Assembly (NCBI RefSeq): GCF_900188275.1
Contig: NZ_FZNY01000001.1
Span: 1,178,001-1,242,000 of the forward strand
DNA: 64,000 nucleotides
Reading direction: 5' to 3'
Source: Dokdonia pacifica
GTDB taxonomy: Bacteria; Bacteroidota; Bacteroidia; Flavobacteriales; Flavobacteriaceae
The position numbers and the translations under genes were made by a program. Shown in pieces: positions 1 through 64,000 of the stretch (position 1 is its first letter; the number at the start of each line of letters is the position of its first letter). The notes beneath the pieces are model-generated. The model was not told the origin of the DNA, made no database searches, and was given only the letters and a program-made list of their open reading frames with translations.

Positions 1-2
1 AC

Positions 3-1310
3 ATATTTGCAGAGCGAGTATATTCTCCTTTTATATCGGCATTTATAGTTTTTACTTTTTTGTTTTTTATAGTAGCACCCATGGTGCAGATTAATTCTTT
101 TGAAGGGTTAAATCCTTCTTTTAGAAATAGATTTCCTTATGATAAAGATTTAGCGATTTATACAAATAACTTAATCGCTTTATTTAATGTTGTTTTCTTT
201 ATAACGTACTTGTTTTTTAAGAAAAGTAAACGCATGGCTCGTGTTCCGGTATTTAAGGAAAGTTCCAAAAGAACAACACCGGTACTAATTGTTGTCATTG
301 CTGTAGTTACAATTCTTGTGTTTTTAGGCAGTTATTCTTTTGTAATGGATGAATTAGGACGTCCGGCATGGAAGTCATCTGCATTTTCTGTGGTTGCATT
401 TTTATTATGGAAAAAAGTATTCTTTTTATTACCATTTGCAGGAATTATATTGTGTTTTCAGTATTTCAGAAAAGAGAAAAAAAAGGCTGTAAACCTGGTT
501 ACAATCTGTGCGGTATTTCTTTTTTTAGGATTGCTTCTTTTTTGGTTTAAAAACCCATTAGTTGAAAAAAGAAATGCTCTAGGCCCTCTATATATAAGCT
601 TGTTTTTTCTAGCAGTACCTAAAATGTTTAATACAAATATTAAGACCCTATTCTTTCTATTTTTTACAATGATTGTGGCTTTTCCGCTTTCTGCCATACT
701 TACACACTCTGAGGCTTCATTTCAAGAAATACTAGAGCAGCCTTCTATTATTTTTGATCATATGAAAGGAGGAGGTATTGCATCTGCATTTAATACCTTA
801 AACTATGATGCATTTTCAAATATCATGGCCACGATGGATTATGTAAAAGAGTATGGCTTTTCTATGGGACATCAATTATTAAGTGCTTTTCTTTTCTTTG
901 TTCCTAGAGGATTATGGGAAGATAAGCCTCTTTCTACAGGAGAGTTGGTAGGAAATCACCTTATAGACACGTATGATTTTACCTATAGTAACCTATCCAA
1001 TCCTTTGGTTTCAGAAGGATTTATAAACTTTGGTGTTGTGGGTGTTATTATTGCTCCTATATTACTTGCTATTGTGTTGGTAAGAGCTATTGCATGGTTA
1101 CAAAGTGATGATTATTTAAAGAAAATGATTGCTTTTTATTTAGCAATCCATTTAATTTTCTTGCTTAGAGGTGATTTTACAAATGGATACACCTACTACA
1201 TTGGAGCGTTTCTAGGAGTCGTTATAATCCCTAAATTTATAAGAACACTTTTAGAGTTTTTTATATATAAACAAAAAGTATGGAAACAAACAAAAGCCTT
1301 AGAGGAATAA
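3..1310 (+). CDS. Wzy-like O-antigen/repeat-unit polymerase (5' end outside window)
   Basis: The reading frame is open to the left edge (the residues before position 60 read IFAERVYSPF and so on, without a stop), so the gene is truncated by the window and the TTG at 60 is not its real start. The product is a multi-spanning inner-membrane protein with roughly ten hydrophobic segments. A periplasmic-type stretch reads FVPRGLWEDKPLSTGELVG, the kind of proline/arginine loop seen in O-antigen polymerase families. The expected role is polymerising undecaprenyl-linked repeat units at the periplasmic face. The polysaccharide genes downstream support this. The family is too divergent to settle by eye, and a general polysaccharide membrane protein remains possible. 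Its 3' end overlaps the next gene by 31 bp. Confidence 0.7.
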   Translation: MFAERVYSPFISAFIVFTFLFFIVAPMVQINSFEGLNPSFRNRFPYDKDLAIYTNNLIALFNVVFFITYLFFKKSKRMARVPVFKESSKRTTPVLIVVIAVVTILVFLGSYSFVMDELGRPAWKSSAFSVVAFLLWKKVFFLLPFAGIILCFQYFRKEKKKAVNLVTICAVFLFLGLLLFWFKNPLVEKRNALGPLYISLFFLAVPKMFNTNIKTLFFLFFTMIVAFPLSAILTHSEASFQEILEQPSIIFDHMKGGGIASAFNTLNYDAFSNIMATMDYVKEYGFSMGHQLLSAFLFFVPRGLWEDKPLSTGELVGNHLIDTYDFTYSNLSNPLVSEGFINFGVVGVIIAPILLAIVLVRAIAWLQSDDYLKKMIAFYLAIHLIFLLRGDFTNGYTYYIGAFLGVVIIPKFIRTLLEFFIYKQKVWKQTKALEE

Positions 1311-2503
1311 AGATTGTCAAGATTACTATTGGTCTTCTTTTTGCTTTGGTGGTGTTGCCATCCAATTTAAAAGCGATTGCTATTTTGTTATTCGGAGTTG
1401 CAGTATTAGTTAATGCTTTGCAACGACCTTGGCATTTTGACAAGCGCTTCTTTATTACAAATGCGTTATTATATATTGTTATAGCAATCACCTATTTGTA
1501 TAGTTATGATATAGATTATGGGCAGCGAAAGCTGACACAAATGTCATCACTTATTGTATTTCCATTTGTATTTGCAATGCTTACAAAAACGGAAAGCAAA
1601 GAGATTTTTAAAAACCTTACTACCTATTTATGGATATATATAACAGGAGTTTTCTTATTTAATGTGATTCCTTTTATTTGGTTTTTTGCCACTCAGTATT
1701 CCTTTCCTGAAATGATGGAGCATTTTGCGACTGTACTTAGAGTCAAGATGGGTAAATACAGTATACACCCTATTTATTTATCGATGCACTGTAGTATTGC
1801 GATTTTATTTTCTTTCTATGTGCTTAGAGAGTTGCGGTCTAAAATTAAAATAGCTGCTATTTTAGGAATGGATATTACATTGGTGCTATTCCTATTGCTT
1901 TATGCGAAAAAAGGGCCGCTTATCGCGCTTATTATCGTGTTTTCATTATTTGTGGTTTTTCAGAGAAAACAAAAATTACTCAAGCCTTATTTACTAGCAA
2001 TTACAACATTAATTTTCTTAACCATTATAATACCCAAAACAAGAAATAAGTTTGTAGAATTACTTAAAATTGAAAATATTGATAAAGGAGAAGTAACATC
2101 AACAAATATTAGATATACTATTTATGATACCGCACAACGACTTATTATACAAGCTCCTTGGGCTGGCTATGGTATTGGAGATTATAATCGGGAGTTAGTA
2201 AAGCAATATGGTCAAGATGGAAATCAATTATTAGTGGAAGGGAAGTACAATGCGCATAACCAGTATTTTAGTTTATTATTAATAGGCGGAATTATATGCT
2301 TGATTGTATTTTTATGTACTACAGGTATGAATTTGATATATGCTATTCGTTTTAATAATCAGTTGTTGATTTTATTACTCATCTTTTATGTAATAGTTAT
2401 GTTCACAGAAAATATTTTAGAACGAGAAGCAGGGATTATTTTCTTTGCCTTCTTTTTAAACTTCTTTAGCCTTAAAAGCCTTTATTTACGTGAAGAAAAC
2501 TAA
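1280..2503 (+). CDS. O-antigen ligase/polymerase family membrane protein (Wzy_C type)
   Basis: A 407-residue polytopic membrane protein. Around residues 290-330 it has the pattern GYGIGDYNRELVKQYG followed by YNAHNQYFSLLLIGG, which matches the large periplasmic loop and HNQY-type motif of the WaaL/Wzy_C family. Members either ligate finished glycans to lipid A or to protein, or polymerise repeat units. Which of these this protein does cannot be told from sequence. The ATG at 1280 lies inside the preceding gene (31-bp overlap), suggesting translational coupling. It also overlaps the next glycosyltransferase by 14 bp. Two polymerase/ligase-like genes side by side suggest one polymerase and one ligase. 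Confidence 0.8.
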   Translation: METNKSLRGIKIVKITIGLLFALVVLPSNLKAIAILLFGVAVLVNALQRPWHFDKRFFITNALLYIVIAITYLYSYDIDYGQRKLTQMSSLIVFPFVFAMLTKTESKEIFKNLTTYLWIYITGVFLFNVIPFIWFFATQYSFPEMMEHFATVLRVKMGKYSIHPIYLSMHCSIAILFSFYVLRELRSKIKIAAILGMDITLVLFLLLYAKKGPLIALIIVFSLFVVFQRKQKLLKPYLLAITTLIFLTIIIPKTRNKFVELLKIENIDKGEVTSTNIRYTIYDTAQRLIIQAPWAGYGIGDYNRELVKQYGQDGNQLLVEGKYNAHNQYFSLLLIGGIICLIVFLCTTGMNLIYAIRFNNQLLILLLIFYVIVMFTENILEREAGIIFFAFFLNFFSLKSLYLREEN

Positions 2504-3569
2504 ATCGATACTTATTATTGGTCCTTTTCCAGAACCTACTACTGGAGTTTCTTTAGCTAATAAAGTAGTGCGTGATATCTTAAAAGAACAACCTAATTAC
2601 AAAGTAGCAAGTATCAACACTTCGTATTCAAGATTTGACGAAGCTATTGGGAAGTTTTCATTTCATAAACTCTTTTTTAATCTTTCTTTTTATCCCAAGG
2701 CATATAAAATTCTATTTAACAAGACGATTTATATCACACCTGGACAGACTTTTTTTGGTGTCATAAAGTATACAGCCTTTATTGTATTAAGCACCCTTTT
2801 GCGTAAAGAAATTATTATCCATGTACATGGTAATCACTTGGGTAATGAGTATAAAATATTAAAAGGGTTTAAAAAGAAATTATTTTATTATTTACTTTCC
2901 AAAACGACAAAAGGCATTGTGCTTTCAAAATCTCTAAAAGGAAATATGACCCCTTTTATAGCAGCAGAAAAAGTGAAAGTACTTCCTAATTTTGCAGAAG
3001 ATTATTTACTTAAAACAACTACAGAAAAATCTTTTGAGAAGCTTCAAATTATATACTTAAGTAATTTAATGGAAGAGAAAGGTATTTTCGATCTTTTAGA
3101 TGCACTTGCATTACTTGAGGAAAATAAAATTCCATATGAGGCTAAAATAGCAGGCGCTATAGATCACACACAAAAAGAAGAGATAGAAAAACGCTTTTCG
3201 AAACTTCAACATACTACTTATGTTGGTATTGTAAAAGGGAATGATAAGAATGATTTATTAAATTGGGGAACCGTTTTTGTATTACCAACCTATTATAAAA
3301 TGGAAGGACAGCCTATTTCTATATTAGAAGCGATGGCTACAGGAAATGTAATTCTAACAACAGCGCATGCAGGAATTCCTGATGTAGTTACAGATGGAAT
3401 ACACGGTCGTTTTTTTGAGAAGAAAAACCCCAAAGAGTTATATAAGTCATTAACTTATTTTGACACAAACAAAAAAGAGTTGTCTCAAATAAGTGATGCT
3501 AATAAACAATACTTTAAAGAGCATTTTACTCGATTACAATTTAAACAAAGGCTTTTAGAAATTATATAA
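2490..3569 (+). CDS. Glycosyltransferase family 4-type (GT-B)
   Basis: A 359-residue GT-B glycosyltransferase. The N-terminal half starts SILIIGPFPEPTTGVSLANK, a typical acceptor-side glycine-rich loop after the first strand. The C-terminal half has LSNLMEEKGIFDLLDAL and then EGQPISILEAMATG, the E-x7-E nucleotide-sugar binding motif of GT4 enzymes. It should act at the cytoplasmic membrane, adding one sugar of the polysaccharide repeat unit. Donor and acceptor are unknown. The start is GTG at 2490, chosen because the family usually begins just before the first beta strand. The gene overlaps the preceding polymerase by 14 bp and stops 5 bp before the next gene, so it lies within the operon. 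Confidence 0.88.
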   Translation: MKKTKSILIIGPFPEPTTGVSLANKVVRDILKEQPNYKVASINTSYSRFDEAIGKFSFHKLFFNLSFYPKAYKILFNKTIYITPGQTFFGVIKYTAFIVLSTLLRKEIIIHVHGNHLGNEYKILKGFKKKLFYYLLSKTTKGIVLSKSLKGNMTPFIAAEKVKVLPNFAEDYLLKTTTEKSFEKLQIIYLSNLMEEKGIFDLLDALALLEENKIPYEAKIAGAIDHTQKEEIEKRFSKLQHTTYVGIVKGNDKNDLLNWGTVFVLPTYYKMEGQPISILEAMATGNVILTTAHAGIPDVVTDGIHGRFFEKKNPKELYKSLTYFDTNKKELSQISDANKQYFKEHFTRLQFKQRLLEII

Positions 3570-3574
3570 ATTTT

Positions 3575-4504
3575 ATGCGTCTCTTTTTACTTCTTTCTTT
3601 AGTATGTATGGTAAGTAGTTGTGATATGCTAGAACCCGTTAAGCTAGTAGGGTGGGGTGATAGTATGATGAAGGGTTCAGGAGGCGAAGCTTCTATCTTA
3701 GAAGTTATATCTGATGAGTTAGATATCAAGCATGAAAATTTTGGAGTAGGGGGATTAAAATCTCATAGTATTGCACTATTACAAGGAGGAAAACCAATGC
3801 AATTGGTTTTTAAAAACCAAGAAATCAAAAAATCAGGCCCTTCTGAAATAGCGTATTATAATTGGGAACCTATAAATTTTCAAACAGAACAATATAGAAC
3901 AGGATTTATAGATACAATAGAAGGGAAGATAGAGCGCCTGTCTGAAAAGGAAAACAATAGAAAGACACTTGGGTATACATTTACGGCAACTCATTTAAAT
4001 GAAAACGTTCCTGTTAAGGACACCGTTGTTTTTAAGTTTGAAGATGGATTAAAATATAACGATAGGTGGACTATTATTTGGGCAGGAAGAAATGATAAAA
4101 AATCTGGAGATCACATCTTTCAAACAAGAGATAATATTCAAGCAATGATTGATCATTTAGGGGAAAATGGAAAAACACATGTTCTTGTATTATCTATTTG
4201 TAATGGAATTGCAGATGCTGAGTATAAAGGAAGTGTGCCTCATGCAAGAATTTTGCAACTTAATAAAGTGCTTGAAGAATCTTTTGGAGATCGATTTATA
4301 GATGTACGTAGTTATATGGTCAATAAAGCAATTTATGATATGGGTATGACACCTACATCACAAGACCTAGAAGACATAAAAAAAGACTGTATTCCGAGGA
4401 GTTTCTTTAAAGATAACGTACATTTTAATACCTTGGGCTACGAAGCCACTGGAAAATACCTAGCAAAAGTGATTAAAGAAAAGGGGTGGATACTAGAGAA
4501 ATGA
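3575..4504 (+). CDS. SGNH/GDSL hydrolase-like lipoprotein
   Basis: A 309-residue predicted lipoprotein. A hydrophobic signal runs to VSSC with the lipobox cysteine at residue 16. The SGNH blocks are visible: GWGDSMMKG with the nucleophile serine near residue 30, AGRND as block III, and DNVH near residues 280-283 supplying the Asp-His pair. Enzymes of this type remove or transfer acyl (often acetyl) groups. Lying beside a hexapeptide acyltransferase inside a polysaccharide locus, it may edit O-acetylation of the exported glycan (inference). It overlaps the following acyltransferase in an ATGA stop-start arrangement. Confidence 0.75.
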   Translation: MRLFLLLSLVCMVSSCDMLEPVKLVGWGDSMMKGSGGEASILEVISDELDIKHENFGVGGLKSHSIALLQGGKPMQLVFKNQEIKKSGPSEIAYYNWEPINFQTEQYRTGFIDTIEGKIERLSEKENNRKTLGYTFTATHLNENVPVKDTVVFKFEDGLKYNDRWTIIWAGRNDKKSGDHIFQTRDNIQAMIDHLGENGKTHVLVLSICNGIADAEYKGSVPHARILQLNKVLEESFGDRFIDVRSYMVNKAIYDMGMTPTSQDLEDIKKDCIPRSFFKDNVHFNTLGYEATGKYLAKVIKEKGWILEK

Positions 4505-5046
4505 AATATCAAAACTTAGATCAATATAAAACACCTTCAGATTTTAGAGGAAAATCTAAACTCACTGTACAACTATGGTGGATTGTACAAGCTATATTAT
4601 TTAGATGTTCTCCACAGTTTTTATATGGTTGGCGTAGATTTTTATTGCGCTCTTTTGGAGCCAAAATAGGGAAGGATGTCATTATTCGCCCTACGGCAAG
4701 AATTACTTACCCATGGAAACTCACTATAGGAGATTATAGTTGGATAGGAGATGATGTGGTTTTATATACCCTAGGAGAAATAGAAATAGGAGCCCATGCT
4801 GTGATTTCTCAAAAAGGATACATTTGTACAGGAACGCATGATTATGAATCTGCAGATTTCAGGATTTATGCCCAAAAAATAACAATAGAAGAAAAATGCT
4901 GGCTCGCTACAGACACCTATGTTGCTCCAGGTGTAACCATAGGAGCAGGTACCGTAGTAGGAGCAAGAAGTAGTGTTTTTAAAGACTTGCCATCGGGTAA
5001 AATTTGTATAGGAAATCCAGCAAAACCTATAAGAGATCGTGTATAA
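4501..5046 (+). CDS. WcaF-like hexapeptide-repeat acyltransferase
   Basis: A 181-residue left-handed beta-helix acyltransferase. Hexapeptide repeats occupy roughly residues 60-170 (for example IGDYSWIGDDV, and later VAPGVTIGAGTVVGA), and the C-terminal IGNPAKPI is typical of the WcaF/LbH_WxcM group. The histidine in TGTHDY is the probable catalytic base. It likely acetylates a sugar of the repeat unit using acetyl-CoA in the cytoplasm. I chose the ATG at 4501, which overlaps the stop of the preceding gene (ATGA), rather than the in-frame GTG at 4486. About 40 bp separate it from the next glycosyltransferase. Confidence 0.85.
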   Translation: MKYQNLDQYKTPSDFRGKSKLTVQLWWIVQAILFRCSPQFLYGWRRFLLRSFGAKIGKDVIIRPTARITYPWKLTIGDYSWIGDDVVLYTLGEIEIGAHAVISQKGYICTGTHDYESADFRIYAQKITIEEKCWLATDTYVAPGVTIGAGTVVGARSSVFKDLPSGKICIGNPAKPIRDRV

Positions 5047-5086
5047 CTTCTCAAAAAATACGTTCTTTGTAGCTTAAAGATTTTTT

Positions 5087-6310
5087 TTGAAAAAGCGCAC
5101 CCATATCACATTTATTGGACTCAACTTCTTTCCAGAAAACACAGCTATTGGCTTATATTCAACACAATTAGCTCAATATCTGGAAGCACATGATATGCAG
5201 TTGGATGTTATTACAGCGTTTCCCTATTATCCACAATGGAAAATAGCAGATGAATATCAAAATAAAAAATCATACCTTAAAGAAGAGTTAGGGTCAATAA
5301 ATGTATATAGATACAAGCAGTATGTACCTAAAAACCCTACATTTTTAAAACGAATCATTCATATTCTTTCCTTTACTTGGGGTTCTTTTTGGAATCTTTG
5401 GAAAATAAAAAAATGTGATATTGTTATTTCAGTAGTGCCATTTACAAGCGCTACACTTTTAGGCTATATTCAGCAAAGACGTTTTAAAGCAAAGTCTTGG
5501 ATTCATATACAAGATTTTGAATTTGATGCTGCTTTTCAATCAGGACTTACAAAGAGTGGTGAACAAAAAGGGGGTATCATCTATCGGATCTTAATGTGGA
5601 TTGAAAAATCTCTTTTTTCAAAAGCAGATAGCGTGAGCACCATTAGTCATACGATGATTAAAAAATTGGAGAAAAAAACAACTGCTCCTACGTATTTTTT
5701 ACCTAATTGGATAGATGAAAAGCAAATTGATCCCGCTTTCGCGAAAGCGCACTCATATCTAAGCTCTTCAAAATTTAAAATTTTATATTCTGGAAATATA
5801 GGAGACAAACAAGACTGGGAATTTTTTATAAAATTTGCTCAAGCAATAGATAGGGAGCGTTTTGAAATTATCATTGTAGGAGATGGAGCAAAACGGGTAT
5901 GGCTTGAAAAAGAGATCGCATCATATGCTGGAATTACACTTCATCCACCAGTGGCTTATGAAGAATTATCAGACCTTTTATGTACTGCAGATGCTCATAT
6001 TCTCTTTCAAAAACCAGAAGTTTTAGATACGGTTATGCCATCCAAAATATTAGGAATGATGGCAAGTGCAAAACCATCTATCATTACCGGGCATGCTCAT
6101 TCTGAAGTTGCTACTGCCATGTCACAATCTCAAGGAGGGTTTTATAGCTCTGAAAAAGAAGTAGATACTGTAATACGACAATTAAATACCCTTATAAATG
6201 ATCCCGAATTAGCAAAAGAAATGGGTGTAAAAGCTAGGCATTATGTGGTTTCAAACTTTGCTAAAAATCAAATTTTAGATGCGTTTTTAGAACAACTCTC
6301 GCAATTATAA
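5087..6310 (+). CDS. WcaI-family colanic-acid-type glycosyltransferase
   Basis: A 407-residue GT4-type transferase. The N-terminal FIGLNFFPENTAIGLYSTQLA and FPYYPQW are characteristic of the WcaI (colanic acid biosynthesis fucosyltransferase-like) group, and the C-terminal half carries the donor-binding fold with LYSGNIGDKQDWEFF and PSKILGMMASAKP. It extends the polysaccharide repeat unit. The start is TTG at 5087, since the upstream frame offers no better codon and MKKRTHITFIGLNF fits the family. Residues near 217-221 read AFAKA, written by a copy of the window-wide palindrome at 5734. The insertion point lies in the linker between the two Rossmann domains. Confidence 0.87.
   Translation: MKKRTHITFIGLNFFPENTAIGLYSTQLAQYLEAHDMQLDVITAFPYYPQWKIADEYQNKKSYLKEELGSINVYRYKQYVPKNPTFLKRIIHILSFTWGSFWNLWKIKKCDIVISVVPFTSATLLGYIQQRRFKAKSWIHIQDFEFDAAFQSGLTKSGEQKGGIIYRILMWIEKSLFSKADSVSTISHTMIKKLEKKTTAPTYFLPNWIDEKQIDPAFAKAHSYLSSSKFKILYSGNIGDKQDWEFFIKFAQAIDRERFEIIIVGDGAKRVWLEKEIASYAGITLHPPVAYEELSDLLCTADAHILFQKPEVLDTVMPSKILGMMASAKPSIITGHAHSEVATAMSQSQGGFYSSEKEVDTVIRQLNTLINDPELAKEMGVKARHYVVSNFAKNQILDAFLEQLSQL
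5734..5749. repeat. TCGCGA-centred palindrome, copy 1 (in WcaI-like gene)
   Basis: Perfect 16-bp palindrome CGCTTTCGCGAAAGCG inside a glycosyltransferase gene, read in the frame that gives AFAKA. Confidence 0.95.
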
Positions 6311-6342
6311 CTCCTATAGGCATAAAACTGTAAATACTTCCC

Positions 6343-6350
6343 TATTTTTG
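6343..6350 (+). promoter_or_regulatory. Candidate -7 box for ugd
   Basis: TATTTTTG matches the Bacteroidota -7 consensus TAnnTTTG, 20 bp upstream of the ugd ATG. I see no clear TTTG -33 box at the right spacing, so only half a promoter is supported. It would let ugd and the genes behind it be transcribed apart from the upstream glycosyltransferases. Confidence 0.4.
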
Positions 6351-6370
6351 TGCTTTAACTCAGTTAAGAT

Positions 6371-7678
6371 ATGAAGATAACCGTAGTAGGGACAGGCTAT
6401 GTTGGTTTAGTAACAGGAACATGCCTTGCCGAAACAGGTAATGAAGTAGTCTGTGTAGATATAGACGAAAACAAAGTACAACGTATGAAAAACGGAGAGG
6501 TGCCTATTTATGAGCCGCATCTTGATGTGCTTTTTGAGCGTAATATAAATGCAGGAAGGCTTTCTTTTACAACAAAACTCCAAGAAGGTCTTGATCATGG
6601 AGAAATCATATTTTTAGCATTACCCACTCCAGAAGACGAAGATGGATCTGCCGATTTATCCTATGTACTTGGTGTAGCTAAAGATATTGGAGCTCAAATG
6701 AAAAGCTATAAAGTCATTGTAGATAAAAGCACTGTTCCAGTAGGAACTGCAGAAAAAGTAAGAGCAACGATAGCAGAAAAAACAACCGTTGATTTTGATG
6801 TGGTATCAAATCCAGAATTCTTAAGAGAAGGATTTGCTGTAGATGATTTCTTAAAACCAGAACGTATTGTAGTAGGATCTTCTTCAGAAAGAGCTACAAA
6901 ACTCATGGAAAGACTTTATAAGCCTTTTGTGCGATCTGGAAACCCTATTATCATTATGGATGAGAAATCAGCAGAACTCACAAAGTATGCTGCAAACTCT
7001 TTTTTAGCCACTAAGATTACGTTTATGAACGAGATTGCAAATTATTGCGAACTCGTAGGAGCCGATGTAGATAAAGTACGTAGAGGAATGGGAACAGACT
7101 CACGTATTGGGAAACGATTTTTATTCCCAGGAATAGGTTATGGAGGATCTTGTTTTCCTAAAGACGTAAAAGCATTGCATAAATCTGGAAAAGAATCTGG
7201 ATATGATTTTCAGATATTAGATGCGGTAATAGATGTAAATAATCATCAAAAAGTAAAATTGATTCCTAAAATTTTATCACATTTTAATGATGATATACAA
7301 GGCAAAACAATTGCTATTTGGGGACTAGCCTTTAAACCAGAAACTGACGATATCAGAGAAGCACCTTCTCTCTATATGATTGATGCATTACTTGCAAAAG
7401 GAGCAAAAATTAAAACATTTGATCCAGAAGCAATGGACAATGTAAAAGCAAAGTATCATGATCAAATAGAATTTGCTACCACAATGTATGGCGCTACCGA
7501 AAATGCAGATGCATTGGTTATAAGTACAGAATGGAGTATTTTTAGAACACCAGATTTTACAAAACTTAAAAATAACCTTCATCAATCTGTAATTTTTGAT
7601 GGACGTAATTTATATGATGTAGATGATATGGAGAAAGAAGGATTTACATATATATCTATAGGTAGAAAAGAAGCATAA
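6371..7678 (+). CDS. ugd: UDP-glucose 6-dehydrogenase
   Basis: A 435-residue cytoplasmic enzyme that oxidises UDP-glucose to UDP-glucuronate with two NAD+. The N-terminal Rossmann motif is GTGYVG (residues 7-12). The catalytic cysteine is in GGSCFPKD (Cys261), and the central helical domain and the C-terminal UDP-binding domain ([17 protein letters not shown]) are all present at normal length. GDP-mannose dehydrogenase is a close relative, but the following UXS-type gene argues for UDP-glucose as substrate. It is separated by 2 bp from the decarboxylase that would consume its product. Confidence 0.93.
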
Positions 7679-7680
7679 CT

Positions 7681-8670
7681 ATGCGTAAACGAGTATTAAT
7701 TACAGGAGCTGCAGGTTTTTTAGGATCTCATTTATGTGATCGATTTATAAAAGAAGGATGTCACGTAATAGGAATAGATAACCTTATTACAGGAGATCTT
7801 GCAAATATTGAACACTTATTTAAACTAGAGCAGTTTGAATTTTATAATCATGATGTCACAAAATTTGTACATGTACCTGGACAACTCGATTACATATTAC
7901 ACTTTGCATCGCCAGCTAGTCCGATAGATTATTTGAAAATACCTATTCAAACACTAAAGGTAGGTTCTCTAGGAACCCACAATCTTTTAGGGTTGGCAAA
8001 AGAAAAAAATGCACGCATCCTTATCGCTTCCACATCAGAAGTATATGGAGATCCGTTAGTACATCCTCAAACAGAAGAGTACTATGGAAATGTAAATACA
8101 ATAGGACCTAGAGGGGTTTATGATGAAGCCAAACGCTTTCAAGAATCTATTACCATGGCATACCACCGTTTTCATGGTCTAGAAACCCGCATTGTACGTA
8201 TTTTTAATACCTATGGTCCAAGAATGCGACTCAATGATGGAAGAGTTATCCCAGCGTTCATGGGACAAGCATTACGAGGAGAAGATTTAACGATTTTTGG
8301 AGATGGGCTACAAACACGTTCTTTTTGTTATGTAGATGATCAAATAGAAGGGATTTATAGATTGTTAATGAGTGATTATTCACTTCCAGTAAATATTGGA
8401 AACCCTGACGAAATCACCATAAAAGACTTTGCAGAGGAGATTATAAAACTAACAGGTACAGATCAAAAAATCATTTATAAAGAGTTACCTGTAGATGATC
8501 CAATGCAACGCAAACCAGATACAACGCTTGCTAAAAAGATTTTAGGATGGGAAGCAAAAGTACCTCGTAACGAAGGAATGAAAAAAACATTCGAATATTT
8601 TAAAAGTCTTACAAAAGAACAGCTTCATAAAAGCGAACATAAAGATTTTTCAAAGCATATAGTAAAGTAA
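7681..8670 (+). CDS. UDP-glucuronate decarboxylase (UDP-xylose synthase type)
   Basis: A 329-residue extended short-chain dehydrogenase/reductase. The NAD-binding motif GxxGxxG spans residues 9-15. The catalytic triad residues are T118 with E120 in STSEVYGDP, and Y147-x3-K151 in [12 protein letters not shown], a pattern characteristic of UXS enzymes, including the glutamate used in decarboxylation. It converts UDP-glucuronate to UDP-xylose in the cytoplasm. The gene begins 2 bp after ugd, so the two consecutive steps are encoded together and the polysaccharide probably contains xylose or a UDP-xylose-derived sugar (inference). Confidence 0.92.
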
Positions 8671-8673
8671 CAA

Positions 8674-10029
8674 ATGGCCTACAAAAAAGGAAGATATTCT
8701 GGCTTTATTAGGCCTATTATTTATAGTCTTGATCTTCTGATCATCACCATACTTGCAAAAGTGTGTCTAGTCATGGACACACACTTATTCCTTTTTGTTG
8801 GTTTTATTACATTCACATGGATTGTTTCTGCTATAAAATCTAATTTTTATGAGGTATATCGATATACACCTCTTATTAGAATCTTTTCATTGTTAGGCAT
8901 TCAATTAATTTTATTTACCCTATTGGTTTTTGCCTTTTTTGGATTTTTTAATGAAATTAATAGCACCCCTAAGCAAATTATCTATTACATATTGTATGTG
9001 TTTTTAGGAATTACTGTAGTTAAATTGGGCGTGTTCTACCTTCTTAAAAAGTATAGAACCGTCTTAGGAGGAAACTTTAGACGCGTCGTTATTTTAGGAG
9101 TTAATTCTAAAACACAACAATTAGAAAACTTCTTTAATTCTAATAAACCTTATGGATATCAAGTAATCAATAAGTTTGATGTACAACCTTCGGGACACCA
9201 ATCCTTAGAATCTTGCTTTGCTTTTGTTATAGAAAATAGTATTGATGAGATTTATTGCTCTATTTCTGAATTTACAAACGAGCAAATACGAGAAATATCA
9301 GAATTTGCCGATAATAACCTTAAGATTCTTAAGTTCATTCCTGATAATAAAGAGATTTTTACCAAAAAACTCAATTATCAATACATTGGAATTACCCCCA
9401 TTTTATCATTACGCAACATACCTATAGATACACCACTTAATCAGTTTATTAAACGTACGTTTGATATTGTGATGTCTATTTTGGTTTTGGTAGGAGTGCT
9501 CTCTTGGCTCACACCTATTATGGCTATCTTGATTAAATTAGACTCAAAAGGTCCTGTCTTTTTTAAACAAAAACGTAATGGTCTTGATTATAAAGAATTC
9601 TACTGTTACAAATTTAGATCTATGCAACCTAACCCTACGGCAGATCTCCATCAGGTAAGTAGAAATGATCAACGTATTACACGATTAGGAAAAGCTATAA
9701 GACAAACCAGTATAGATGAACTTCCTCAGTTTATTAATGTACTTAAAGGAGAAATGTCTGTAGTAGGACCAAGACCTCATATGGTAAGTCATACACATAT
9801 GTATGCAGAGCGGATAGACAAATTTATGGTACGTCACTTTATAAAACCTGGAATTACAGGACTTGCACAGGTGAGTGGCTATAGAGGAGAGGTAGAGACC
9901 GATCACGATATTATAAATCGTGTAAAATTTGACATTTTCTATATAGAAAACTGGTCATTACTTCTAGATATAAAGATCATTATTCAGACCATAATAAAGG
10001 CATTAGCAGGAGATGAAAAAGCCTACTAA
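8674..10029 (+). CDS. Polyprenyl glycosylphosphotransferase (WcaJ/WbaP-like)
   Basis: A 451-residue initiating transferase that moves a sugar-1-phosphate from a UDP-sugar to undecaprenyl phosphate. Four hydrophobic segments fill the N-terminal 130 residues, followed by a CoA-binding-like domain and, from about residue 260, the Bac_transf domain. That domain starts KRTFDIVMSILVLVG and contains FFKQKRNG, YKFRSM, SIDELPQFINVLKGEMS and VVGPRPH, all diagnostic. In this family the first sugar is usually glucose or galactose. It overlaps the following GT2 gene by 17 bp, consistent with coupled translation of the enzymes that start and extend the chain. Confidence 0.93.
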   Translation: MAYKKGRYSGFIRPIIYSLDLLIITILAKVCLVMDTHLFLFVGFITFTWIVSAIKSNFYEVYRYTPLIRIFSLLGIQLILFTLLVFAFFGFFNEINSTPKQIIYYILYVFLGITVVKLGVFYLLKKYRTVLGGNFRRVVILGVNSKTQQLENFFNSNKPYGYQVINKFDVQPSGHQSLESCFAFVIENSIDEIYCSISEFTNEQIREISEFADNNLKILKFIPDNKEIFTKKLNYQYIGITPILSLRNIPIDTPLNQFIKRTFDIVMSILVLVGVLSWLTPIMAILIKLDSKGPVFFKQKRNGLDYKEFYCYKFRSMQPNPTADLHQVSRNDQRITRLGKAIRQTSIDELPQFINVLKGEMSVVGPRPHMVSHTHMYAERIDKFMVRHFIKPGITGLAQVSGYRGEVETDHDIINRVKFDIFYIENWSLLLDIKIIIQTIIKALAGDEKAY

Positions 10030-10804
10030 TCAACTGCCGCTTGTCTCTATTATCACACCGCTGTATAATGCAGAAAATTATATCATTGCTACCATCAAAA
10101 GTATTCAAGCACAAACCTATACAAACTGGGAGCATATTATTGTCAATGACTGCTCAACCGATGACTCTTTAGAAATTGTATCAGCACTTGCAAAAAAAGA
10201 TACACGTATAAAAATAAGTACGCTTTCGCGAAATAGTGGCGCAGCACAATCCCGTAATAAAGCCACAGAACTCGCTACTGGAGATTATATTGCTTTTTTA
10301 GATGCAGACGATTTGTGGCATCCTGAAAAACTGGAAAAGCAACTGCATTTTATGCAAGAGAATAATGCAATGGTTTCTTATACAAATTATCTACATATTG
10401 ACGAAGAAGGAAAACCACTAGGAAAACGCATCAAAGCATTACCAGAGCTTAGTTATAAGAAGCAACATAACAATAATTATATTGGAAATCTAACAGGTAT
10501 CTATAAAGCTTCAGAAATAGGCAAAATAATAGCCCCTAACATACGCAAACGCCAAGACTGGGCTGTTTGGTTAGAAGCTATTAAAAAGTCTAATACACCC
10601 GCCCTAGGACTTCAAGAAGACTTAGCCTATTACAGGATACGAGAAGGCTCTATAAGTTCTAATAAATTGAATCTTGTAAAGTATAACTTTAAGTTCTATA
10701 AAGAGTATTTAGGATACTCTTGGCCAAAAGCTGCTTTTTGCCTCCTTCGATTTTTCTATGAGTACTTTTTTGTGAGAACAAAATGGATTGAGAACACTAA
10801 ATAA
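10013..10804 (+). CDS. Family 2 glycosyltransferase
   Basis: A 263-residue GT-A enzyme with the opening PLVSIITPLYNAENYI, the first aspartate in VNDCSTDDS and the metal-binding DADD in AFLDADDLWHPEKLE, all standard for GT2. It is likely peripheral at the inner membrane and adds a sugar to the lipid-linked intermediate. At 10221 a partial copy of the window-wide palindrome is read in a second frame and gives TLSRNSG. This is the GT2 position where SxNxG (ASARNxG) is normally found, so here the palindrome coincides with a conserved family motif. Confidence 0.9.
   Translation: MKKPTNQLPLVSIITPLYNAENYIIATIKSIQAQTYTNWEHIIVNDCSTDDSLEIVSALAKKDTRIKISTLSRNSGAAQSRNKATELATGDYIAFLDADDLWHPEKLEKQLHFMQENNAMVSYTNYLHIDEEGKPLGKRIKALPELSYKKQHNNNYIGNLTGIYKASEIGKIIAPNIRKRQDWAVWLEAIKKSNTPALGLQEDLAYYRIREGSISSNKLNLVKYNFKFYKEYLGYSWPKAAFCLLRFFYEYFFVRTKWIENTK
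10221..10233. repeat. Palindrome copy 2 (in GT2 gene, right arm truncated)
   Basis: CGCTTTCGCGAAA; the right arm diverges after AAA. It is read in the frame that gives LSRN rather than AFAKA. Confidence 0.75.
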
Positions 10805-10823
10805 TCTTAAAAATTTAATTTCT

Positions 10824-11381
10824 ATGAAACGTCTTTTCTTTTATCTTTTATTACCGCTTTTAATAACTTTTAATGCGCAAGGACAAAATGAAAAGTATAC
10901 GATTTATAAACATGGAGGAAAAGTATATAAAACAAATAGATACGTAAGAAAGACAGGGTTTTTAAAATTTAAAAGTGATAATAATTCATATGAATTACCT
11001 TATCTAGAGTTAGACAGTATTGTTTCTTATGAAAAAAATAAAAAAAGTAAAAAGATAGAACCCGTCGTACAAATGTTTATTCCTATTTCTAAAAAACAAG
11101 GTGCTTTAATGAGAGTCGTAGAGAGAGGGAAGTGTACTCTTTTCTTATGGAGATACGCATTAGGAGGAGGAACCTCTACAAATTATTACGCATATAGGGA
11201 AGGAGAAAGAACACCAAAACTAATAGCGACGCGAGATTTAATTTCTCCTTTAAATTTTATTAAAGATACTAGTGAGTACTTTAGTGATTGTGAAGCATTA
11301 GTAGCTAAGATTAAGAACAAAGATTTTAAAAAGAAAGAAACTCCAGAAATGGTGAGATTTTATAATACCGAGTGTAATTAG
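10824..11381 (+). CDS. Secreted hypothetical protein
   Basis: A 185-residue protein beginning MKRLFFYLLLPLLITFNAQGQ, a signal peptide with cleavage expected after the AQG region. I chose the ATG at 10824, because an in-frame start 36 bp upstream would put 12 polar residues before the signal. The mature part is basic and includes YKHGGKVYKTNRYVRKTG and a Gly-rich ALGGGTST segment. I do not recognise a domain. It sits 20 bp after the polysaccharide operon and converges tail to tail with the CapK-like gene (4-bp overlap of the ends). A role in the envelope is plausible but unproven. Confidence 0.65.
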   Translation: MKRLFFYLLLPLLITFNAQGQNEKYTIYKHGGKVYKTNRYVRKTGFLKFKSDNNSYELPYLELDSIVSYEKNKKSKKIEPVVQMFIPISKKQGALMRVVERGKCTLFLWRYALGGGTSTNYYAYREGERTPKLIATRDLISPLNFIKDTSEYFSDCEALVAKIKNKDFKKKETPEMVRFYNTECN

Positions 11382-12724
11382 TTAGGTAATTTACTCACAA
11401 ACTGCTTTAACTTCCCACGTTTACTACGATCCATTTTTTTAACTTTTTCAAAAAGCACCCTAAGACCTTCTTCTAGGTACTTATAGGTAGCTAGTTTGAT
11501 GGTTTCCTCCTCTTCTGGAGTCAACGCTCGTTGTGCCGTATAGATCACTTTAAACGTGTCTAAAGCGGTTTGTTCTATCACAAATTCAGAGACATTTCCA
11601 TCTTCTTCAATCACACTTTTAGTAACATAATAAAAGGTAAGACCAGGCACTACTTTTCCACTAGGGAGACGCGCAATGTCATTGGTACGTCCCGTGAGTT
11701 TTTCTAGAATGGGTTTTTTAGGAGTACTTTTTCGCGAAAGCGTACCCACATCTCCAATATCATAACGTATAAAAGGATGCGCTTTATTATACAAAGATGT
11801 GATGACAATACGGCCTGATTCTCCATGAGGTACAGGCATGTTTTGATCATCTAAAATCTCAACATATAATAATTCGCTATCTACTTGAAATGCATCTTGA
11901 GAGTTTTGAAATGCAATAAGACCTAATTCTGAAGCGCCATATTCGTTTATTACAGGAACTCCAAACTGTATCTCCATGAGTGCTTTATCACTTTCAAAAA
12001 GCATTTCACTCGTTACAATACATGCTTTGAGCGTGGGACAACTCTCTTTAAGAATAATCTGGTGTTGTTTTAGGTATTTAGCAAAAAGCACAATACTACT
12101 TGTATACCCGTTGAGGTATTCAAAAGCAGTAGCGGTAAACTTCTGATGTATTTTTTTTAGTTGCGGTTCGCTTAAATCAAAAATGGGGAAACGATATCTA
12201 TTCCCTAACCAATCTTTAAGACGTTCTTTACGATAACCCATAAAATCAAGAGGAATTCCATAAAAACGAGCCTGTTTTGAAGTGTTTATATCAAGATCAA
12301 ACCACGCATACCTATCTTGAAAACTAGCCCAAGAAAGCGCATGAGATGCCTTGTCTTTTGCAAAAATAAAGGGATGCCCAGAAGATCCTGAAGTTTTATT
12401 TACATATACATTTTTGCGAGTATACTCATTAGAAAGCCGTTCCTGTAATGGTTGTTGTAAATGAGCTTTTGTAAGTACTGGCAAGTCATTCCAAGCATTA
12501 CTTTTTTGTTGAGAAGTAAGTTGTTTATAAAAGGCATTATGCTGTTTGTGATAGGCAACAATAGCTTGTTTTTTTTCTTCAATATAACTCTGATATTGAT
12601 CTTCAGGAATAGATTGGATACGGGCTAATTCCGCTTTCGCGAAAGCGATATCAAACCCCTTAAATTGTAATGTCCAATTAAATAAATCCACAAGCCAAGT
12701 ATGAGTCAACCAAAATACAAACAT
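11378..12724 (-). CDS. CapK/PaaK-like adenylate-forming enzyme
   Basis: A 448-residue member of the phenylacetate-CoA ligase/CapK group. The AMP-binding P-loop is TSGSSG at residues 111-116, and further adenylation motifs are NEYGASELG, YDIGDVG and GRTNDIARLPSGK. Family members activate carboxylates as acyl-AMP, and several lie in capsule loci without a known substrate. Next to a polysaccharide locus it may modify or attach an acyl group to the glycan (inference). Two palindrome copies fall inside it: one gives AFAKA at residues 27-31, the other gives TLSRKS near the C-terminal third. It is transcribed divergently from purD. Confidence 0.8.
   Translation of the reverse strand: MFVFWLTHTWLVDLFNWTLQFKGFDIAFAKAELARIQSIPEDQYQSYIEEKKQAIVAYHKQHNAFYKQLTSQQKSNAWNDLPVLTKAHLQQPLQERLSNEYTRKNVYVNKTSGSSGHPFIFAKDKASHALSWASFQDRYAWFDLDINTSKQARFYGIPLDFMGYRKERLKDWLGNRYRFPIFDLSEPQLKKIHQKFTATAFEYLNGYTSSIVLFAKYLKQHQIILKESCPTLKACIVTSEMLFESDKALMEIQFGVPVINEYGASELGLIAFQNSQDAFQVDSELLYVEILDDQNMPVPHGESGRIVITSLYNKAHPFIRYDIGDVGTLSRKSTPKKPILEKLTGRTNDIARLPSGKVVPGLTFYYVTKSVIEEDGNVSEFVIEQTALDTFKVIYTAQRALTPEEEETIKLATYKYLEEGLRVLFEKVKKMDRSKRGKLKQFVSKLPN
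11730..11742. repeat. Palindrome copy 3 (in CapK-like gene, one arm truncated)
   Basis: TTTCGCGAAAGCG on the + strand. On the coding strand it is read as LSRKS. Confidence 0.75.
12632..12647. repeat. Palindrome copy 4 (in CapK-like gene)
   Basis: Perfect 16-bp palindrome CGCTTTCGCGAAAGCG, read as AFAKA near the N-terminus. It is the second copy in the same gene. Confidence 0.95.
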
Positions 12725-12803
12725 TTTTATTCCCTCGAAGAAAGGAATCCCTTTCTTTTAGAATTTATCTTACAATAAACCCAGAATATTTTTATGAGTT
12801 TAT

Positions 12804-12835
12804 CTTGCCCTAAAAGTATAGACAACCTACTTTTG
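12804..12835 (+). promoter_or_regulatory. Bacteroidota-type promoter of purD
   Basis: The -33 element CTTG (TTG at 12805-12807) and the -7 element TACTTTTG (12828-12835) are separated by 20 bp, close to the TTTG-N19/20-TAnnTTTG consensus. The -7 box lies 24 bp before the purD ATG, leaving a short leader. Confidence 0.65.
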
Positions 12836-12859
12836 TGTTTTGATATAAAACACGACTCA

Positions 12860-14131
12860 ATGAATATTTTAATCTTAGGATCTGGCGGAAGAGAACATAC
12901 GTTTGCATATAAAATTGCACAAAGTGAACTTTGTGATACATTATTTGTTGCCCCTGGAAATGCGGGTACATCTGAAATAGCTACCAATCTTGCTATTGGA
13001 GTGACAGATTTTGATGCCATAAAAACGGCAGTGATTAAAGAAAATATTGAGATGGTTGTTGTGGGACCTGAAGATCCTTTAGTACAAGGAATATATGACT
13101 TTTTTAAAGCAGACGAAGCATTAAAACATGTAGCAGTTATTGGTCCTTCAAAAGAAGGAGCAACGCTAGAAGGAAGTAAAGAACGTGCTAAAGAATTTAT
13201 GATGGCGCATGGAATTCCTACAGCTGCCTATCAAAGTTTTACATCAGAAACACTTATTGAAGGGCAAGCCTTTTTAGAAACACTACAACCTCCATATGTC
13301 TTAAAAGCAGATGGACTTGCTGCAGGGAAAGGAGTTTTAATTATAGAAGACCTAGAGGAGGCTAAAACAGAACTTGCTACAATGCTTTCTGGAAAATTTG
13401 GAGAAGCAAGCACGACGGTAGTGATAGAAGAATTTCTAGACGGTATAGAATTAAGTGTTTTTGTTCTTACGGATGGAAAGGATTATAAAATTCTTCCTAC
13501 TGCCAAAGATTACAAGCGTATAGGTGAAGGAGATACTGGATTAAATACCGGAGGGATGGGTGCTATAAGTCCAGTTCCTTTTGCAGATAATGCATTCATG
13601 CAAAAAATAGAAGAACGTGTTGTAAAACCTACAATTGATGGTCTTGCAAAAGAAAATATAGCGTATAAAGGCTTTGTATTTATAGGATTGATCAAAGTAG
13701 GAGACGATCCTAAGGTGATAGAGTATAATGTTAGAATGGGAGACCCTGAGACAGAAGTAGTATTACCTCGTATTCAGAGTGATTTAGTAGAGTTGTTCCT
13801 GTCGGTTTCTAAAGGTGATCTCGCTAATCATAAAGAGTTAGTAATAGATGAAAGATCGGCAACAACAGTTATGGTTGTTTCTGGAGGATATCCAGAAGCG
13901 TATGAAAAAGGAAAAGTAATTACTGGAATAGAACAGATAGAGAATAGTATTGTTTTTCATGCAGGAACGACTCATAAAGATACAGATGTTGTGACTAATG
14001 GAGGTCGTGTCATAGCGATCACTTCTTTTGATACAAACTTTAGAGAAGCCATAAAAAAATCCTATCAAAATATAGAAAAACTACACTTTGATAGGATGTA
14101 TTATCGTAAGGATATAGGTTTTGACCTATAA
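12860..14131 (+). CDS. purD: Phosphoribosylamine-glycine ligase
   Basis: A 423-residue ATP-grasp enzyme catalysing the second step of purine synthesis (phosphoribosylamine + glycine + ATP to GAR). It opens MNILILGSGGREH, the family signature. The ATP-grasp core is seen in VLKADGLAAGKGV and EEFLDGIELSVFVLTDG, and RMGDPETEVVLPR is the PurD signature. Length is normal. I chose the ATG at 12860, not an in-frame ATG at 12794, because the latter lies upstream of the promoter boxes and adds 22 residues foreign to the family. It is divergent from the CapK-like gene and converges on the next small gene. Confidence 0.95.
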   Translation: MNILILGSGGREHTFAYKIAQSELCDTLFVAPGNAGTSEIATNLAIGVTDFDAIKTAVIKENIEMVVVGPEDPLVQGIYDFFKADEALKHVAVIGPSKEGATLEGSKERAKEFMMAHGIPTAAYQSFTSETLIEGQAFLETLQPPYVLKADGLAAGKGVLIIEDLEEAKTELATMLSGKFGEASTTVVIEEFLDGIELSVFVLTDGKDYKILPTAKDYKRIGEGDTGLNTGGMGAISPVPFADNAFMQKIEERVVKPTIDGLAKENIAYKGFVFIGLIKVGDDPKVIEYNVRMGDPETEVVLPRIQSDLVELFLSVSKGDLANHKELVIDERSATTVMVVSGGYPEAYEKGKVITGIEQIENSIVFHAGTTHKDTDVVTNGGRVIAITSFDTNFREAIKKSYQNIEKLHFDRMYYRKDIGFDL

Positions 14132-14389
14132 TTTGTGATCTAATTCGCTATCTTTTCCTAAGAAACCATGAGAGATGGCATCACGACGCTCTGCACCTTC
14201 TGCATTGTGTTCTACAAGTTTACGCATCCAGTATACAATGGCAACACAACATATGATCATAAATAACCAGTTGATAGTGTTTGCTCCCCACCAGTTGGTA
14301 AGTTCCATTTCTGCAAGTGCATTAAATGGTGCAAATAATGTTTCTTCTGCAAATGCTTGTATTCCTTCAAAAAATCCTGTCAAACTCAT
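14126..14389 (-). CDS. Small membrane protein (DUF6341-like)
   Basis: An 87-residue protein with an N-terminal amphipathic part (FFEGIQAFAEETLFAPFNAL), one clear membrane span near residues 42-58 (NWLFMIICCVAIVYWM) and a charged C-terminal tail. Conserved tryptophans sit in the NWWGANTINW region. From memory this matches the flavobacterial DUF6341 family, commonly found beside purD. The function is unknown. Its stop overlaps the purD stop by 6 bp on the opposite strand. Confidence 0.75.
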   Translation of the reverse strand: MSLTGFFEGIQAFAEETLFAPFNALAEMELTNWWGANTINWLFMIICCVAIVYWMRKLVEHNAEGAERRDAISHGFLGKDSELDHKL

Positions 14390-14475
14390 AAGTTCGTATG
14401 TTTACAATAATGGTATCTTAGCTATACGTAGTTCTATTATTTACTACGATAGCGCAAAAATAGAAAAAACCACCT

Positions 14476-15402
14476 ATGCTCACAAGCTTTTTTAGCACAT
14501 CAAAGCCCATTCATACCATTATTGTCTTGGTATATATGTCTGTAAGTTATTTTGTGGCCAATAATACATTGTTTTCTAATGCATTTTCTTGGAAGCCATT
14601 TTTACAAGCTGTAGGTGTATGGTTATTGTTTATAATGACCCTATTTATCTTAAATTTTGTGTCACAGAAAAATGAATTAAACAAACGTTCTTCTTATAGA
14701 ATTTTATTATTTGCAGTATTTGCTTCTGCATTACCAGTAGCATTACAATCTCCCAAAATTGTTATTACGGGTGTATTTGTCATGTTAGCACTAAGACGAA
14801 TCCTTAGTTTTAGATCAGGATTACATATGGAACGTAAACTCTTTGACGCGGGTCTTTGGTTGTGCCTAGCTAGTATTACCTGTTTCTGGACAGGAGCTTT
14901 CTCTATGCTACTTTTAGCAGGATTATTATTTTATGGAAGCACAACCCTACGATATTGGTTTATACCGTTACTTGCCGTTATTTGCGTTGCTATATTATGT
15001 ACTTGCTATGTTATTTTTATAGGTGAAGATCAATCCTATATATTGAGTATTATAGACGATTTTTCTTTTGATTTTTCTACCTATACATCTTTAACAATAC
15101 TCATTCCTATTGCAGTTTTTTCAACACTATTTTTATGGACGGTTTTTAGGTATATACAAGACTCAAAAAGAGCCACTATTGCGCAACGCCCCTTATATCT
15201 ATTAGTTATTTTCATGGCAATTATTGCCATAGCCATTGTGGTCGTTACAGATAATAAAACAGGCGCCGAGTGGTATTTCTTTTTAATACCATTAGCTATT
15301 ATAATGACTAATTATCTTGAAAATGCCTCTGGAAAATTCTTTAAAGAGTTTTTACTTTGGATTGTTGTTTTATTACCATTTACACATTACTTCTTGTCTT
15401 AA
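14476..15402 (+). CDS. Polytopic membrane protein (DUF6427-like)
   Basis: A 308-residue protein with about nine hydrophobic segments spread over its length and short polar loops. The N-terminal MLTSFFSTSKPIHTIIVLVYM resembles the flavobacterial DUF6427 family, which in related genomes lies next to DUF6341 and purD (from memory). No enzymatic motif is visible and the function is unknown. The intergenic stretch of 86 bp shared with the divergent small membrane gene must hold promoters for both, but I cannot point to convincing boxes. Confidence 0.7.
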   Translation: MLTSFFSTSKPIHTIIVLVYMSVSYFVANNTLFSNAFSWKPFLQAVGVWLLFIMTLFILNFVSQKNELNKRSSYRILLFAVFASALPVALQSPKIVITGVFVMLALRRILSFRSGLHMERKLFDAGLWLCLASITCFWTGAFSMLLLAGLLFYGSTTLRYWFIPLLAVICVAILCTCYVIFIGEDQSYILSIIDDFSFDFSTYTSLTILIPIAVFSTLFLWTVFRYIQDSKRATIAQRPLYLLVIFMAIIAIAIVVVTDNKTGAEWYFFLIPLAIIMTNYLENASGKFFKEFLLWIVVLLPFTHYFLS

Positions 15403-15407
15403 ATGAA

Positions 15408-15866
15408 ATGAGTAAAAAAATGATAAAAAGTAGAAATTATCACAAACCCATTATCTGGGAAGGAAATTTGAATGATGATTGTACCGCAAAATGGGCTGGT
15501 TTAATGTTACGCGCCGAATGGATGGATGAAAATTATTGGTGGTGGTGTGTGTATGACATGCTTGACAATCAAAACCAAATTGATAGTTCTAATGAATACA
15601 ATGAGCAATGTATTGGTGGAGAAGCTGCAAGGAGTGAAGCTCAAGATGTAGCAAAAGAATTTTTAAAAAATGAATTGATTTCTGAATTAAAGAAATCTTC
15701 CGAGGCTTTAGATGTTGATAAACTAATATCTGAATTAAAAGTTATAGGAATTTCGGCAGGGAAATCAATAGTAGTACTTCTTAAAGATTTTGACTTTGAA
15801 TATTCAGAAGCAAAAAATAAAGTGTTTGAATCTCCAGTTTGGAAAGGACTCCGAGAACAATCATAA
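15408..15866 (+). CDS. Hypothetical protein with a weak L7/L12-C-terminal-like region
   Basis: A 152-residue soluble protein, rich in Trp and Glu (DENYWWWCVYD). The ATG at 15408 follows the preceding stop by 5 bp; another ATG lies four codons later. The last 40 residues, containing GKSIVVLL and then EYSEAKNKVFESPVW, follow the S-I-x2-L ... L/S-EAK-x2-V-x2-S-x-W pattern seen in ribosomal L7/L12 C-terminal-like modules of small hypothetical proteins. This similarity is from memory and weak. It opens an accessory stretch ending with a methyltransferase. It is possibly a stress or immunity-type accessory protein; the function is not known. Confidence 0.55.
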   Translation: MSKKMIKSRNYHKPIIWEGNLNDDCTAKWAGLMLRAEWMDENYWWWCVYDMLDNQNQIDSSNEYNEQCIGGEAARSEAQDVAKEFLKNELISELKKSSEALDVDKLISELKVIGISAGKSIVVLLKDFDFEYSEAKNKVFESPVWKGLREQS

Positions 15867-15878
15867 GCATTAACTCAA

Positions 15879-16130
15879 ATGTTTCTTAATACTGGAACCA
15901 AAGATGCAGATAAAGTAGAATATACAGAAGGGGATCACGTAAAATCAATTTCATTTGAGTTAAGAAATAAACCTACAGATAAAAAAAGCAAACCCAGAAG
16001 AAGAGTACTCATAATGATTGTAAATGTTTGTCACGATACTAAGACCTTGGAAAATAGTATCGTTTATGATGACTTCAAATTTTATTACGAAGTTTTATTC
16101 CATAATTCAAGTTTAATAGAAACCGAATAA
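15879..16130 (+). CDS. Small hypothetical protein
   Basis: An 83-residue reading frame starting 12 bp after the preceding stop, with an internal basic patch (KPTDKKSKPRRR) followed by a hydrophobic strand-like VLIMIVNVCHD. There is no signal peptide and no recognised domain. Spacing and orientation suggest cotranscription with the preceding hypothetical gene. It may be real or the remnant of a longer gene; the coding evidence is only moderate. Confidence 0.4.
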   Translation: MFLNTGTKDADKVEYTEGDHVKSISFELRNKPTDKKSKPRRRVLIMIVNVCHDTKTLENSIVYDDFKFYYEVLFHNSSLIETE

Positions 16131-16197
16131 CGCCCAAGAACTCCTTACATTTGCAACCCACAGATATATCACCTAAGATGTATATCTAGGAAGCACC

Positions 16198-17187
16198 ATG
16201 AATTACATAGGATCAAAACATAGACTCTCTGATTTTATAAAAACAACTGTAAAAGAAGTTTGTGGCGATGATTTAAGTCAAAAAACATTCTGCGATCTAT
16301 TTGCAGGAACAGGTAGTGTAGGACGTAACTTTAAACCTATTGTAAAATCGGTTATTGCAAATGACCTAGAATACTATAGCTATGTTTTAAACCGAAATTA
16401 TATTGGAAATCATAAGGAACTAAGTCCTGAGAGATATTTTCAAGAGCTTAATGATTTAGAAGGCGCATCAGGTTTTATTTATACAAATTATGGAGAAGGA
16501 GGCGGAAGTGATCGTTTGTATTTTTCAAAAGAAAATGCACAAAAAATAGATGCTATTCGTCAGAAAATAGAAAGTTGGAAACAAACCGGAACCATTTCTG
16601 AAGACATTTATTTTTTATTACTTGCTTCTCTTATTGAAAGTGCCGATAAAATTGCAAATACAGCATCGGTATATGGTGCCTTTTTAAAGAAAATAAAAAA
16701 AATGGCTTCCGTTCTCATACATGTAGAACCAGCAAGTTTTGATAAAACCCCTAATAGCCACACGGTATTTCACGAAGATGGAAATACGCTTGTAAAAAAG
16801 ATAGAAGGAGACATATTATATCTTGACCCGCCCTACAATGTGAGACAGTACGGATCAAACTATCATATATTAAATACTATTGCAAAATATGATACCTTTG
16901 TACCCAGAGGCAAAACAGGTTTACGAAACTATAACAGAAGTGCCTATTGTAGTAGCGTAAAAGTAGTAGCGGCTTTTGAAGAACTTATAAAAAATGCACA
17001 ATTCAAGCATATCTTTTTAAGTTACAATAATGAAGGTCTGATGCCACCAGATATTGTAAGACAAGTGATGCAACGTTATGGAAAATATGATCTTGCAACA
17101 ATAGATTACAAACGCTTTAAAGCAGATATGAATAGAAAACATAAAGCTAAACGCACTACAGAATATTTACACATTTTAGAAAAGTAA
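16198..17187 (+). CDS. D12-class N6-adenine DNA methyltransferase (orphan)
   Basis: A 329-residue methyltransferase. The AdoMet motif is FAGTGSVGR (residues 35-43) and the catalytic motif IV is DPPYN (210-214), followed by RQYGSNYHILNTIA, typical of the D12 class. It transfers a methyl group to adenine in a short DNA sequence that cannot be read from the protein. No restriction endonuclease gene is recognisable on either side: upstream are two small hypotheticals, downstream is DUF4254. It is therefore probably a solitary methylase or a remnant of a restriction-modification system. It starts 67 bp after the preceding gene and ends 4 bp before DUF4254. Confidence 0.9.
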   Translation: MNYIGSKHRLSDFIKTTVKEVCGDDLSQKTFCDLFAGTGSVGRNFKPIVKSVIANDLEYYSYVLNRNYIGNHKELSPERYFQELNDLEGASGFIYTNYGEGGGSDRLYFSKENAQKIDAIRQKIESWKQTGTISEDIYFLLLASLIESADKIANTASVYGAFLKKIKKMASVLIHVEPASFDKTPNSHTVFHEDGNTLVKKIEGDILYLDPPYNVRQYGSNYHILNTIAKYDTFVPRGKTGLRNYNRSAYCSSVKVVAAFEELIKNAQFKHIFLSYNNEGLMPPDIVRQVMQRYGKYDLATIDYKRFKADMNRKHKAKRTTEYLHILEK

Positions 17188-17191
17188 AACT

Positions 17192-17803
17192 ATGTTTACA
17201 GACAAAGCAAACCGTATTTTTAGAGAAGCGATAGAAAATTACCATATTATCAATACGGTAGACCAAGCTTTTGAAAACAAATATGATAAAAACGAAGATG
17301 TAATATGCCATCTCTTATATCGTAAATGTTGGATAGATACAGTACAATGGCATTATGAAGATATTATTCGTGATCCTCAAATAGATCCAGTTGCTGCTCT
17401 TACTTTAAAACGTAAAATCGATGCTTCCAATCAGGATCGTACAGATATGGTGGAGTATATAGATAGTTACTTTTTAGACAAGTATAAGGATGTACAAGTA
17501 AAAGAAAATGCAACTATAAATACAGAAAGCCCTGCTTGGGGAATAGATCGTTTATCTATTCTAGCTCTTAAAGTATATCATATGCATGAAGAAGCAACTA
17601 GAGAAGATGCAACACAAGAGCACCGTGATGTTTGTAAAACAAAATTAGATGTGCTTTTAGAACAGCGTGCAGATCTCTCTACAGCTATTGATACATTGTT
17701 AAGTGACATTGCTCACGGTGATAAATATATGAAGGTGTATAAGCAAATGAAGATGTATAATGACGATGAGCTAAACCCTGTACTTCGTAATATTAAAAAG
17801 TAA
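17192..17803 (+). CDS. DUF4254-family protein
   Basis: A 203-residue soluble, mostly helical protein. The pattern NEDVICHLLYRKCWIDTVQWHYED near residues 35-58 and the later ASNQDRTDMVEYID match the DUF4254 family as I remember it, which in Bacteroidota typically precedes a family 9 glycosyltransferase, as here. The biochemical role is unknown. The arrangement suggests lipopolysaccharide or lipooligosaccharide synthesis. It lies 4 bp after the methyltransferase and 48 bp before the GT9 start. Confidence 0.8.
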   Translation: MFTDKANRIFREAIENYHIINTVDQAFENKYDKNEDVICHLLYRKCWIDTVQWHYEDIIRDPQIDPVAALTLKRKIDASNQDRTDMVEYIDSYFLDKYKDVQVKENATINTESPAWGIDRLSILALKVYHMHEEATREDATQEHRDVCKTKLDVLLEQRADLSTAIDTLLSDIAHGDKYMKVYKQMKMYNDDELNPVLRNIKK

Positions 17804-17811
17804 ACCGAAAA

Positions 17812-17846
17812 AGTCTTCTCCCTCTGGGAGAGGATTTAGGTGAGGG
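17812..17846 (+). repeat. REP-like repeat A, copy 1
   Basis: Shares the pattern CTTCTCCYTYTGGGAGARG then TGAGGG with the copy at 23541. A small hairpin is formed by TCTCCC (17817-17822) and GGGAGA (17826-17831). It lies directly in the ribosome-binding region of the GT9 gene. Confidence 0.7.
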
Positions 17847-17851
17847 ATCCT

Positions 17852-18865
17852 ATGCAAAAACCACAACACATCCTTGTGATTCGTCTTTCGGCTATGGGGG
17901 ATGTGGCTATGGGGATTCCTGTGATATACGCTTTCGCGAAAGCGCACCCAGAAATAAAAATAACGGTACTATCGAAACCTTTTTTTAAGGCTATCATCGA
18001 CACGATACCCAACCTACATTTTGTAGCCGCCGAAACCAACACACAACATAAAGGAATTCTTGGGATTTGGAGACTTTCACGCCAACTTAAAAAGGAAGGA
18101 ATTACGCACGTTGCAGATATACATAATGTCCTCCGGTCTAAAATCCTTCGTTTCTTTTTAGGACTTCCCAATGCTAAAATTAATAAAGGAAGAGCCCAGA
18201 AAAAGGCCTTAACTTCTCAAAATAAAACCTTTTTTAAACCCCTTAAAACAACAGTGCAACGTTATGTTGAGGTTTTTGAACATTTGGGATTCTCAGAAAT
18301 TTCACCAGCAGTATTACCTAGACCAGATCTAAATCATAATGTCCATAAGGTTATTGGAAAAGCAACACATAAACTTATAGGAATTGCTCCTTTTGCAGCA
18401 CATCAGGGGAAGCAATACCCTATAGACTTGATGAAAGAAGTGATTCAAAAATTAGATAAATTATCAGGAATACATCTATTTTTATTTGGTGCACCAAATG
18501 AAAAACAACTTCTACATACAGTAACAGAAAACTGCCAAAATGCGACTGTAGTAGCAGGGACTCTAAAATTTCCTGAAGAAATTAATTTAATAGCCCAACT
18601 AGACATAATGCTTTCTATGGATAGTGGTAATGGACATTTAGCCGCTATGTACGGAGTACCTACAGTAAGCTTGTGGGGAGTGACGCATCCGCATGCAGGA
18701 TTTGCACCCTTGTATCAAGAAGCACATTGTTTACTTTCCGATAGAGAGCAGTATCCTGCTATTCCAACATCTATTTATGGAAATAAAGTTCCAGAAGGAT
18801 ATGAAGATGTAATGCGAACGATTACACCACAAAGAGTCGTAGATAAAATCGCAAGTTTAGTATAA
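17852..18865 (+). CDS. Family 9 glycosyltransferase (heptosyltransferase-like)
   Basis: A 337-residue GT-B enzyme of the heptosyltransferase family. The start IRLSAMGDVAMGIPV and the C-terminal MDSGNGHLAAMYGVPTVSLWG are the family signatures. It should add a heptose-like sugar to a lipooligosaccharide core at the cytoplasmic side. I chose the ATG at 17852; an in-frame GTG at 17840 falls inside a REP-like repeat. Residues 27-31 read AFAKA from the palindrome at 17929, just after the first helix, a position where the family usually has a short variable stretch. Confidence 0.9.
   Translation: MQKPQHILVIRLSAMGDVAMGIPVIYAFAKAHPEIKITVLSKPFFKAIIDTIPNLHFVAAETNTQHKGILGIWRLSRQLKKEGITHVADIHNVLRSKILRFFLGLPNAKINKGRAQKKALTSQNKTFFKPLKTTVQRYVEVFEHLGFSEISPAVLPRPDLNHNVHKVIGKATHKLIGIAPFAAHQGKQYPIDLMKEVIQKLDKLSGIHLFLFGAPNEKQLLHTVTENCQNATVVAGTLKFPEEINLIAQLDIMLSMDSGNGHLAAMYGVPTVSLWGVTHPHAGFAPLYQEAHCLLSDREQYPAIPTSIYGNKVPEGYEDVMRTITPQRVVDKIASLV
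17929..17944. repeat. Palindrome copy 5 (in GT9 gene)
   Basis: Perfect 16-bp palindrome CGCTTTCGCGAAAGCG, read as AFAKA. Confidence 0.95.
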
Positions 18866-18884
18866 ATTTATTATGCATGCATAC

Positions 18885-18900
18885 TATTTTTGTATATTTG
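18885..18900 (+). promoter_or_regulatory. Candidate -7 region of nitronate monooxygenase gene
   Basis: Two overlapping-range boxes fit TAnnTTTG: TATTTTTG (18885-18892) and TATATTTG (18893-18900), 20-30 bp before the ATG. No clear -33 box is seen. Confidence 0.4.
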
Positions 18901-18919
18901 AATATATAAATTCCTAGGT

Positions 18920-19870
18920 ATGACTCAAAAAACACCACTTACAGAACTTCTTGATATAAAGTATCCTATTATTATGGCTCCTATGTTTTTAGTATCAAAT
19001 GTAGCGATGCTCAAAGCGGGTATGGAGTCTGGAATTGCTGCTTGTGTGCCTGCTCTTAATTACAGAACTATAGAAGAATTAAAAGCCGCAATCACAGAAT
19101 TGAAAGCAGCTAAAGTGCCAGGTGGCGCCTTTGGAATTAATCTTATCGTAAATAAATCCAACCTAAAATATCCTGCACAATTAGAAGCTGCCTGCGAGCT
19201 TGGAGTTGATTTTATAATCACTTCTTTGGGAAGCCCAAGACAAGTAATAGAAAAAGCAAAACCCAAAGGAATTAAAGTGTTTTGTGACGTGGTAGATCTT
19301 GCATATTCTAAAAAAGTAGAAGAGATGGGATGTGATGCCTTAGTTGCGGTAAATGATCAGGCAGGAGGGCATCGTGGAGATGCTACCCCAGAAGCATTGA
19401 TTAAAGAATTGAATGAAAATTGTACCATCCCTGTTATTTCTGCAGGAGGTATCGCAGATAAAGAAGATCTAGATAAGATGATTTCTTATGGAGCCATAGG
19501 AGCGAGTATAGGAAGCCCATTTATTGCAAGTGAGGAAGCACCAGTTTCTCAAGAGTATAAACAAGCGTGTGTAGATTATGGTGCTGATGATATTGTGATG
19601 ACTCAAAAAATATCAGGTACTCCTTGTACTGTCATAAATACACCTTATGTACAAAAAATAGGAACCGAACAAACATGGTTGGAAAGTATTCTTAACAAGA
19701 ACAAGAAACTCAAAAAATGGGTGAAAATGATTCGTTTTGCCAAAGGAATGCGAGACACCACCAAAGCAGCACAAGGCGCCACCTATAAAACTGTGTGGGT
19801 AGCTGGACCTTCTATAGAAAAAACAACTGCTATTGAACCTGTAAAAGAGATTATAAAGCGATTTATCTAA
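18920..19870 (+). CDS. Nitronate monooxygenase (NMO/2-nitropropane dioxygenase family)
   Basis: A 316-residue FMN-dependent TIM-barrel enzyme. The N-terminal YPIIMAPMFLVSN, the VNDQAGGHRGD loop carrying the catalytic histidine, and the phosphate-binding VISAGGIADKEDL with YGAIGASIGSPF are all characteristic. Family members oxidise alkyl nitronates such as propionate-3-nitronate. Some relatives act as enoyl-ACP reductases (FabK), so the exact substrate is not certain. It is probably monocistronic: a candidate promoter lies upstream and a strong terminator follows at 19935. Confidence 0.88.
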   Translation: MTQKTPLTELLDIKYPIIMAPMFLVSNVAMLKAGMESGIAACVPALNYRTIEELKAAITELKAAKVPGGAFGINLIVNKSNLKYPAQLEAACELGVDFIITSLGSPRQVIEKAKPKGIKVFCDVVDLAYSKKVEEMGCDALVAVNDQAGGHRGDATPEALIKELNENCTIPVISAGGIADKEDLDKMISYGAIGASIGSPFIASEEAPVSQEYKQACVDYGADDIVMTQKISGTPCTVINTPYVQKIGTEQTWLESILNKNKKLKKWVKMIRFAKGMRDTTKAAQGATYKTVWVAGPSIEKTTAIEPVKEIIKRFI

Positions 19871-19880
19871 AAATAAGTAT

Positions 19881-19892
19881 GCTTTCGCGAAA
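19881..19892. repeat. Palindrome copy 6 (intergenic, right arm truncated)
   Basis: GCTTTCGCGAAA, 10 bp downstream of the nitronate monooxygenase stop codon. Confidence 0.75.
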
Positions 19893-19934
19893 AAACAGTT
19901 AGAAGTATTAGTTTACTTACACTTTATTTAATAC

Positions 19935-19967
19935 AAAAAAACCTCTCATATTTTGAGAGGTTTTTTT
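19935..19967 (+). terminator. Intrinsic terminator
   Basis: Stem CCTCTC / GAGAGG (19942-19947 and 19955-19960), extended by A7/T7 on both sides, and a run of seven T. The flanking A run also makes it usable on the opposite strand. It ends the nitronate monooxygenase unit. Confidence 0.85.
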
Positions 19968-20090
19968 ATGCATGGAAATGTGCTGAAAAAGAAAATACTT
20001 TGCTGAAACTACTGAATAACAAGTGTTTAAATCTTTTGAAATAGGTTTATTTAATAGAAGTTTGCTTAAAATAATCATAAATGAATAAAA

Positions 20091-20393
20091 ATGTGTCAAA
20101 TAAGATTTACAGTACAAACAACAAATAATATGGAACCTATTTTAAGCGGTCAAGGCAGATATAGACGTATAGGTGATAAAGACTGGACAGACTTTAGTAT
20201 AAATGTATCAGACCCAATGACTCCCGATATCACTATTATTGGAGATTATGAACTAGAAGTAAGAGTTAGCTATTTAACGACCCCAACAGAAACAGATTGG
20301 AGCTCTTGGAAAGCAAGTACATTTGAAATAGCTAATGATTGTGATCGCTCGTATTATTATGCAAGAGTAAACCAAGTAATAGGAGCCTTATGA
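20091..20393 (+). CDS. Small hypothetical protein, possibly one fibronectin-III-like domain
   Basis: A 100-residue protein without signal peptide. The middle reads as alternating strands, and the segment GDYELEVRVSY followed by TDWSSWKASTFEI resembles the F and G strands of a fibronectin type III domain (Tyr and the W-S-x-W pattern). This is a fold guess from pattern only. Its stop overlaps the start of the next gene by 4 bp, so it is the first member of a tightly packed four-gene cassette. The function is unknown. Confidence 0.6.
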   Translation: MCQIRFTVQTTNNMEPILSGQGRYRRIGDKDWTDFSINVSDPMTPDITIIGDYELEVRVSYLTTPTETDWSSWKASTFEIANDCDRSYYYARVNQVIGAL

Positions 20394-21187
20394 TTGTAAT
20401 TCACTCATTATATTCCTTACCTCTCTTGAATGATAGATGGGGACTTCAACATCAATTTGAAAAGAGCTTCTTTCTATATTACTTGTCCTTTTTATACGCA
20501 AAGAGATTAGGGTATGAAGTGGTCCTACACACGGATGATATAGGTTATGAATTATTAAAAAATATAGGCTACGATAGAATAGAGTTGAGCTTAAATGATC
20601 TAAAACCAGAGGACGCTACATTTTGGTCTTTAGGAAAAATAAGAGCTCTAGAGTTAGAAGGATTAAATAGCATTCATATAGATGGAGATGTATTTCTAAA
20701 ATCAAATCAAATCAAAACCCTTTTTGAATCTGATTATGATGTCTTAACTCAAATGATAGAGTCTCAAGATGCTTTTAATCATGATTATGTGCCACAAATA
20801 GGCCTTTTAAATTCGGTGTCAAATGTATTAACCTCTAACATTAAACATTCCTACAATTGTGGCGTGTTAGCATTTAAAGACACACAGTTATTCATAGAGT
20901 ATGCTAATTTATTTAGAGAGCTAGTAGCCATTTATAAAAACGATCTTAAGATTAAAGACTTCTATAAGAACGAGTTTAGATATTATGAAAAAATGCTAAT
21001 TATAGAGCAGTATAGCTTGCCCGTTCTTACAAATAAGTTGAATAAGAATCCCAAGTTTATAATCAATGAAAATGAAGACTTAATTGAAACATGTAATCAT
21101 TATGGATTTGTCCACGCTCTAGGAAGTTCTAAATATGAAGCGTCTTTTCAAGCCCTAGTAAAACAAAGAATAAAAGAATTAAGATAA
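20390..21187 (+). CDS. GT-A-like hypothetical protein (DUF6734-like), paralogue 1
   Basis: A 265-residue protein with a Rossmann-like start, an HIDGDVFL motif near residues 98-105 that looks like the metal-binding DxD of GT-A glycosyltransferases, and a SYNCGVLAF segment near residue 160. The next gene has the same layout (HFDNDVYLF, NYNPGVFGF), so the two are distant paralogues. From memory both resemble a Bacteroidota family of unknown function (DUF6734). Nucleotide-sugar transfer is a reasonable guess but not shown. It overlaps its neighbours by 4 bp and 1 bp. Confidence 0.65.
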   Translation: MIVIHSLYSLPLLNDRWGLQHQFEKSFFLYYLSFLYAKRLGYEVVLHTDDIGYELLKNIGYDRIELSLNDLKPEDATFWSLGKIRALELEGLNSIHIDGDVFLKSNQIKTLFESDYDVLTQMIESQDAFNHDYVPQIGLLNSVSNVLTSNIKHSYNCGVLAFKDTQLFIEYANLFRELVAIYKNDLKIKDFYKNEFRYYEKMLIIEQYSLPVLTNKLNKNPKFIINENEDLIETCNHYGFVHALGSSKYEASFQALVKQRIKELR

Positions 21188-22095
21188 TGATATATAGCCA
21201 AACATTTAGTACAGATTTACTACACACGCTAAAAAAAGAAGACGTGTCTTATATGTTGAGTTTACACTATCTAAGTGCCTTGTCTATTTCTAGATATCTT
21301 AAAAAAGATGATGAGTTTATATTAATTACAGATACAAAAGGAAAAGAACTTATAGGTGATGCATTTCCTTATACAAAAGTTGTTAATGCGCTAGATGATT
21401 ACCCCTATATACGTCCATTTAAGATGAGCGCATATAAATTATACTCTGTAGAGCTATTTAAAAATAAAGACTTTGTTCATTTTGATAATGATGTGTATTT
21501 ATTTAAACCCATTCCAACATTTGAAGATACCTTAGTACAGAGTAATGAAGGGTATTTTGTACGGTATATCTATTGTAATAAAATAAAGCACTTTGATTAT
21601 ATTTTACCAGAGTACACAAAAGATATGCGTAATAATTATAACCCTGGTGTCTTTGGTTTTACTAAAGATTCAATAGTTAGGGAGGAGTATTTTAATACCT
21701 TTTTAGAGTATTCCCATAAAAACATTCGTAAGTATGCAGCCATGTCTGAGGGGCTTCAAAAAGAATTTTTTCTACTCAATTTTCAGGACGTATATCTCGT
21801 ATTAGAAGAAGCTCTTTTGCACTATCTATGTGAAAAAAATAAAGTTCCCGTAACCGAAGTAATTCCAGATAAATATGAAAATCATCCTGGTGTTTGGGGC
21901 GTGTTTTACAAAAAAAAGTATCGAGATATTAATTGGGATGATATCATAGAGATAAGCCATCATAGCTGGCGCAAACATGAGTATTGTCATTTAGTAAGTC
22001 AAAAAAATGATAAAAACACACATGTACAAGAAGTGATGTTAGAAATATATAAAGAAAATAAAAACACAGTTAATACCTTTTTAGAATGGATCTAG
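21187..22095 (+). CDS. GT-A-like hypothetical protein (DUF6734-like), paralogue 2
   Basis: A 302-residue protein paralogous to the preceding one. It has a DxD-like motif in FVHFDNDVYLFKP near residues 96-108, then NYNPGVFGFTKDS, and a C-terminal region with EALLHYLCEKNKVPV and SHHSWRKHEY, whose histidines may complete an active site. It is a probable cytoplasmic glycosyltransferase-like protein with unknown donor and acceptor. It starts at the last base of the previous stop codon and overlaps the next gene by 10 bp, so all four cassette genes are translationally linked. Confidence 0.65.
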   Translation: MIYSQTFSTDLLHTLKKEDVSYMLSLHYLSALSISRYLKKDDEFILITDTKGKELIGDAFPYTKVVNALDDYPYIRPFKMSAYKLYSVELFKNKDFVHFDNDVYLFKPIPTFEDTLVQSNEGYFVRYIYCNKIKHFDYILPEYTKDMRNNYNPGVFGFTKDSIVREEYFNTFLEYSHKNIRKYAAMSEGLQKEFFLLNFQDVYLVLEEALLHYLCEKNKVPVTEVIPDKYENHPGVWGVFYKKKYRDINWDDIIEISHHSWRKHEYCHLVSQKNDKNTHVQEVMLEIYKENKNTVNTFLEWI

Positions 22096-22433
22096 TAATT
22101 ACAGGGCGAAATATATATGACTATTTATTTGTTAATTATTTAATCTACGGTTTAGAGTATAAGCTTAAAATTATTTGGAGTAATACAATTTCTGACGATA
22201 TAGGGTTTATGTATAAAGACCTAGAGGACGCAAGTTGGGCAATAGAAAACGATGATTTTGTAATCCCTCTTTTAAAAGATTATCACGGTCTCTCTAAGAC
22301 CTTATTTGTAGCCAAAAATGAATTTGAACAACTACAAGCTATTTATAATAATGAGAAGTTAGTTGTAAACTTTTCTAAGTTTATAACGGTTAAAAATTAT
22401 GAGGCGATTAAAGAAAGACTTATTAACTTATAA
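22086..22433 (+). CDS. Small hypothetical protein closing the four-gene cassette
   Basis: A 115-residue acidic soluble protein (for example DDIGFMYKDLEDASWAIENDDF). There is no signal peptide and no recognised domain. It overlaps the preceding GT-A-like gene by 10 bp and ends before a convergent ABC transporter gene. Its consistent frame and coupling make it a likely real gene. Its role is presumably tied to the two GT-A-like proteins. Confidence 0.55.
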   Translation: MDLVITGRNIYDYLFVNYLIYGLEYKLKIIWSNTISDDIGFMYKDLEDASWAIENDDFVIPLLKDYHGLSKTLFVAKNEFEQLQAIYNNEKLVVNFSKFITVKNYEAIKERLINL

Positions 22434-22473
22434 AAGAATTTAAATATTACAGGAATTTAGAATTAAAACTAGG

Positions 22474-23136
22474 TTATTGTAAATACCCTAATCGTTTCAA
22501 ATCTTCCACACTTTCGGCTGTTTTACAAACCCCATCTACCATCACTAGATGACGATCGGAAATATCCAGAACATCGCTATAATAATGATCGGTGAGGAGG
22601 ATTCCTTTTTTCGCTTTAAGCGAAAGTAAAAACTCCTTAATAACCTCTTTATACAAAGGTTCTATCATAGAAAAGGGTTCATCTAGTAATAGGAATGGAT
22701 GCTCTAGATGCGCTACAAGTAATAACTCCAAATAGCGTAACTCTCCCAGTGATAAAGTTCCTATTTTACGAGTCGCTATTTTTTCTACAAAGGGAGCTCT
22801 AAAAATACGATCTTGATCATCTCCACCTGTATGAAATAACGGAATTACATCACGTACTTTTATATGTCTAGGAAGAAAATGATCCTGTGGTAAATACCCA
22901 ATGAGTTGATTTGGAATGATATCTCTAGGAGGTATATTTTTACCGTTTATTGTTAGTTGGATAGCATCGGCTTTAAGAGTTCCAAATACTATTTTAAGCA
23001 AGGTAGATTTCCCAGATCCGTTGCGACCAAACAAGCTTACAATTTCGCCTTGAGCGAACAGTAAAGAAACGTCTTTGAGTATTTCTTTTTTACCAAACCT
23101 CTTACGCACTTGCTGTATGTGAAGTTCTTTTTTCAT
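22474..23136 (-). CDS. ABC transporter ATP-binding protein
   Basis: A 220-residue ATPase with Walker A GRNGSGKST (about residues 36-44), signature TLSLGE, Walker B PFLLLDEP and the H-loop LLTDHYY. I chose the ATG at 23136, which overlaps the stop of the upstream small membrane gene (ATGA); an in-frame start 57 bp further upstream would lie within that gene. Together the two probably form a small ABC exporter, or the ATPase serves another permease. The substrate is unknown. It converges with the accessory cassette. Confidence 0.85.
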   Translation of the reverse strand: MKKELHIQQVRKRFGKKEILKDVSLLFAQGEIVSLFGRNGSGKSTLLKIVFGTLKADAIQLTINGKNIPPRDIIPNQLIGYLPQDHFLPRHIKVRDVIPLFHTGGDDQDRIFRAPFVEKIATRKIGTLSLGELRYLELLLVAHLEHPFLLLDEPFSMIEPLYKEVIKEFLLSLKAKKGILLTDHYYSDVLDISDRHLVMVDGVCKTAESVEDLKRLGYLQ

Positions 23137-23426
23137 CGTAAAAAAGAAATAATACCTAAAAAAATAATGGCAATGATCCCGTTTACGAACCAAGCACGTT
23201 TAATAAGTTGTGCTTTTGTAAACCCAAGATTATGATACATGTAGTATTGTGCCTTTTGGAAATAATTGAAAGCAAGAACGCCTAGCCCTGTTCCAAAGAC
23301 ACCAAAAATAATGACCCCGTTATAGAGTCTGTCTATAAATGAATCATACATGGCAGCACTAGCGAAAGAAGTGAGCAATGTAATAGCTAGTGTGTATAAA
23401 GTAACATCTCTGTAATACGTCCACAT
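23133..23426 (-). CDS. Small membrane protein, partner of the ABC ATPase
   Basis: A protein of 97 residues from the ATG at 23426 (an alternative ATG at 23441 adds five). It has three hydrophobic segments: TLYTLAITLLTSFASA, NGVIIFGVFGTGLGVLAF and the C-terminal WFVNGIIAIIFLGII. The stop overlaps the ATPase start by 4 bp, which argues for a functional pair. It is much shorter than a normal permease and so would have to oligomerise or work with another subunit. I do not recognise a family. Confidence 0.65.
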   Translation of the reverse strand: MWTYYRDVTLYTLAITLLTSFASAAMYDSFIDRLYNGVIIFGVFGTGLGVLAFNYFQKAQYYMYHNLGFTKAQLIKRAWFVNGIIAIIFLGIISFLR

Positions 23427-23540
23427 GCTCGAAAAATACAAATTACAATCTCTAAAAATCTAAAAGAAATGGTAATTTAAAAAAGAATCAAGACTAAAAT
23501 AGAGTAATACTCTATTTTTAAATTTTTTATACACATAAGT

Positions 23541-23575
23541 TCCTTCTCCTTTTGGGAGAAGGCTAGGATGAGGGA
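23541..23575 (+). repeat. REP-like repeat A, copy 2
   Basis: Perfect hairpin CCTTCTCC (23542-23549) / GGAGAAGG (23555-23562) followed by CTAGGATGAGGG. It matches the copy at 17812 in the same orientation. It lies just downstream of the ferredoxin-reductase-like gene and may act in its 3' end. Confidence 0.75.
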
Positions 23576-23578
23576 ATA

Positions 23579-24634
23579 TTAAACATCATCATAATCTACC
23601 ACCAGTTTTGCTGAGGTAGGATGCGCTTGGCAAGTAAGAATGAGTCCTTCTGCTACCTCACTATCTGTAAGAATTTGGTTTTTTTCCATCACAGCAGTAC
23701 CTTCAGTGACACGTGCAATACAACTACTACAGATACCACCTTGGCATGAGTGTGGTGCATCAATATCTTCATCAAGAGCAGCATCTAGAATGATGGCATC
23801 TTGAGACATAGTCAATTCAAATTCTTCATCATCTACCAGAATTTTAACATGCGATTGTCCATCTAAAGCCTCTTCAATTACGACTTCTTCTGTAGAAGCT
23901 GTAAAGAGCTCAAAATGAATAGCAGACTCTGCCACTTCATTAGATCGTAATACATTGCTTACTTCTTTAATCATAGGTTCAGGACCACATAAATAATAGT
24001 CACTAAACTCGTGAGAAGCATATTTATTTTTAAACACAAAATTGACGGTAGATTTCATAATACGTCCAAAATGTGCTCCATCTTCTCTTGACTGACTGTA
24101 GATAAACTCTATAGAAAAACGATCTTTATACTGATCTCTTAAGGCGAGCAATGCCTCTCTAAAAATAGTGTCTTCAGGGCGTTTGTTTCCATACACAAGT
24201 ACAAAACCACTTTCTGGAGAGTTTTCAAGTGTTGTTTTGATCATACTCATAATAGGTGTGATTCCAGAACCTGCTGCAAATGCTAAATAGGTTTTTTTTG
24301 CTTTCGCGAAAGCAGAATCCAATACAAACCTTCCTTCTGGTGGTGCTACTTCAAGCGTATCACCTTCTTTTAACTCCCTATTTGCAAACGTTGAAAAGGT
24401 GCCATTTTCAACCTCCTTAATCGTAACACGTAATTTTCCACTTTCTGGAGTGCTACAAATGGAGTACGCACGACGTACTTCCTGACCATTAATGGTTGTT
24501 TTTAAGGTGATATATTGCCCCGCCTGATAGCTAAAAATGTCTTTTAGGTCTGAAGGAATCAAAAAACCAACAGAAATGGCTTGTGCTGTTTCTCTGGTAA
24601 TAGATTGTATCGTAAGCTTATGGAAATTTGACAT
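23579..24634 (-). CDS. Ferredoxin-NADP reductase-like flavoprotein with 2Fe-2S domain (PaaE-like)
   Basis: A 351-residue electron-transfer protein. The FAD domain contains RAYSICSTPE, the NAD(P) domain begins GSGITPIMSMIK, and a C-terminal plant-type ferredoxin domain has Cys297, Cys302, Cys305 and Cys335 (Cx4Cx2Cx29C). This is the layout of phenylacetyl-CoA epoxidase reductase and related reductases. No oxygenase genes are nearby, so the partner is unknown. I chose the ATG at 24634, as upstream residues are not family-like. A -7 box TATTTTTG lies just upstream on this strand. Near residue 105-110 the palindrome at 24300 writes SAFAKAKK. Confidence 0.88.
   Translation of the reverse strand: MSNFHKLTIQSITRETAQAISVGFLIPSDLKDIFSYQAGQYITLKTTINGQEVRRAYSICSTPESGKLRVTIKEVENGTFSTFANRELKEGDTLEVAPPEGRFVLDSAFAKAKKTYLAFAAGSGITPIMSMIKTTLENSPESGFVLVYGNKRPEDTIFREALLALRDQYKDRFSIEFIYSQSREDGAHFGRIMKSTVNFVFKNKYASHEFSDYYLCGPEPMIKEVSNVLRSNEVAESAIHFELFTASTEEVVIEEALDGQSHVKILVDDEEFELTMSQDAIILDAALDEDIDAPHSCQGGICSSCIARVTEGTAVMEKNQILTDSEVAEGLILTCQAHPTSAKLVVDYDDV
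24300..24313. repeat. Palindrome copy 7 (in reductase gene)
   Basis: GCTTTCGCGAAAGC, extended symmetrically by T and A (24299-24314). It is read as AFAKA. Symmetric flanks differ from the usual C/G, so both sides changed together. Confidence 0.9.
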
Positions 24635-24650
24635 TGTATATTTTTGTGCG

Positions 24651-24658
24651 CAAAAATA
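24651..24658 (-). promoter_or_regulatory. Candidate -7 box of the reductase gene
   Basis: On the minus strand TATTTTTG, about 17 bp before the ATG at 24634. No convincing -33 element. Confidence 0.4.
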
Positions 24659-24729
24659 CAAAGGATTACGATGAAGATGTAACATTTCACATTTTTTAAA
24701 CACTAACCATCCGTAAACAATCAAGAGCA

Positions 24730-26199
24730 ATGATTAAACGATTTCTGAATTTAGAATGGAAAGCATTCTTTAGGAGTGCTTCCTTTAAAGTAAATGTATT
24801 CCTGAAAATTTTAATGGGATTAGGGGCTCTCTATTTCATTTTTGTATTTGCAGGATTAGGAATAGGCCTTTATTTTGGATTAGAAAAAAGTGGTTATGAA
24901 CCTTTGGTAACCCTAAACAAATTCCTTATTTATTATTTTGTGGCAGACTTAATAGCAAGGTATTTCTTTCAGAAAATGCCTGTGGTCAACATAAAACCTA
25001 TGTTGTTGATGCCTTTTAAGAAAAGTAAGATTGTAAATTTTGCTTTAGGAAAAACGGCACTTTCGTTTTTTAATATCATACATGCCTTTTTCTTTATTCC
25101 TTTTAGTATTATTCTTTTAACGCAAGGATTTAGTCCTCTGGGTGTTATAGGATGGCATTTAGGAATCATGGCATTGATTTATATGAACAACTTCATCAAT
25201 GTGTTCTTAAACGATGAGACCGTTTTTGTAGTGCTTTTTGGAGCTGTATTTGTCATTTTAGGAGGACTACAGTATTACGGATATTTTGATATTACCACTT
25301 ATACAGGTGCCTTTTTTCAAGGGCTGTATGAAATGCCTTGGTTAGCAATTATTCCTATACTAGTAGTAGTAGGTGTTGCATATTATGCATTTACCTATTT
25401 CTTAAAACGCTTATATCTTGATGCAGGATTGTCTAAAAAGACAAAAACGGCAACTACAGAAAATATGGAATGGCTAGATCGTTTTGGAAAAGGATCTACG
25501 TTCTTAAAAAATGATTTAAAATTAATTCTTCGTAATAAGCGTTCCAAAACCACAGTATTTTTAAGTGTACTCTTTCTTTTTTATGGATTGTTATTTTTTG
25601 GAGATGCTATAGAGGTATATAGCGGCCCTTTTTGGAGAATGTTTGCCGCAGTATTTGTAACAGGAGGATTCCTATTTAGTTTTGGACAATTTGTGCCAAG
25701 TTGGGATAGTGCGTATTATCCTTTAATGATGACACAAAATATCAGGTATAAAGAATATTTACGATCTAAGTGGTTACTCGTGGTTATTGCTACAGGAATA
25801 TCAAGCATTTTAGCAATTCCTTATGTGTATTTTGGATGGGAAGTACTCGCCGCAATTTTTGTGGGAGCTATCTTTAACATGGGTGTCAATGCACATTTAG
25901 TACTTCTAGGAGGTGCTTATATTAAAACACCTATAGATCTTACCAGTGGTAAAAAAGCGTTTGGAGATAAAAGTGCTTTTAATATCAAAACACTATTAAT
26001 CAGTATGCCAAAAATGCTAGGCCCGATGGCATTATATGCTATAGGACATTTTACATTAGGTCCTGTTTCTGGATTTGCACTTGTTGCTATTGCAGGTCTT
26101 GCAGGATTTGCCTTTAGAGATAAGGTGTTTAATATGATTATTAAAATCTACAAGAAAGAAAAGTATAAAACATTACAAGCTTACAAGCAAAATAACTAA
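24730..26199 (+). CDS. DUF5687-type ABC transporter permease
   Basis: A 489-residue membrane protein with about twelve hydrophobic segments in two halves and an opening FLNLEWKAFFRSASFKVNV typical of the flavobacterial DUF5687 family as I recall it. It is followed after 4 bp by an ABC ATPase, so the pair most likely forms an ABC-2-like exporter. The substrate is unknown. A repetitive style of short aromatic helices and a hydrophilic central region near residues 240-265 separates the halves. Confidence 0.82.
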   Translation: MIKRFLNLEWKAFFRSASFKVNVFLKILMGLGALYFIFVFAGLGIGLYFGLEKSGYEPLVTLNKFLIYYFVADLIARYFFQKMPVVNIKPMLLMPFKKSKIVNFALGKTALSFFNIIHAFFFIPFSIILLTQGFSPLGVIGWHLGIMALIYMNNFINVFLNDETVFVVLFGAVFVILGGLQYYGYFDITTYTGAFFQGLYEMPWLAIIPILVVVGVAYYAFTYFLKRLYLDAGLSKKTKTATTENMEWLDRFGKGSTFLKNDLKLILRNKRSKTTVFLSVLFLFYGLLFFGDAIEVYSGPFWRMFAAVFVTGGFLFSFGQFVPSWDSAYYPLMMTQNIRYKEYLRSKWLLVVIATGISSILAIPYVYFGWEVLAAIFVGAIFNMGVNAHLVLLGGAYIKTPIDLTSGKKAFGDKSAFNIKTLLISMPKMLGPMALYAIGHFTLGPVSGFALVAIAGLAGFAFRDKVFNMIIKIYKKEKYKTLQAYKQNN

Positions 26200-26203
26200 G
26201 ACT

Positions 26204-26911
26204 ATGATTGAGATACATAATTTATCAAAAAAATATAATGGAGTAAGCGTTTTAAATTTGGAACGCATTAGTATTCCTAAAGGACAAGCTTTTGGATTAG
26301 TAGGAAATAATGGTGCTGGAAAAACGACCTTATTTAGTAGTTTATTAGATCTTATACAACCTACTACAGGATATATAAAGAATGGTGGATATGAAGTTAA
26401 TAAAAGTGAAGAGTGGAAAACCCATACAGCTTCGTTTATTGATGAGAGTTTTTTAATAGGGTATCTTACGCCAGAAGAATATTTCTATTTCATAGGTGAT
26501 TTGCGAGGACAAAACAAAGCAGATGTAGATGCGCTTCTTGCAGGTTTTGAAGACTTCTTTAATGATGAGATTATTGGAAAGCGTAAATATCTGAGGGATT
26601 TATCTAAAGGAAATCAAAAGAAAGTAGGTATTGTTGCAACACTTATCGGAACTCCAGATGTGATTATACTAGATGAGCCATTTGCAAATCTGGACCCTAC
26701 AACACAAATACGTTTAAAAGGAATTATTAAAAAATTGGCAACAGACAAGAACATTACGGTACTTGTATCTAGTCATGATTTACAACACGTAACAGAAGTG
26801 TGTGAACGTATTGTAGTATTAGAAAAAGGAGAACAAGTAAAAGATATTATGACCTCTCCAGAAACGCTTAAAGAGTTAGAAAGTTATTTCTCTGGAGAAG
26901 AGGTAATTTAA
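26204..26911 (+). CDS. ABC transporter ATP-binding protein (partner of DUF5687 permease)
   Basis: A 235-residue ATPase with Walker A GNNGAGKTT, signature LSKGNQKKVG, Walker B VIILDEPFANLD and H-loop VSSHD. The glutamine in SKGNQ and the DLQHVTEVCERI stretch after the H-loop are typical of ABC-2 export ATPases. It energises the DUF5687-type permease encoded 4 bp upstream. The transcription unit closes at a strong hairpin at 26935. Confidence 0.9.
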   Translation: MIEIHNLSKKYNGVSVLNLERISIPKGQAFGLVGNNGAGKTTLFSSLLDLIQPTTGYIKNGGYEVNKSEEWKTHTASFIDESFLIGYLTPEEYFYFIGDLRGQNKADVDALLAGFEDFFNDEIIGKRKYLRDLSKGNQKKVGIVATLIGTPDVIILDEPFANLDPTTQIRLKGIIKKLATDKNITVLVSSHDLQHVTEVCERIVVLEKGEQVKDIMTSPETLKELESYFSGEEVI

Positions 26912-26934
26912 CGGGTAAAATTTCTCTTACATAT

Positions 26935-26984
26935 AAGAAACGCTATTTTTTGAATGCCTATTTATTCAAAAAATAGCGTTTCTT
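26935..26984 (+). terminator. Long hairpin terminator after the ABC operon
   Basis: A perfect 21-bp stem (26935-26955 with 26964-26984) around an 8-nt loop, with CGCTATTTTTTGAAT in the left arm. A short T-rich tail follows. The stem is unusually long and AT-rich in its lower part. It separates the ABC operon from sprE. Confidence 0.75.
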
Positions 26985-27119
26985 TATTTAAAATGTATAA
27001 ACTATAGTATATAATACGCCAATTTTAAAGATGTAACTCTCGGTTTTTTCAAAAAGAAGTGTATTTTTACAGGCTTCCATACTAAAAATGGTCATTTTCT
27101 GTTTTTATCAAAAAACAAT

Positions 27120-29711
27120 GTGAGTTTGAAACTACTTATAAAATATACTTGTTGCTTCTTCTTTGCAGTTCTGTTCTTAACAAGCTGCTCTCGTAAAAAG
27201 AATTCTTTCTTGAGCCGTAATTATCATGCGGTGACTACAGAATACAATACCTTATACAATGGTGAAGTTGCTTTAGACGAAGGACGTGAGTCTTTAATCT
27301 CTACGTTTAATGATAATTATTGGGACATCCTTCCCATAGAACGTATCGCCTTTAAAGATGAAATATCAATACGTCTCGACGAAGAAGATGGTGATCCAAA
27401 CTTCTTAAAAGCAGAAGAGAAAGCAATAAAAGCCATACAAAAACACTCCATGAAGATAGATGGAGAAGAATATAACCCTCAAGTAGATGAGGCTTTTATG
27501 ATATTAGGAAAGGCGAGATATTATGATCAAAGATTTGTACCTGCTTTAGAAGCTTTTAATTATGTGTTAGCATACTATCCAAAAAGTAATAATATAGCAC
27601 AAGCTAAAATCTGGAAACAAAAAGCAAATATTCGCTTAGACAATAATGAAGTTGCTATTGAAAATCTATTAAAGATTTTTAGAATAGAAGATAAGCTTAA
27701 AGATCAAGATAAAGCAGATGCTTATGCAATACTTGCACAAGCATATCTTAATTTGAAACATCAAGACACCGCACTTATTTACATGAAGGAAGCTACTAAG
27801 CTTACGAAAAGAAATGAAGAGCGCGGGCGATACAATTATATAAAAGGACAATTATATAATAACTTAGGTCACAAGGATAGTGCAAATCTGGCCTTTCAAG
27901 AAGTTATAGACTTAAATAGAAAAATTCCTCGTAAGTATTTAATTAATGCTCATATTGAACAAGCTCGCAATTTTGATTATGAAAATGATGATCAATTAGT
28001 ACTCTTAGAATTATTAGAAAAATTAGAAAATAATAGAGAGAATAGACCTTTTTTAGACAAAATCTATTATGCTAAAGCTGAGTATTACAAAAAAACAAAT
28101 CAAATAGATTCTGCTCTTGCAAATTACAATAAGTCATTAAGAGAAGATTCTCAAGATAAGTATCTAAACTCTCGTGATTACCTTGCTATAGCAGAACACA
28201 ATTTTGAAACGGCACAATATCAAACAGCAGGCTCTTATTATGATAGTGTGTTGGGATCGCTAGATGATAAAACCAGAGAGTTTAGAATCATTAGAAAAAA
28301 GAGAGAAAACTTAACAGATGTTATTAAATATGAAGAGCTTTCTCAGCGTAATGATAGTATACTTCGATTAACATCACTATCTGAAGATGAACAGCGCACA
28401 TTTTTTGAAGAATATATTGCAAAAATTAAAGAAAAGGAACGTCAAGATTCTATAAGTCGTGTAGAAGACATTAGAAATAATGAGTTCTTTAAAAGTAATA
28501 ATAGCGCTAAGAATACGAATGCTGCTAGATCAGGAGCTTTTACAAATAGTAGCTCTGGAAATGCAGTAGGAGAGTTTTACTTTTATAACACAACAGCAGT
28601 AGCATATGGAAGACAAGCCTTTAGAAAACGTTGGGGAAAAAGAGGGTCTTCTGATGGATGGCGTATTTCTACAAGACAGGATATTCCACTTAATCCAAGT
28701 GCATTACCCTTTAGAGGAGATAATGGAGAAGAAGATACTGCGTTAACAGTAGATGATTACATGTCGCTAATTCCAACAGAAGAAAAAGCATTAGATAGTC
28801 TTAAAAAGGAACGTGATTTTGCATATTTCCAATTAGGGCTTATCTATAAAGAGAAATTTAAAGAATACCCTCTTGCTTCTAATAGATTAGAAAAATTGCT
28901 GGAATTTAATCCGGAAGAACAATTAATATTACCTGCTAAGTATAACCTGTACCAAATATATGGTCAGATGGAGGATGCAGCAAAGCAAAACAGTTATAAA
29001 CAAGATATTACATCAAACTATCCTGATTCTCGTTACGCTTCTATTATCAATAACCCAGATATAGCATTAGAGCAAGATGCATCTTCTCCAGAAGCTATTT
29101 ATAACGGACTCTTTAGAGAATTTCAGAATCAGCGTTTCGGACCTTTGTTAACGAGCCTTGATGAACGTATAGAACAATTTTACGGAGATCCTTATTTACC
29201 AAAGTTTGAATTGCTTAAAGCAATGGCGTTAGGAAGATATAAAGGATATAAAGCATACAATGAAGCCTTAAAATATGTTGCACTTACCTATCCTAGAGCA
29301 GATGAAGGAAAAAAAGCGCAAGAATTACTTAATAGAGCAATCCCTAAAATGAAATTCAGAAGCTTCCAAGATGAAGCAACTGCAACTAATTGGAAAATAG
29401 TATACGCATTCAATAATTCAGATGTAGAAGCTGCTAATACCTTAAAAAAGCAATTAGACGAAGCTTTTGAAACCATAGGCTATACAAATTATGCAACCTC
29501 TTTTGATGTCTATAATGATAAGCAATCTTTTATTGTAGTTCATTATTTAAATAGTAAATCTCAAGCAGAAGGACTTGTAGAATTACTGGCCGTAAATAAA
29601 GATATTAAAGAGAAAATAACTAAAGAGAATACAATTATAGCATCCGGCAATTATAAAATTATTCAACTTCATAAAAACCTCGAAGACTATATACAGCAAA
29701 GCACAAAATAA
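27120..29711 (+). CDS. sprE: Type IX secretion/gliding TPR lipoprotein SprE (PorW)
   Basis: An 863-residue lipoprotein. The signal ends LFLTSCSRKK with lipobox Cys23, followed by NYHAVTTEYNTLYNGEVAL, the recognisable start of SprE/PorW. Tetratricopeptide-like helical pairs fill residues 130-390 and again 560-760. SprE is needed for the type IX secretion system and gliding in Flavobacterium, probably at the inner face of the outer membrane, linking to the PorK/PorN ring (established for the family). The start codon is GTG. The gene is next to bactofilin, 22 bp downstream. A T9SS cargo is encoded at 46354-47409. Confidence 0.85.
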   Translation: MSLKLLIKYTCCFFFAVLFLTSCSRKKNSFLSRNYHAVTTEYNTLYNGEVALDEGRESLISTFNDNYWDILPIERIAFKDEISIRLDEEDGDPNFLKAEEKAIKAIQKHSMKIDGEEYNPQVDEAFMILGKARYYDQRFVPALEAFNYVLAYYPKSNNIAQAKIWKQKANIRLDNNEVAIENLLKIFRIEDKLKDQDKADAYAILAQAYLNLKHQDTALIYMKEATKLTKRNEERGRYNYIKGQLYNNLGHKDSANLAFQEVIDLNRKIPRKYLINAHIEQARNFDYENDDQLVLLELLEKLENNRENRPFLDKIYYAKAEYYKKTNQIDSALANYNKSLREDSQDKYLNSRDYLAIAEHNFETAQYQTAGSYYDSVLGSLDDKTREFRIIRKKRENLTDVIKYEELSQRNDSILRLTSLSEDEQRTFFEEYIAKIKEKERQDSISRVEDIRNNEFFKSNNSAKNTNAARSGAFTNSSSGNAVGEFYFYNTTAVAYGRQAFRKRWGKRGSSDGWRISTRQDIPLNPSALPFRGDNGEEDTALTVDDYMSLIPTEEKALDSLKKERDFAYFQLGLIYKEKFKEYPLASNRLEKLLEFNPEEQLILPAKYNLYQIYGQMEDAAKQNSYKQDITSNYPDSRYASIINNPDIALEQDASSPEAIYNGLFREFQNQRFGPLLTSLDERIEQFYGDPYLPKFELLKAMALGRYKGYKAYNEALKYVALTYPRADEGKKAQELLNRAIPKMKFRSFQDEATATNWKIVYAFNNSDVEAANTLKKQLDEAFETIGYTNYATSFDVYNDKQSFIVVHYLNSKSQAEGLVELLAVNKDIKEKITKENTIIASGNYKIIQLHKNLEDYIQQSTK

Positions 29712-29733
29712 CCCTCTATAACCCCCTCTAACT

Positions 29734-30141
29734 ATGTTTTCAGATAATAAAAAAGGAAAAAACTTAGATCACAGTAATCAACAAAATAGAATAAGTCAAG
29801 GCACAAAGATTGTAGGAGATATTACATCTCAAGGTGGTTTTAGGATAGATGGAGAAGTAGAAGGAAACATTAATACCCCAAATAAAGTAGTGATAGGAAA
29901 AACGGGTGTTGTAAAAGGGTCTTTAATTTGTAAAGATGCAGATATAGAAGGATTGGTAGAAGGAACGATGCAGGTAAGTAATCTTCTGTCTATAAAAGCT
30001 ACTGCACGTATTGAAGGAGAAGTGACTGTAGGAAAACTTGCGGTAGAACCAGGCGCTACTTTTAATGCCTCATGTGATATGAAAGGCAATTTAAAATCCA
30101 TTGCTAAAGATGGGAAAAAACAAGGAGAAAAAAGCGCTTAA
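29734..30141 (+). CDS. Bactofilin (polymer-forming cytoskeletal protein)
   Basis: A 135-residue protein with the bactofilin core: ISQGTKIVGDITSQGGFRIDGEVEG and repeated beta-helix turns through residue 115, including VIGKTGVVKG and ARIEGEVTVGKL. Bactofilins self-assemble without nucleotide into membrane-associated filaments involved in shape or in placing envelope machinery. Location between sprE and the ATP synthase genes is common in this group, from memory. Its 3' end overlaps atpZ by 32 bp. Confidence 0.92.
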   Translation: MFSDNKKGKNLDHSNQQNRISQGTKIVGDITSQGGFRIDGEVEGNINTPNKVVIGKTGVVKGSLICKDADIEGLVEGTMQVSNLLSIKATARIEGEVTVGKLAVEPGATFNASCDMKGNLKSIAKDGKKQGEKSA

Positions 30142-30328
30142 AAACTGGGCCGTTTTTTCTGGCATTGGTTTACAAATGGGACTCACTATATTCTTAGGGA
30201 ATAAGTTAGGTATTTGGCTAGATGAAAAATTAGAAACGTCTTTTCTAGAAACAACCCTTACGCTTATTGCAATTTTTGCCTCTATGTTTCTTATTATTTA
30301 TCGTGTAAATAGACTCAACAAAGAATGA
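30110..30328 (+). CDS. AtpZ/AtpI-like F0F1 accessory protein
   Basis: A 72-residue protein with two membrane helices (residues about 13-33 and 44-64) separated by NKLGIWLDEKLETS, the AtpZ pattern. Members help assemble the c-ring or carry Mg2+/Ca2+ for the ATP synthase. I chose the ATG at 30110 inside the bactofilin gene; a TTG three codons upstream is the alternative. Its position upstream of atpB agrees with the assignment. Confidence 0.85.
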   Translation: MGKNKEKKALKNWAVFSGIGLQMGLTIFLGNKLGIWLDEKLETSFLETTLTLIAIFASMFLIIYRVNRLNKE

Positions 30329-30732
30329 TCAAACAACGAGGTCTCTATAGTATTATTTTTATACTATTTTCACTTGTAGGGTATTATGTACACACAGGTG
30401 TTTTTGTTAGTTTAGCAAACCAAGCACCTTTTTCTTTACAAGGCGTATATCTATACCATGGTGTATTTTCATTCCTATTATTCATTATTTTTTTAGCGTT
30501 GTTAAATAATAAAAAGTTTAAAGACCAATTAGGCTTTTTGTATTTAGGAAGTGTAGCTTTAAAAATAATAGGCTTCTGTTTAATTTTTTATAAGCCTATT
30601 TTTAAAGCAGCATCCTTCACAAACAAAGAAAGCGTTAACTTGTTGATTCCCATAGCCTTATTTTTGATTTTAGAGGTGTTTTTTATTAGTAAATTGCTAA
30701 ATAAAAAGACTCCTTTAAAAAATGATAGATAA
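30325..30732 (+). CDS. Membrane protein between atpZ and atpB (DUF6168-like)
   Basis: A 135-residue protein with four hydrophobic segments: IIFILFSLVGYYV, HGVFSFLLFIIFLALL, GSVALKIIGFCLIFY and LLIPIALFLILEVFFI. Its start overlaps the atpZ stop by 4 bp. In related genomes a protein of this size stands in the same place (DUF6168, from memory). It occupies the position that AtpI takes in proteobacterial atp operons, but sequence likeness to AtpI is not apparent. Confidence 0.7.
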   Translation: MIKQRGLYSIIFILFSLVGYYVHTGVFVSLANQAPFSLQGVYLYHGVFSFLLFIIFLALLNNKKFKDQLGFLYLGSVALKIIGFCLIFYKPIFKAASFTNKESVNLLIPIALFLILEVFFISKLLNKKTPLKNDR

Positions 30733-30736
30733 GGTG

Positions 30737-30766
30737 TTTTAAGTCTAAAAATAATACCTATCTTTG
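30737..30766 (+). promoter_or_regulatory. Candidate promoter of atpB
   Basis: -7 element TATCTTTG (30759-30766) with a T-rich -33-like TTTT at 30737-30740, spacing 18 bp. The atpB ATG lies about 50 bp downstream, giving a leader of roughly 43 nt. Confidence 0.5.
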
Positions 30767-30815
30767 CGCCGAATTTTAGACCTCATTATTCGGATCATAA
30801 AGGAATTAAAAAGGA

Positions 30816-31934
30816 ATGAAGGTAATATCAAAAACAATTACGTCTTTAAGTCTTATTTTACTTTTCTCACTTACCGCTTTCGCGAAAGGAGATAAAAAAG
30901 ACGGTCAAAATAGTCATGGAGATCCTATAAATACGCAAGAGGAAATCAATGAATATATTCAACACCACGTTAAGGATTCTCACGATTTTCATTTATTCTC
31001 ATATTTTTCTGAAGGAGAAGAACATCATGTAGGTTTTCCACTTCCTGTAATTCTTTGGGGAGAAAATGGATTGGCGGCATTTATGTCTTCTGCATTTCAT
31101 CATGATGATGACGGAAAAGAGATCGTAGAAAAAGGAGGAAGTAACTTCGTAAGACTACACGGAAAGATTTATGAACTAAATGCAGGCGCTACTGAAGTTA
31201 GTTTTGATGAGGCGCATCACCCTACAAATGCTTCTACACCTATAGATTTATCAATTACTAAAAGTGTATTTGGAATTCTATTATTAGGACTGTTAATGTT
31301 ACTATGGTTTGGAGGATTAGCAAAGCAATACAAGAAAAAACCTATTCCTACAGGTTTTGGTAGAGTATTAGAGCCATTAGTGCTTTATGTACGAGATGAA
31401 ATAGCAAAGCCAAACATTGGTCCTAAATACAGAAAATATACAGGATATTTAATGACTGTATTCTTTTTCATATGGATTTCTAACTTATTAGGATTATTAC
31501 CATTTGGATTTAATGTAACGGGTCAATTAGCCATTACTGCATCATTAGCCATTTTCACATTCATTATCTATATGGTAAGTGGTAATGGGCATTTCTGGAG
31601 TCACCAATTATGGATGCCTGGAGTACCTTATTTATTGAGACCAGTACTAGCAATTATAGAATTGGCAGGAACGCTTATTATTAAGCCATTTTCATTAGCA
31701 GTACGTTTATTTGCAAACATTACAGCAGGACACATTGTATTAATGAGTTTGATTGCTATTGGAATTACCATGCAAGAGCAAATGCATCCAGTAGGGTCTA
31801 CGATATTATCATTTGTATTATCATTATTTATTATGCTTATAGAATTGTTAGTAGCATTCTTACAGGCGTATATATTTACAATGCTTTCAGCTTTATTTAT
31901 CGGAATGGCGGTAGAAGAGCCTGAGCATCACTAA
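30816..31934 (+). CDS. atpB: ATP synthase F0 subunit a
   Basis: A 372-residue subunit, longer than the proteobacterial form because of an N-terminal secreted-type extension of about 140 residues rich in His and Asp, as is usual in Bacteroidota. The C-terminal half holds the proton-channel helices with the essential arginine (about Arg297) in AVRLFANITAGH. The signal peptide ends LTAFAKGDKK: here the palindrome at 30875 supplies the AFA signal-peptidase motif. It works with the c-ring to pass protons through the inner membrane. Confidence 0.95.
   Translation: MKVISKTITSLSLILLFSLTAFAKGDKKDGQNSHGDPINTQEEINEYIQHHVKDSHDFHLFSYFSEGEEHHVGFPLPVILWGENGLAAFMSSAFHHDDDGKEIVEKGGSNFVRLHGKIYELNAGATEVSFDEAHHPTNASTPIDLSITKSVFGILLLGLLMLLWFGGLAKQYKKKPIPTGFGRVLEPLVLYVRDEIAKPNIGPKYRKYTGYLMTVFFFIWISNLLGLLPFGFNVTGQLAITASLAIFTFIIYMVSGNGHFWSHQLWMPGVPYLLRPVLAIIELAGTLIIKPFSLAVRLFANITAGHIVLMSLIAIGITMQEQMHPVGSTILSFVLSLFIMLIELLVAFLQAYIFTMLSALFIGMAVEEPEHH
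30875..30888. repeat. Palindrome copy 8 (in atpB signal peptide)
   Basis: CGCTTTCGCGAAAG, right arm ending one base early. It is read as AFAK at the signal-peptide cleavage region of AtpB. Confidence 0.85.
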
Positions 31935-31969
31935 ACATCGAATTTATTTTTTTAACTATATATATTTAA

Positions 31970-32212
<243 letters not shown>

Positions 32213-32219
32213 ATGAACC

Positions 32220-32256
32220 ATCATTTTCCTGCAACGGTTGGTTGCAGGAAAATGAT
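32220..32256 (+). promoter_or_regulatory. Stable RNA hairpin between atpE and atpF
   Basis: A perfect 16-bp stem (32220-32235 with 32241-32256) and a 5-nt loop GGTTG begin 8 bp after the atpE stop. There is no T run behind it, so it looks more like an mRNA-stabilising or processing hairpin than a full terminator. It could help make the many c subunits needed per complex. Confidence 0.75.
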
Positions 32257-32290
32257 TATTAAAGCAACAGTTAAAAAGCATTAAAATATT

Positions 32291-32791
32291 ATGGATCAAT
32301 TATTAGAAAATTTTTCACTAGACTTATTCGTTAAGCTTACTGTCCTTTTTCTTTTGCTTATTTTCTTAATGAGAAGATTTGCTTGGAAACCTATTCTTAC
32401 AGCATTACAGGATCGTGAAGAAAGTATTCAAGGAGCATTAGATGCAGCTGAAGATGCTAAGAAGGAAATGGAAAACCTTCAGGCAGATAATGAAAAGCTT
32501 ATCAAAGAAGCTCGTGCAGAACGCGAAACCTTACTTAAAGAAGCTCGTGAGATCAAAGCAAAAATGATCGAAGATGCAAAAGGAGAAGCAAAAGCAGAAG
32601 CAGAGAAGATGATTGCTCAAGCACAAAGTGCTATTGAAGCTGAACGTAAATCGGCTATTGCAGACCTTAAAAGTCAAGTAGCATCTCTTTCTGTAGATAT
32701 TGCAGAGAAAGTTGTTAAAAGTGAACTTTCAAATAAAGATAAGCAACTAGGTCTTGTAGAAGAGATGCTAGGTCAAGCCACTTTAAACTAA
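32291..32791 (+). CDS. atpF: ATP synthase F0 subunit b
   Basis: A 166-residue stator subunit. One N-terminal membrane helix (KLTVLFLLLIFLM, about residues 16-28) is followed by RRFAWKPILTALQDREESI and a long charged right-handed coiled coil to about residue 150. It links the membrane sector to F1 through the delta subunit. It stands 6 bp before atpH. Confidence 0.95.
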   Translation: MDQLLENFSLDLFVKLTVLFLLLIFLMRRFAWKPILTALQDREESIQGALDAAEDAKKEMENLQADNEKLIKEARAERETLLKEAREIKAKMIEDAKGEAKAEAEKMIAQAQSAIEAERKSAIADLKSQVASLSVDIAEKVVKSELSNKDKQLGLVEEMLGQATLN

Positions 32792-32797
32792 ACCAAT

Positions 32798-33340
32798 ATG
32801 GGTAGTACAAGAGCAGCAATACGTTATGCAAAAGCAATCTTGAATCTTACAAAAGATTCTGGATCTACAGACGCTGTACTAAATGATATGAAGGATGTTG
32901 TAGCAACTTTAGGTGGAAGTAAAGACCTTCGCCTTGCGCTACAAAATCCAGTTATAAAGGTAGAAGATAAAAGAGCTGTGTTAAAAGAAGTTTTTAAAGG
33001 AACTTCCAAAGAAACTTTAGGACTTATAGACATCTTAGTAGACAACAAACGCGTTGATTTATTAGGACATGTAGCTACTAGTTTTGTAACGCTCTATAAC
33101 GAAAGTCAAGGAGTGCAATTAGCATTAGTAACAACAGCAGTACCTTTAACTGCAGCAATAGAGAAAAAAGTGTTAGCAAAGGTGACTGAGTTAACAGGAA
33201 GTACAAACGTAAAATTAGAAAACATCATTGATGAAAGTATCATTGGTGGTTTTGTATTACGTGTAGGTGATACACAATATAATGCGAGTATCGCTAGCCA
33301 GTTAGGCAAATTAAAAAGAGAATTTAGTAATAGTTTATAA
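32798..33340 (+). CDS. atpH: ATP synthase F1 subunit delta
   Basis: A 180-residue stator subunit. The N-terminal helical domain starts GSTRAAIRYAKAILNLT, and the C-terminal signature reads IIDESIIGGFVLRVGDTQYNAS. Normal length. A palindrome copy begins 4 bp after its stop codon, in the short spacer to atpA. Confidence 0.95.
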   Translation: MGSTRAAIRYAKAILNLTKDSGSTDAVLNDMKDVVATLGGSKDLRLALQNPVIKVEDKRAVLKEVFKGTSKETLGLIDILVDNKRVDLLGHVATSFVTLYNESQGVQLALVTTAVPLTAAIEKKVLAKVTELTGSTNVKLENIIDESIIGGFVLRVGDTQYNASIASQLGKLKREFSNSL

Positions 33341-33344
33341 TAAA

Positions 33345-33358
33345 CTTTCGCGAAAGCG
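33345..33358. repeat. Palindrome copy 9 (atpH-atpA spacer)
   Basis: CTTTCGCGAAAGCG, beginning 4 bp after the atpH stop and ending 15 bp before the atpA ATG. Confidence 0.9.
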
Positions 33359-33373
33359 TAAAACCAATATAAA

Positions 33374-34951
33374 ATGGCAGAAGTTAAACCAGCAGAAGTT
33401 TCAGCAATTTTAAAACAGCAACTTTCAGGATTTGAAGCAGCAGCTTCACTTGACGAAGTAGGAACTGTATTAACCGTGGGTGATGGTATTGCTCGTGTAT
33501 ACGGACTTTCTAATGCTCAATACGGAGAATTAGTAGAGTTTGAAAGCGGCCTTGAAGCTATCGTTTTGAACCTTGAAGAAGATAATGTAGGAGTTGTACT
33601 TCTAGGAGCTTCTTCAGATATTAAAGAAGGAGATACTGTAAAACGTACACAACGTATCGCTTCTATTAATGTAGGAGAAGGTATTGTAGGACGTGTAGTA
33701 AATACACTAGGACAACCTATAGACGGTAAAGGACCTATTTCTGGTGAAACCTATGAGATGCCATTGGAGCGTAAAGCACCAGGAGTTATCTTCCGTGAGC
33801 CAGTAACTGAACCATTACAAACAGGTATTAAGTCTATTGACGCTATGATTCCTGTAGGTAGAGGACAACGTGAGTTGGTAATTGGTGACCGTCAAACAGG
33901 TAAATCTACCGTTTGTATTGATACCATCCTTAATCAAAAAGAATTTTACGATGCTGGTGAGCCAGTATATTGTATATATGTAGCGATTGGTCAGAAAGCT
34001 TCTACTGTAGCAAACATTGCTCAGGTATTAGAAGATGCTGGCGCACTTGCATACACAACTATTGTTGCAGCAAACGCATCAGATCCAGCAGCAATGCAGG
34101 TATATGCACCATTTGCTGGAGCAGCGATTGGAGAATATTTCCGTGATACAGGACGCCCTGCATTAATCATTTATGATGATTTATCTAAGCAAGCGGTAGC
34201 ATACCGTGAGGTATCTCTTTTATTACGTCGTCCACCGGGACGTGAGGCATACCCAGGAGATGTATTCTTCCTTCACTCAAGATTATTAGAGCGTGCCGCA
34301 AAAGTGATCAATGATGACGCTATTGCAGCAGATATGAATGACCTTCCTGATAGTTTAAAACCTATCGTAAAAGGAGGAGGATCTCTTACAGCACTTCCTA
34401 TTATTGAAACACAAGCAGGAGATGTATCTGCATATATCCCAACTAACGTAATTTCGATTACAGATGGTCAGATATTCTTAGATGGAGATTTATTTAACTC
34501 TGGTGTACGTCCAGCAATTAACGTAGGTATCTCGGTATCACGTGTAGGAGGTAACGCTCAGATTAAATCAATGAAGAAAGTATCTGGTACCTTAAAACTG
34601 GATCAAGCAGCTTTCCGTGAATTAGAAGCATTTGCTAAGTTTGGATCAGACCTTGATGCAGCAACGTTAAATGTAATTGAAAAAGGAAAGCGTAACGTTG
34701 AGATTCTTAAGCAATCTGAAAATACGCCATTTACAGTAGAAGATCAGATCGCAATTATTTATGCAGGTTCTAAGAACTTATTACGTGATGTTCCTGTAAA
34801 TAAAGTAAAAGAATTTGAAGCAGAGTATTTAGAGTTTTTAAATGCAAAGCACAGAGGTATTCTTGATACATTAAAATCAGGAAAACTTACAGACGAAGTA
34901 ACAGACACGTTAGTAGCTGTTGCTAAAGATCTTTCGGCTAAGTATAACTAA
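33374..34951 (+). CDS. atpA: ATP synthase F1 subunit alpha
   Basis: A 525-residue subunit with Walker [10 protein letters not shown] (171-179), the arginine-finger region [12 protein letters not shown] near residues 387-398, and the expected DELSEEN-equivalent C-terminal helical domain. It forms the non-catalytic nucleotide sites of F1. Codon usage and length are normal. The gene is bracketed on both sides by intergenic copies of the palindrome (33345 and 34957). Confidence 0.97.
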
Positions 34952-34956
34952 GAGTA

Positions 34957-34971
34957 CGCTTTCGCGAAAGC
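34957..34971. repeat. Palindrome copy 10 (atpA-atpG spacer)
   Basis: CGCTTTCGCGAAAGC, beginning 6 bp after the atpA stop in the 84-bp spacer to atpG. Confidence 0.9.
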
Positions 34972-35035
34972 TGTCTTAGTCACAGTAGAAGTAGCGAAAA
35001 TAGTAGTATAATAATAACCCTTAACAAGAGCGCCA

Positions 35036-35896
35036 ATGGCAAATCTTAAGGAAATTAGAAACAGAATTGGTTCCGTATCTTCAACGATGCAGATTACCAG
35101 TGCCATGAAAATGGTATCTGCTGCAAAATTGAAGAAAGCGCAAGACGCTATTACAGCAATGCGTCCATATGCAGATAAGCTTACTGAGCTATTGCAGAAC
35201 CTAAGTTCTGGACTAGACAGTGATTCTGGAAGTAATTATGCAGAAAACCGCGAGGTGAATAAAGTGCTTATTATCGCTATTTCATCTAATCGTGGTCTTG
35301 CAGGAGCTTTCAATTCTAACATCATCAAAGAAGCAAAACGACTAGCAGAAGAAACCTATGCTAATCAAGAAGTTAGTTTTGTGACTATAGGTAAAAAGGC
35401 AAATGATATTATTGGAAAATCACAAAACGTGATTACAAACAATAATGAAATATTTGACGACTTAACTTTTGATAATGTAGCTGTTATTGCAGAAGACTTA
35501 ATGGAGCGTTTTGCGACAGGTGAATTTGATAAAATCGAAATCATCTACAATAAGTTTAAAAATGCAGCAACTCAAATAGTAACGACAGAACAATTCCTTC
35601 CAATACTTCCAGTAGAACAAGGAACTACTTCTAATGTTGATTATATATTTGAGCCATCTAAGCAACAAATTGTAGAAGGATTAATTCCTAAAGCTTTAAA
35701 AACGCAATTGTTTAAAGGAATACGCGACTCTGTAGCGAGTGAGCATGGAGCACGTATGACAGCAATGCATAAAGCAACAGATAATGCAACAGAGCTTAGA
35801 GATGCACTTAAATTGCAGTATAACAAAGCACGTCAAGCGGCTATTACCAATGAAATCTTAGAGATTGTTGGTGGAGCAGAAGCATTAAACAATTAA
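35036..35896 (+). CDS. atpG: ATP synthase F1 subunit gamma
   Basis: A 286-residue rotor subunit. The N-terminal NLKEIRNRIGSVSSTMQITSAM and the C-terminal RQAAITNEILEIVGGAEAL form the two long helices of the central stalk. The Rossmann-like middle has ISSNRGLAGAFN. The beta and epsilon genes (atpD, atpC) do not follow; in Flavobacteriia they are commonly at another locus. A terminator follows at 35929. Confidence 0.96.
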   Translation: MANLKEIRNRIGSVSSTMQITSAMKMVSAAKLKKAQDAITAMRPYADKLTELLQNLSSGLDSDSGSNYAENREVNKVLIIAISSNRGLAGAFNSNIIKEAKRLAEETYANQEVSFVTIGKKANDIIGKSQNVITNNNEIFDDLTFDNVAVIAEDLMERFATGEFDKIEIIYNKFKNAATQIVTTEQFLPILPVEQGTTSNVDYIFEPSKQQIVEGLIPKALKTQLFKGIRDSVASEHGARMTAMHKATDNATELRDALKLQYNKARQAAITNEILEIVGGAEALNN

Positions 35897-35899
35897 TTC

Positions 35900-35922
35900 A
35901 TTCCCACGAAGGTGGGAATCTC
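35900..35922 (+). repeat. REP-like element B, copy 1
   Basis: TTCCCAC gaa GGTGGGAA hairpin followed by TCTCG, immediately after atpG. The same stem-plus-TCTC pattern recurs at 36150-36171 and, degenerate, at 36624-36643. Confidence 0.65.
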
Positions 35923-35928
35923 GATATA

Positions 35929-35964
35929 AAAATCCCGATCTTTTTTAAGATCGGGATTTTTTTG
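35929..35964 (+). terminator. Intrinsic terminator of the atp operon
   Basis: A 14-bp stem (35929-35942 with 35947-35960) containing ATCCCGATCTT, a 4-nt T loop, and a run of seven T from 35957. A strong, near-symmetric structure. Confidence 0.9.
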
Positions 35965-36027
35965 TTATGCCTTATTTTTAAAGGGCTTATCTAACTTTTA
36001 CAAGCCAATTACGATGTTTAATTTCGG

Positions 36028-36171
36028 AAACGATTATCGGGACTCACTGGTTTTGTGAAGGTTGCACATACATTTACAACACTTTCTTCACAAATATTTT
36101 GGTTTGAGTTATAAGCCTCGAGATGTAACATTCCTCGAGGCTTATCTTTTTTCCGTAAAGACGGAAATCTC
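36028..36171 (+). repeat. 144-bp direct repeat, copy 1
   Basis: Aligned without gaps to 36500-36643, with about 120 of 144 positions equal by hand count. It starts AAACGATTATCGGG. The second half is nearly identical and includes the terminator-like hairpin. The 5' half is diverged. Confidence 0.9.
36083..36152 (+). ncRNA. Candidate small RNA, copy 1
   Basis: The block CACTTTCTTCACAAATATTT and onwards is identical between the two copies up to the hairpin. It begins about 5 bp after TACATTTA (36069-36076), a plausible -7 box present in both copies. It ends in a 12-bp stem (36111-36122 with 36134-36145) and CTTTTTT. This looks like a self-contained transcript of about 70 nt. The RNA family is unknown to me; the flavobacterial Flavo-1 motif should be compared. 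Confidence 0.4.
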
Positions 36172-36426
36172 ACTACGGTATAGCAAAGACTTCTTCTTGT
36201 CCTTAAGCTATCCTAAAGATAAACTCTGACTGTAATCTTACATTCATATTACTTGCCTTTTTAGATATAGTAACATTTTTTCATAAGTGACGTTAGGTTT
36301 TCCCTATCAAATGCATGTTTAGACACTATAGAGTGGTTTTCTTCTTTTTTATAACAAAACCCCAAGATTGATAGTTTAAAGCGTTCATAGGGCCTTAAAA
36401 TGAATAAGAATGATACCATGTTTTTC

Positions 36427-36442
36427 CGCTTTCGCGAAAGCG
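36427..36442. repeat. Palindrome copy 11 (intergenic)
   Basis: Perfect 16-bp palindrome CGCTTTCGCGAAAGCG between the two 144-bp elements. Confidence 0.95.
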
Positions 36443-36499
36443 TATACCATAGCATTGCATTTTTTAAAATTATAACAGCATTTAAATACAAATTTTAGT

Positions 36500-36643
36500 A
36501 AACGATTATCGGGTTTGACTGATATCCTGAAACTTATAGATACATTTATATCACTTTCTTCACAAATATTTTGGTTTGAGTTATAAGCCCCGAGATGTAA
36601 CATTCCTTGGGGCTTATCTTTTTCTTATGAAGACGGGAGTCTC
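36500..36643 (+). repeat. 144-bp direct repeat, copy 2
   Basis: Second copy, 472 bp downstream of the first and in the same orientation. Differences cluster in the 5' half and the last 20 bp. In the hairpin, one U-A pair is replaced by C-G and one G-C by G-U, so pairing is kept. Confidence 0.9.
36555..36623 (+). ncRNA. Candidate small RNA, copy 2
   Basis: Same layout as copy 1: TACATTTA at 36541-36548, the identical 5' block, a stem formed by 36583-36594 and 36606-36617, and a CTTTTTC tail. The compensatory change in the stem argues for selection on RNA structure. Confidence 0.4.
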
Positions 36644-36802
36644 GTTCTGGTTTAGTTCAAATCTTTTAATCATATGACTAGAGTCACAATAAGAATGTAT
36701 CGTAATAATTTTATTACTAATATCTTGTTTATAGTTTTGTCATATATGCCATAGAGGCACCTATAAATTTGTTACTTTTAACAATAGATAATACTTCCTT
36801 TT

Positions 36803-38281
36803 TTGAGTACACTTAAAAACCTTTTTAAACACACATTTGTCTATGGTTTAGCTACTGTATTACCAAGAGTACTTACTGTATTGCTAACATGGTTACTTAC
36901 CAAATATTTAGATACTGAGAGTGATTTTGGAGAAGTGTCTATACTTTTTACTTATATCGTTTTACTTAATGTAGTACTTACATACGGTATGGAAACAGCC
37001 TTTTTTAGGTTTTACAATGGAGAATCTGCGACTGAGAAAACAATTAAAACATCACTTTGGACTCTTGTAGTAACGACATTAGTTTTTGCTATATCATCTA
37101 TTTTTTGGATAGAACCTGTAGCAAGGCTAAGCGATATAAATGTATCTTATTGGAGATGGGTTGTAGGGATTTTAAGTTTTGACACCCTAATGGTGATTCC
37201 GTTTGCATTAATGAGAGCAAAAAATCAGTCATTGAAATATGCGATTATTAAAATGATAAACGTGGTTATCTCAGTAGGAACATCAGCTGTTTTCTTAATC
37301 GCTACTCAAAAAATGACAAGCCTTTTTACATGGCTTCCTAATGATAAGAAAGAACTCTTTTTTATCTCTGGCTGTATGGCTAGTGCTCTTACATTACTTT
37401 TTGTAAGTAAACCATATATAAGTAAGTTTTATATAGATATTTCTTTGCTAAAAAGAATGTTGCGATACAGTTGGCCTATACTTATTGCGGGTCTTGCATT
37501 TGCAATAAATGAAGCCTTAGATAAAGTGTTACTTCAATGGTTATTGCCGCTTGACGAAAAAGCAGCAAAAGAGCAAGTTGGTATTTATACGGCGTGTTAT
37601 CGTTTAGCGATTGGGATGACCTTATATGCAACTGCATTTAGATTAGGAGTAGAACCCTTCTTCTTTAGTCAGTCTAAAGATAAAAATGCATCTCAGCAGT
37701 ATGCCATGATTACAAAAGCATTTGTCGTGCTAGGAGCCATAGGAATGTTTGTTTACATTGTTTTACTAGATGTTATCAAACCATTATTGATTGGAAAACC
37801 TAGTTATCTAGTAGGTATGAAAATTACACCTATTGTTGTGTTTGCCTTCTTCTTTTTTGGCATTTATCAAACGCTGTCTGTTTGGTATAAAGTAACAGAT
37901 AAGACAAGATATGGAGCCTATATTTCTATAACAGGAGCAGTATTAACGATTGTCTTAAATGTAGTATGTATTCCTACCATAGGATATATGGCAAGTGCAA
38001 TGGCTACCTGTGCAGCATATGGTTTAATGATGATTGTATCTTATAGTATGGGGAGAAAACATATGCCTATTCCTTATGATATAAAAAATATTGTTTTATA
38101 TATTATTTTGTCTGTTGGTTTTTCGTCTGTTTTCTTCTATCTTTTAAGAGATTATTTTGGAATAGGGAGTATACAACTTTATCTTGCAGGCATCCTTATG
38201 ACAGCTATTTTAGTAGGTGTTATTTGGTATAGAGAGCAACCTTTATTACAACAAATATTACGAAGAAAGAATGAAAGTTAA
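36803..38281 (+). CDS. Oligosaccharide flippase (Wzx/MATE-like)
   Basis: A 492-residue membrane protein with about fourteen spans. The start [21 protein letters not shown] is the typical first helix of polysaccharide exporters in this group. Such proteins flip lipid-linked repeat units across the inner membrane. The main polysaccharide locus is 26 kb upstream, so whether it serves that polymer is unknown. The start is TTG at 36803, chosen because it directly precedes the family-like N-terminus. It overlaps dut by 11 bp. Confidence 0.88.
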
Positions 38282-38705
38282 AATCATAAATAAATCAAGT
38301 CACGCTTTACCACATTATGAAACTATAGCTAGTGCTGGTATGGATTTACGAGCAAATATATCTGAGCCAATTACGATGGGCCCATTAGAAAGAGCTATTG
38401 TCCCTACAGGACTTTTTATAGAACTTCCTATTGGGGTAGAAGCACAAGTACGTCCTAGAAGTGGTCTTGCTGCAAAAAAAGGAATTACAGTTCTTAATGC
38501 ACCTGGCACGATTGATGCTGATTACAGAGGCGAAGTAGGTGTGATCTTAGTAAATCTTTCTAACGAATCTTTTACTGTAGAAAACGGTGAGCGCATTGCT
38601 CAAATGGTTATTGCACAACATGAACAAGCTGTCTGGAAAGAAGTGATTGAACTCTCAAGTACAGAAAGGGGAACAGGAGGTTTTGGAAGTACAGGAACTA
38701 AATAA
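38271..38705 (+). CDS. dut: dUTP diphosphatase
   Basis: A 144-residue trimeric dUTPase with all five motifs: [39 protein letters not shown] and [10 protein letters not shown]. It hydrolyses dUTP to dUMP, keeping uracil out of DNA and feeding thymidylate synthesis. I chose the ATG at 38271, since an earlier in-frame start adds 18 residues read from inside the flippase gene. It is translationally coupled to the flippase. Confidence 0.96.
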
Positions 38706-38714
38706 AATAAAGAT

Positions 38715-39890
38715 ATGAAAGGTGTTTTTAAAAAAGGAATTGCTTTAAGTTTGTTGTGTCTAGCTATCACTATACAAGCCCAAACTGAAAAGCAAAACAA
38801 AGAAGAGGTAATGGCAACCATTATCTGTGAATGTTTAGAAAATGCACCTTCAGAAGATTTAACTAAAGATTTTGCAAAGGAATTTGATGATTGCCATAAA
38901 GCTAGTGTTTTAGGAGCATTACTTTCAGGATTACCTACCGATAAAGATTCGACTATAACATTAAACTCAGATGGAAGCTCTGATGAGGTATCTAAAGAAG
39001 ACACTAACAAAGCAGTTAAGATATTAGAGAAAGATTGTGATGTATTTAAAAGCTTTGTAAATCAGCAAGGTGCTCAGGAAGAATATGTAATAAAATCTGC
39101 AAATCATGCATGTGATTGTATAAGTGAAATTCCGACCGCATTAGGACTAGATGAAAAGAATAACCTTATTTCAGAATGTATTGTAAAAGCCGTCTCTGCC
39201 TCTGAAGCGAGAGAGCATATAGATTTAAATACAGTAGAAGGTATCAGAGCATTTTATGATGATATACAACGCACGCTTGTAAATAATTGTGATGCATTAG
39301 AAAAAGTAACTTTTGCTAGTGATGAAGAAAAATTAAACTCCTATTCTTCTAATAAAAAAGCCATGGAATTTTATAGCCAAGGTATTGATGAGAGTGAAAA
39401 AGGGAACTTTAAAAAAGCTATAAAATATTATAAAAAAGCTGTAGCCCTAGACGATGAATTTGTGTTTGCTTGGGATAATTTAGGAAGAACGTATAGAGAA
39501 TTACATGAATATGATAATGCGATAAGTGCCTATAAAAGTTCTATAGCGGTAGATTCATTAAACAGAACCTCATTAATGAATATTGCAGTTGCATATAATT
39601 ACAAAAATGACTTTGAGAATTCAGAATATTGGTATACTAAATTAAAAAAAGCATATCCCGAAGATCCAGAAGGACACTATGGGCTTTCTTTAGTATATAT
39701 GAATAGAAATAAACTAGAAGCTTCACTAAACAGTGTTATTGATGCCTACAAATTGTATAAAGAATCAAAATCACCTTATTCGGCAGATGCAGAAAAAGTG
39801 ATGAATTATTTATACACATTATTTGAAAAGCAAAACAAAACAGATCGTTTTAAAGAAATATGTGAAGAACGAGATATAAAACTTAATTAA
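38715..39890 (+). CDS. Secreted TPR protein with Cys-rich N-terminal region
   Basis: A 391-residue exported protein. The signal peptide is MKGVFKKGIALSLLCLAITIQA. The N-terminal 200 residues contain paired cysteines (CECLENAP, CDCISEIP and further Cys), suggesting disulfides in the periplasm. From about residue 215, TPR helices begin AMEFYSQGIDESEKGNFKKAIKYYKKAV and continue in three or four repeats. It is probably a periplasmic scaffold; the partner is unknown. It begins 10 bp after dut. Confidence 0.75.
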   Translation: MKGVFKKGIALSLLCLAITIQAQTEKQNKEEVMATIICECLENAPSEDLTKDFAKEFDDCHKASVLGALLSGLPTDKDSTITLNSDGSSDEVSKEDTNKAVKILEKDCDVFKSFVNQQGAQEEYVIKSANHACDCISEIPTALGLDEKNNLISECIVKAVSASEAREHIDLNTVEGIRAFYDDIQRTLVNNCDALEKVTFASDEEKLNSYSSNKKAMEFYSQGIDESEKGNFKKAIKYYKKAVALDDEFVFAWDNLGRTYRELHEYDNAISAYKSSIAVDSLNRTSLMNIAVAYNYKNDFENSEYWYTKLKKAYPEDPEGHYGLSLVYMNRNKLEASLNSVIDAYKLYKESKSPYSADAEKVMNYLYTLFEKQNKTDRFKEICEERDIKLN

Positions 39891-39937
39891 AATGCTCATT
39901 TTAAGCAGTGAGAAATAAAACCTACTAACTCCCATAT

Positions 39938-40957
39938 ATGAAAATAATAGTACCTATGGCTGGACGCGGAAGCCGTTTACGCCCACATAGTTTAACAGTA
40001 CCAAAACCATTAATACCTGTAGCAGGAAAACCTATTGTTCATAGACTTGTACGCGATATTGCGAAAGTTTTAAAACAACCCATAGAAGAGATCGCTTTTG
40101 TACTGGGAGATCCTGCCTGGTTTGGAGATGATGTGGTTAAGAGTCTAGAAGAACTTGCAAAAAGCTTAGGAGCAAAACCATCTATTTATCGTCAAGATCA
40201 ACCTTTAGGAACAGGACATGCTATTATGAGCGCTGCACCGTCACTTTCAGGGCCCGCTGTAATAGCTTATGCAGACACATTAATACGTGCAGAGTTTGAC
40301 CTAGACCCAGAAGCAGATAGCGTAATCTGGACTAAAAAAGTAGATAACCCAGAAGCATATGGTGTTGTAAAACTAAATGAACAACAAGAAATTGTAGAAC
40401 TTGTAGAAAAACCAGAAAGCTTTGTTTCTGATCAAGCAGTTATTGGAATATATTATTTTAAAGATGTAGCCGTTCTTAAAGGAAAGCTTCAAGAAGTACT
40501 TGAAGAAAATATCATGAATGGAGGAGAATATCAAATTAATGATGGTATTAAGAAAATGATGGCAGATGGACGTATCTTTAAAACAGGAACGGTAGATGAA
40601 TGGATGGATTGTGGAAATAAAGTCGTTACGGTAGAAACAAATGGTAGAATGCTTCAGTTTTTACATGATGATGGAGAAGAAAAATTGGTGGCAGATAGCG
40701 CTGTTTTAGAAAATGCAAGCATTATTCCGCCATGTTATATTTCAGAAAATGCAGTGTTACGCAATGTTACAGTGGGTCCATACGTTTCAGTAGGAGCAGA
40801 TACGGTAATTGAAGACAGTACCATAAAAAATAGCTTGATTCAAGCTAATAGTGTTATTAAAAATGTACAATTAGATCAAGCCATGATAGGAAATCATGTA
40901 AAATACAATGGTAAATTCACACAAGTAAGCCTTGGTGATTATACCGTTTTAGAATAG
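39938..40957 (+). CDS. Sugar-phosphate nucleotidyltransferase
   Basis: A 339-residue enzyme of the RmlA/GalU superfamily. The N-terminal signature is MAGRGSRLRPHSLTVPKPLIPVAGKP (GxGxRLxP then PKPL), with the divalent-metal aspartates in IAYADTLIRAEF and DEWMDCGNK. The last 80 residues form left-handed beta-helix repeats (SENAVLRNVTVGPYVSVGADTVI). It activates a sugar-1-phosphate, most likely glucose-1-phosphate, with an NTP. Whether it gives dTDP-, UDP- or another nucleotide sugar is not decided by sequence. Confidence 0.88.
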   Translation: MKIIVPMAGRGSRLRPHSLTVPKPLIPVAGKPIVHRLVRDIAKVLKQPIEEIAFVLGDPAWFGDDVVKSLEELAKSLGAKPSIYRQDQPLGTGHAIMSAAPSLSGPAVIAYADTLIRAEFDLDPEADSVIWTKKVDNPEAYGVVKLNEQQEIVELVEKPESFVSDQAVIGIYYFKDVAVLKGKLQEVLEENIMNGGEYQINDGIKKMMADGRIFKTGTVDEWMDCGNKVVTVETNGRMLQFLHDDGEEKLVADSAVLENASIIPPCYISENAVLRNVTVGPYVSVGADTVIEDSTIKNSLIQANSVIKNVQLDQAMIGNHVKYNGKFTQVSLGDYTVLE

Positions 40958-40984
40958 TAGCCCTTTTTGGTAATAACATATACA

Positions 40985-42364
40985 ATGAAAAAGAATCAGT
41001 ACATATTATTATTGTTTTTGTGTCTTAGTATGCTTTCGCGAAAGCATATATATGCACAAGACCCAACGCCATTTGCAGATCAAAATGTAGATGACCTCGG
41101 TGATGTATCTGATCAATTTCAAGAAGCGTTCTTTGAAGCCTTAAAACAAAAAGGAATAGAAAATTATGAACTAGCAATTACGTCACTTAATGAATGTATA
41201 GCTATGGAGCCTGCAAGAGCGATTTTGTATTTTGAGAGAGGTAAAAACTACGAAGCGCTCAAAAAATATGATCTCGCCGAAGAAGATTTTTTGAAAACAC
41301 TTTCTCTAAAACCTAATCAAGAACCTGTTTTAGAATCACTATATGAAGTGTATTATAAAAACAGAGACTATGAGAAAGCAGAAAACATAGTAAAACAGCT
41401 TATTCCTTTTGATGTACAATACAAAGAAGATCTTGCAAGAATATATGTCTCAACAAAACGATATGATGAGTCCTTACAGTTATTGGATGAATTAGATACC
41501 GTAAAAGGAAGTGATGTTTATCGAGAAGAGTTAAGAGATCGTATCTATAAACTTTCTGGAAATGAGAAAGGACGCACTGATGCTATAGAAAAAAAGATCG
41601 CAAGTAATCCTACCGCCGAAGCAGATTATCTAAAACTTATATACTTATATAGCGAGCAGGGAGAAACTAAAAAGGCATATGAAACAGCGTTAAAACTAAA
41701 GGAAATCAACCCTAATGCTGAAGAAGTAAACCTTGCTTTATATAAACTCTATCTAGAAGACGGAAAGACAGATGATGCTATTGAAGCAATGAAAAATACA
41801 ATAAAAAGCAAGAAAATTACACCTAAGGCTAAACATAGAGTTTTAAATGATTTCTTACTTTTTGTAAATAGTAACCCTCAATATGAGACACAATTAGAAG
41901 AAGCAATTTCTCTTTTTGACTCTCAAGTTGCTGATTCAAAAATTAATCAAGAACTAGCGAGTTACTATATTAACAAAGGGATTAAGGATAAAGCATTGCC
42001 TTACCTTAAAAAAGCACTCGCAAATGATGCTGAAAATATAGATATTATAAAAAGCACACTCTTATTACAGTTAGATACAGGAGCATATGCAGAAGCAGAA
42101 GAAGTAGCATCGGCAGGATTAGAATTATATCCTGCTCAGCCATTGTTATATCTTACGTATGGTGTAGCACTTAACAGACAATCTAAATTTAAAGAAGCCA
42201 TAGAACAACTTGAAGTAGGGATAGATTACATTATAGACGATGTAAAAATGGAATCTGATTTTTACCAACAATTAGGAGAAGCGTATATAGGAACTGGAAA
42301 TGCCACAAAAGGACAACAGTATATGAACAAAGCAACTGCGCTTAAAGCACAAATGGATAAATGA
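40985..42364 (+). CDS. Exported tetratricopeptide-repeat protein
   Basis: A 459-residue protein with a signal MKKNQYILLLFLCLSMLSRK and then HIYAQDP, followed by TPR repeats almost throughout, e.g. ALKQKGIENYELAITSLNEC and ILYFERGKNYEALKKYDLAE. The palindrome at 41031 is read here as LSRKH and places three basic residues just before the expected cleavage site AQD, which is unusual in a signal peptide. It is the first of three genes with overlapping ends (through DUF4292 to the EnvC-like gene), so it likely works in the same envelope pathway. Confidence 0.8.
   Translation: MKKNQYILLLFLCLSMLSRKHIYAQDPTPFADQNVDDLGDVSDQFQEAFFEALKQKGIENYELAITSLNECIAMEPARAILYFERGKNYEALKKYDLAEEDFLKTLSLKPNQEPVLESLYEVYYKNRDYEKAENIVKQLIPFDVQYKEDLARIYVSTKRYDESLQLLDELDTVKGSDVYREELRDRIYKLSGNEKGRTDAIEKKIASNPTAEADYLKLIYLYSEQGETKKAYETALKLKEINPNAEEVNLALYKLYLEDGKTDDAIEAMKNTIKSKKITPKAKHRVLNDFLLFVNSNPQYETQLEEAISLFDSQVADSKINQELASYYINKGIKDKALPYLKKALANDAENIDIIKSTLLLQLDTGAYAEAEEVASAGLELYPAQPLLYLTYGVALNRQSKFKEAIEQLEVGIDYIIDDVKMESDFYQQLGEAYIGTGNATKGQQYMNKATALKAQMDK
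41031..41046. repeat. Palindrome copy 12 (in TPR gene signal peptide)
   Basis: Perfect 16-bp palindrome TGCTTTCGCGAAAGCA with symmetric T/A ends. It is read in the LSRK frame. Confidence 0.95.
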
Positions 42365-43137
42365 AAAAGATAGCATTTCTTCTCGTATTTAGTATTCTAG
42401 CTAGTTGCGGAGGTACAAAAAAAACGACCAGCAATGTAACTACAGAAGATATTGCTACGGCACGTCTTATTGAAAATCATTATGGAAATAGCTTTGACTT
42501 TACAACATTGGTAGCTCGTACGCGAGTACGATATCAAGACAAAAAATCAAGGCAAACGGTTACTGTAAATATCCGAATGGAAAAAGATAAAAAGATATGG
42601 ATGAGTGCTTCTATTCTAGGAATAACAGGAGCAAAAGCACTTATTACTCCTGAGAAAATATCTTTTTATGAGAAGATTAATAGACGTTATTTTGAAGGAG
42701 ATTTTTCATTTTTAAGTCAATATTTTGGTGTTAAGATGGATTTTGAACAATTACAACGCCTACTTATTGGACAAACCGTATATAATTTAAGAGATGGAAA
42801 TTATCAGGTAGATCAGGTTGAAGGTTTATATAAGATTACTCCTAAAAAACAATTAGATATTTTGAACCTCTTCTTCTTTATGGAACCTCAAGATTTCTTA
42901 ATCAAAAAACAACAGGTAACACAACCTCAAGATAACCTCTCACTAGATGTAAACTATATTACACATCAACAAGTGAAAGGAAAGTTATTCCCTAAAAATA
43001 TTGCAATTGAGGTATTAGAAAATACAGATCAAACAAATATAGATATAGAATATAGGAGTGTTGAAACAGATGTTTCTGTACGGTTCCCATTTTCTATACC
43101 TTCTGGTTATAAAAAGATAGCGTTAGATGAGTTCTAG
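42361..43137 (+). CDS. DUF4292 lipoprotein
   Basis: A 258-residue lipoprotein with signal MKKIAFLLVFSILASC and lipobox Cys16. The mature part is beta-rich, with FTTLVARTRVRYQDKKSRQTVTVNIRM and IWMSASILGITGAKALITPEKI, matching DUF4292, a LolB/LolA-like family in Bacteroidota as far as I recall. A role in outer-membrane lipoprotein handling is inference. It overlaps the preceding gene by 4 bp and the EnvC-like gene by 11 bp. Confidence 0.8.
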   Translation: MKKIAFLLVFSILASCGGTKKTTSNVTTEDIATARLIENHYGNSFDFTTLVARTRVRYQDKKSRQTVTVNIRMEKDKKIWMSASILGITGAKALITPEKISFYEKINRRYFEGDFSFLSQYFGVKMDFEQLQRLLIGQTVYNLRDGNYQVDQVEGLYKITPKKQLDILNLFFFMEPQDFLIKKQQVTQPQDNLSLDVNYITHQQVKGKLFPKNIAIEVLENTDQTNIDIEYRSVETDVSVRFPFSIPSGYKKIALDEF

Positions 43138-44359
43138 TAAAAAGAACTATATATTGATGTTTATAGGATGCCTTTTCTTAGGGATGCTACAAACAGGTTA
43201 TGCTCAAAAACCAACTCGTAAACAACTAGAAGAACGTAGAGCTTCTTTAATTGCAGAAATGCAACAGTTATCACGCTTGCGCGAAACCAATAAGAAGAAA
43301 GAAATCTCTCTATTGACACAGGTTGAAGATCTAGATCAACAAATAAAAGTACGTTCAGATATCATAAAAGTTACAAATCGTCAGGCAAACCTCCTCACAC
43401 AAGAGATTAATGAAAACCTCAATAAAATGGATAACCTGAGGGATGAACTTAAAGATCTTAAAGACGATTATGCATTGATGATTCAAAAGTCCTATAAGAG
43501 TAAAAGCGGACAAAGTAAGATTATGTTTCTCTTGTCTAGTGAGAGCTTTAAACAGGCTTATAAGCGTATGCAGTATATGAAGCAATATGCAAACTATCGA
43601 AAAAAACAAGGAGATCAAATAAAAGAACGTACGGCACTATTGCAACAAGTAAATACAGATCTTATACAGCAAAAGAAAGATAAAGATGCATTGATTGCCG
43701 AAAATAGACTTGCTAGAAAAGAACTTGACAAAGAAAAACAAGCCCAAGATGCGCTAGTAGCTCAAGTGCGTAAAAAATCTAATGTATATGCTGCTCAAAT
43801 TCGAAAAAAACAGCAAGAAACAGACGAAATTGATCGCCAAATAGATAAAATTATTGCGGATGCAATTGCAGCAAGTAATGTAAAAGCAGGAAAATCAAAG
43901 TCTAATAAGAAATTTGCACTTACACCTGAAGAAAAAACGTTGGCTTCCAATTTTGCTTCCAATAAAGGGCGTTTAATCTGGCCTGTAGAAAGAGGGCGTA
44001 TATCTAGACGTTTTGGTAAAACTAGGCATCCTACATTGCCTAATATTACAACGTATAGTAGTGGAGTAGAAATTGAAACATCTCCAAACGAAAAAGTAAG
44101 AGCTGTTTTTAAAGGAGAGGTATTAAAAATACAAAATGTTTCGGGAAGTAATCTGGCAGTTTATATAAAGCATGGGGATTATATTACTGTATACTATAAC
44201 ATCAAAAAGATCACAGTAAAAGTAGGAGATAAGGTGGATTTTAAGCAATCTATTGGAGAAGTAGGCCTTAATGCTTTTAATGGCAAAACAATTCTTAAGT
44301 TTTTGGTTAGAAAAAACAACACAAAACTAGACCCTTCAGATTGGGTAAAAGGGATGTAA
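43127..44359 (+). CDS. EnvC-like protein with degenerate LytM (M23) domain
   Basis: A 410-residue exported protein. After a signal peptide (LMFIGCLFLGMLQTGYAQ) comes a long coiled coil (residues about 28-250) and a C-terminal M23/LytM domain beginning GRLIWPVERGRISRRFG. The zinc ligands expected in HxGxDI are missing (YSSGVEIET is found). The later HxH is also reduced (IKHGDYITVYYN). It should therefore not cut peptidoglycan but, like E. coli EnvC, activate an amidase at the division site or envelope (inference). It overlaps the DUF4292 gene by 11 bp. Confidence 0.85.
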   Translation: MSSSKKNYILMFIGCLFLGMLQTGYAQKPTRKQLEERRASLIAEMQQLSRLRETNKKKEISLLTQVEDLDQQIKVRSDIIKVTNRQANLLTQEINENLNKMDNLRDELKDLKDDYALMIQKSYKSKSGQSKIMFLLSSESFKQAYKRMQYMKQYANYRKKQGDQIKERTALLQQVNTDLIQQKKDKDALIAENRLARKELDKEKQAQDALVAQVRKKSNVYAAQIRKKQQETDEIDRQIDKIIADAIAASNVKAGKSKSNKKFALTPEEKTLASNFASNKGRLIWPVERGRISRRFGKTRHPTLPNITTYSSGVEIETSPNEKVRAVFKGEVLKIQNVSGSNLAVYIKHGDYITVYYNIKKITVKVGDKVDFKQSIGEVGLNAFNGKTILKFLVRKNNTKLDPSDWVKGM

Positions 44360-44416
44360 TTTTTCCTCCTTATAAATTTATACGCAACCAAATGCCTTTT
44401 TGTACATCTATTATGT

Positions 44417-45130
44417 ATGTATAAAAAAATACCCTTTCTATTACTTACCTCATACTTCTTTATGGTAAGTTGTAGTGATCCGATACAAAACAATAGCCGA
44501 ATCTCTTTTGATTTTAAAGTAATTAATGAATCCAATCAACCTATTTCTGATATAGGCGTAAGTGCATCTGCACTAAGATCAGGGGTAAGTATATTTATTC
44601 CCATAATACCAAGCTTTGAAGGTGTTTTAGGTGTAGGAACTACAGATAATCAAGGTGAAGCCAATTTAATTTCTCTAAGTCCCGATGAAACGATAAGTAG
44701 GATAGGAGTCTTAATAAACAGTGAAGAGCAATCTGCTGAAACTCCATTAAATGAAGACTATGGCGTTGTGATTTATCAATTAGATAGTATTATTACAAGA
44801 AATACTGTACTGCCAGATGTAGTCTTAAAAAGAAGCGCCACATTAGAAATAGAAATTATAGATACTCCTACTTTAGAGGGAACTTTAAGCTATGCAATTA
44901 CGTATCCTGCTAGAGTCCAAAAATTTCAGATTCCCTCTGGGGAAGAAGCTATTAGCGAAACAATAGAAGGCTCAGGAATTCTGGAGTCTTCAGAAATACT
45001 TGTGCTTGAAACTCTTCAAAACACAACAGCACTATTCACATATTTTATTACCTCCAATGGAGTAACAGAATCAGATACTATTGAAATTCCTATTAATCAA
45101 GAAACAGTTCAGTATGCATTCGAGTTTTAA
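44417..45130 (+). CDS. Hypothetical lipoprotein
   Basis: A 237-residue protein with lipobox YFFMVSC (Cys19) followed by Ser-Asp. The mature part reads as beta-sandwich-like: FKVINESNQPISDIGVSA and later TTDNQGEANLISLSPDE resemble a carboxypeptidase-regulatory-like fold, in which N-Q-G-E marks a turn. No catalytic motif. The outer-membrane barrel gene starts within its last 17 bases. The function is unknown; a surface or periplasmic partner of the next protein is plausible. Confidence 0.65.
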   Translation: MYKKIPFLLLTSYFFMVSCSDPIQNNSRISFDFKVINESNQPISDIGVSASALRSGVSIFIPIIPSFEGVLGVGTTDNQGEANLISLSPDETISRIGVLINSEEQSAETPLNEDYGVVIYQLDSIITRNTVLPDVVLKRSATLEIEIIDTPTLEGTLSYAITYPARVQKFQIPSGEEAISETIEGSGILESSEILVLETLQNTTALFTYFITSNGVTESDTIEIPINQETVQYAFEF

Positions 45131-45737
45131 GGTTTTAGCATGTATTCTTTTGTGTACTCAACTAGGTTGGTCTCAAGAAAAAGTAAAAGATACGACACAT
45201 ACAAGAAACGAATTTTCAAAAACATTTTTTGAAATTGCCTATACACAACCAGTATCTTATGGAGATAATTTTATAAATAAAGGATATGATCTTAGCGGTA
45301 CTATAGATGTAGGAATTACAACAGCGTTTTACTATAACACAACGTTACATTTTGATGTAAACATTGCATCTGGAGATGTTACAAGACCCGATTTGGTTGG
45401 AAATATTAGATCTGCAATTTTTACAAGGATTTCTGGAGGAATAGGATATCCTCTTGATATAACAGACAAGCTCCAGTTTATACCGTCATTGCACATAGGA
45501 TATTTAAAAATAGGTCAAAACGGTTTTGATGGAGAATTTAGAGATGATGGGGTTTTTCTAGCTCCAGAAGTAGCGTTTTATTACGCAGTTTTTGGTTGGA
45601 TAGATATTTCGTTAGGTGCCAGAAATTATTTTGATTTTATACGTATAGACGCACCCTCCGATGTTCGATCTTTTTTTAATAATGCACAATCTGTATATCC
45701 TTATATAGGATTGCGATTTTTATTAGATAAAGTCTAA
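45114..45737 (+). CDS. Outer-membrane beta-barrel-like protein
   Basis: A 207-residue exported protein; signal MHSSFKVLACILLCTQLGWSQ. The mature part alternates polar and hydrophobic residues (for example ISGGIGYPLDITDKLQFIPSLHIGYLK) and includes a final IGLRFLLDKV, consistent with an eight-strand type outer-membrane barrel. I chose the ATG at 45114, since the frame upstream would add non-signal residues. It overlaps the preceding lipoprotein gene by 17 bp, so the two are probably made together. Confidence 0.65.
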   Translation: MHSSFKVLACILLCTQLGWSQEKVKDTTHTRNEFSKTFFEIAYTQPVSYGDNFINKGYDLSGTIDVGITTAFYYNTTLHFDVNIASGDVTRPDLVGNIRSAIFTRISGGIGYPLDITDKLQFIPSLHIGYLKIGQNGFDGEFRDDGVFLAPEVAFYYAVFGWIDISLGARNYFDFIRIDAPSDVRSFFNNAQSVYPYIGLRFLLDKV

Positions 45738-45809
45738 TTACATTCTTCACGTTTGTTTAACCTTTTCTTAGCTATTGTTTATGAGCAGGTTAGTAAAACT
45801 TAACACTTT

Positions 45810-45844
45810 TTGATTCTTTCTTTGTTTTATACTAAAAGAATCAA
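45810..45844 (+). promoter_or_regulatory. Inverted repeat just before a start codon
   Basis: TTGATTCTTT (45810-45819) pairs with AAAGAATCAA (45835-45844), 15-nt loop, ending 2 bp before the ATG at 45847. It would cover the ribosome binding region, so it could be an RNA switch or an operator. Evidence is the sequence only. Confidence 0.4.
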
Positions 45845-45846
45845 GC

Positions 45847-46347
45847 ATGAAAAACAGTCTATTATTTATATCCTTAGTTATTTTGTATAGCAGTCATAGT
45901 CATGCACAAACAAAAGAAAAAATTGAGATAGTACCTACAGGCGCTACGATCGTTAGTAAAGATAAAACACAATTTGAGCTATATGAGCAATATAGAGGTG
46001 TGTTCTTTAAAAAAACGATAAGCCCTTCTATAAGTATACTAACAGGGTTAAATTATTCAAGTATTGAAAATAAGGATTTTCTAGAGTTTCCGTTACTTTT
46101 TCAATATCAATTTTCACCAAGATTAAAAGCGTCAGGAGGTTCTCAATTTGAGATGGTCCGAGATAGAGAAACTGGCATATTTACAGTAAGAGGAGTATCC
46201 TTCTCTACAGGAGTTGATTATCAGTTTACAGAAAATTGGGATGCGGGCATACAATTTGTACTACCAATTATCAAAGGAAAAGCATTTGAAAGCTCAAGTC
46301 CTTTTGTTCCAAACCCCATACGATTACGTACAGGGTTTAAATTTTGA
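45847..46347 (+). CDS. Small outer-membrane protein, hypothetical
   Basis: A 166-residue protein with signal peptide MKNSLLFISLVILYSSHSHA. The rest is beta-strand-like, with SISILTGLNYSSIENKDFLE and VSFSTGVDYQFTENWDAGIQ and the terminal LRTGFKF with a final Phe, as in outer-membrane barrels. The function is unknown. It is separately transcribed to judge from 109 bp of upstream spacer with a hairpin directly before the start. It converges with the T9SS cargo gene. Confidence 0.6.
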   Translation: MKNSLLFISLVILYSSHSHAQTKEKIEIVPTGATIVSKDKTQFELYEQYRGVFFKKTISPSISILTGLNYSSIENKDFLEFPLLFQYQFSPRLKASGGSQFEMVRDRETGIFTVRGVSFSTGVDYQFTENWDAGIQFVLPIIKGKAFESSSPFVPNPIRLRTGFKF

Positions 46348-46353
46348 TATCAT

Positions 46354-47409
46354 TTATTGTATAATAATTCGCTCTGTGAATCTTCCCTCTAAGGTATTAA
46401 TCGTTAAAAAATAAGTCCCGCTAGAAAGCGTATGTTCAAGTACGTTTTGAATATTGTCTTGAGATCTATATTGTTTTACAATACGTCCAGTTACATCTAT
46501 AATAGCAATGTCATTAATAGTTTTCCCTTGTAACCCTTTAATAGAAAATTGTCCTTGATTTGGATTTGGAAAAACCGTAATTGTATTTGCCAGAATCTGG
46601 TCAGATACAGAAAGTACATTGCCCTGAAACCTGGATAAGATACCCGCTCCATTTTGAACAAAGTATAAATCATCATTATAAAAACTCACACCAAAGGGAT
46701 TGTTTTGATTACTTACAAGCTCTATTGCAGTTGGAGAGGTTTCTGAGGTGTCTATTCTAAAAATAGATCCGTTCGTCACAAACTCAGTAACAAGAAGTAT
46801 AGAGCCCTCTGCATGTATTCCTGCTGGGTTATTAAGCCCCGTAACGACATCTTCTAGTACAGGAGTGGTTTCTGTCACGTTAAACTTTGAAACACGATTA
46901 GCGCCTGCGTGAGCTATAAATAACTCATCGCCTATAAGTACAATTTGCTCAGGAAAGTTAAGTCCATTAATAACTGTCGATACTGCTCCAGTAGTAAGAT
47001 CAACACGACCAATTCTTCCGCCTTGAAATTCAGAAAAATACAAGTCATTATCAATTCGTACCATAGAGACTGGTGTTACAAGTCCAGATGCAATGGTGAC
47101 TTGATTTGATATGAGATCACTAGCATCTCTACGTGTGATGACGCCTCCTACTTGAGAAATATACACATCATCTCCATCAAAAAGAAGACTCGTAGGTCCA
47201 TTAATGCCTGTTATGACGTCTTCGGCAGTTGGATTTGTATCAGTAAGATCAACGCGTACTATGGCATTACCTGAAAACTCAGCAACGTACGCATCAGAAC
47301 CTTGTATGACTACATCAAAAGGATCAGAAAGCCCTGTGACAACAGAAGAAACCTGTGATATAGACAGAAATGGAATAATCAATAAAAATAAGAATGTAGT
47401 TTTTTTCAT
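46354..47409 (-). CDS. Beta-propeller protein with T9SS sorting domain
   Basis: A 351-residue secreted protein. Signal peptide MKKTTFLFLLIIPFLSIS; residues about 20-270 form six or so repeats of the kind VTGLNNPAGIHAEGSILLV and GLSDPFDVVIQGSDAYVAE, a ScyD/NHL-like beta propeller. The C-terminal 75 residues (TITVFPNPNQGQFSI to the end) are a type A sorting domain recognised by the type IX system. It is therefore exported and probably anchored to or released at the cell surface. Ligand unknown. The T9SS component SprE is encoded elsewhere in this window. Confidence 0.85.
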   Translation of the reverse strand: MKKTTFLFLLIIPFLSISQVSSVVTGLSDPFDVVIQGSDAYVAEFSGNAIVRVDLTDTNPTAEDVITGINGPTSLLFDGDDVYISQVGGVITRRDASDLISNQVTIASGLVTPVSMVRIDNDLYFSEFQGGRIGRVDLTTGAVSTVINGLNFPEQIVLIGDELFIAHAGANRVSKFNVTETTPVLEDVVTGLNNPAGIHAEGSILLVTEFVTNGSIFRIDTSETSPTAIELVSNQNNPFGVSFYNDDLYFVQNGAGILSRFQGNVLSVSDQILANTITVFPNPNQGQFSIKGLQGKTINDIAIIDVTGRIVKQYRSQDNIQNVLEHTLSSGTYFLTINTLEGRFTERIIIQ

Positions 47410-47574
47410 AATAGGTAGGATATTAGGTAGTTATTAGTACATATACACAATGATATATGCATATTTATAGTGTAGTCTTATTGCGAAAAGAATGCTTACA
47501 GATAATATGATTTTGTTCTTTGCTGGGTACGCTTTACCGCTTCGCTCTCCCTACGGTCGTGAATCTCACAAATT

Positions 47575-47590
47575 CGCTTTCGCGAAAGCG
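47575..47590. repeat. Palindrome copy 13 (intergenic)
   Basis: Perfect 16-bp palindrome CGCTTTCGCGAAAGCG. An ACGCTTT word at 47529 can pair with its right end, making a possible larger structure. Located in the 268-bp gap between divergent or convergent units. Confidence 0.95.
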
Positions 47591-47622
47591 TATAAAACAT
47601 CAATAGAATTAAAATTAGATAC

Positions 47623-47652
47623 AAAAAAAGCCTTTATACGTATAAAGGCTTT
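47623..47652 (-). terminator. Terminator of the thioesterase gene
   Basis: A 26-bp perfect palindrome (47627-47652) with AAAGCCTTTATA in the left arm. On the minus strand it is followed by seven T (47629-47623), so it ends transcription coming from 48187. Confidence 0.85.
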
Positions 47653-47677
47653 CTGTTATATTGTTGGGCTATTTAAT

Positions 47678-48187
47678 TTATGTAAAAAGCGCTTTTAACT
47701 CTGTAGCATCGTTAGGTTGCATTTTACCAGCAAGCACTAAACTTAATTGTTTACGACGTAAAGCACCATCATAACGTTCTTTTTCATTATCGGTTTCTGG
47801 AGTTACCGGCGGAACAGGAACAGGCTGTCCTTGTTCATTTACAGCTACAAATGTATAGATTGCTTCATTGGCTTTGCTACAGATGCCACTCTCACGATCT
47901 TCAATCCATACATCAATGTAAATTTCCATAGAGGTTTTAAATGCTCTAGAGATTTTAGCTTCTACAGTGACTACACTCCCTAGGGCAATTGTTTTATTAA
48001 AAGCAACATGATTTACTGAAGCTGTTACCACAATTCTGCGAGAATGTCTTCTGGCAGCAATACTAGCAGCTCTATCCATACGAGCGAGAAGCTCACCTCC
48101 AAAAAGATTATTTAAAGGATTTGTTTCACTAGGTAAAACAAGATCTGTAAGTACTGTTTTAGATTCGCTAGGCGTACGTGATTCCAT
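47678..48187 (-). CDS. Acyl-CoA thioesterase (hotdog fold)
   Basis: A 169-residue hotdog-fold enzyme. The N-terminal LPSETNPLNNLFGGELLARMDRAASIAARRH holds the active-site region (N-x-FGGxLLxxMD) of the YciA/BFIT group, and VNHVAFNKTIALGSVVTVEAKI follows. It hydrolyses acyl-CoA thioesters; chain-length preference is unknown. A -7 box TACCTTTG lies 19-26 bp upstream on this strand and a terminator follows, so it is probably a single-gene unit. Confidence 0.9.
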   Translation of the reverse strand: MESRTPSESKTVLTDLVLPSETNPLNNLFGGELLARMDRAASIAARRHSRRIVVTASVNHVAFNKTIALGSVVTVEAKISRAFKTSMEIYIDVWIEDRESGICSKANEAIYTFVAVNEQGQPVPVPPVTPETDNEKERYDGALRRKQLSLVLAGKMQPNDATELKALFT

Positions 48188-48205
48188 AGATTCTTATTTT
48201 TTTGG

Positions 48206-48213
48206 CAAAGGTA
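48206..48213 (-). promoter_or_regulatory. Candidate -7 box of thioesterase gene
   Basis: Minus-strand TACCTTTG, matching TAnnTTTG, 18 bp before the ATG. No -33 box at the right distance. Confidence 0.4.
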
Positions 48214-48322
48214 GGGGTATCTATCGAAATATGAAGTTTGCAACCATAAAATAAAACATATTTATAGAGGCTTTATAGTATAAGTATGCGTTATAAACAA
48301 GTAAACTAAATGGGAATAAAAA

Positions 48323-49258
48323 CTAGAGTTCTCTTACGTCAAGCCAAGCTGTTTTGTTATCTTCTTTTCTGACATTGCGAAGAATAGCTAATGCTTCTTG
48401 AGCATCAGAATAACTGCCATATACTACTTGGTGTAAACCAAATTTATTAACTCCTACAAGTCTTGCCTTAGTGTATCCCTTGTCTTGAAGTTGTTGGATT
48501 CTTTTTTCGGCATTCTCTTGAATTCTAAAAGCACCTGCAACTACATGATACTTTCCTTTAGGTTTTATGAGATCTAGTGTTATAGCAGGTAGCGGATTCT
48601 CTATAACAAAGGTAGCTTGTTGTATTTTTTCATCTACCTGAGTTTTTGCTTCCTGTTCTGCAGCATAATTATGTTCTTCTATATTTTTAAGGTATTTAAA
48701 CCCTCCAAAACCAGCCATGCCAAGACCTATAACAGCAATTGCTGCATATTTCATCCATCCAAAAGAAGCTCTTCTTTCTGGTGTAAATGCAATAGGTGTT
48801 TTTTCTTCTATCGCTGCTATTTCTTCTTTATATACCTCACGTGCAATTTGAGGAGAGGTAAATGAAGATAGTCCAAATGAAGAAGTAAGATAGTTGAGGT
48901 GATATGAAGGTTCAAATTGCAGTGTGTTTTCTTCACTCATTTTAAAAGAACCTACATTTTTAAACTCAATAGGAGTCCCTTTGTGTAAATTGTCAAATAA
49001 GAAACGTACATACGATGCAATTTTAGTATTTGCATCTTCATGAGGGATCATTTCCTTTGTAGCAATGTAGTTTGCCAATAGTCCATCGGTATCTGTAAGC
49101 TGTGCATTGAAAGAAAGCTTCTTTTTTGGTGGGTAAAAAGCTTTTGTGCTCTCATGGATGATAGCCGATTGATACTGAGTTAAAAACGCCCCAAAACCAG
49201 GCACGATTACACACTCATAACGATATAAAAGGTCACTTATGTATTGGTCTAATTGCAT
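48323..49258 (-). CDS. SPOR-domain protein with HU-CCDC81-like N-terminus
   Basis: A 311-residue protein. The N-terminal MQLDQYISDLLYRYECVIVPGFGAFLTQYQ is the flavobacterial HU-CCDC81-like domain pair (about residues 1-140). A single membrane span (AAIAVIGLGMAGFGGFKYL) lies near residues 180-200, and a SPOR domain (YHVVAGAFRIQENAEKRI to the end) binds septal peptidoglycan denuded of stem peptides. It thus may connect a DNA- or protein-binding cytoplasmic domain to the division septum (inference). I chose the ATG at 49258, where the family starts; a longer frame begins 60 bp upstream. Confidence 0.85.
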   Translation of the reverse strand: MQLDQYISDLLYRYECVIVPGFGAFLTQYQSAIIHESTKAFYPPKKKLSFNAQLTDTDGLLANYIATKEMIPHEDANTKIASYVRFLFDNLHKGTPIEFKNVGSFKMSEENTLQFEPSYHLNYLTSSFGLSSFTSPQIAREVYKEEIAAIEEKTPIAFTPERRASFGWMKYAAIAVIGLGMAGFGGFKYLKNIEEHNYAAEQEAKTQVDEKIQQATFVIENPLPAITLDLIKPKGKYHVVAGAFRIQENAEKRIQQLQDKGYTKARLVGVNKFGLHQVVYGSYSDAQEALAILRNVRKEDNKTAWLDVREL

Positions 49259-49262
49259 AAAA

Positions 49263-49292
49263 TAAAGATACTTTTTTTTAAAACTTTGCAAA
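49263..49292 (-). promoter_or_regulatory. Candidate promoter abutting the SPOR gene start
   Basis: On the minus strand TTTG (49292-49289), 18 bp, then TATCTTTA (49270-49263). Only 4 bp remain to the ATG, so a transcript from here would be leaderless or nearly so. Confidence 0.4.
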
Positions 49293-49483
49293 CACTCATA
49301 ATGATATTTTATTAACAAAAGTAAGATAGGGGCACGGCTTCTTGATTTAGAGTGTGTTACTTTAAAAGTATGGTTTGCTATTTATAAGTGTTTTTTGATG
49401 TTTTAGACATGCTTAGAAAATGATAGAATGTGCTTTTATCTCATCAATAAAAATTGTTTCTTGTGTATTTGTAAACGACACAT

Positions 49484-50587
49484 ATGCCTGAAAACGAATT
49501 CCTTTCTTTATTAACGCTTCAACATATTCCGCATTTAGGAGATGGAAGTATTAAAAAGTTGATTCAGCATTTTGGGAGTGCAGAAGCTGTTTTGCAACAA
49601 AAAAAGAAAGATCTTCTTCAAGTAGATGGCATAGGAGAACATAAACTTCAATCTTTTTGGAATGAAAAGCATGCCGCTTTCGCGAAAGCAGAATTAGAAC
49701 ACATCCAAACCCATAAGATCGCTTATAGTTGCTATACAGACAATGACTATCCACAACGATTAAAGCATTGTATTGATGGTCCTGTTGTGTTGTTTCAACG
49801 AGGTAACATAGACTTACAACAACGTAAAATTATAAGTATAGTTGGCACTCGAAAAGTGACATCTTATGGGACTGCGTTTGTCGAAAAATTGATAGAAGAA
49901 CTCGTTCCTTTTAATCCTGTTATTGTTTCTGGATTTGCGTATGGGGTAGATATTACGGCACATAAAGCAGCACTGGCTAATAATTTACAAACTATTGGTG
50001 TTTTAGCACACGGACTTCATACCATGTACCCTAAAGTACATAGTAAATATGTAAAAGAGGTAGAGCAAAATGGCGGTTTCATGACCGATTTTTGGACATC
50101 AGACACGTTTGTACATACTAATTTTTTACAACGTAATCGTATTATTGCAGGTCTAAGTGAAGCGACTATTGTGATAGAAAGTGCCGCTAAAGGAGGATCA
50201 TTGGTAACTACAGATTTTGCTAATGGATATCATCGCGATGTGTTTGCTGTTCCGGGAAGAACCACAGATCCATTAAGCATAGGATGTAATAATTTGATTA
50301 AACAACACAAAGCACATATGCTTACTTCGGCAGCAGACATTGCCTATATCCTTAATTGGAAGTTGGAAGAAACAACACCATTACCAGTTCAGAAAAAACT
50401 ATTTGTAACCCTAGAAGATGACGAAAAATTGATTTGGAATTTTCTAAAAGAACAAGGGAAAGAACAATTGGATATCATTGCGTTGCAATGCAAAATGCCT
50501 ACACATAAGATCGCAGGAACTTTACTCAGTATGGAATTAAAAGGAGTCATACGCCCTTTACCAGGAAAGTTGTTTGAGGTGGTTTAA
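49484..50587 (+). CDS. dprA: DNA processing protein DprA
   Basis: A 367-residue protein. A helix-hairpin-helix-like N-terminus (IPHLGDGSIKKLI) is followed by the Rossmann core with GTRKVTSYG, SGFAYGVDITAHKAAL, GVLAHGLHTMYP and AKGGSLVTTDFANGYHRDVFAVPG, and a C-terminal winged-helix DprA_WH domain. DprA binds incoming single-stranded DNA and loads RecA in natural transformation. At residues 65-69 the palindrome at 49675 writes AFAKA. Its presence suggests the organism may be transformable, which bears on the uptake-sequence idea for that palindrome. Confidence 0.95.
   Translation: MPENEFLSLLTLQHIPHLGDGSIKKLIQHFGSAEAVLQQKKKDLLQVDGIGEHKLQSFWNEKHAAFAKAELEHIQTHKIAYSCYTDNDYPQRLKHCIDGPVVLFQRGNIDLQQRKIISIVGTRKVTSYGTAFVEKLIEELVPFNPVIVSGFAYGVDITAHKAALANNLQTIGVLAHGLHTMYPKVHSKYVKEVEQNGGFMTDFWTSDTFVHTNFLQRNRIIAGLSEATIVIESAAKGGSLVTTDFANGYHRDVFAVPGRTTDPLSIGCNNLIKQHKAHMLTSAADIAYILNWKLEETTPLPVQKKLFVTLEDDEKLIWNFLKEQGKEQLDIIALQCKMPTHKIAGTLLSMELKGVIRPLPGKLFEVV
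49675..49689. repeat. Palindrome copy 14 (in dprA)
   Basis: CGCTTTCGCGAAAGC, read as AFAKA in DprA. Confidence 0.92.
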
Positions 50588-50625
50588 TTTCAGATATACG
50601 CTATTTTGGAAGTAGCGAAAAAAGC

Positions 50626-50657
50626 AAGAAACCCAAGTAGTACTTGAGTTTCTTTAT
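50626..50657. terminator. Hairpin between convergent dprA and oligopeptidase genes
   Basis: AAGAAACCCAAGTA (50626-50639) pairs with TACTTGAGTTTCTT (50641-50654) with one mismatch and a one-base gap, so the real loop is a few bases. A-rich and T-rich flanks would allow use from both sides. Confidence 0.65.
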
Positions 50658-50699
50658 TATATGCATTCCTGATTTCGTTTTTCTACTTTCGTTTTTCGA

Positions 50700-52856
50700 T
50701 TACCCTTTTATTTTCCCAGGTAATGCTTTATATCCCATATTATAAAGTGTAAATCCATAGATATCTGCATACTGCTCTATAGTTTTACTTACGGGAGTTC
50801 CGGCACCGTGACCTGCATCGGTTTCAATACGGATAAGGGTAGGAGCGCTTCCTGCCTGTTTTGCTTGTAATTCGGCAGCAAATTTAAAGGAGTGCGCGGG
50901 CACTACACGATCATCATGATCACCTGTTGTTACAAGTGTTGCTGGGTATGAAACGCCTTCTTTTACATTGTGTACTGGTGAATATCCTTTCAGGTATTCA
51001 AACATTTCTTTACTGTCTTCTGCAGTCCCATAATCATATGCCCATCCTGCACCTGCGGTAAAAGTATGGTATCTAAGCATATCCATTACACCTACAGCGG
51101 GTAAGGCTACTTTCATAAGATCAGGACGTTGCGTCATCGTTGCTCCTACAAGCAATCCTCCATTTGATCCTCCTCGTATGGCTAGGTAATCACTTGAGGT
51201 ATATTTTTGTGCTATAAGATATTCTGCAGCAGCTATAAAATCGTCAAATACATTTTGCTTTTGCATTTTAGTTCCTGCATCATGCCATTCTTTTCCATAC
51301 TCACCACCTCCTCGTAAATTAGGAACAGCATACACACCGCCTTGCTCCATCCATACAGCATTTGTAATACTAAAACTAGGTGTAAGACTTACATTAAACC
51401 CTCCATAACCATAAAGTATAGTTGGGTTTTTGCCATTGAGTTCTAATCCTTTTTTGTGAGTAATAATCATAGGTACTTTTGTCCCATCTTTAGAGGTGTA
51501 AAATACTTGCTTGCTTTCGTAATTATCAGAATTAAAATCAATATCTGGTTTTCTAAATAATTCTGAAGTCCCTGTTTTTATATCATATTTATAAGCACTT
51601 CCGGGTGTTTTGTAATTACTAAAACTATAATATAGTTCTGTTTCTTCTTTTTTAGTACCAAAACCACCTACAGATCCTACCCCAGGTAATTCCACTTCGC
51701 GAATCAATTTTCCATCATAATCATATTGCATTACTTTAGAAACAGCATCTACCATATAACGGGCAAAAATAGACCCTCCACCAGTACTAGCATTCAATAC
51801 ATTTTTTGTTTCAGGAATAATATCTACCCAGTTTTCAGGACGCGGGTCACTTACATCTACAGCAACAACACGTTGGTTTGGAGCATTAAGGTTTGTTGAT
51901 AAAATAAGTTTTGATCCTACATTATCTATAAGGTATGTATCACTATCTGTATGATCTAGAATAGTTACTAGACCACTGTTAGGTTTTGTAAGATCTTTAA
52001 TGTATAGTTTATTACCAGAAGTACTTACTCTTGGACTAATGGTTAAAAAACGATTGTCTCTAGAAACGTTTCCGTAGATATAACGGTGTTTTTCTTCTGG
52101 GGTTCCTCCAAAAACGAGGGCGTCTTCAGATTGAGGTGTTCCCAGTTTGTGATAATATACTTTATGTTGATCTGTTTTGGCAGAAAGTGCACTTCCTTCA
52201 GGCTTATCATAACTTGAGTAGTAAAAACCTTCATTTTTATACCAGCTCATTCCAGAAAACTTTACATCTACTAGGGTGTCTTCTACAATTTTTTTAGATT
52301 CTGTATCCATGATCAGGATTTTACGCCAATCACTTCCCCCTTCAGAAATACTATACGCGAGTGTCCCTCCATCTTCAGAAAAACTAGCACCTCCTAATGA
52401 AATGGTACCGTCTTCTGCAAACGTATTTGGATCTAAAAATATAGTAGCCGTATCTGGATCGTCTCCTGTTTTATAACGATAGATGACATATTGATTTTGT
52501 AATCCATCATTTTTATAAAAATAAGTGTAATCTCCTTCTTTAAAAGGCGATCCTATTTTTTCATAATTCCATAGTTTTTCTAACCTTTCCTTAAGTTGTG
52601 TTCTAAAAGGAATGGTGTCAAGATATCCATAGGTCACTTGATTTTGACGTTTTACCCAATCTTCAGTTTCAGAACTGCGATCATCTTCTAACCAACGATA
52701 AGGATCTGGCACTTCAGTACCAAAATAGGTGTCTACGGTATCAGTTTTTTGGGTTTGGGTATAGGTCACTGCAATAGAATTTTCTATAGATTTTACATCA
52801 TTTTGACAAGAGAATAGTACGCTACTCACAAAGGCTAAAAAAAGGACTCTTTTCAT
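50700..52856 (-). CDS. Prolyl oligopeptidase family lipoprotein (S9A)
   Basis: A 718-residue protease. Lipobox VLFSC (Cys17) indicates membrane anchoring in the periplasm or outer membrane. Residues about 35-430 form the beta-propeller lid ([22 protein letters not shown] at its start). The C-terminal alpha/beta hydrolase has the nucleophile in [12 protein letters not shown], the aspartate in [10 protein letters not shown] and the histidine in DAGHGAGTP. It cleaves short peptides after proline. Length and order are those of S9A enzymes. Downstream, transcription from both sides meets at a hairpin. Confidence 0.94.
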
Positions 52857-52900
52857 AAGGGTGTGGTATAAAATTGAAAGAGTGAAGATAGGGATTTGTT

Positions 52901-52914
52901 CGCTTTCACGAAAG
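52901..52914. repeat. Diverged palindrome (variant)
   Basis: CGCTTTCACGAAAG, continuing TG: one transition in the centre and matching loss of the end base. It is a likely decayed copy of the family, intergenic between the oligopeptidase and DoxX genes. Confidence 0.5.
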
Positions 52915-52950
52915 TGAAGTTTATACTGAGTTCGTGGAAGTACGAAAGCA

Positions 52951-52980
52951 TAAAAAATCCCGCCAAAAATAGGCAGGATT
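52951..52980 (-). terminator. Terminator of the DoxX gene
   Basis: On the minus strand AATCCTGCC, loop, GGCGGGATT and then TTTTTA. One G-U-like mismatch; it ends transcription from 53382. Confidence 0.7.
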
Positions 52981-53004
52981 GTTATGATATATTAAGATGT
53001 TTAT

Positions 53005-53382
53005 CTATTGTATTAAGTGTCTGTAATTATTCCAGTTCTTATAAATAAAATAGATGTTTACAATAGCTACTACTAATGCAGGTACTATATTTGGTGGGTC
53101 TAAAACAGCATGAAAAAGAACGACATTAACAGAGATAGGTAGTAATGCTAATAATGCAGCTGGAAATGCTTTTTTAGTAATAAAAAGAATCCCGACAACA
53201 GCCTCAAGCCCTCCTACTAATGGCCACATATAACCACTATCTGTAAATGCTTGAAATAAATTTGCAGCACCTACATTTTCTCCAAATTCAAAGTCTGGCA
53301 TAAACCAGAAAAATTTATTAAGTCCAAATGCAAGCAACATAAGTCCAAGTCCGATTCTAATAATTGTATTTACTATTTTCAT
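53005..53382 (-). CDS. DoxX family membrane protein
   Basis: A 125-residue protein with four membrane spans. The start IRIGLGLMLLAFGLNKFFWFMP and the GGLEAVVGILFITKK stretch are the DoxX/SURF4-like pattern. Members are linked to redox balance or sulfur metabolism, but no substrate is established for this branch. A second DoxX-like protein occurs at 59347-59712. A terminator follows at 52951. Confidence 0.82.
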   Translation of the reverse strand: MKIVNTIIRIGLGLMLLAFGLNKFFWFMPDFEFGENVGAANLFQAFTDSGYMWPLVGGLEAVVGILFITKKAFPAALLALLPISVNVVLFHAVLDPPNIVPALVVAIVNIYFIYKNWNNYRHLIQ

Positions 53383-53486
53383 GAGTTTGTTTGTTTTGGT
53401 TATTATAGCGACTTAGACGCAAGAGAATACCATCGATTACAAATAAACTTCAAAAAAATTGTCAATTTGACCTTAAGGCATTTTGT

Positions 53487-54110
53487 TTAGGCGTTAAGCA
53501 GATTTTGAAAAACATCTATAAAACGGCTTACATGAAGGCCGTCTATAAGACCATGGTGAACGTATATCGCTACAGGCATTGTCTTTTTTTCACTTTGAGT
53601 TGTTACTTTTCCAAAGGAAATTTTAGGCTCACTTCCTTTAGCTTTAAACATTCTGGCATGGGTGATGGAGCTGAAATTAAGCCATGGTATCGCCGAATAA
53701 TGGATTACATTTTCTGGATTTTCTGGAGGAAACAGTGTGTCACTTTCTTGAATACGCTCTATTTCTTTTTGTAAAGAAGTCACAAACTCATTAAAATCTT
53801 CTGCATAAGGAATATCACTAAATGCAAATGTTTCATTCTTTCTCATCAATGTTGCTGAGGCACCAATATGATCATATAAAACCACTTGATTATCGGGAGT
53901 GATACGATATTTAAAGTTTTCTATTTGATTGGAAGCAAGAACACATTTATGTAAGTAATATGAAAAAAAAGAATATCCTTTTTCTTTTGCAACGCGCATA
54001 GCTTTCGTAACGTCTACAGATACAGTGACTCCGAAAAAAGGTTCTTCAAATTGCGTAAAAAAATCAAAGTGTTGTTTGCGTTTCCAAGTAGAAAGATCGA
54101 TTGTTTTCAA
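53487..54110 (-). CDS. Chloramphenicol acetyltransferase-like enzyme (CATA type)
   Basis: A 207-residue protein of the trimeric CAT fold. The N-terminal IDLSTWKRKQHFDFFTQFEEPFFGVTVSVDV matches the CAT start, and the catalytic HHGLIDGLHVSRF contains His186 with Asp190, as in the HHxxxDG signature. It is about ten residues shorter than classical CAT. Whether it acetylates chloramphenicol or some other acceptor is not known. In flavobacteria CAT-like genes are often chromosomal and not signs of a resistance element, and no mobile element is visible here. Confidence 0.82.
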   Translation of the reverse strand: MKTIDLSTWKRKQHFDFFTQFEEPFFGVTVSVDVTKAMRVAKEKGYSFFSYYLHKCVLASNQIENFKYRITPDNQVVLYDHIGASATLMRKNETFAFSDIPYAEDFNEFVTSLQKEIERIQESDTLFPPENPENVIHYSAIPWLNFSSITHARMFKAKGSEPKISFGKVTTQSEKKTMPVAIYVHHGLIDGLHVSRFIDVFQNLLNA

Positions 54111-54120
54111 TGGGATTAAT

Positions 54121-54855
54121 TTATTTTGAGAGTAATCTATATTTAAAATCTACTGTTTTTTCTCCTTCATTAAATTCTCCACCTTTAATATCAATATATA
54201 ATTGTTTTGATACATCTATATAGCCAAGAGTAATGCTATATACTTTTATAACCATATTGTCTATGTTTTCAAAATCGATAGTTGTACTATTTGATTCTTC
54301 ATTAATCCATTTATATCCTCTCCAGCTACTATTAAATACATTATCAGGAGATTCAATAATGAGAGGGCCATCAAATGCAAGTGTCTTTTCATTAATACGA
54401 GCTTTTTTAGATTTTAAATCAATAACGATTGATGTAAAGTCTGTTGTATCTGATGATTTCAGATAGATTTTGTTTTTAGAATAAGAAATATCAAAGTATA
54501 ATTGTCCCGTAGAATTTATTTTTACATCAAATTTTTTAGTAACCATATATTCATATTCTTCCTTAGTAATTCCCATCCTTTTATCATAAGGCATAGGTTC
54601 ACCTTCTTTTGCAAGAACGTTATTCACTTGTTGATTAAACCATTCTTTATTTTCTGATAACGCTTTTGTGAATTTTTCAATAATTTTTTCTGATCTATCA
54701 GACATAGAGACACCATTCATAATCTCAAAATCTACTCTCCCTTCAGGTAGTAAAAACACTACATCTTGATTAAAATCACCAGAATACTCAAAAGATTGAG
54801 CATTCATAGTAGCGTAACTATACAAAAGCAGCAAAAGTGAAAGAATAGATTTCAT
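54121..54855 (-). CDS. Secreted hypothetical protein
   Basis: A 244-residue protein with signal peptide MKSILSLLLLLYSYATMNAQ. The mature part is rich in beta strands and charged residues (KFDVKINSTGQLYFDISYSKNKIYLKS, DFENIDNMVIKVYSI). No catalytic motif or domain recognised. It ends 10 bp before the CAT-like gene on the same strand, so the two may be cotranscribed. Confidence 0.65.
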   Translation of the reverse strand: MKSILSLLLLLYSYATMNAQSFEYSGDFNQDVVFLLPEGRVDFEIMNGVSMSDRSEKIIEKFTKALSENKEWFNQQVNNVLAKEGEPMPYDKRMGITKEEYEYMVTKKFDVKINSTGQLYFDISYSKNKIYLKSSDTTDFTSIVIDLKSKKARINEKTLAFDGPLIIESPDNVFNSSWRGYKWINEESNSTTIDFENIDNMVIKVYSITLGYIDVSKQLYIDIKGGEFNEGEKTVDFKYRLLSK

Positions 54856-54886
54856 TATATGTGGTATTTACTTATGACAATGTACT

Positions 54887-54918
54887 AAAAAGAAAAACCT
54901 CCACAAGGGAGGTTTTCT
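54887..54918 (-). terminator. Terminator of asd
   Basis: AAAACCTCC (54894-54902) pairs with GGAGGTTTT (54908-54916), loop ACAAG. On the minus strand the stem is followed by TTTTTCTTTTT, so it serves the asd gene coming from 55926. Confidence 0.8.
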
Positions 54919-54936
54919 ATTATATAGTATTTGATA

Positions 54937-55926
54937 TTACACCAAATTATTTTCTACAAGGTATTCTCCAATCTGAACAGCATTAGTTGCTGCTCCTTTT
55001 CGAAGATTATCAGAGACAATCCACATATTCAATGAATTTTCTTGTGAGTGATCTCGGCGTATGCGACCTACAAATACATCATTTTTACCTTCAGCATAAA
55101 TAGGCATAGGGTAGGTGTTTGTATCTGGATTGTCTTGTACAGTAACACCATCAGTTTCACTTAACAGCTTGCGTATATCAGTAAGATCATATTCATTATG
55201 AAATTCTAGATTTACAGACTCACTATGGCCTCCTACTACAGGAATACGTACCGCAGTTGCCGTTATCGCAATGGTACGATCGTCTAGTATTTTTTGAGTT
55301 TCATTAACAAGTTTCAATTCTTCTTTGGTATATCCATTTTCTTGAAAAACATCACAAGCAGGAATCGCATTACGGTGAATAGGGTATGGATATGCCATTT
55401 CACCTTTCTCTCCTGCATACTCGTTTTCTAATTGCTGTACTGCTTTTACACCTGTTCCAGTAATTGATTGATATGTAGAAACTACCAGTCTTTTAATGCC
55501 ATACTTTTTATGTAATGGCGCTAGTGCCAATACCATTTGTATCGTAGAGCAATTAGGGTTTGCAATAATCTTGTCGTTTTTAGTTAAAGCATTTGCATTA
55601 ATTTCAGGAACAACCAGTTTTTTTGTTAAATCCATTCGCCATGCAGATGAATTATCAATTACAGTAGTTCCTACTTCGGCAAATTTTGGAGCAAATTCAA
55701 GAGACGTGTCTCCTCCAGCAGAAAAAATAGCAATATCTGGTTTGGCAGCAATAGCATCTTCCATAGAAGAAATAGTGTACTCCTTCTGTTTATATAGCAC
55801 CTGTTTTCCTACCGATCGTGGAGATGCAACAGGAATTAATTCTGTTATTGGAAAATTACGTTCTGCAAGCACTTGCAACATCACTTGGCCTACCATTCCG
55901 GTAGCACCTACTACGGCTACTCTCAT
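54937..55926 (-). CDS. asd: Aspartate-semialdehyde dehydrogenase
   Basis: A 329-residue enzyme of the aspartate pathway (aspartyl phosphate + NADPH to aspartate semialdehyde, leading to Lys, diaminopimelate, Thr and Met). NADP motif VVGATGMVG (residues 5-13), catalytic Cys126 in NPNCSTIQ, and His in RIPVVGGHSE. Length and motifs are normal. It is flanked by a terminator and divergent spacing, so it is probably a separate unit. Confidence 0.95.
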   Translation of the reverse strand: MRVAVVGATGMVGQVMLQVLAERNFPITELIPVASPRSVGKQVLYKQKEYTISSMEDAIAAKPDIAIFSAGGDTSLEFAPKFAEVGTTVIDNSSAWRMDLTKKLVVPEINANALTKNDKIIANPNCSTIQMVLALAPLHKKYGIKRLVVSTYQSITGTGVKAVQQLENEYAGEKGEMAYPYPIHRNAIPACDVFQENGYTKEELKLVNETQKILDDRTIAITATAVRIPVVGGHSESVNLEFHNEYDLTDIRKLLSETDGVTVQDNPDTNTYPMPIYAEGKNDVFVGRIRRDHSQENSLNMWIVSDNLRKGAATNAVQIGEYLVENNLV

Positions 55927-56060
55927 TAGAATATGAATGTTTTTAAATTAAAACCTCAAATTTAGGGAGATGTACTTGATTTATGAACTTTAAAACAAAT
56001 AAAAAATGCATAATATTTGAAGGTTACACAAAAGAATTAAAAAATGTATAATTACTAACA

Positions 56061-56094
56061 AAAAACTGCCTTAGCTAGATAACTAAGGCAGTTT
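56061..56094 (-). terminator. Terminator of mscL
   Basis: A 12-bp stem AAACTGCCTTAG (56063-56074) with CTAAGGCAGTTT (56083-56094), 8-nt loop. On the minus strand it ends in TTTTT, downstream of mscL. Confidence 0.85.
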
Positions 56095-56133
56095 ACGGTT
56101 AAAAATATGTACTGTAGCGGTGGCTACGTATGT

Positions 56134-56538
56134 TTATTTTTTAAGTGCATCTCTGATTTCAGTCAATAAATCAATTTCAGATGGTCCTGCTGGAGCAGGC
56201 TCTTCAGCTGGTTTCTTCGTTTTATTGTATGCTTTTACAATTAAGAACATAACAAATCCTACAACGATTAAGCTAATTATAGTATCGATCCAAGCTCCAT
56301 ATTCTACTGCTGCAACCCCTGCTTCTTTTGCTGCTTCAACAGTTTTATATTCTACATCTCCTGGAGTCCAGAACTTATCTGAAAAGCTTGCACCTCCAGT
56401 TATTAGACCAATAAGAGGCATAGCAATTTTAGAGACGAACCCATTAATCACTGCTCCCATTGCTCCGGCCATAATTACTGCAACAGCAAAATCAATGACG
56501 TTACCCGTCATAATAAAATCCTTAAATTCTTTTAACAT
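56134..56538 (-). CDS. mscL: Large-conductance mechanosensitive channel
   Basis: A 134-residue channel subunit. The first helix reads FIMTGNVIDFAVAVIMAGAMGAVINGFV, with the GxxGxxGxxG-like pore pattern slightly altered by Met-Ala substitutions, and the second helix is IISLIVVGFVMFLIVKAYNK. The loop between them is normal for the family. It opens under strong membrane tension to release solutes during osmotic downshock. Confidence 0.93.
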   Translation of the reverse strand: MLKEFKDFIMTGNVIDFAVAVIMAGAMGAVINGFVSKIAMPLIGLITGGASFSDKFWTPGDVEYKTVEAAKEAGVAAVEYGAWIDTIISLIVVGFVMFLIVKAYNKTKKPAEEPAPAGPSEIDLLTEIRDALKK

Positions 56539-56622
56539 TTTAATTTGGTTTAAAGGTTAATGAATCTCTAAGGTACTAAAAAAACAAATTCAATTAACAA
56601 AGTTTTAAGAATATACAAGTTG

Positions 56623-57720
56623 CTATCGAAGAACGACACGTTTTATCCGTTGAGATACCGCGGTGAGTAGTTCATATGAGATAGAATGAATCCTAGCAGA
56701 CACATCAACAGCAGAGACTTCTTCTCCAAAAATAGTGACATCATCTCCTTCTTTACAATCAATACCTGTAATATTAACCATAAGCATGTCCATACATACG
56801 TTCCCTATAATAGGCGCTTTCTCTCCCTGTATAGTGACATATCCTTTACCATTACCATAAGCTCTGGAAATACCATCGGCATGTCCTATGGGAATCGTGG
56901 CTGTTTTTTCATAATGAGTAGCTGTATAGGCACGATTGTATCCTACAGTTTCATTAGGCTCAATCATATGTATTTGAGAAATGACGGATTTAAGGCATGC
57001 TACAGGACGTAAATTTTGATCTTCCTTAGGAGTATTGCCATAGCCGTATAATCCTATACCCGTGCGTACCATATCAAACTGAGCTTCCGGATAATTAATA
57101 ATAGCTGAGGTGTTACTCTGATGTAAGAAAGGAGTATCATCCAATGCTTGTAAAAGAGTATTTGCAGTTTTTGTGAAACTAGCAATCTGATGTTGGGTAA
57201 ACGTTTTTTCTTCTAAATCTTCACTAGCCGCTAAATGTGAAAAAATAGAGGTGATTTTAATAGCATCTGTTTCTTTAAGACGTTCTAGAATCCAGTCGGT
57301 GTCATTTTCCCAGAAACCTAAACGGTTAAGACCGGTATTAAATTTTAAGTGAACAGGATAGTGTTTTTGTTTATGCGCTTTCGCGAAAGCGGAAAATTCA
57401 CGAAAAACACGGGCGCTATATAAACTAGGCTCTAGACAATTTTCAATAACCACTTTAAAATTATCAGGTTGAGGATGTAATACTAAAATAGGAATCTGTA
57501 TTCCTGCTTTACGTAAAGCTTCTCCTTCATGAGCGTACGCTACAGCAAAATAATCAATTCCTAATTCTTCTAGGAATAGCGCTACTTCACAGGCATCACT
57601 TCCATATCCGAAAGCTTTTACAACCCCCATCATTTTTACATCTTTAGCAAGTTTAGACCTGAGATAGGCGTAGTTATGTTTTAATGCATTGAGGTTTATT
57701 TCTAGACGGGTGACCCCCAT
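56623..57720 (-). CDS. alr: Alanine racemase
   Basis: A 365-residue PLP enzyme that makes D-alanine for peptidoglycan. The PLP lysine is Lys35 in VVKAFGYG and the catalytic tyrosine is in ETVGYNRAY (about residue 258). CMDMLMVNITG follows. Around residue 111 the palindrome at 57376 writes SAFAKAHK within the barrel. It ends 6 bp after... its start lies 6 bp downstream of tdk, so tdk and alr form an operon. Length is normal. Confidence 0.95.
   Translation of the reverse strand: MGVTRLEINLNALKHNYAYLRSKLAKDVKMMGVVKAFGYGSDACEVALFLEELGIDYFAVAYAHEGEALRKAGIQIPILVLHPQPDNFKVVIENCLEPSLYSARVFREFSAFAKAHKQKHYPVHLKFNTGLNRLGFWENDTDWILERLKETDAIKITSIFSHLAASEDLEEKTFTQHQIASFTKTANTLLQALDDTPFLHQSNTSAIINYPEAQFDMVRTGIGLYGYGNTPKEDQNLRPVACLKSVISQIHMIEPNETVGYNRAYTATHYEKTATIPIGHADGISRAYGNGKGYVTIQGEKAPIIGNVCMDMLMVNITGIDCKEGDDVTIFGEEVSAVDVSARIHSISYELLTAVSQRIKRVVLR
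57376..57391. repeat. Palindrome copy 15 (in alr)
   Basis: Perfect 16-bp palindrome CGCTTTCGCGAAAGCG, read as AFAKA in alanine racemase. Confidence 0.95.
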
Positions 57721-57726
57721 AAGAGA

Positions 57727-58383
57727 TTATTTATCGGTGTTTGTATCAGGTATTTTTTCTATAGAAACTTCGGTAGGATCATTTACCTCCATTTTTTTAA
57801 GACGATCACGCAACATGGCTTTGTAATAAGCGCCTCTACTTAGAGGTTCATACTCTTCGGTTTCTCCCAAAAGTACAATGTTGTCATTTTGTGCTTTACG
57901 ATAACTATATTGGGCTAAGTTACCCGTACGTGTGCATACGGCATGTACTTTAGTAACATACTCTGCCGTAGCCATCAATGCAGGCATAGGTCCAAAAGGA
58001 TTTCCTTTAAAGTCCATATCTAAACCAGCAATAATAACTCTAATGCCTCTATTTGCTAGGTCATTACATACTTTTACAATTTCGTCATCAAAAAATTGTG
58101 CTTCATCTATTCCTATCACATCACAATTATCTGCAAGAATAGGGATATTTGCTGCCGCAGGAACGGGTGTAGAACGTATTTCATTAGCATCGTGAGATAC
58201 TACCATTTCTTCGTCGTAGCGAGTATCTACAGCAGGTTTGAAGATTTCAACTTTTTGTTTTGCAAACTGGGCGCGTTTAAGCCTGCGAATGAGTTCTTCT
58301 GTTTTTCCAGAGAACATTGATCCACAAATTACTTCAATCCAACCGAATTGCTCCTTATGATTTACTGTGTTTTCGAGAAACAT
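57727..58383 (-). CDS. tdk: Thymidine kinase
   Basis: A 218-residue enzyme of the type II (TK1-like) group. Walker A GSMFSGKT at residues 21-28, catalytic and Mg2+ binding DEAQFF at 93-98, and a lasso region with [24 protein letters not shown]. The structural zinc may be partly missing: only one Cys appears in VHAVCTRTG, with the partner set reduced. It phosphorylates thymidine in the salvage pathway. The following alr starts 6 bp downstream on the same strand. Confidence 0.93.
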
Positions 58384-58400
58384 TTTGTACTTTTCAAGAC

Positions 58401-58424
58401 CAAAACGTCTTTTTTGACGTTTGG
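58401..58424. other. Inverted repeat in the tdk/58486 divergent region
   Basis: CAAAACGTC (58401-58409), six T, GACGTTTGG (58416-58424), with one bulged A. It may be an operator or part of a terminator for a leader. Sequence evidence only. Confidence 0.4.
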
Positions 58425-58485
58425 TTTTAGGTCAGGGTAAATTTATCAAAAAAGAGACGTAATCAACGTTAAGTATTCGAAAGTT

Positions 58486-59337
58486 ATGAAGAAATCTATT
58501 AAAGCAGAATTAATAAGTCTCGCACACAAAATATTACAACTTAAAGATGATACTTCATATGCGCAAATGACAGAGCAATCTAGAGCGCTTTATGAGAAAT
58601 TGATGGTGCTATCTTATGCAGAAAAGCTAGAACAATCTGGCCAACCTACTATTGGATTGTCTAAAATTGAAGCAACAATCAATGAAATACATGAGGAAGA
58701 GGCAATAGCTCCTGTTATTGAGAAAATATTAGAAGAAGTACACGAAGAAGAAAAAATAGAGACGCCTGAACCTGTTAAAGTAAAAACACCAGCAGAAATT
58801 GTTGCCGAAAATGAAGCGCGATTTGCTGAAGCAAGAGCAAATGACAGGCATAGGCCAGATGGTACTGTTTTTAATCAAGATGAACCTGTACACGAACCTG
58901 TAATTGAAAAAATTAAAGACATCGTAGCCGAAATGCCTCCAGAAGCTTCGGTTATAGATGAGCTTGTAGATTCTATAGAGCCTCAAGATCGCTATCAAAA
59001 AAATGATATGCTAGAAATAGGGAGGGAGTTTGCTCAAACACCTGTTTTTGAACCTGTCGCAGTAGCCGAAGAAGATGTAATTCCTAAAAACCTTAATGAT
59101 AAACTTAAAAGTGGTCTTAAAATAGGACTCAATGATAAGCTTGCTTTCATAAAACATCTCTTCCAAGGTAGTGATGCCGACTATAATAGAGTATTGTCAC
59201 AATTAAGCACTTTTAGGTCTTTAGAAGAGGCAAAACAATTTATATATCAGATGGTAAAGCCTGATTATGATTCTTGGGAAGGGAAAGAAGAATACGAAGA
59301 ACGTTTTATACAGATTATTGAGAGTAAGTTTAATTAA
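58486..59337 (+). CDS. Conserved hypothetical cytoplasmic protein
   Basis: A 283-residue acidic protein without signal or membrane segments. The first 60 residues are helical (SIKAELISLAHKILQLKDD). The middle is low-complexity and Glu/Pro-rich (HEEEKIETPEPVKVKTP). The last 75 residues form the best-defined part (LNDKLKSGLKIGLNDKLAFIKHLFQG then VLSQLSTFRSLEEAKQF and VKPDYDSWEGKEEYEERF). I recall this C-terminal part as conserved in flavobacteria beside tdk and rsmI. The function is unknown. It is divergent from tdk and stops 9 bp before the DoxX-like gene. Confidence 0.7.
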   Translation: MKKSIKAELISLAHKILQLKDDTSYAQMTEQSRALYEKLMVLSYAEKLEQSGQPTIGLSKIEATINEIHEEEAIAPVIEKILEEVHEEEKIETPEPVKVKTPAEIVAENEARFAEARANDRHRPDGTVFNQDEPVHEPVIEKIKDIVAEMPPEASVIDELVDSIEPQDRYQKNDMLEIGREFAQTPVFEPVAVAEEDVIPKNLNDKLKSGLKIGLNDKLAFIKHLFQGSDADYNRVLSQLSTFRSLEEAKQFIYQMVKPDYDSWEGKEEYEERFIQIIESKFN

Positions 59338-59346
59338 TACATCCTA

Positions 59347-59712
59347 ATGAAAGTTCAAAAAATCAGCTATTGGATTGCTACAGTGATAACCTGTGGTATT
59401 TTTATATTTTCGGCACAAATGTATTTTATAAATACAGCCATGGTAGAGAGCTATTTTGAAGCACTTCAATATCCTTCTTATATTGTAATTCCACTAGCGA
59501 TTGCAAAAGTATTAGGTATTGCGATGGTATTATGGAGAGGCATTCCTTGGCTTACAGAATGGGCATATGCAGGGTTGTTTTTTGATGCTGTCTTAGCATT
59601 TGCAGCACATACACATGCAGCCGATGGTGAATATCTGTTTTCCTTGATCGTATTAATTTTCTTGCCAATATCATACTTCTTAGGAAAAAGAATACGACCT
59701 ATGTATGACTGA
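59347..59712 (+). CDS. DoxX-like membrane protein
   Basis: A 121-residue protein with four membrane spans and the DoxX-like pattern (IATVITCGIFIFSAQMYFIN, IVIPLAIAKVLGIAMVLW). It is only loosely similar to the DoxX protein at 53005, so the two are not recent duplicates. It overlaps rsmI by 8 bp. The function is unknown. Confidence 0.72.
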   Translation: MKVQKISYWIATVITCGIFIFSAQMYFINTAMVESYFEALQYPSYIVIPLAIAKVLGIAMVLWRGIPWLTEWAYAGLFFDAVLAFAAHTHAADGEYLFSLIVLIFLPISYFLGKRIRPMYD

Positions 59713-60385
59713 AAATAGCAAATTATACCTCGTTCCTACACCTATTGGAAACTTAGAAGATATCACATTGCGTGCTATCCGTGTTTTAAAAGAAGTAGAT
59801 CTTATTCTTGCTGAAGATACACGAACTAGCGGAAAGCTATTAAAGCATTTTGAGATTTCAACGCAGATGATGAGTCATCATATGCATAATGAACATAAGA
59901 CAGTAGAAAACCTTGTAAAACGATTACAAGCGGGTGAGACCATGGCTTTGATAAGCGATGCAGGAACTCCAGCGATCTCTGATCCTGGGTTTTTATTAAC
60001 GAGAGCATGTGTAGAAGCAGGTATTACAGTAGATTGTCTTCCTGGGGCAACTGCATTTGTACCTGCCTTGGTAAATAGTGGATTGCCTAATGATAAATTT
60101 GTTTTTGAAGGATTTCTTCCTGTAAAAAAAGGAAGACAAACCCGTCTTCTCTTATTAGTAGAAGAAACAAGAACTATGATTTTTTATGAATCTCCTCATA
60201 AACTCATAAAGACTTTAGGAAATTTTGCTGAGTTTTTTGGAGAAGAGCGTCAAGTATCGGTTTCTAGAGAGATTACAAAACTCCATGAAGAAACTATTAG
60301 AGGTACAGTAAAAGAAGTATTAGCACATTACACAAAAAAACCGCCTAAAGGAGAAATCGTAATCGTGCTAGCAGGAAAAAAATAA
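59705..60385 (+). CDS. rsmI: 16S rRNA (cytidine1402-2'-O)-methyltransferase
   Basis: A 226-residue SAM-dependent enzyme of the tetrapyrrole-methylase fold. The signatures are PTPIGNLEDITLRAIRVLKE, AEDTRTSGKLL, ISDAGTPAISDPG and LPGATAFVPALVNSGL. It methylates the 2'-O of C1402 in 16S rRNA, tuning decoding in the ribosomal P site. It starts inside the last codons of the DoxX-like gene. Confidence 0.94.
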   Translation: MTENSKLYLVPTPIGNLEDITLRAIRVLKEVDLILAEDTRTSGKLLKHFEISTQMMSHHMHNEHKTVENLVKRLQAGETMALISDAGTPAISDPGFLLTRACVEAGITVDCLPGATAFVPALVNSGLPNDKFVFEGFLPVKKGRQTRLLLLVEETRTMIFYESPHKLIKTLGNFAEFFGEERQVSVSREITKLHEETIRGTVKEVLAHYTKKPPKGEIVIVLAGKK

Positions 60386-60487
60386 CAGCAAAAAGTACAA
60401 TTTACATTCCTTTTCTAGTAGCTGCTGTTGTGCTTAATCTTAGTATCATTGTGATGACAATAAGTAGTATGTTAAAGTTCAATTCCT

Positions 60488-61063
60488 ATGGAAACATTAT
60501 TATCCTCAATACGTTCTTGTGAAATATGCAAAGAACACCTTCCTTTAGGTCCTAATCCTATAGTCACAGCACATCCGGATGCACGTGTGATTATTATAGG
60601 ACAGGCTCCAGGCACAAAAGTACACGCGACCTCTATTCCTTGGGATGACCCTAGTGGCAAACAATTACGAAAGTGGCTAGACTGTGACTCAGAGGTGTTT
60701 TATGATCCTACAAAGGTATCTTTAGTTCCTATGGGATTTTGTTATCCAGGAAAAGGAAAAACAGGAGATTTACCACCAAGACCAGAATGTGCTCCTCAAT
60801 GGCATGAACAATTATTAAGTAAAATGCCCAATATACAATTGATCATTCTTATTGGGATGTATGCTCAAAAATATTACCTAAAAGACACAGCAAAAAAGAC
60901 GCTTACAGAAACGGTAAGAAATCATGAAGCATATGCTCCTAAAATTATTCCATTACCGCATCCTTCACCTCGTAATAGGTTTTGGCTCACAAAAAATCCT
61001 TGGTTTGATGTAGAAGTTGTGCCTAAACTTCAGTCCGCTTTCGCGAAAGCGGTCTCAGATTGA
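60488..61063 (+). CDS. Uracil-DNA glycosylase-like protein
   Basis: A 191-residue protein of the UDG superfamily (family 4/5-like). The water-activating motif is IIIGQAPGTKVHATSIPW, followed by SGKQLRKWLD, and motif 2 is PLPHPSPRNRFWL. Two early cysteines (CEICKEH) could bind part of a metal site, but the 4Fe-4S set of family 4 is not complete, so the exact activity is open. The protein ends SAFAKAVSD: the palindrome at 61035 lies directly before the stop. It converges with the TonB receptor gene (7 bp apart). Confidence 0.8.
   Translation: METLLSSIRSCEICKEHLPLGPNPIVTAHPDARVIIIGQAPGTKVHATSIPWDDPSGKQLRKWLDCDSEVFYDPTKVSLVPMGFCYPGKGKTGDLPPRPECAPQWHEQLLSKMPNIQLIILIGMYAQKYYLKDTAKKTLTETVRNHEAYAPKIIPLPHPSPRNRFWLTKNPWFDVEVVPKLQSAFAKAVSD
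61035..61052. repeat. Palindrome copy 16 (3' end of UDG-like gene)
   Basis: 18-bp palindrome CCGCTTTCGCGAAAGCGG, 11 bp before the stop codon of the UDG-like gene, read as AFAKA. It sits between two convergent genes, where it could also form a hairpin. Confidence 0.95.
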
Positions 61064-61070
61064 TTCCCTT

Positions 61071-63491
61071 TTAAAAAGAATATTTAGCCGCAAGAATAAG
61101 ATTACGTCCAGCTGCCGAAATACCTGAAGCATACGTTCTGTATAACTGATCTGTAATGTTTTCTAGATTAGCAGTAAAATTCCATTGATCATTTAATCTA
61201 AACTGACTAGATACATTAAGTGTATACCACTTTGGAGAAAAAGGATTTCCATCTGCATCTACAGCAAATAGTTCTGGGCTGTCACTTACTTCTGGAGATA
61301 AATCTTGAAAATCTAATGCGCCATTATAATTTACAAAAGCATTTAAAGTCCATCTGTCTTTTTTCCAGATAAGATGTGTGTTCCCAAAGGTAGGAGCCAC
61401 ATGCCTTACGGGAAGTAATGATCCGTCTTCTTCTTCTTGCTCGCCTCTAGTAATATTAAACTGAGAGGTCACATTAAAGTTATGAGGTAGTTTAATGTCA
61501 ATACCAGCTTCAAAACCCCATACTTGAGCTGTGCCTGCATTTTGAATAGCTTCTATATTTACAGTTTCTCCTTCAAACTCTATTGTTGAAGAACCATTAA
61601 GCGTAAAATCCCTACGCACTAATGCATTTTCTAGTTGAGAGTAATATACATTGGCATCAAAAGTGACCACATTATTAAAGTTAAGAACCGTTCCTATTTC
61701 TGCATTATAAGCATACTCTGCTTTTAAATCTGGATTAGGAATGATGAGGTCTCCATCACCACTATCAAATACTTTCCCTATGTCATCTATATTAGGAGCT
61801 CTAAAGGCAGTAGATAAATTGGTTTTAAGAAGCACTGTTTTAGAAAGTTGGTAATTAAGACCAGCACTTCCCGTTACATTCCCAAAATTAACACGTGACT
61901 TTTCAAATGGAAAATTGAAAAACTGATTATTATCTCTAAAATCTGTAAAAATAAATAACTGGTTATAACGTAAACCTGAGTTTAGTTTTAGTTTTGGACT
62001 AAGGTCAAATTGACCGCTTACGTAGGCGGCAAGCGATTGCCATTCAGATCCATCTGGATAGCGTGTATCTGTGAGTTCAAACTGACCTGTTTCTATATCG
62101 GTAATAGAGCCATTTGAGTTTACATAATTATAAACATATTCAAGACCGTAATTAAGTTTTGTCTTTCTGTTTTTAAGTGTTTTTTCAAAATCAAGTGCTC
62201 CAGAAAGTGCATTTACGCGTTCTGTTCGTGTGCGAAGATCTGTTCTTCCTACCCGTCTATCATTTCTGCTTTCTTCCGAATTTTGAAACGCAACAGTTCC
62301 TTGCACTCTATCATACCAAGGACCTCCTCCTTCTTTATTTACTTGTAAACTGGCTAAGAACCACTTTTGAGGTCCATAAAACCATTGCGCCGATCTAAAA
62401 CTGCCATCATCATCTCTTTGTGTAAGTCTATCATAACGATCATAATCTGAAGTGGTGACATACGAAACATTAAAATTAAAATCCCATGTATTATTAGGCA
62501 CATACCGTACTTTTTGCATGAAATTATAACTACTATAGCCCGTGCTTACTTGTCGTAAAGGATCCTCATTTTGTACAACAACATCTTCCCCATCAATACG
62601 ACGTATAAATTCGTTTCGTAAAAAAGCATCTGGTCCATGGCGTCCTTGTCTTTGATCTCCATAATCAGAATAACTAGCACTCGTAAGAAATGCCCATTTT
62701 TTAGACCCTAAATTAAAATCAAAATGTCCTGTTTTTTCATTGTTAGAAGTACTGTAACGTGCAAGTGCATTTCCAGAAACGGTAACCCCTAACGTATCTT
62801 TCTTAGAAAGCTGTGGTTTTTTTGTGTAGAAATTCAAAACACCTCCTACTGCATCACTTCCATAAACCACAGAACCTGGACCCAAAATCACTTCGGTTCT
62901 TTCTAAAGCAAAAGGATCTATAGAGATAATATTCTGGACATTTCCACCTCTGAAAATGGCTGTATTGAAACGAATACCATCTAGGGTAATAAGGAGCCTA
63001 TTTGTAGAATACCCTCTTATGGAAGGACTACCTCCTCCTAGCTGACTTTTCTGTACAAATACTTGCCCACTTGTTTGTAATAAGTCGGCAGAAGTTTGTG
63101 GATTATATAATTCGATATCTTCTTTAGAAAAACCAACAATTTTTTGAGGGATTTCACTTTTTTTCTGACCAAATTTTGATACGGATAATACAATTTCACC
63201 AAGGGTGTTTTCTAATTGTTTTAAAAAAACTTTATTCCCGTAGGCAATTATTTGAGCTTTTGTATAAATCGCTTGTTTATGAGCTACTTCAGAGAAAATG
63301 ATTTTTTCCGCTTTCGCGAAAGCGGTTATATCTGCCTTTCCATCAAAATCGGTAATAGTACTTATACTCTTATCTTCATTATAAATAGCAACACTAATGA
63401 TAGGTTCTCTAGTGTCTATATCAAGAACGGTGATTTGTTGTGCTTGCGATGCTATAGTTATAAATAAAAATAGAATAAATAGGTAGCGCAT
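61071..63491 (-). CDS. TonB-dependent outer-membrane receptor
   Basis: An 806-residue receptor. Signal peptide MRYLFILFLFITIASQAQ; residues about 20-100 form a CarboxypepD_reg-like domain; the plug follows (QTSADLLQTSGQVFVQKSQLGGGSPSIRGY to GSDAVGGVLNFYT), and a 22-strand barrel fills the rest, ending in the aromatic AAKYSF. The plug style resembles haem or siderophore receptors; the ligand is unknown. It starts at the base after the recO stop. Around residue 57 the palindrome at 63309 writes TAFAKAEK in the regulatory-like domain. Confidence 0.9.
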   Translation of the reverse strand: MRYLFILFLFITIASQAQQITVLDIDTREPIISVAIYNEDKSISTITDFDGKADITAFAKAEKIIFSEVAHKQAIYTKAQIIAYGNKVFLKQLENTLGEIVLSVSKFGQKKSEIPQKIVGFSKEDIELYNPQTSADLLQTSGQVFVQKSQLGGGSPSIRGYSTNRLLITLDGIRFNTAIFRGGNVQNIISIDPFALERTEVILGPGSVVYGSDAVGGVLNFYTKKPQLSKKDTLGVTVSGNALARYSTSNNEKTGHFDFNLGSKKWAFLTSASYSDYGDQRQGRHGPDAFLRNEFIRRIDGEDVVVQNEDPLRQVSTGYSSYNFMQKVRYVPNNTWDFNFNVSYVTTSDYDRYDRLTQRDDDGSFRSAQWFYGPQKWFLASLQVNKEGGGPWYDRVQGTVAFQNSEESRNDRRVGRTDLRTRTERVNALSGALDFEKTLKNRKTKLNYGLEYVYNYVNSNGSITDIETGQFELTDTRYPDGSEWQSLAAYVSGQFDLSPKLKLNSGLRYNQLFIFTDFRDNNQFFNFPFEKSRVNFGNVTGSAGLNYQLSKTVLLKTNLSTAFRAPNIDDIGKVFDSGDGDLIIPNPDLKAEYAYNAEIGTVLNFNNVVTFDANVYYSQLENALVRRDFTLNGSSTIEFEGETVNIEAIQNAGTAQVWGFEAGIDIKLPHNFNVTSQFNITRGEQEEEDGSLLPVRHVAPTFGNTHLIWKKDRWTLNAFVNYNGALDFQDLSPEVSDSPELFAVDADGNPFSPKWYTLNVSSQFRLNDQWNFTANLENITDQLYRTYASGISAAGRNLILAAKYSF
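63309..63326. repeat. Palindrome copy 17 (in TonB receptor gene)
   Basis: 18-bp palindrome CCGCTTTCGCGAAAGCGG, read as AFAKA. It is the second 18-bp form; the first is at 61035. Confidence 0.95.
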
Positions 63492-64000
63492 TTAGGTAAA
63501 AATTGAATTAAGCACAGCAAGTGAGCGAGGTTTTTTAAAACCGTGCAAATGTAGCTCATAATACTGTAATAACATAGTGAGGAAATCACTACGTTGTTTC
63601 TGGTTTAGTTTGATTTCTGGTAGTGTATCAAATTTTATGCCTAATAGCTCTTTTAGAATTTTTATTTGCTTGCCGTTTTGACAATATATATTTATTTCTG
63701 AAGGCTCAAATGTTCCTTCTATAAGATTAAAGTATTCGAACTCAATATGTGTCTCGTCAGGATAAAATCCAAGATATTGAGTGAGTTTAAGTAAAAAGAA
63801 AAGATGGAAATTTGCAATGGTATCATGAGTGTCCAACCATATGATCGCTGTGGTTAGGTAATCAAATAAAAAGCTGTTTTCCTCTTCTTCTATAATTGTG
63901 CTTCTGAGCATATCTGCAATAAAGAAAACAAGCGCTGTTTTTGTAATATCAGTATGTAAATTTCTGTATTGATAGGCTACTTTTGCTTCACGTATGGTTT
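63492..64000 (-). CDS. recO: DNA repair protein RecO (3' part, runs off the window)
   Basis: The C-terminal part of a RecO-like protein. The frame is open to the right edge (reading TIREAKVAYQYRNLHTDI, then ALVFFIADMLRSTIIEEEEN), so the N-terminal OB-fold is outside the window. The alpha-helical C-terminal region matches RecO of flavobacteria, which lack the canonical zinc cysteines. RecO loads RecA on SSB-coated DNA with RecR. Its stop directly precedes the TonB receptor start on the same strand, so the two are likely coupled. An internal ATG at 63911 is not a start. Confidence 0.8.
   Translation of the reverse strand, partial: TIREAKVAYQYRNLHTDITKTALVFFIADMLRSTIIEEEENSFLFDYLTTAIIWLDTHDTIANFHLFFLLKLTQYLGFYPDETHIEFEYFNLIEGTFEPSEINIYCQNGKQIKILKELLGIKFDTLPEIKLNQKQRSDFLTMLLQYYELHLHGFKKPRSLAVLNSIFT

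Follow-up and report, generated by a model that had tools for sequence, protein, structure and literature searches.

Two copies of a 144-bp element lie between atpG and a polysaccharide flippase gene in the window, a stretch of 64,000 nucleotides of Dokdonia pacifica DNA. The element probably represents two tandem sibling genes for small RNAs (sRNAs) that would act in trans through their 5' domain, and each copy would have a regulated promoter of its own. Sequence evidence supports the gene well. From the same sequence we infer its transcription, with start and end points, and its mechanism, namely trans pairing and control by an activator.

Copy 1 (36028–36171) and copy 2 (36500–36643) are aligned without gaps at an offset of 472 bp, and 120 of the 144 positions are identical (83.3%), in agreement with a preliminary description of this DNA (two gapless copies 472 bp apart, about 83% identity). 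A repeat search widens the pair to 36022–36183 and 36494–36655 at 81% identity. According to the comparison by segments, 14/14 positions are identical in the upstream box, 15/27 in the promoter spacer and 10/12 in the −7 region; on the RNA side, the values are 30/30 for the 5' domain, 32/35 for the hairpin and 19/26 for the tail. The first half of the element had been described as drifted, which is correct except that its first 14 bases are identical in the two copies. The last 70 or so bases had been described as almost identical, and the predicted RNAs, with inferred ends at 36081–36151 (copy 1) and 36553–36623 (copy 2), indeed share 68 of 71 bases. The conserved block is strongly kept as described; its most conserved part, however, is the unpaired 30 nt at the 5' side and not the hairpin. 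All features of the two copies and their neighbours are on the forward strand. The upstream neighbour is atpG (ATP synthase gamma, 35036–35896; Pfam PF00231, E = 2.7e-99), and the downstream neighbour is the flippase gene (36803–38281; Pfam PF01943, E = 1.2e-12). Between atpG and copy 1, the terminator of the atp operon is located at 35928–35961 (15-bp perfect stem, 4-nt loop, T tail), which argues for a separate transcription unit of the element. One site of the palindrome CTTTCGCGAAAG is found between the two copies, near 36429–36440. This palindrome is highly iterated: the window has about 14 sites and 464 kb of the genome about 78 (each palindrome counted on both strands), against an expectation of roughly 0.03 for a 12-mer at even base composition.

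Fifteen copies were compared, 12 from nine Dokdonia genomes and three from a metagenome-assembled genome (MAG) contig, L060. In all of them, an upstream box of 16 bp with the sequence GGAAACRATKATCGGG, or one closely similar to it, is located at a fixed distance of 28 nt (from ATCGG) before the sequence TAYATTTA, which is likewise common to the 15 copies. In the window, the upstream box is GGAAACGATTATCGGG at 36026–36041 for copy 1, at about −55 to −40 relative to the inferred start, and GTAAACGATTATCGGG at 36498–36513 for copy 2. The small-RNA gene of the preliminary description should thus be extended by this box, which is nearly perfect in both copies. The sequence TACATTTA, pointed out earlier as a possible −7 box, is present at 36069–36076 and at 36541–36548, and it fits the Bacteroidota housekeeping box TAnnTTTG at −12 to −5 (PMC9723704). 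Based on this position, the inferred starts were placed at 36081 and 36553. A −33 element was not evident in the sRNA promoter. Its lack would fit an activator-dependent promoter, and the upstream box is the probable activator site. The sequence TATATTTA is also present upstream of most response-regulator orthologues in Dokdonia. Elsewhere in the genus, the 13-bp core of the upstream box is no commoner than its reversed control, and no other conserved promoters marked by the box were found. At the level of sequence, the marks of an independent gene are the −7 box and the upstream box in all copies, and a covarying terminator stem with a T tail.

The 5' single-stranded domain corresponds to 36081–36110 in copy 1 and 36553–36582 in copy 2. 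It is composed of two modules, CUUUCUUCACA (11 nt) and UAUUUUGGUUUGAGU (15 nt), joined by 1–2 variable bases. Except for this spacer and the first and last bases, the domain is invariant in the 15 copies, whereas the adjacent upstream spacer is identical at only 15/27 positions between copies 1 and 2. According to the predicted fold, the domain is largely unpaired or weakly paired, and would be accessible as a seed. The intrinsic terminators follow at 36111–36151 (stem 36111–36122/36134–36145) and 36583–36623 (stem 36583–36594/36606–36617). Each consists of a 12-bp stem, an 11-nt loop and a U tail, and the fold is strong, about −18 to −24 kcal/mol per RNA. The three bases by which the two hairpins differ are a double change from U-A to C-G and a change from G-C to G-U, from copy 1 to copy 2. 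Thus, the 12-bp stem, the preserved pairing and the RNA length of about 70 nt in the preliminary description all agree with the present analysis, in which the inferred length is 71 nt. Among the 12 pairs of the stem, seven are changed on both sides, and covarying cells number 18 in the alignment of 12 rows and 23 in that of 15 rows. Of the stem cells, 93% pair, and the covariation score is 0.413 against 0.205 ± 0.024 in shuffles; none of 500 shuffles reached the pairing or the score of the stem, and slid registers are also far below. The sequence of the hairpin is free to vary provided that pairing holds. Downstream of atpG and of several sRNA copies there are imperfect palindromes of the ATTCCCGCGnAGGCGGGAATCTC type (35896–35922 and 36150–36171 in the window), which account for some of the likeness between the 3' ends of the 144-bp units. 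Such palindromes are also observed downstream of both sRNA copies in the locus L055, and are seemingly local to the locus.

Homologues were detected by DNA search in 9 of the 18 Dokdonia genomes, with one to three tandem copies, and a search with a covariance model of 84 positions, as had been proposed earlier, returned the same nine. Two copies each are present in the genome studied here (G000), G013 and G015, and three in L060. Since the element recurs in half of the Dokdonia genomes and its stem covaries beyond every shuffle and slid register, it is more than a chance similarity. The model search of 397 Flavobacteriaceae genomes (our genome included) found no further carrier outside the Dokdonia nine, at stricter filters that a very divergent homologue could escape. 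The DNA search of 199 family genomes also gave no further carrier, and its two weak matches are not homologues. When 84,980 species genomes were scanned for the exact pattern, the only matches were Dokdonia records, one 'Cytophagaceae' MAG, which is the same-genus genome G005, and one 'Crocinitomix' MAG contig. The latter is L060, in which three sRNA copies are located at 2.0–2.8 kb on the minus strand. As the atpG of L060 has 90% DNA identity to a Dokdonia atpG, the Crocinitomix label is probably due to a binning error or a contig chimera; the atpA of L060 is more divergent. No viral contigs carrying the element were found. Three other candidate matches were rejected as homologues: L019 (G123) resembles the stem by chance, and L052 and L048 (E = 0.002 and 0.05) are without the conserved domain. 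In the tree, copy 1 of G000 clusters with copy 1 of G015, and likewise copy 2 with copy 2 (support 0.74/0.76). The pair would thus be older than the G000–G015 split, although this support is weak. G013 and the MAG contig have either their own duplications or homogenised copies.

A short, unpaired and conserved 5' end, a 3' terminator hairpin and the presence of siblings together form the layout of trans-pairing sRNAs. The earlier proposal of a duplicated small-RNA gene is supported by the 12 genus copies and three MAG copies, the covarying terminator and the invariant 5' domain. We propose the following mechanism. Each copy would be a complete transcription unit. An activator probably binds the upstream box, at a fixed distance from the housekeeping-type −7 box. 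Transcription would start about 5 nt downstream of the −7 box and run for about 71 nt to the intrinsic terminator, and the 3' hairpin would serve as both the terminator and the protective end of the RNA. The 5' domain most likely pairs in trans with mRNAs near their translation starts, and the two copies may provide dosage or separately tunable output.

Long reverse-complement sites of the RNA are not enriched (about 10 matches vs 9 with the reversed-pattern control), and 14-mer (module-B) sites are below the control (85 vs 102). Duplex energies with 357 start regions, taken from 464 kb or about 8% of our genome, equal those of dinucleotide-shuffled RNAs, and those with 105 signal-peptide genes are no better than shuffled RNAs; these tests have low power for 8–12 bp pairing and are compatible with it. 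The two best plausible target candidates, a response regulator (−18.5 kcal/mol in G000) and an MKKITLQL lipoprotein (−15.7 kcal/mol), were rejected since they are not conserved beyond close relatives, and an exact 14-nt site in G005 was rejected as it is inside a coding sequence. The neighbour genes show no consistent pairing with the RNA. L018 (G191, another genus) looked like a homologue but proved to be the 5' UTR and start of an MKKVLLS... gene on the other strand. For this reason, the idea that the RNA is antisense to ATGAAGAAA starts was tested, and it was rejected by the same site counts and energies. Genes for RRM-1 proteins (PF00076, RbpB type) are absent from all 18 Dokdonia genomes, and the Bacteroides control genome was positive. 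The lack of site enrichment, of a conserved target and of an RRM-1 protein counts against the sRNA reading, as does the half of the genus without a detectable copy.

The target tests leave room for another role of the 5' domain, in which it sequesters an RNA-binding protein as a decoy or scaffold like CsrB/RsmY and is not an antisense seed. The absence of target enrichment suits this role, several copies suit titration, and a protein site in two parts would be consistent with the rigid conservation of 26 or more nt around a tolerated 1–2 nt spacer. However, no short motif is repeated within one RNA, unlike CsrB/RsmY, there is no candidate protein, and RRM-1 proteins are absent. We regard this role as unlikely. 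As a still more tentative idea, an RNA-binding protein or an RNA partner might read the whole 5' domain as one site in two parts (11 nt and 15 nt with an elastic 1–2 nt joint). In these bacteria without RbpB-type RRM-1 chaperones, this would be a riboregulatory route of Flavobacteriaceae that differs from that of Bacteroides.

The element is located directly after atpG in eight of the nine carrier genomes, and the flippase gene is downstream in all nine; in G001, atpG and the element are about 5 kb apart, with other genes in between. Such a location, upstream of genes on the same strand, could be that of a cis-acting leader or attenuator, whose hairpin would conditionally stop transcription within the 5' leader of the gene that follows (flippase, lipoprotein or beta-barrel protein). 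In G001 and G016, the lipoprotein gene begins about 75 bases past the element. However, the gene between the element and the flippase gene varies: it encodes a lipoprotein-like product in G001, G016, G010, G009 and G005 and a beta-barrel protein in G015 and G013, and no gene is present there in G000, G017 and L060. In addition, G003, G004, G006 and G011 keep atpG, the lipoprotein gene and the flippase gene in the same order without the element. These results indicate that the element is not tied to one downstream gene. Each of the tandem copies has a full terminator at its end, and no conserved alternative antiterminator fold was seen. A leader function is therefore improbable. The gene between the sRNA and the flippase gene is swapped among species (L010, L054, L055, L056, L057, L058 and L059), and the two lipoproteins tested from this interval match no Pfam or NCBIfam family. 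On the other side of atpG, some Dokdonia genomes carry an insertion between atpA and atpG, a gene of about 111 aa (MGFxxSPIRxKSFxFACEIVHYCD...), as seen in L056, L058 (reverse complement where needed) and L068 (1113–1446). Its product is similar to the four-helix-bundle proteins that are often associated with 23S rRNA insertions.

A DNA element without RNA function, such as a duplicated promoter–terminator cassette or a mobile repeat, might be suggested by the tandem duplication and the copy number of one to three. It is very improbable, because the covariance model search found exactly two copies in the genome, both at this locus, and because the transcribed 5' part is best conserved and the stem covaries. 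A small-protein gene is hardly credible: short open frames cross the region at 36062–36229 (+) and 36385–36603 (−), but no reading frame is compatible with the 1-nt indels that G017, G005 and G010 have within the invariant block, a decayed protein gene having been dismissed in the preliminary description as well, and the hairpin arms change as pairs and not as codons.

The comparison with Flavo-1 and the other Rfam families, suggested earlier, gave no window match at the gathering threshold and, at the element, no credible match up to E = 10. Flavo-1 is excluded by this test; what the Flavo-1 RNA motif has in common with the element is its occurrence in Bacteroidota. A similar layout is that of the FopS/GibS sRNAs of Bacteroides (PMC11697453), of which FopS has been demonstrated experimentally; they are also multicopy Bacteroidota RNAs of 65–70 nt, with a conserved 5' seed region and intergenic members with their own sigma-A promoters. 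The FopS sRNAs block the translation starts of SusC mRNAs through the 5' seed and bind the RRM-1 protein RbpB. They occur in Bacteroidaceae as 12–15 mostly dispersed copies, whereas the Dokdonia RNA, likened here by description and not by sequence, is confined to Dokdonia in one to three tandem copies, with no RRM-1 match. OmrA/OmrB and PrrF1/PrrF2 (PMC4211561) are also tandem siblings, of about 70–110 nt, and in OmrA/B the first 21 and last 35 nt are nearly identical, so that the 5' end is conserved; they belong to another phylum and are tied to Hfq and known regulators, and no sequence relation is expected. Rfp18 of Flavobacterium psychrophilum is a genus-level Flavobacteriaceae sRNA, for which the paper names no Rfam family (PMC9723704). 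As compared by description, Rfp18 pairs through its third stem-loop, whereas in the Dokdonia RNA a single hairpin follows an unpaired 5' domain. In the literature searched, there was no paper on Dokdonia sRNAs. As judged from sequence comparisons, the element looks like a new sRNA family of the sibling type, restricted to Dokdonia as far as searched.

Dokdonia is a proteorhodopsin model genus, and the sRNAs of marine Flavobacteriaceae are almost uncharted. A compact tandem sRNA gene at a fixed locus, together with congeners free of the element, would be a clean system for the study of sibling sRNAs. It would also allow one to ask what replaces RRM-1/RbpB in Flavobacteriaceae.
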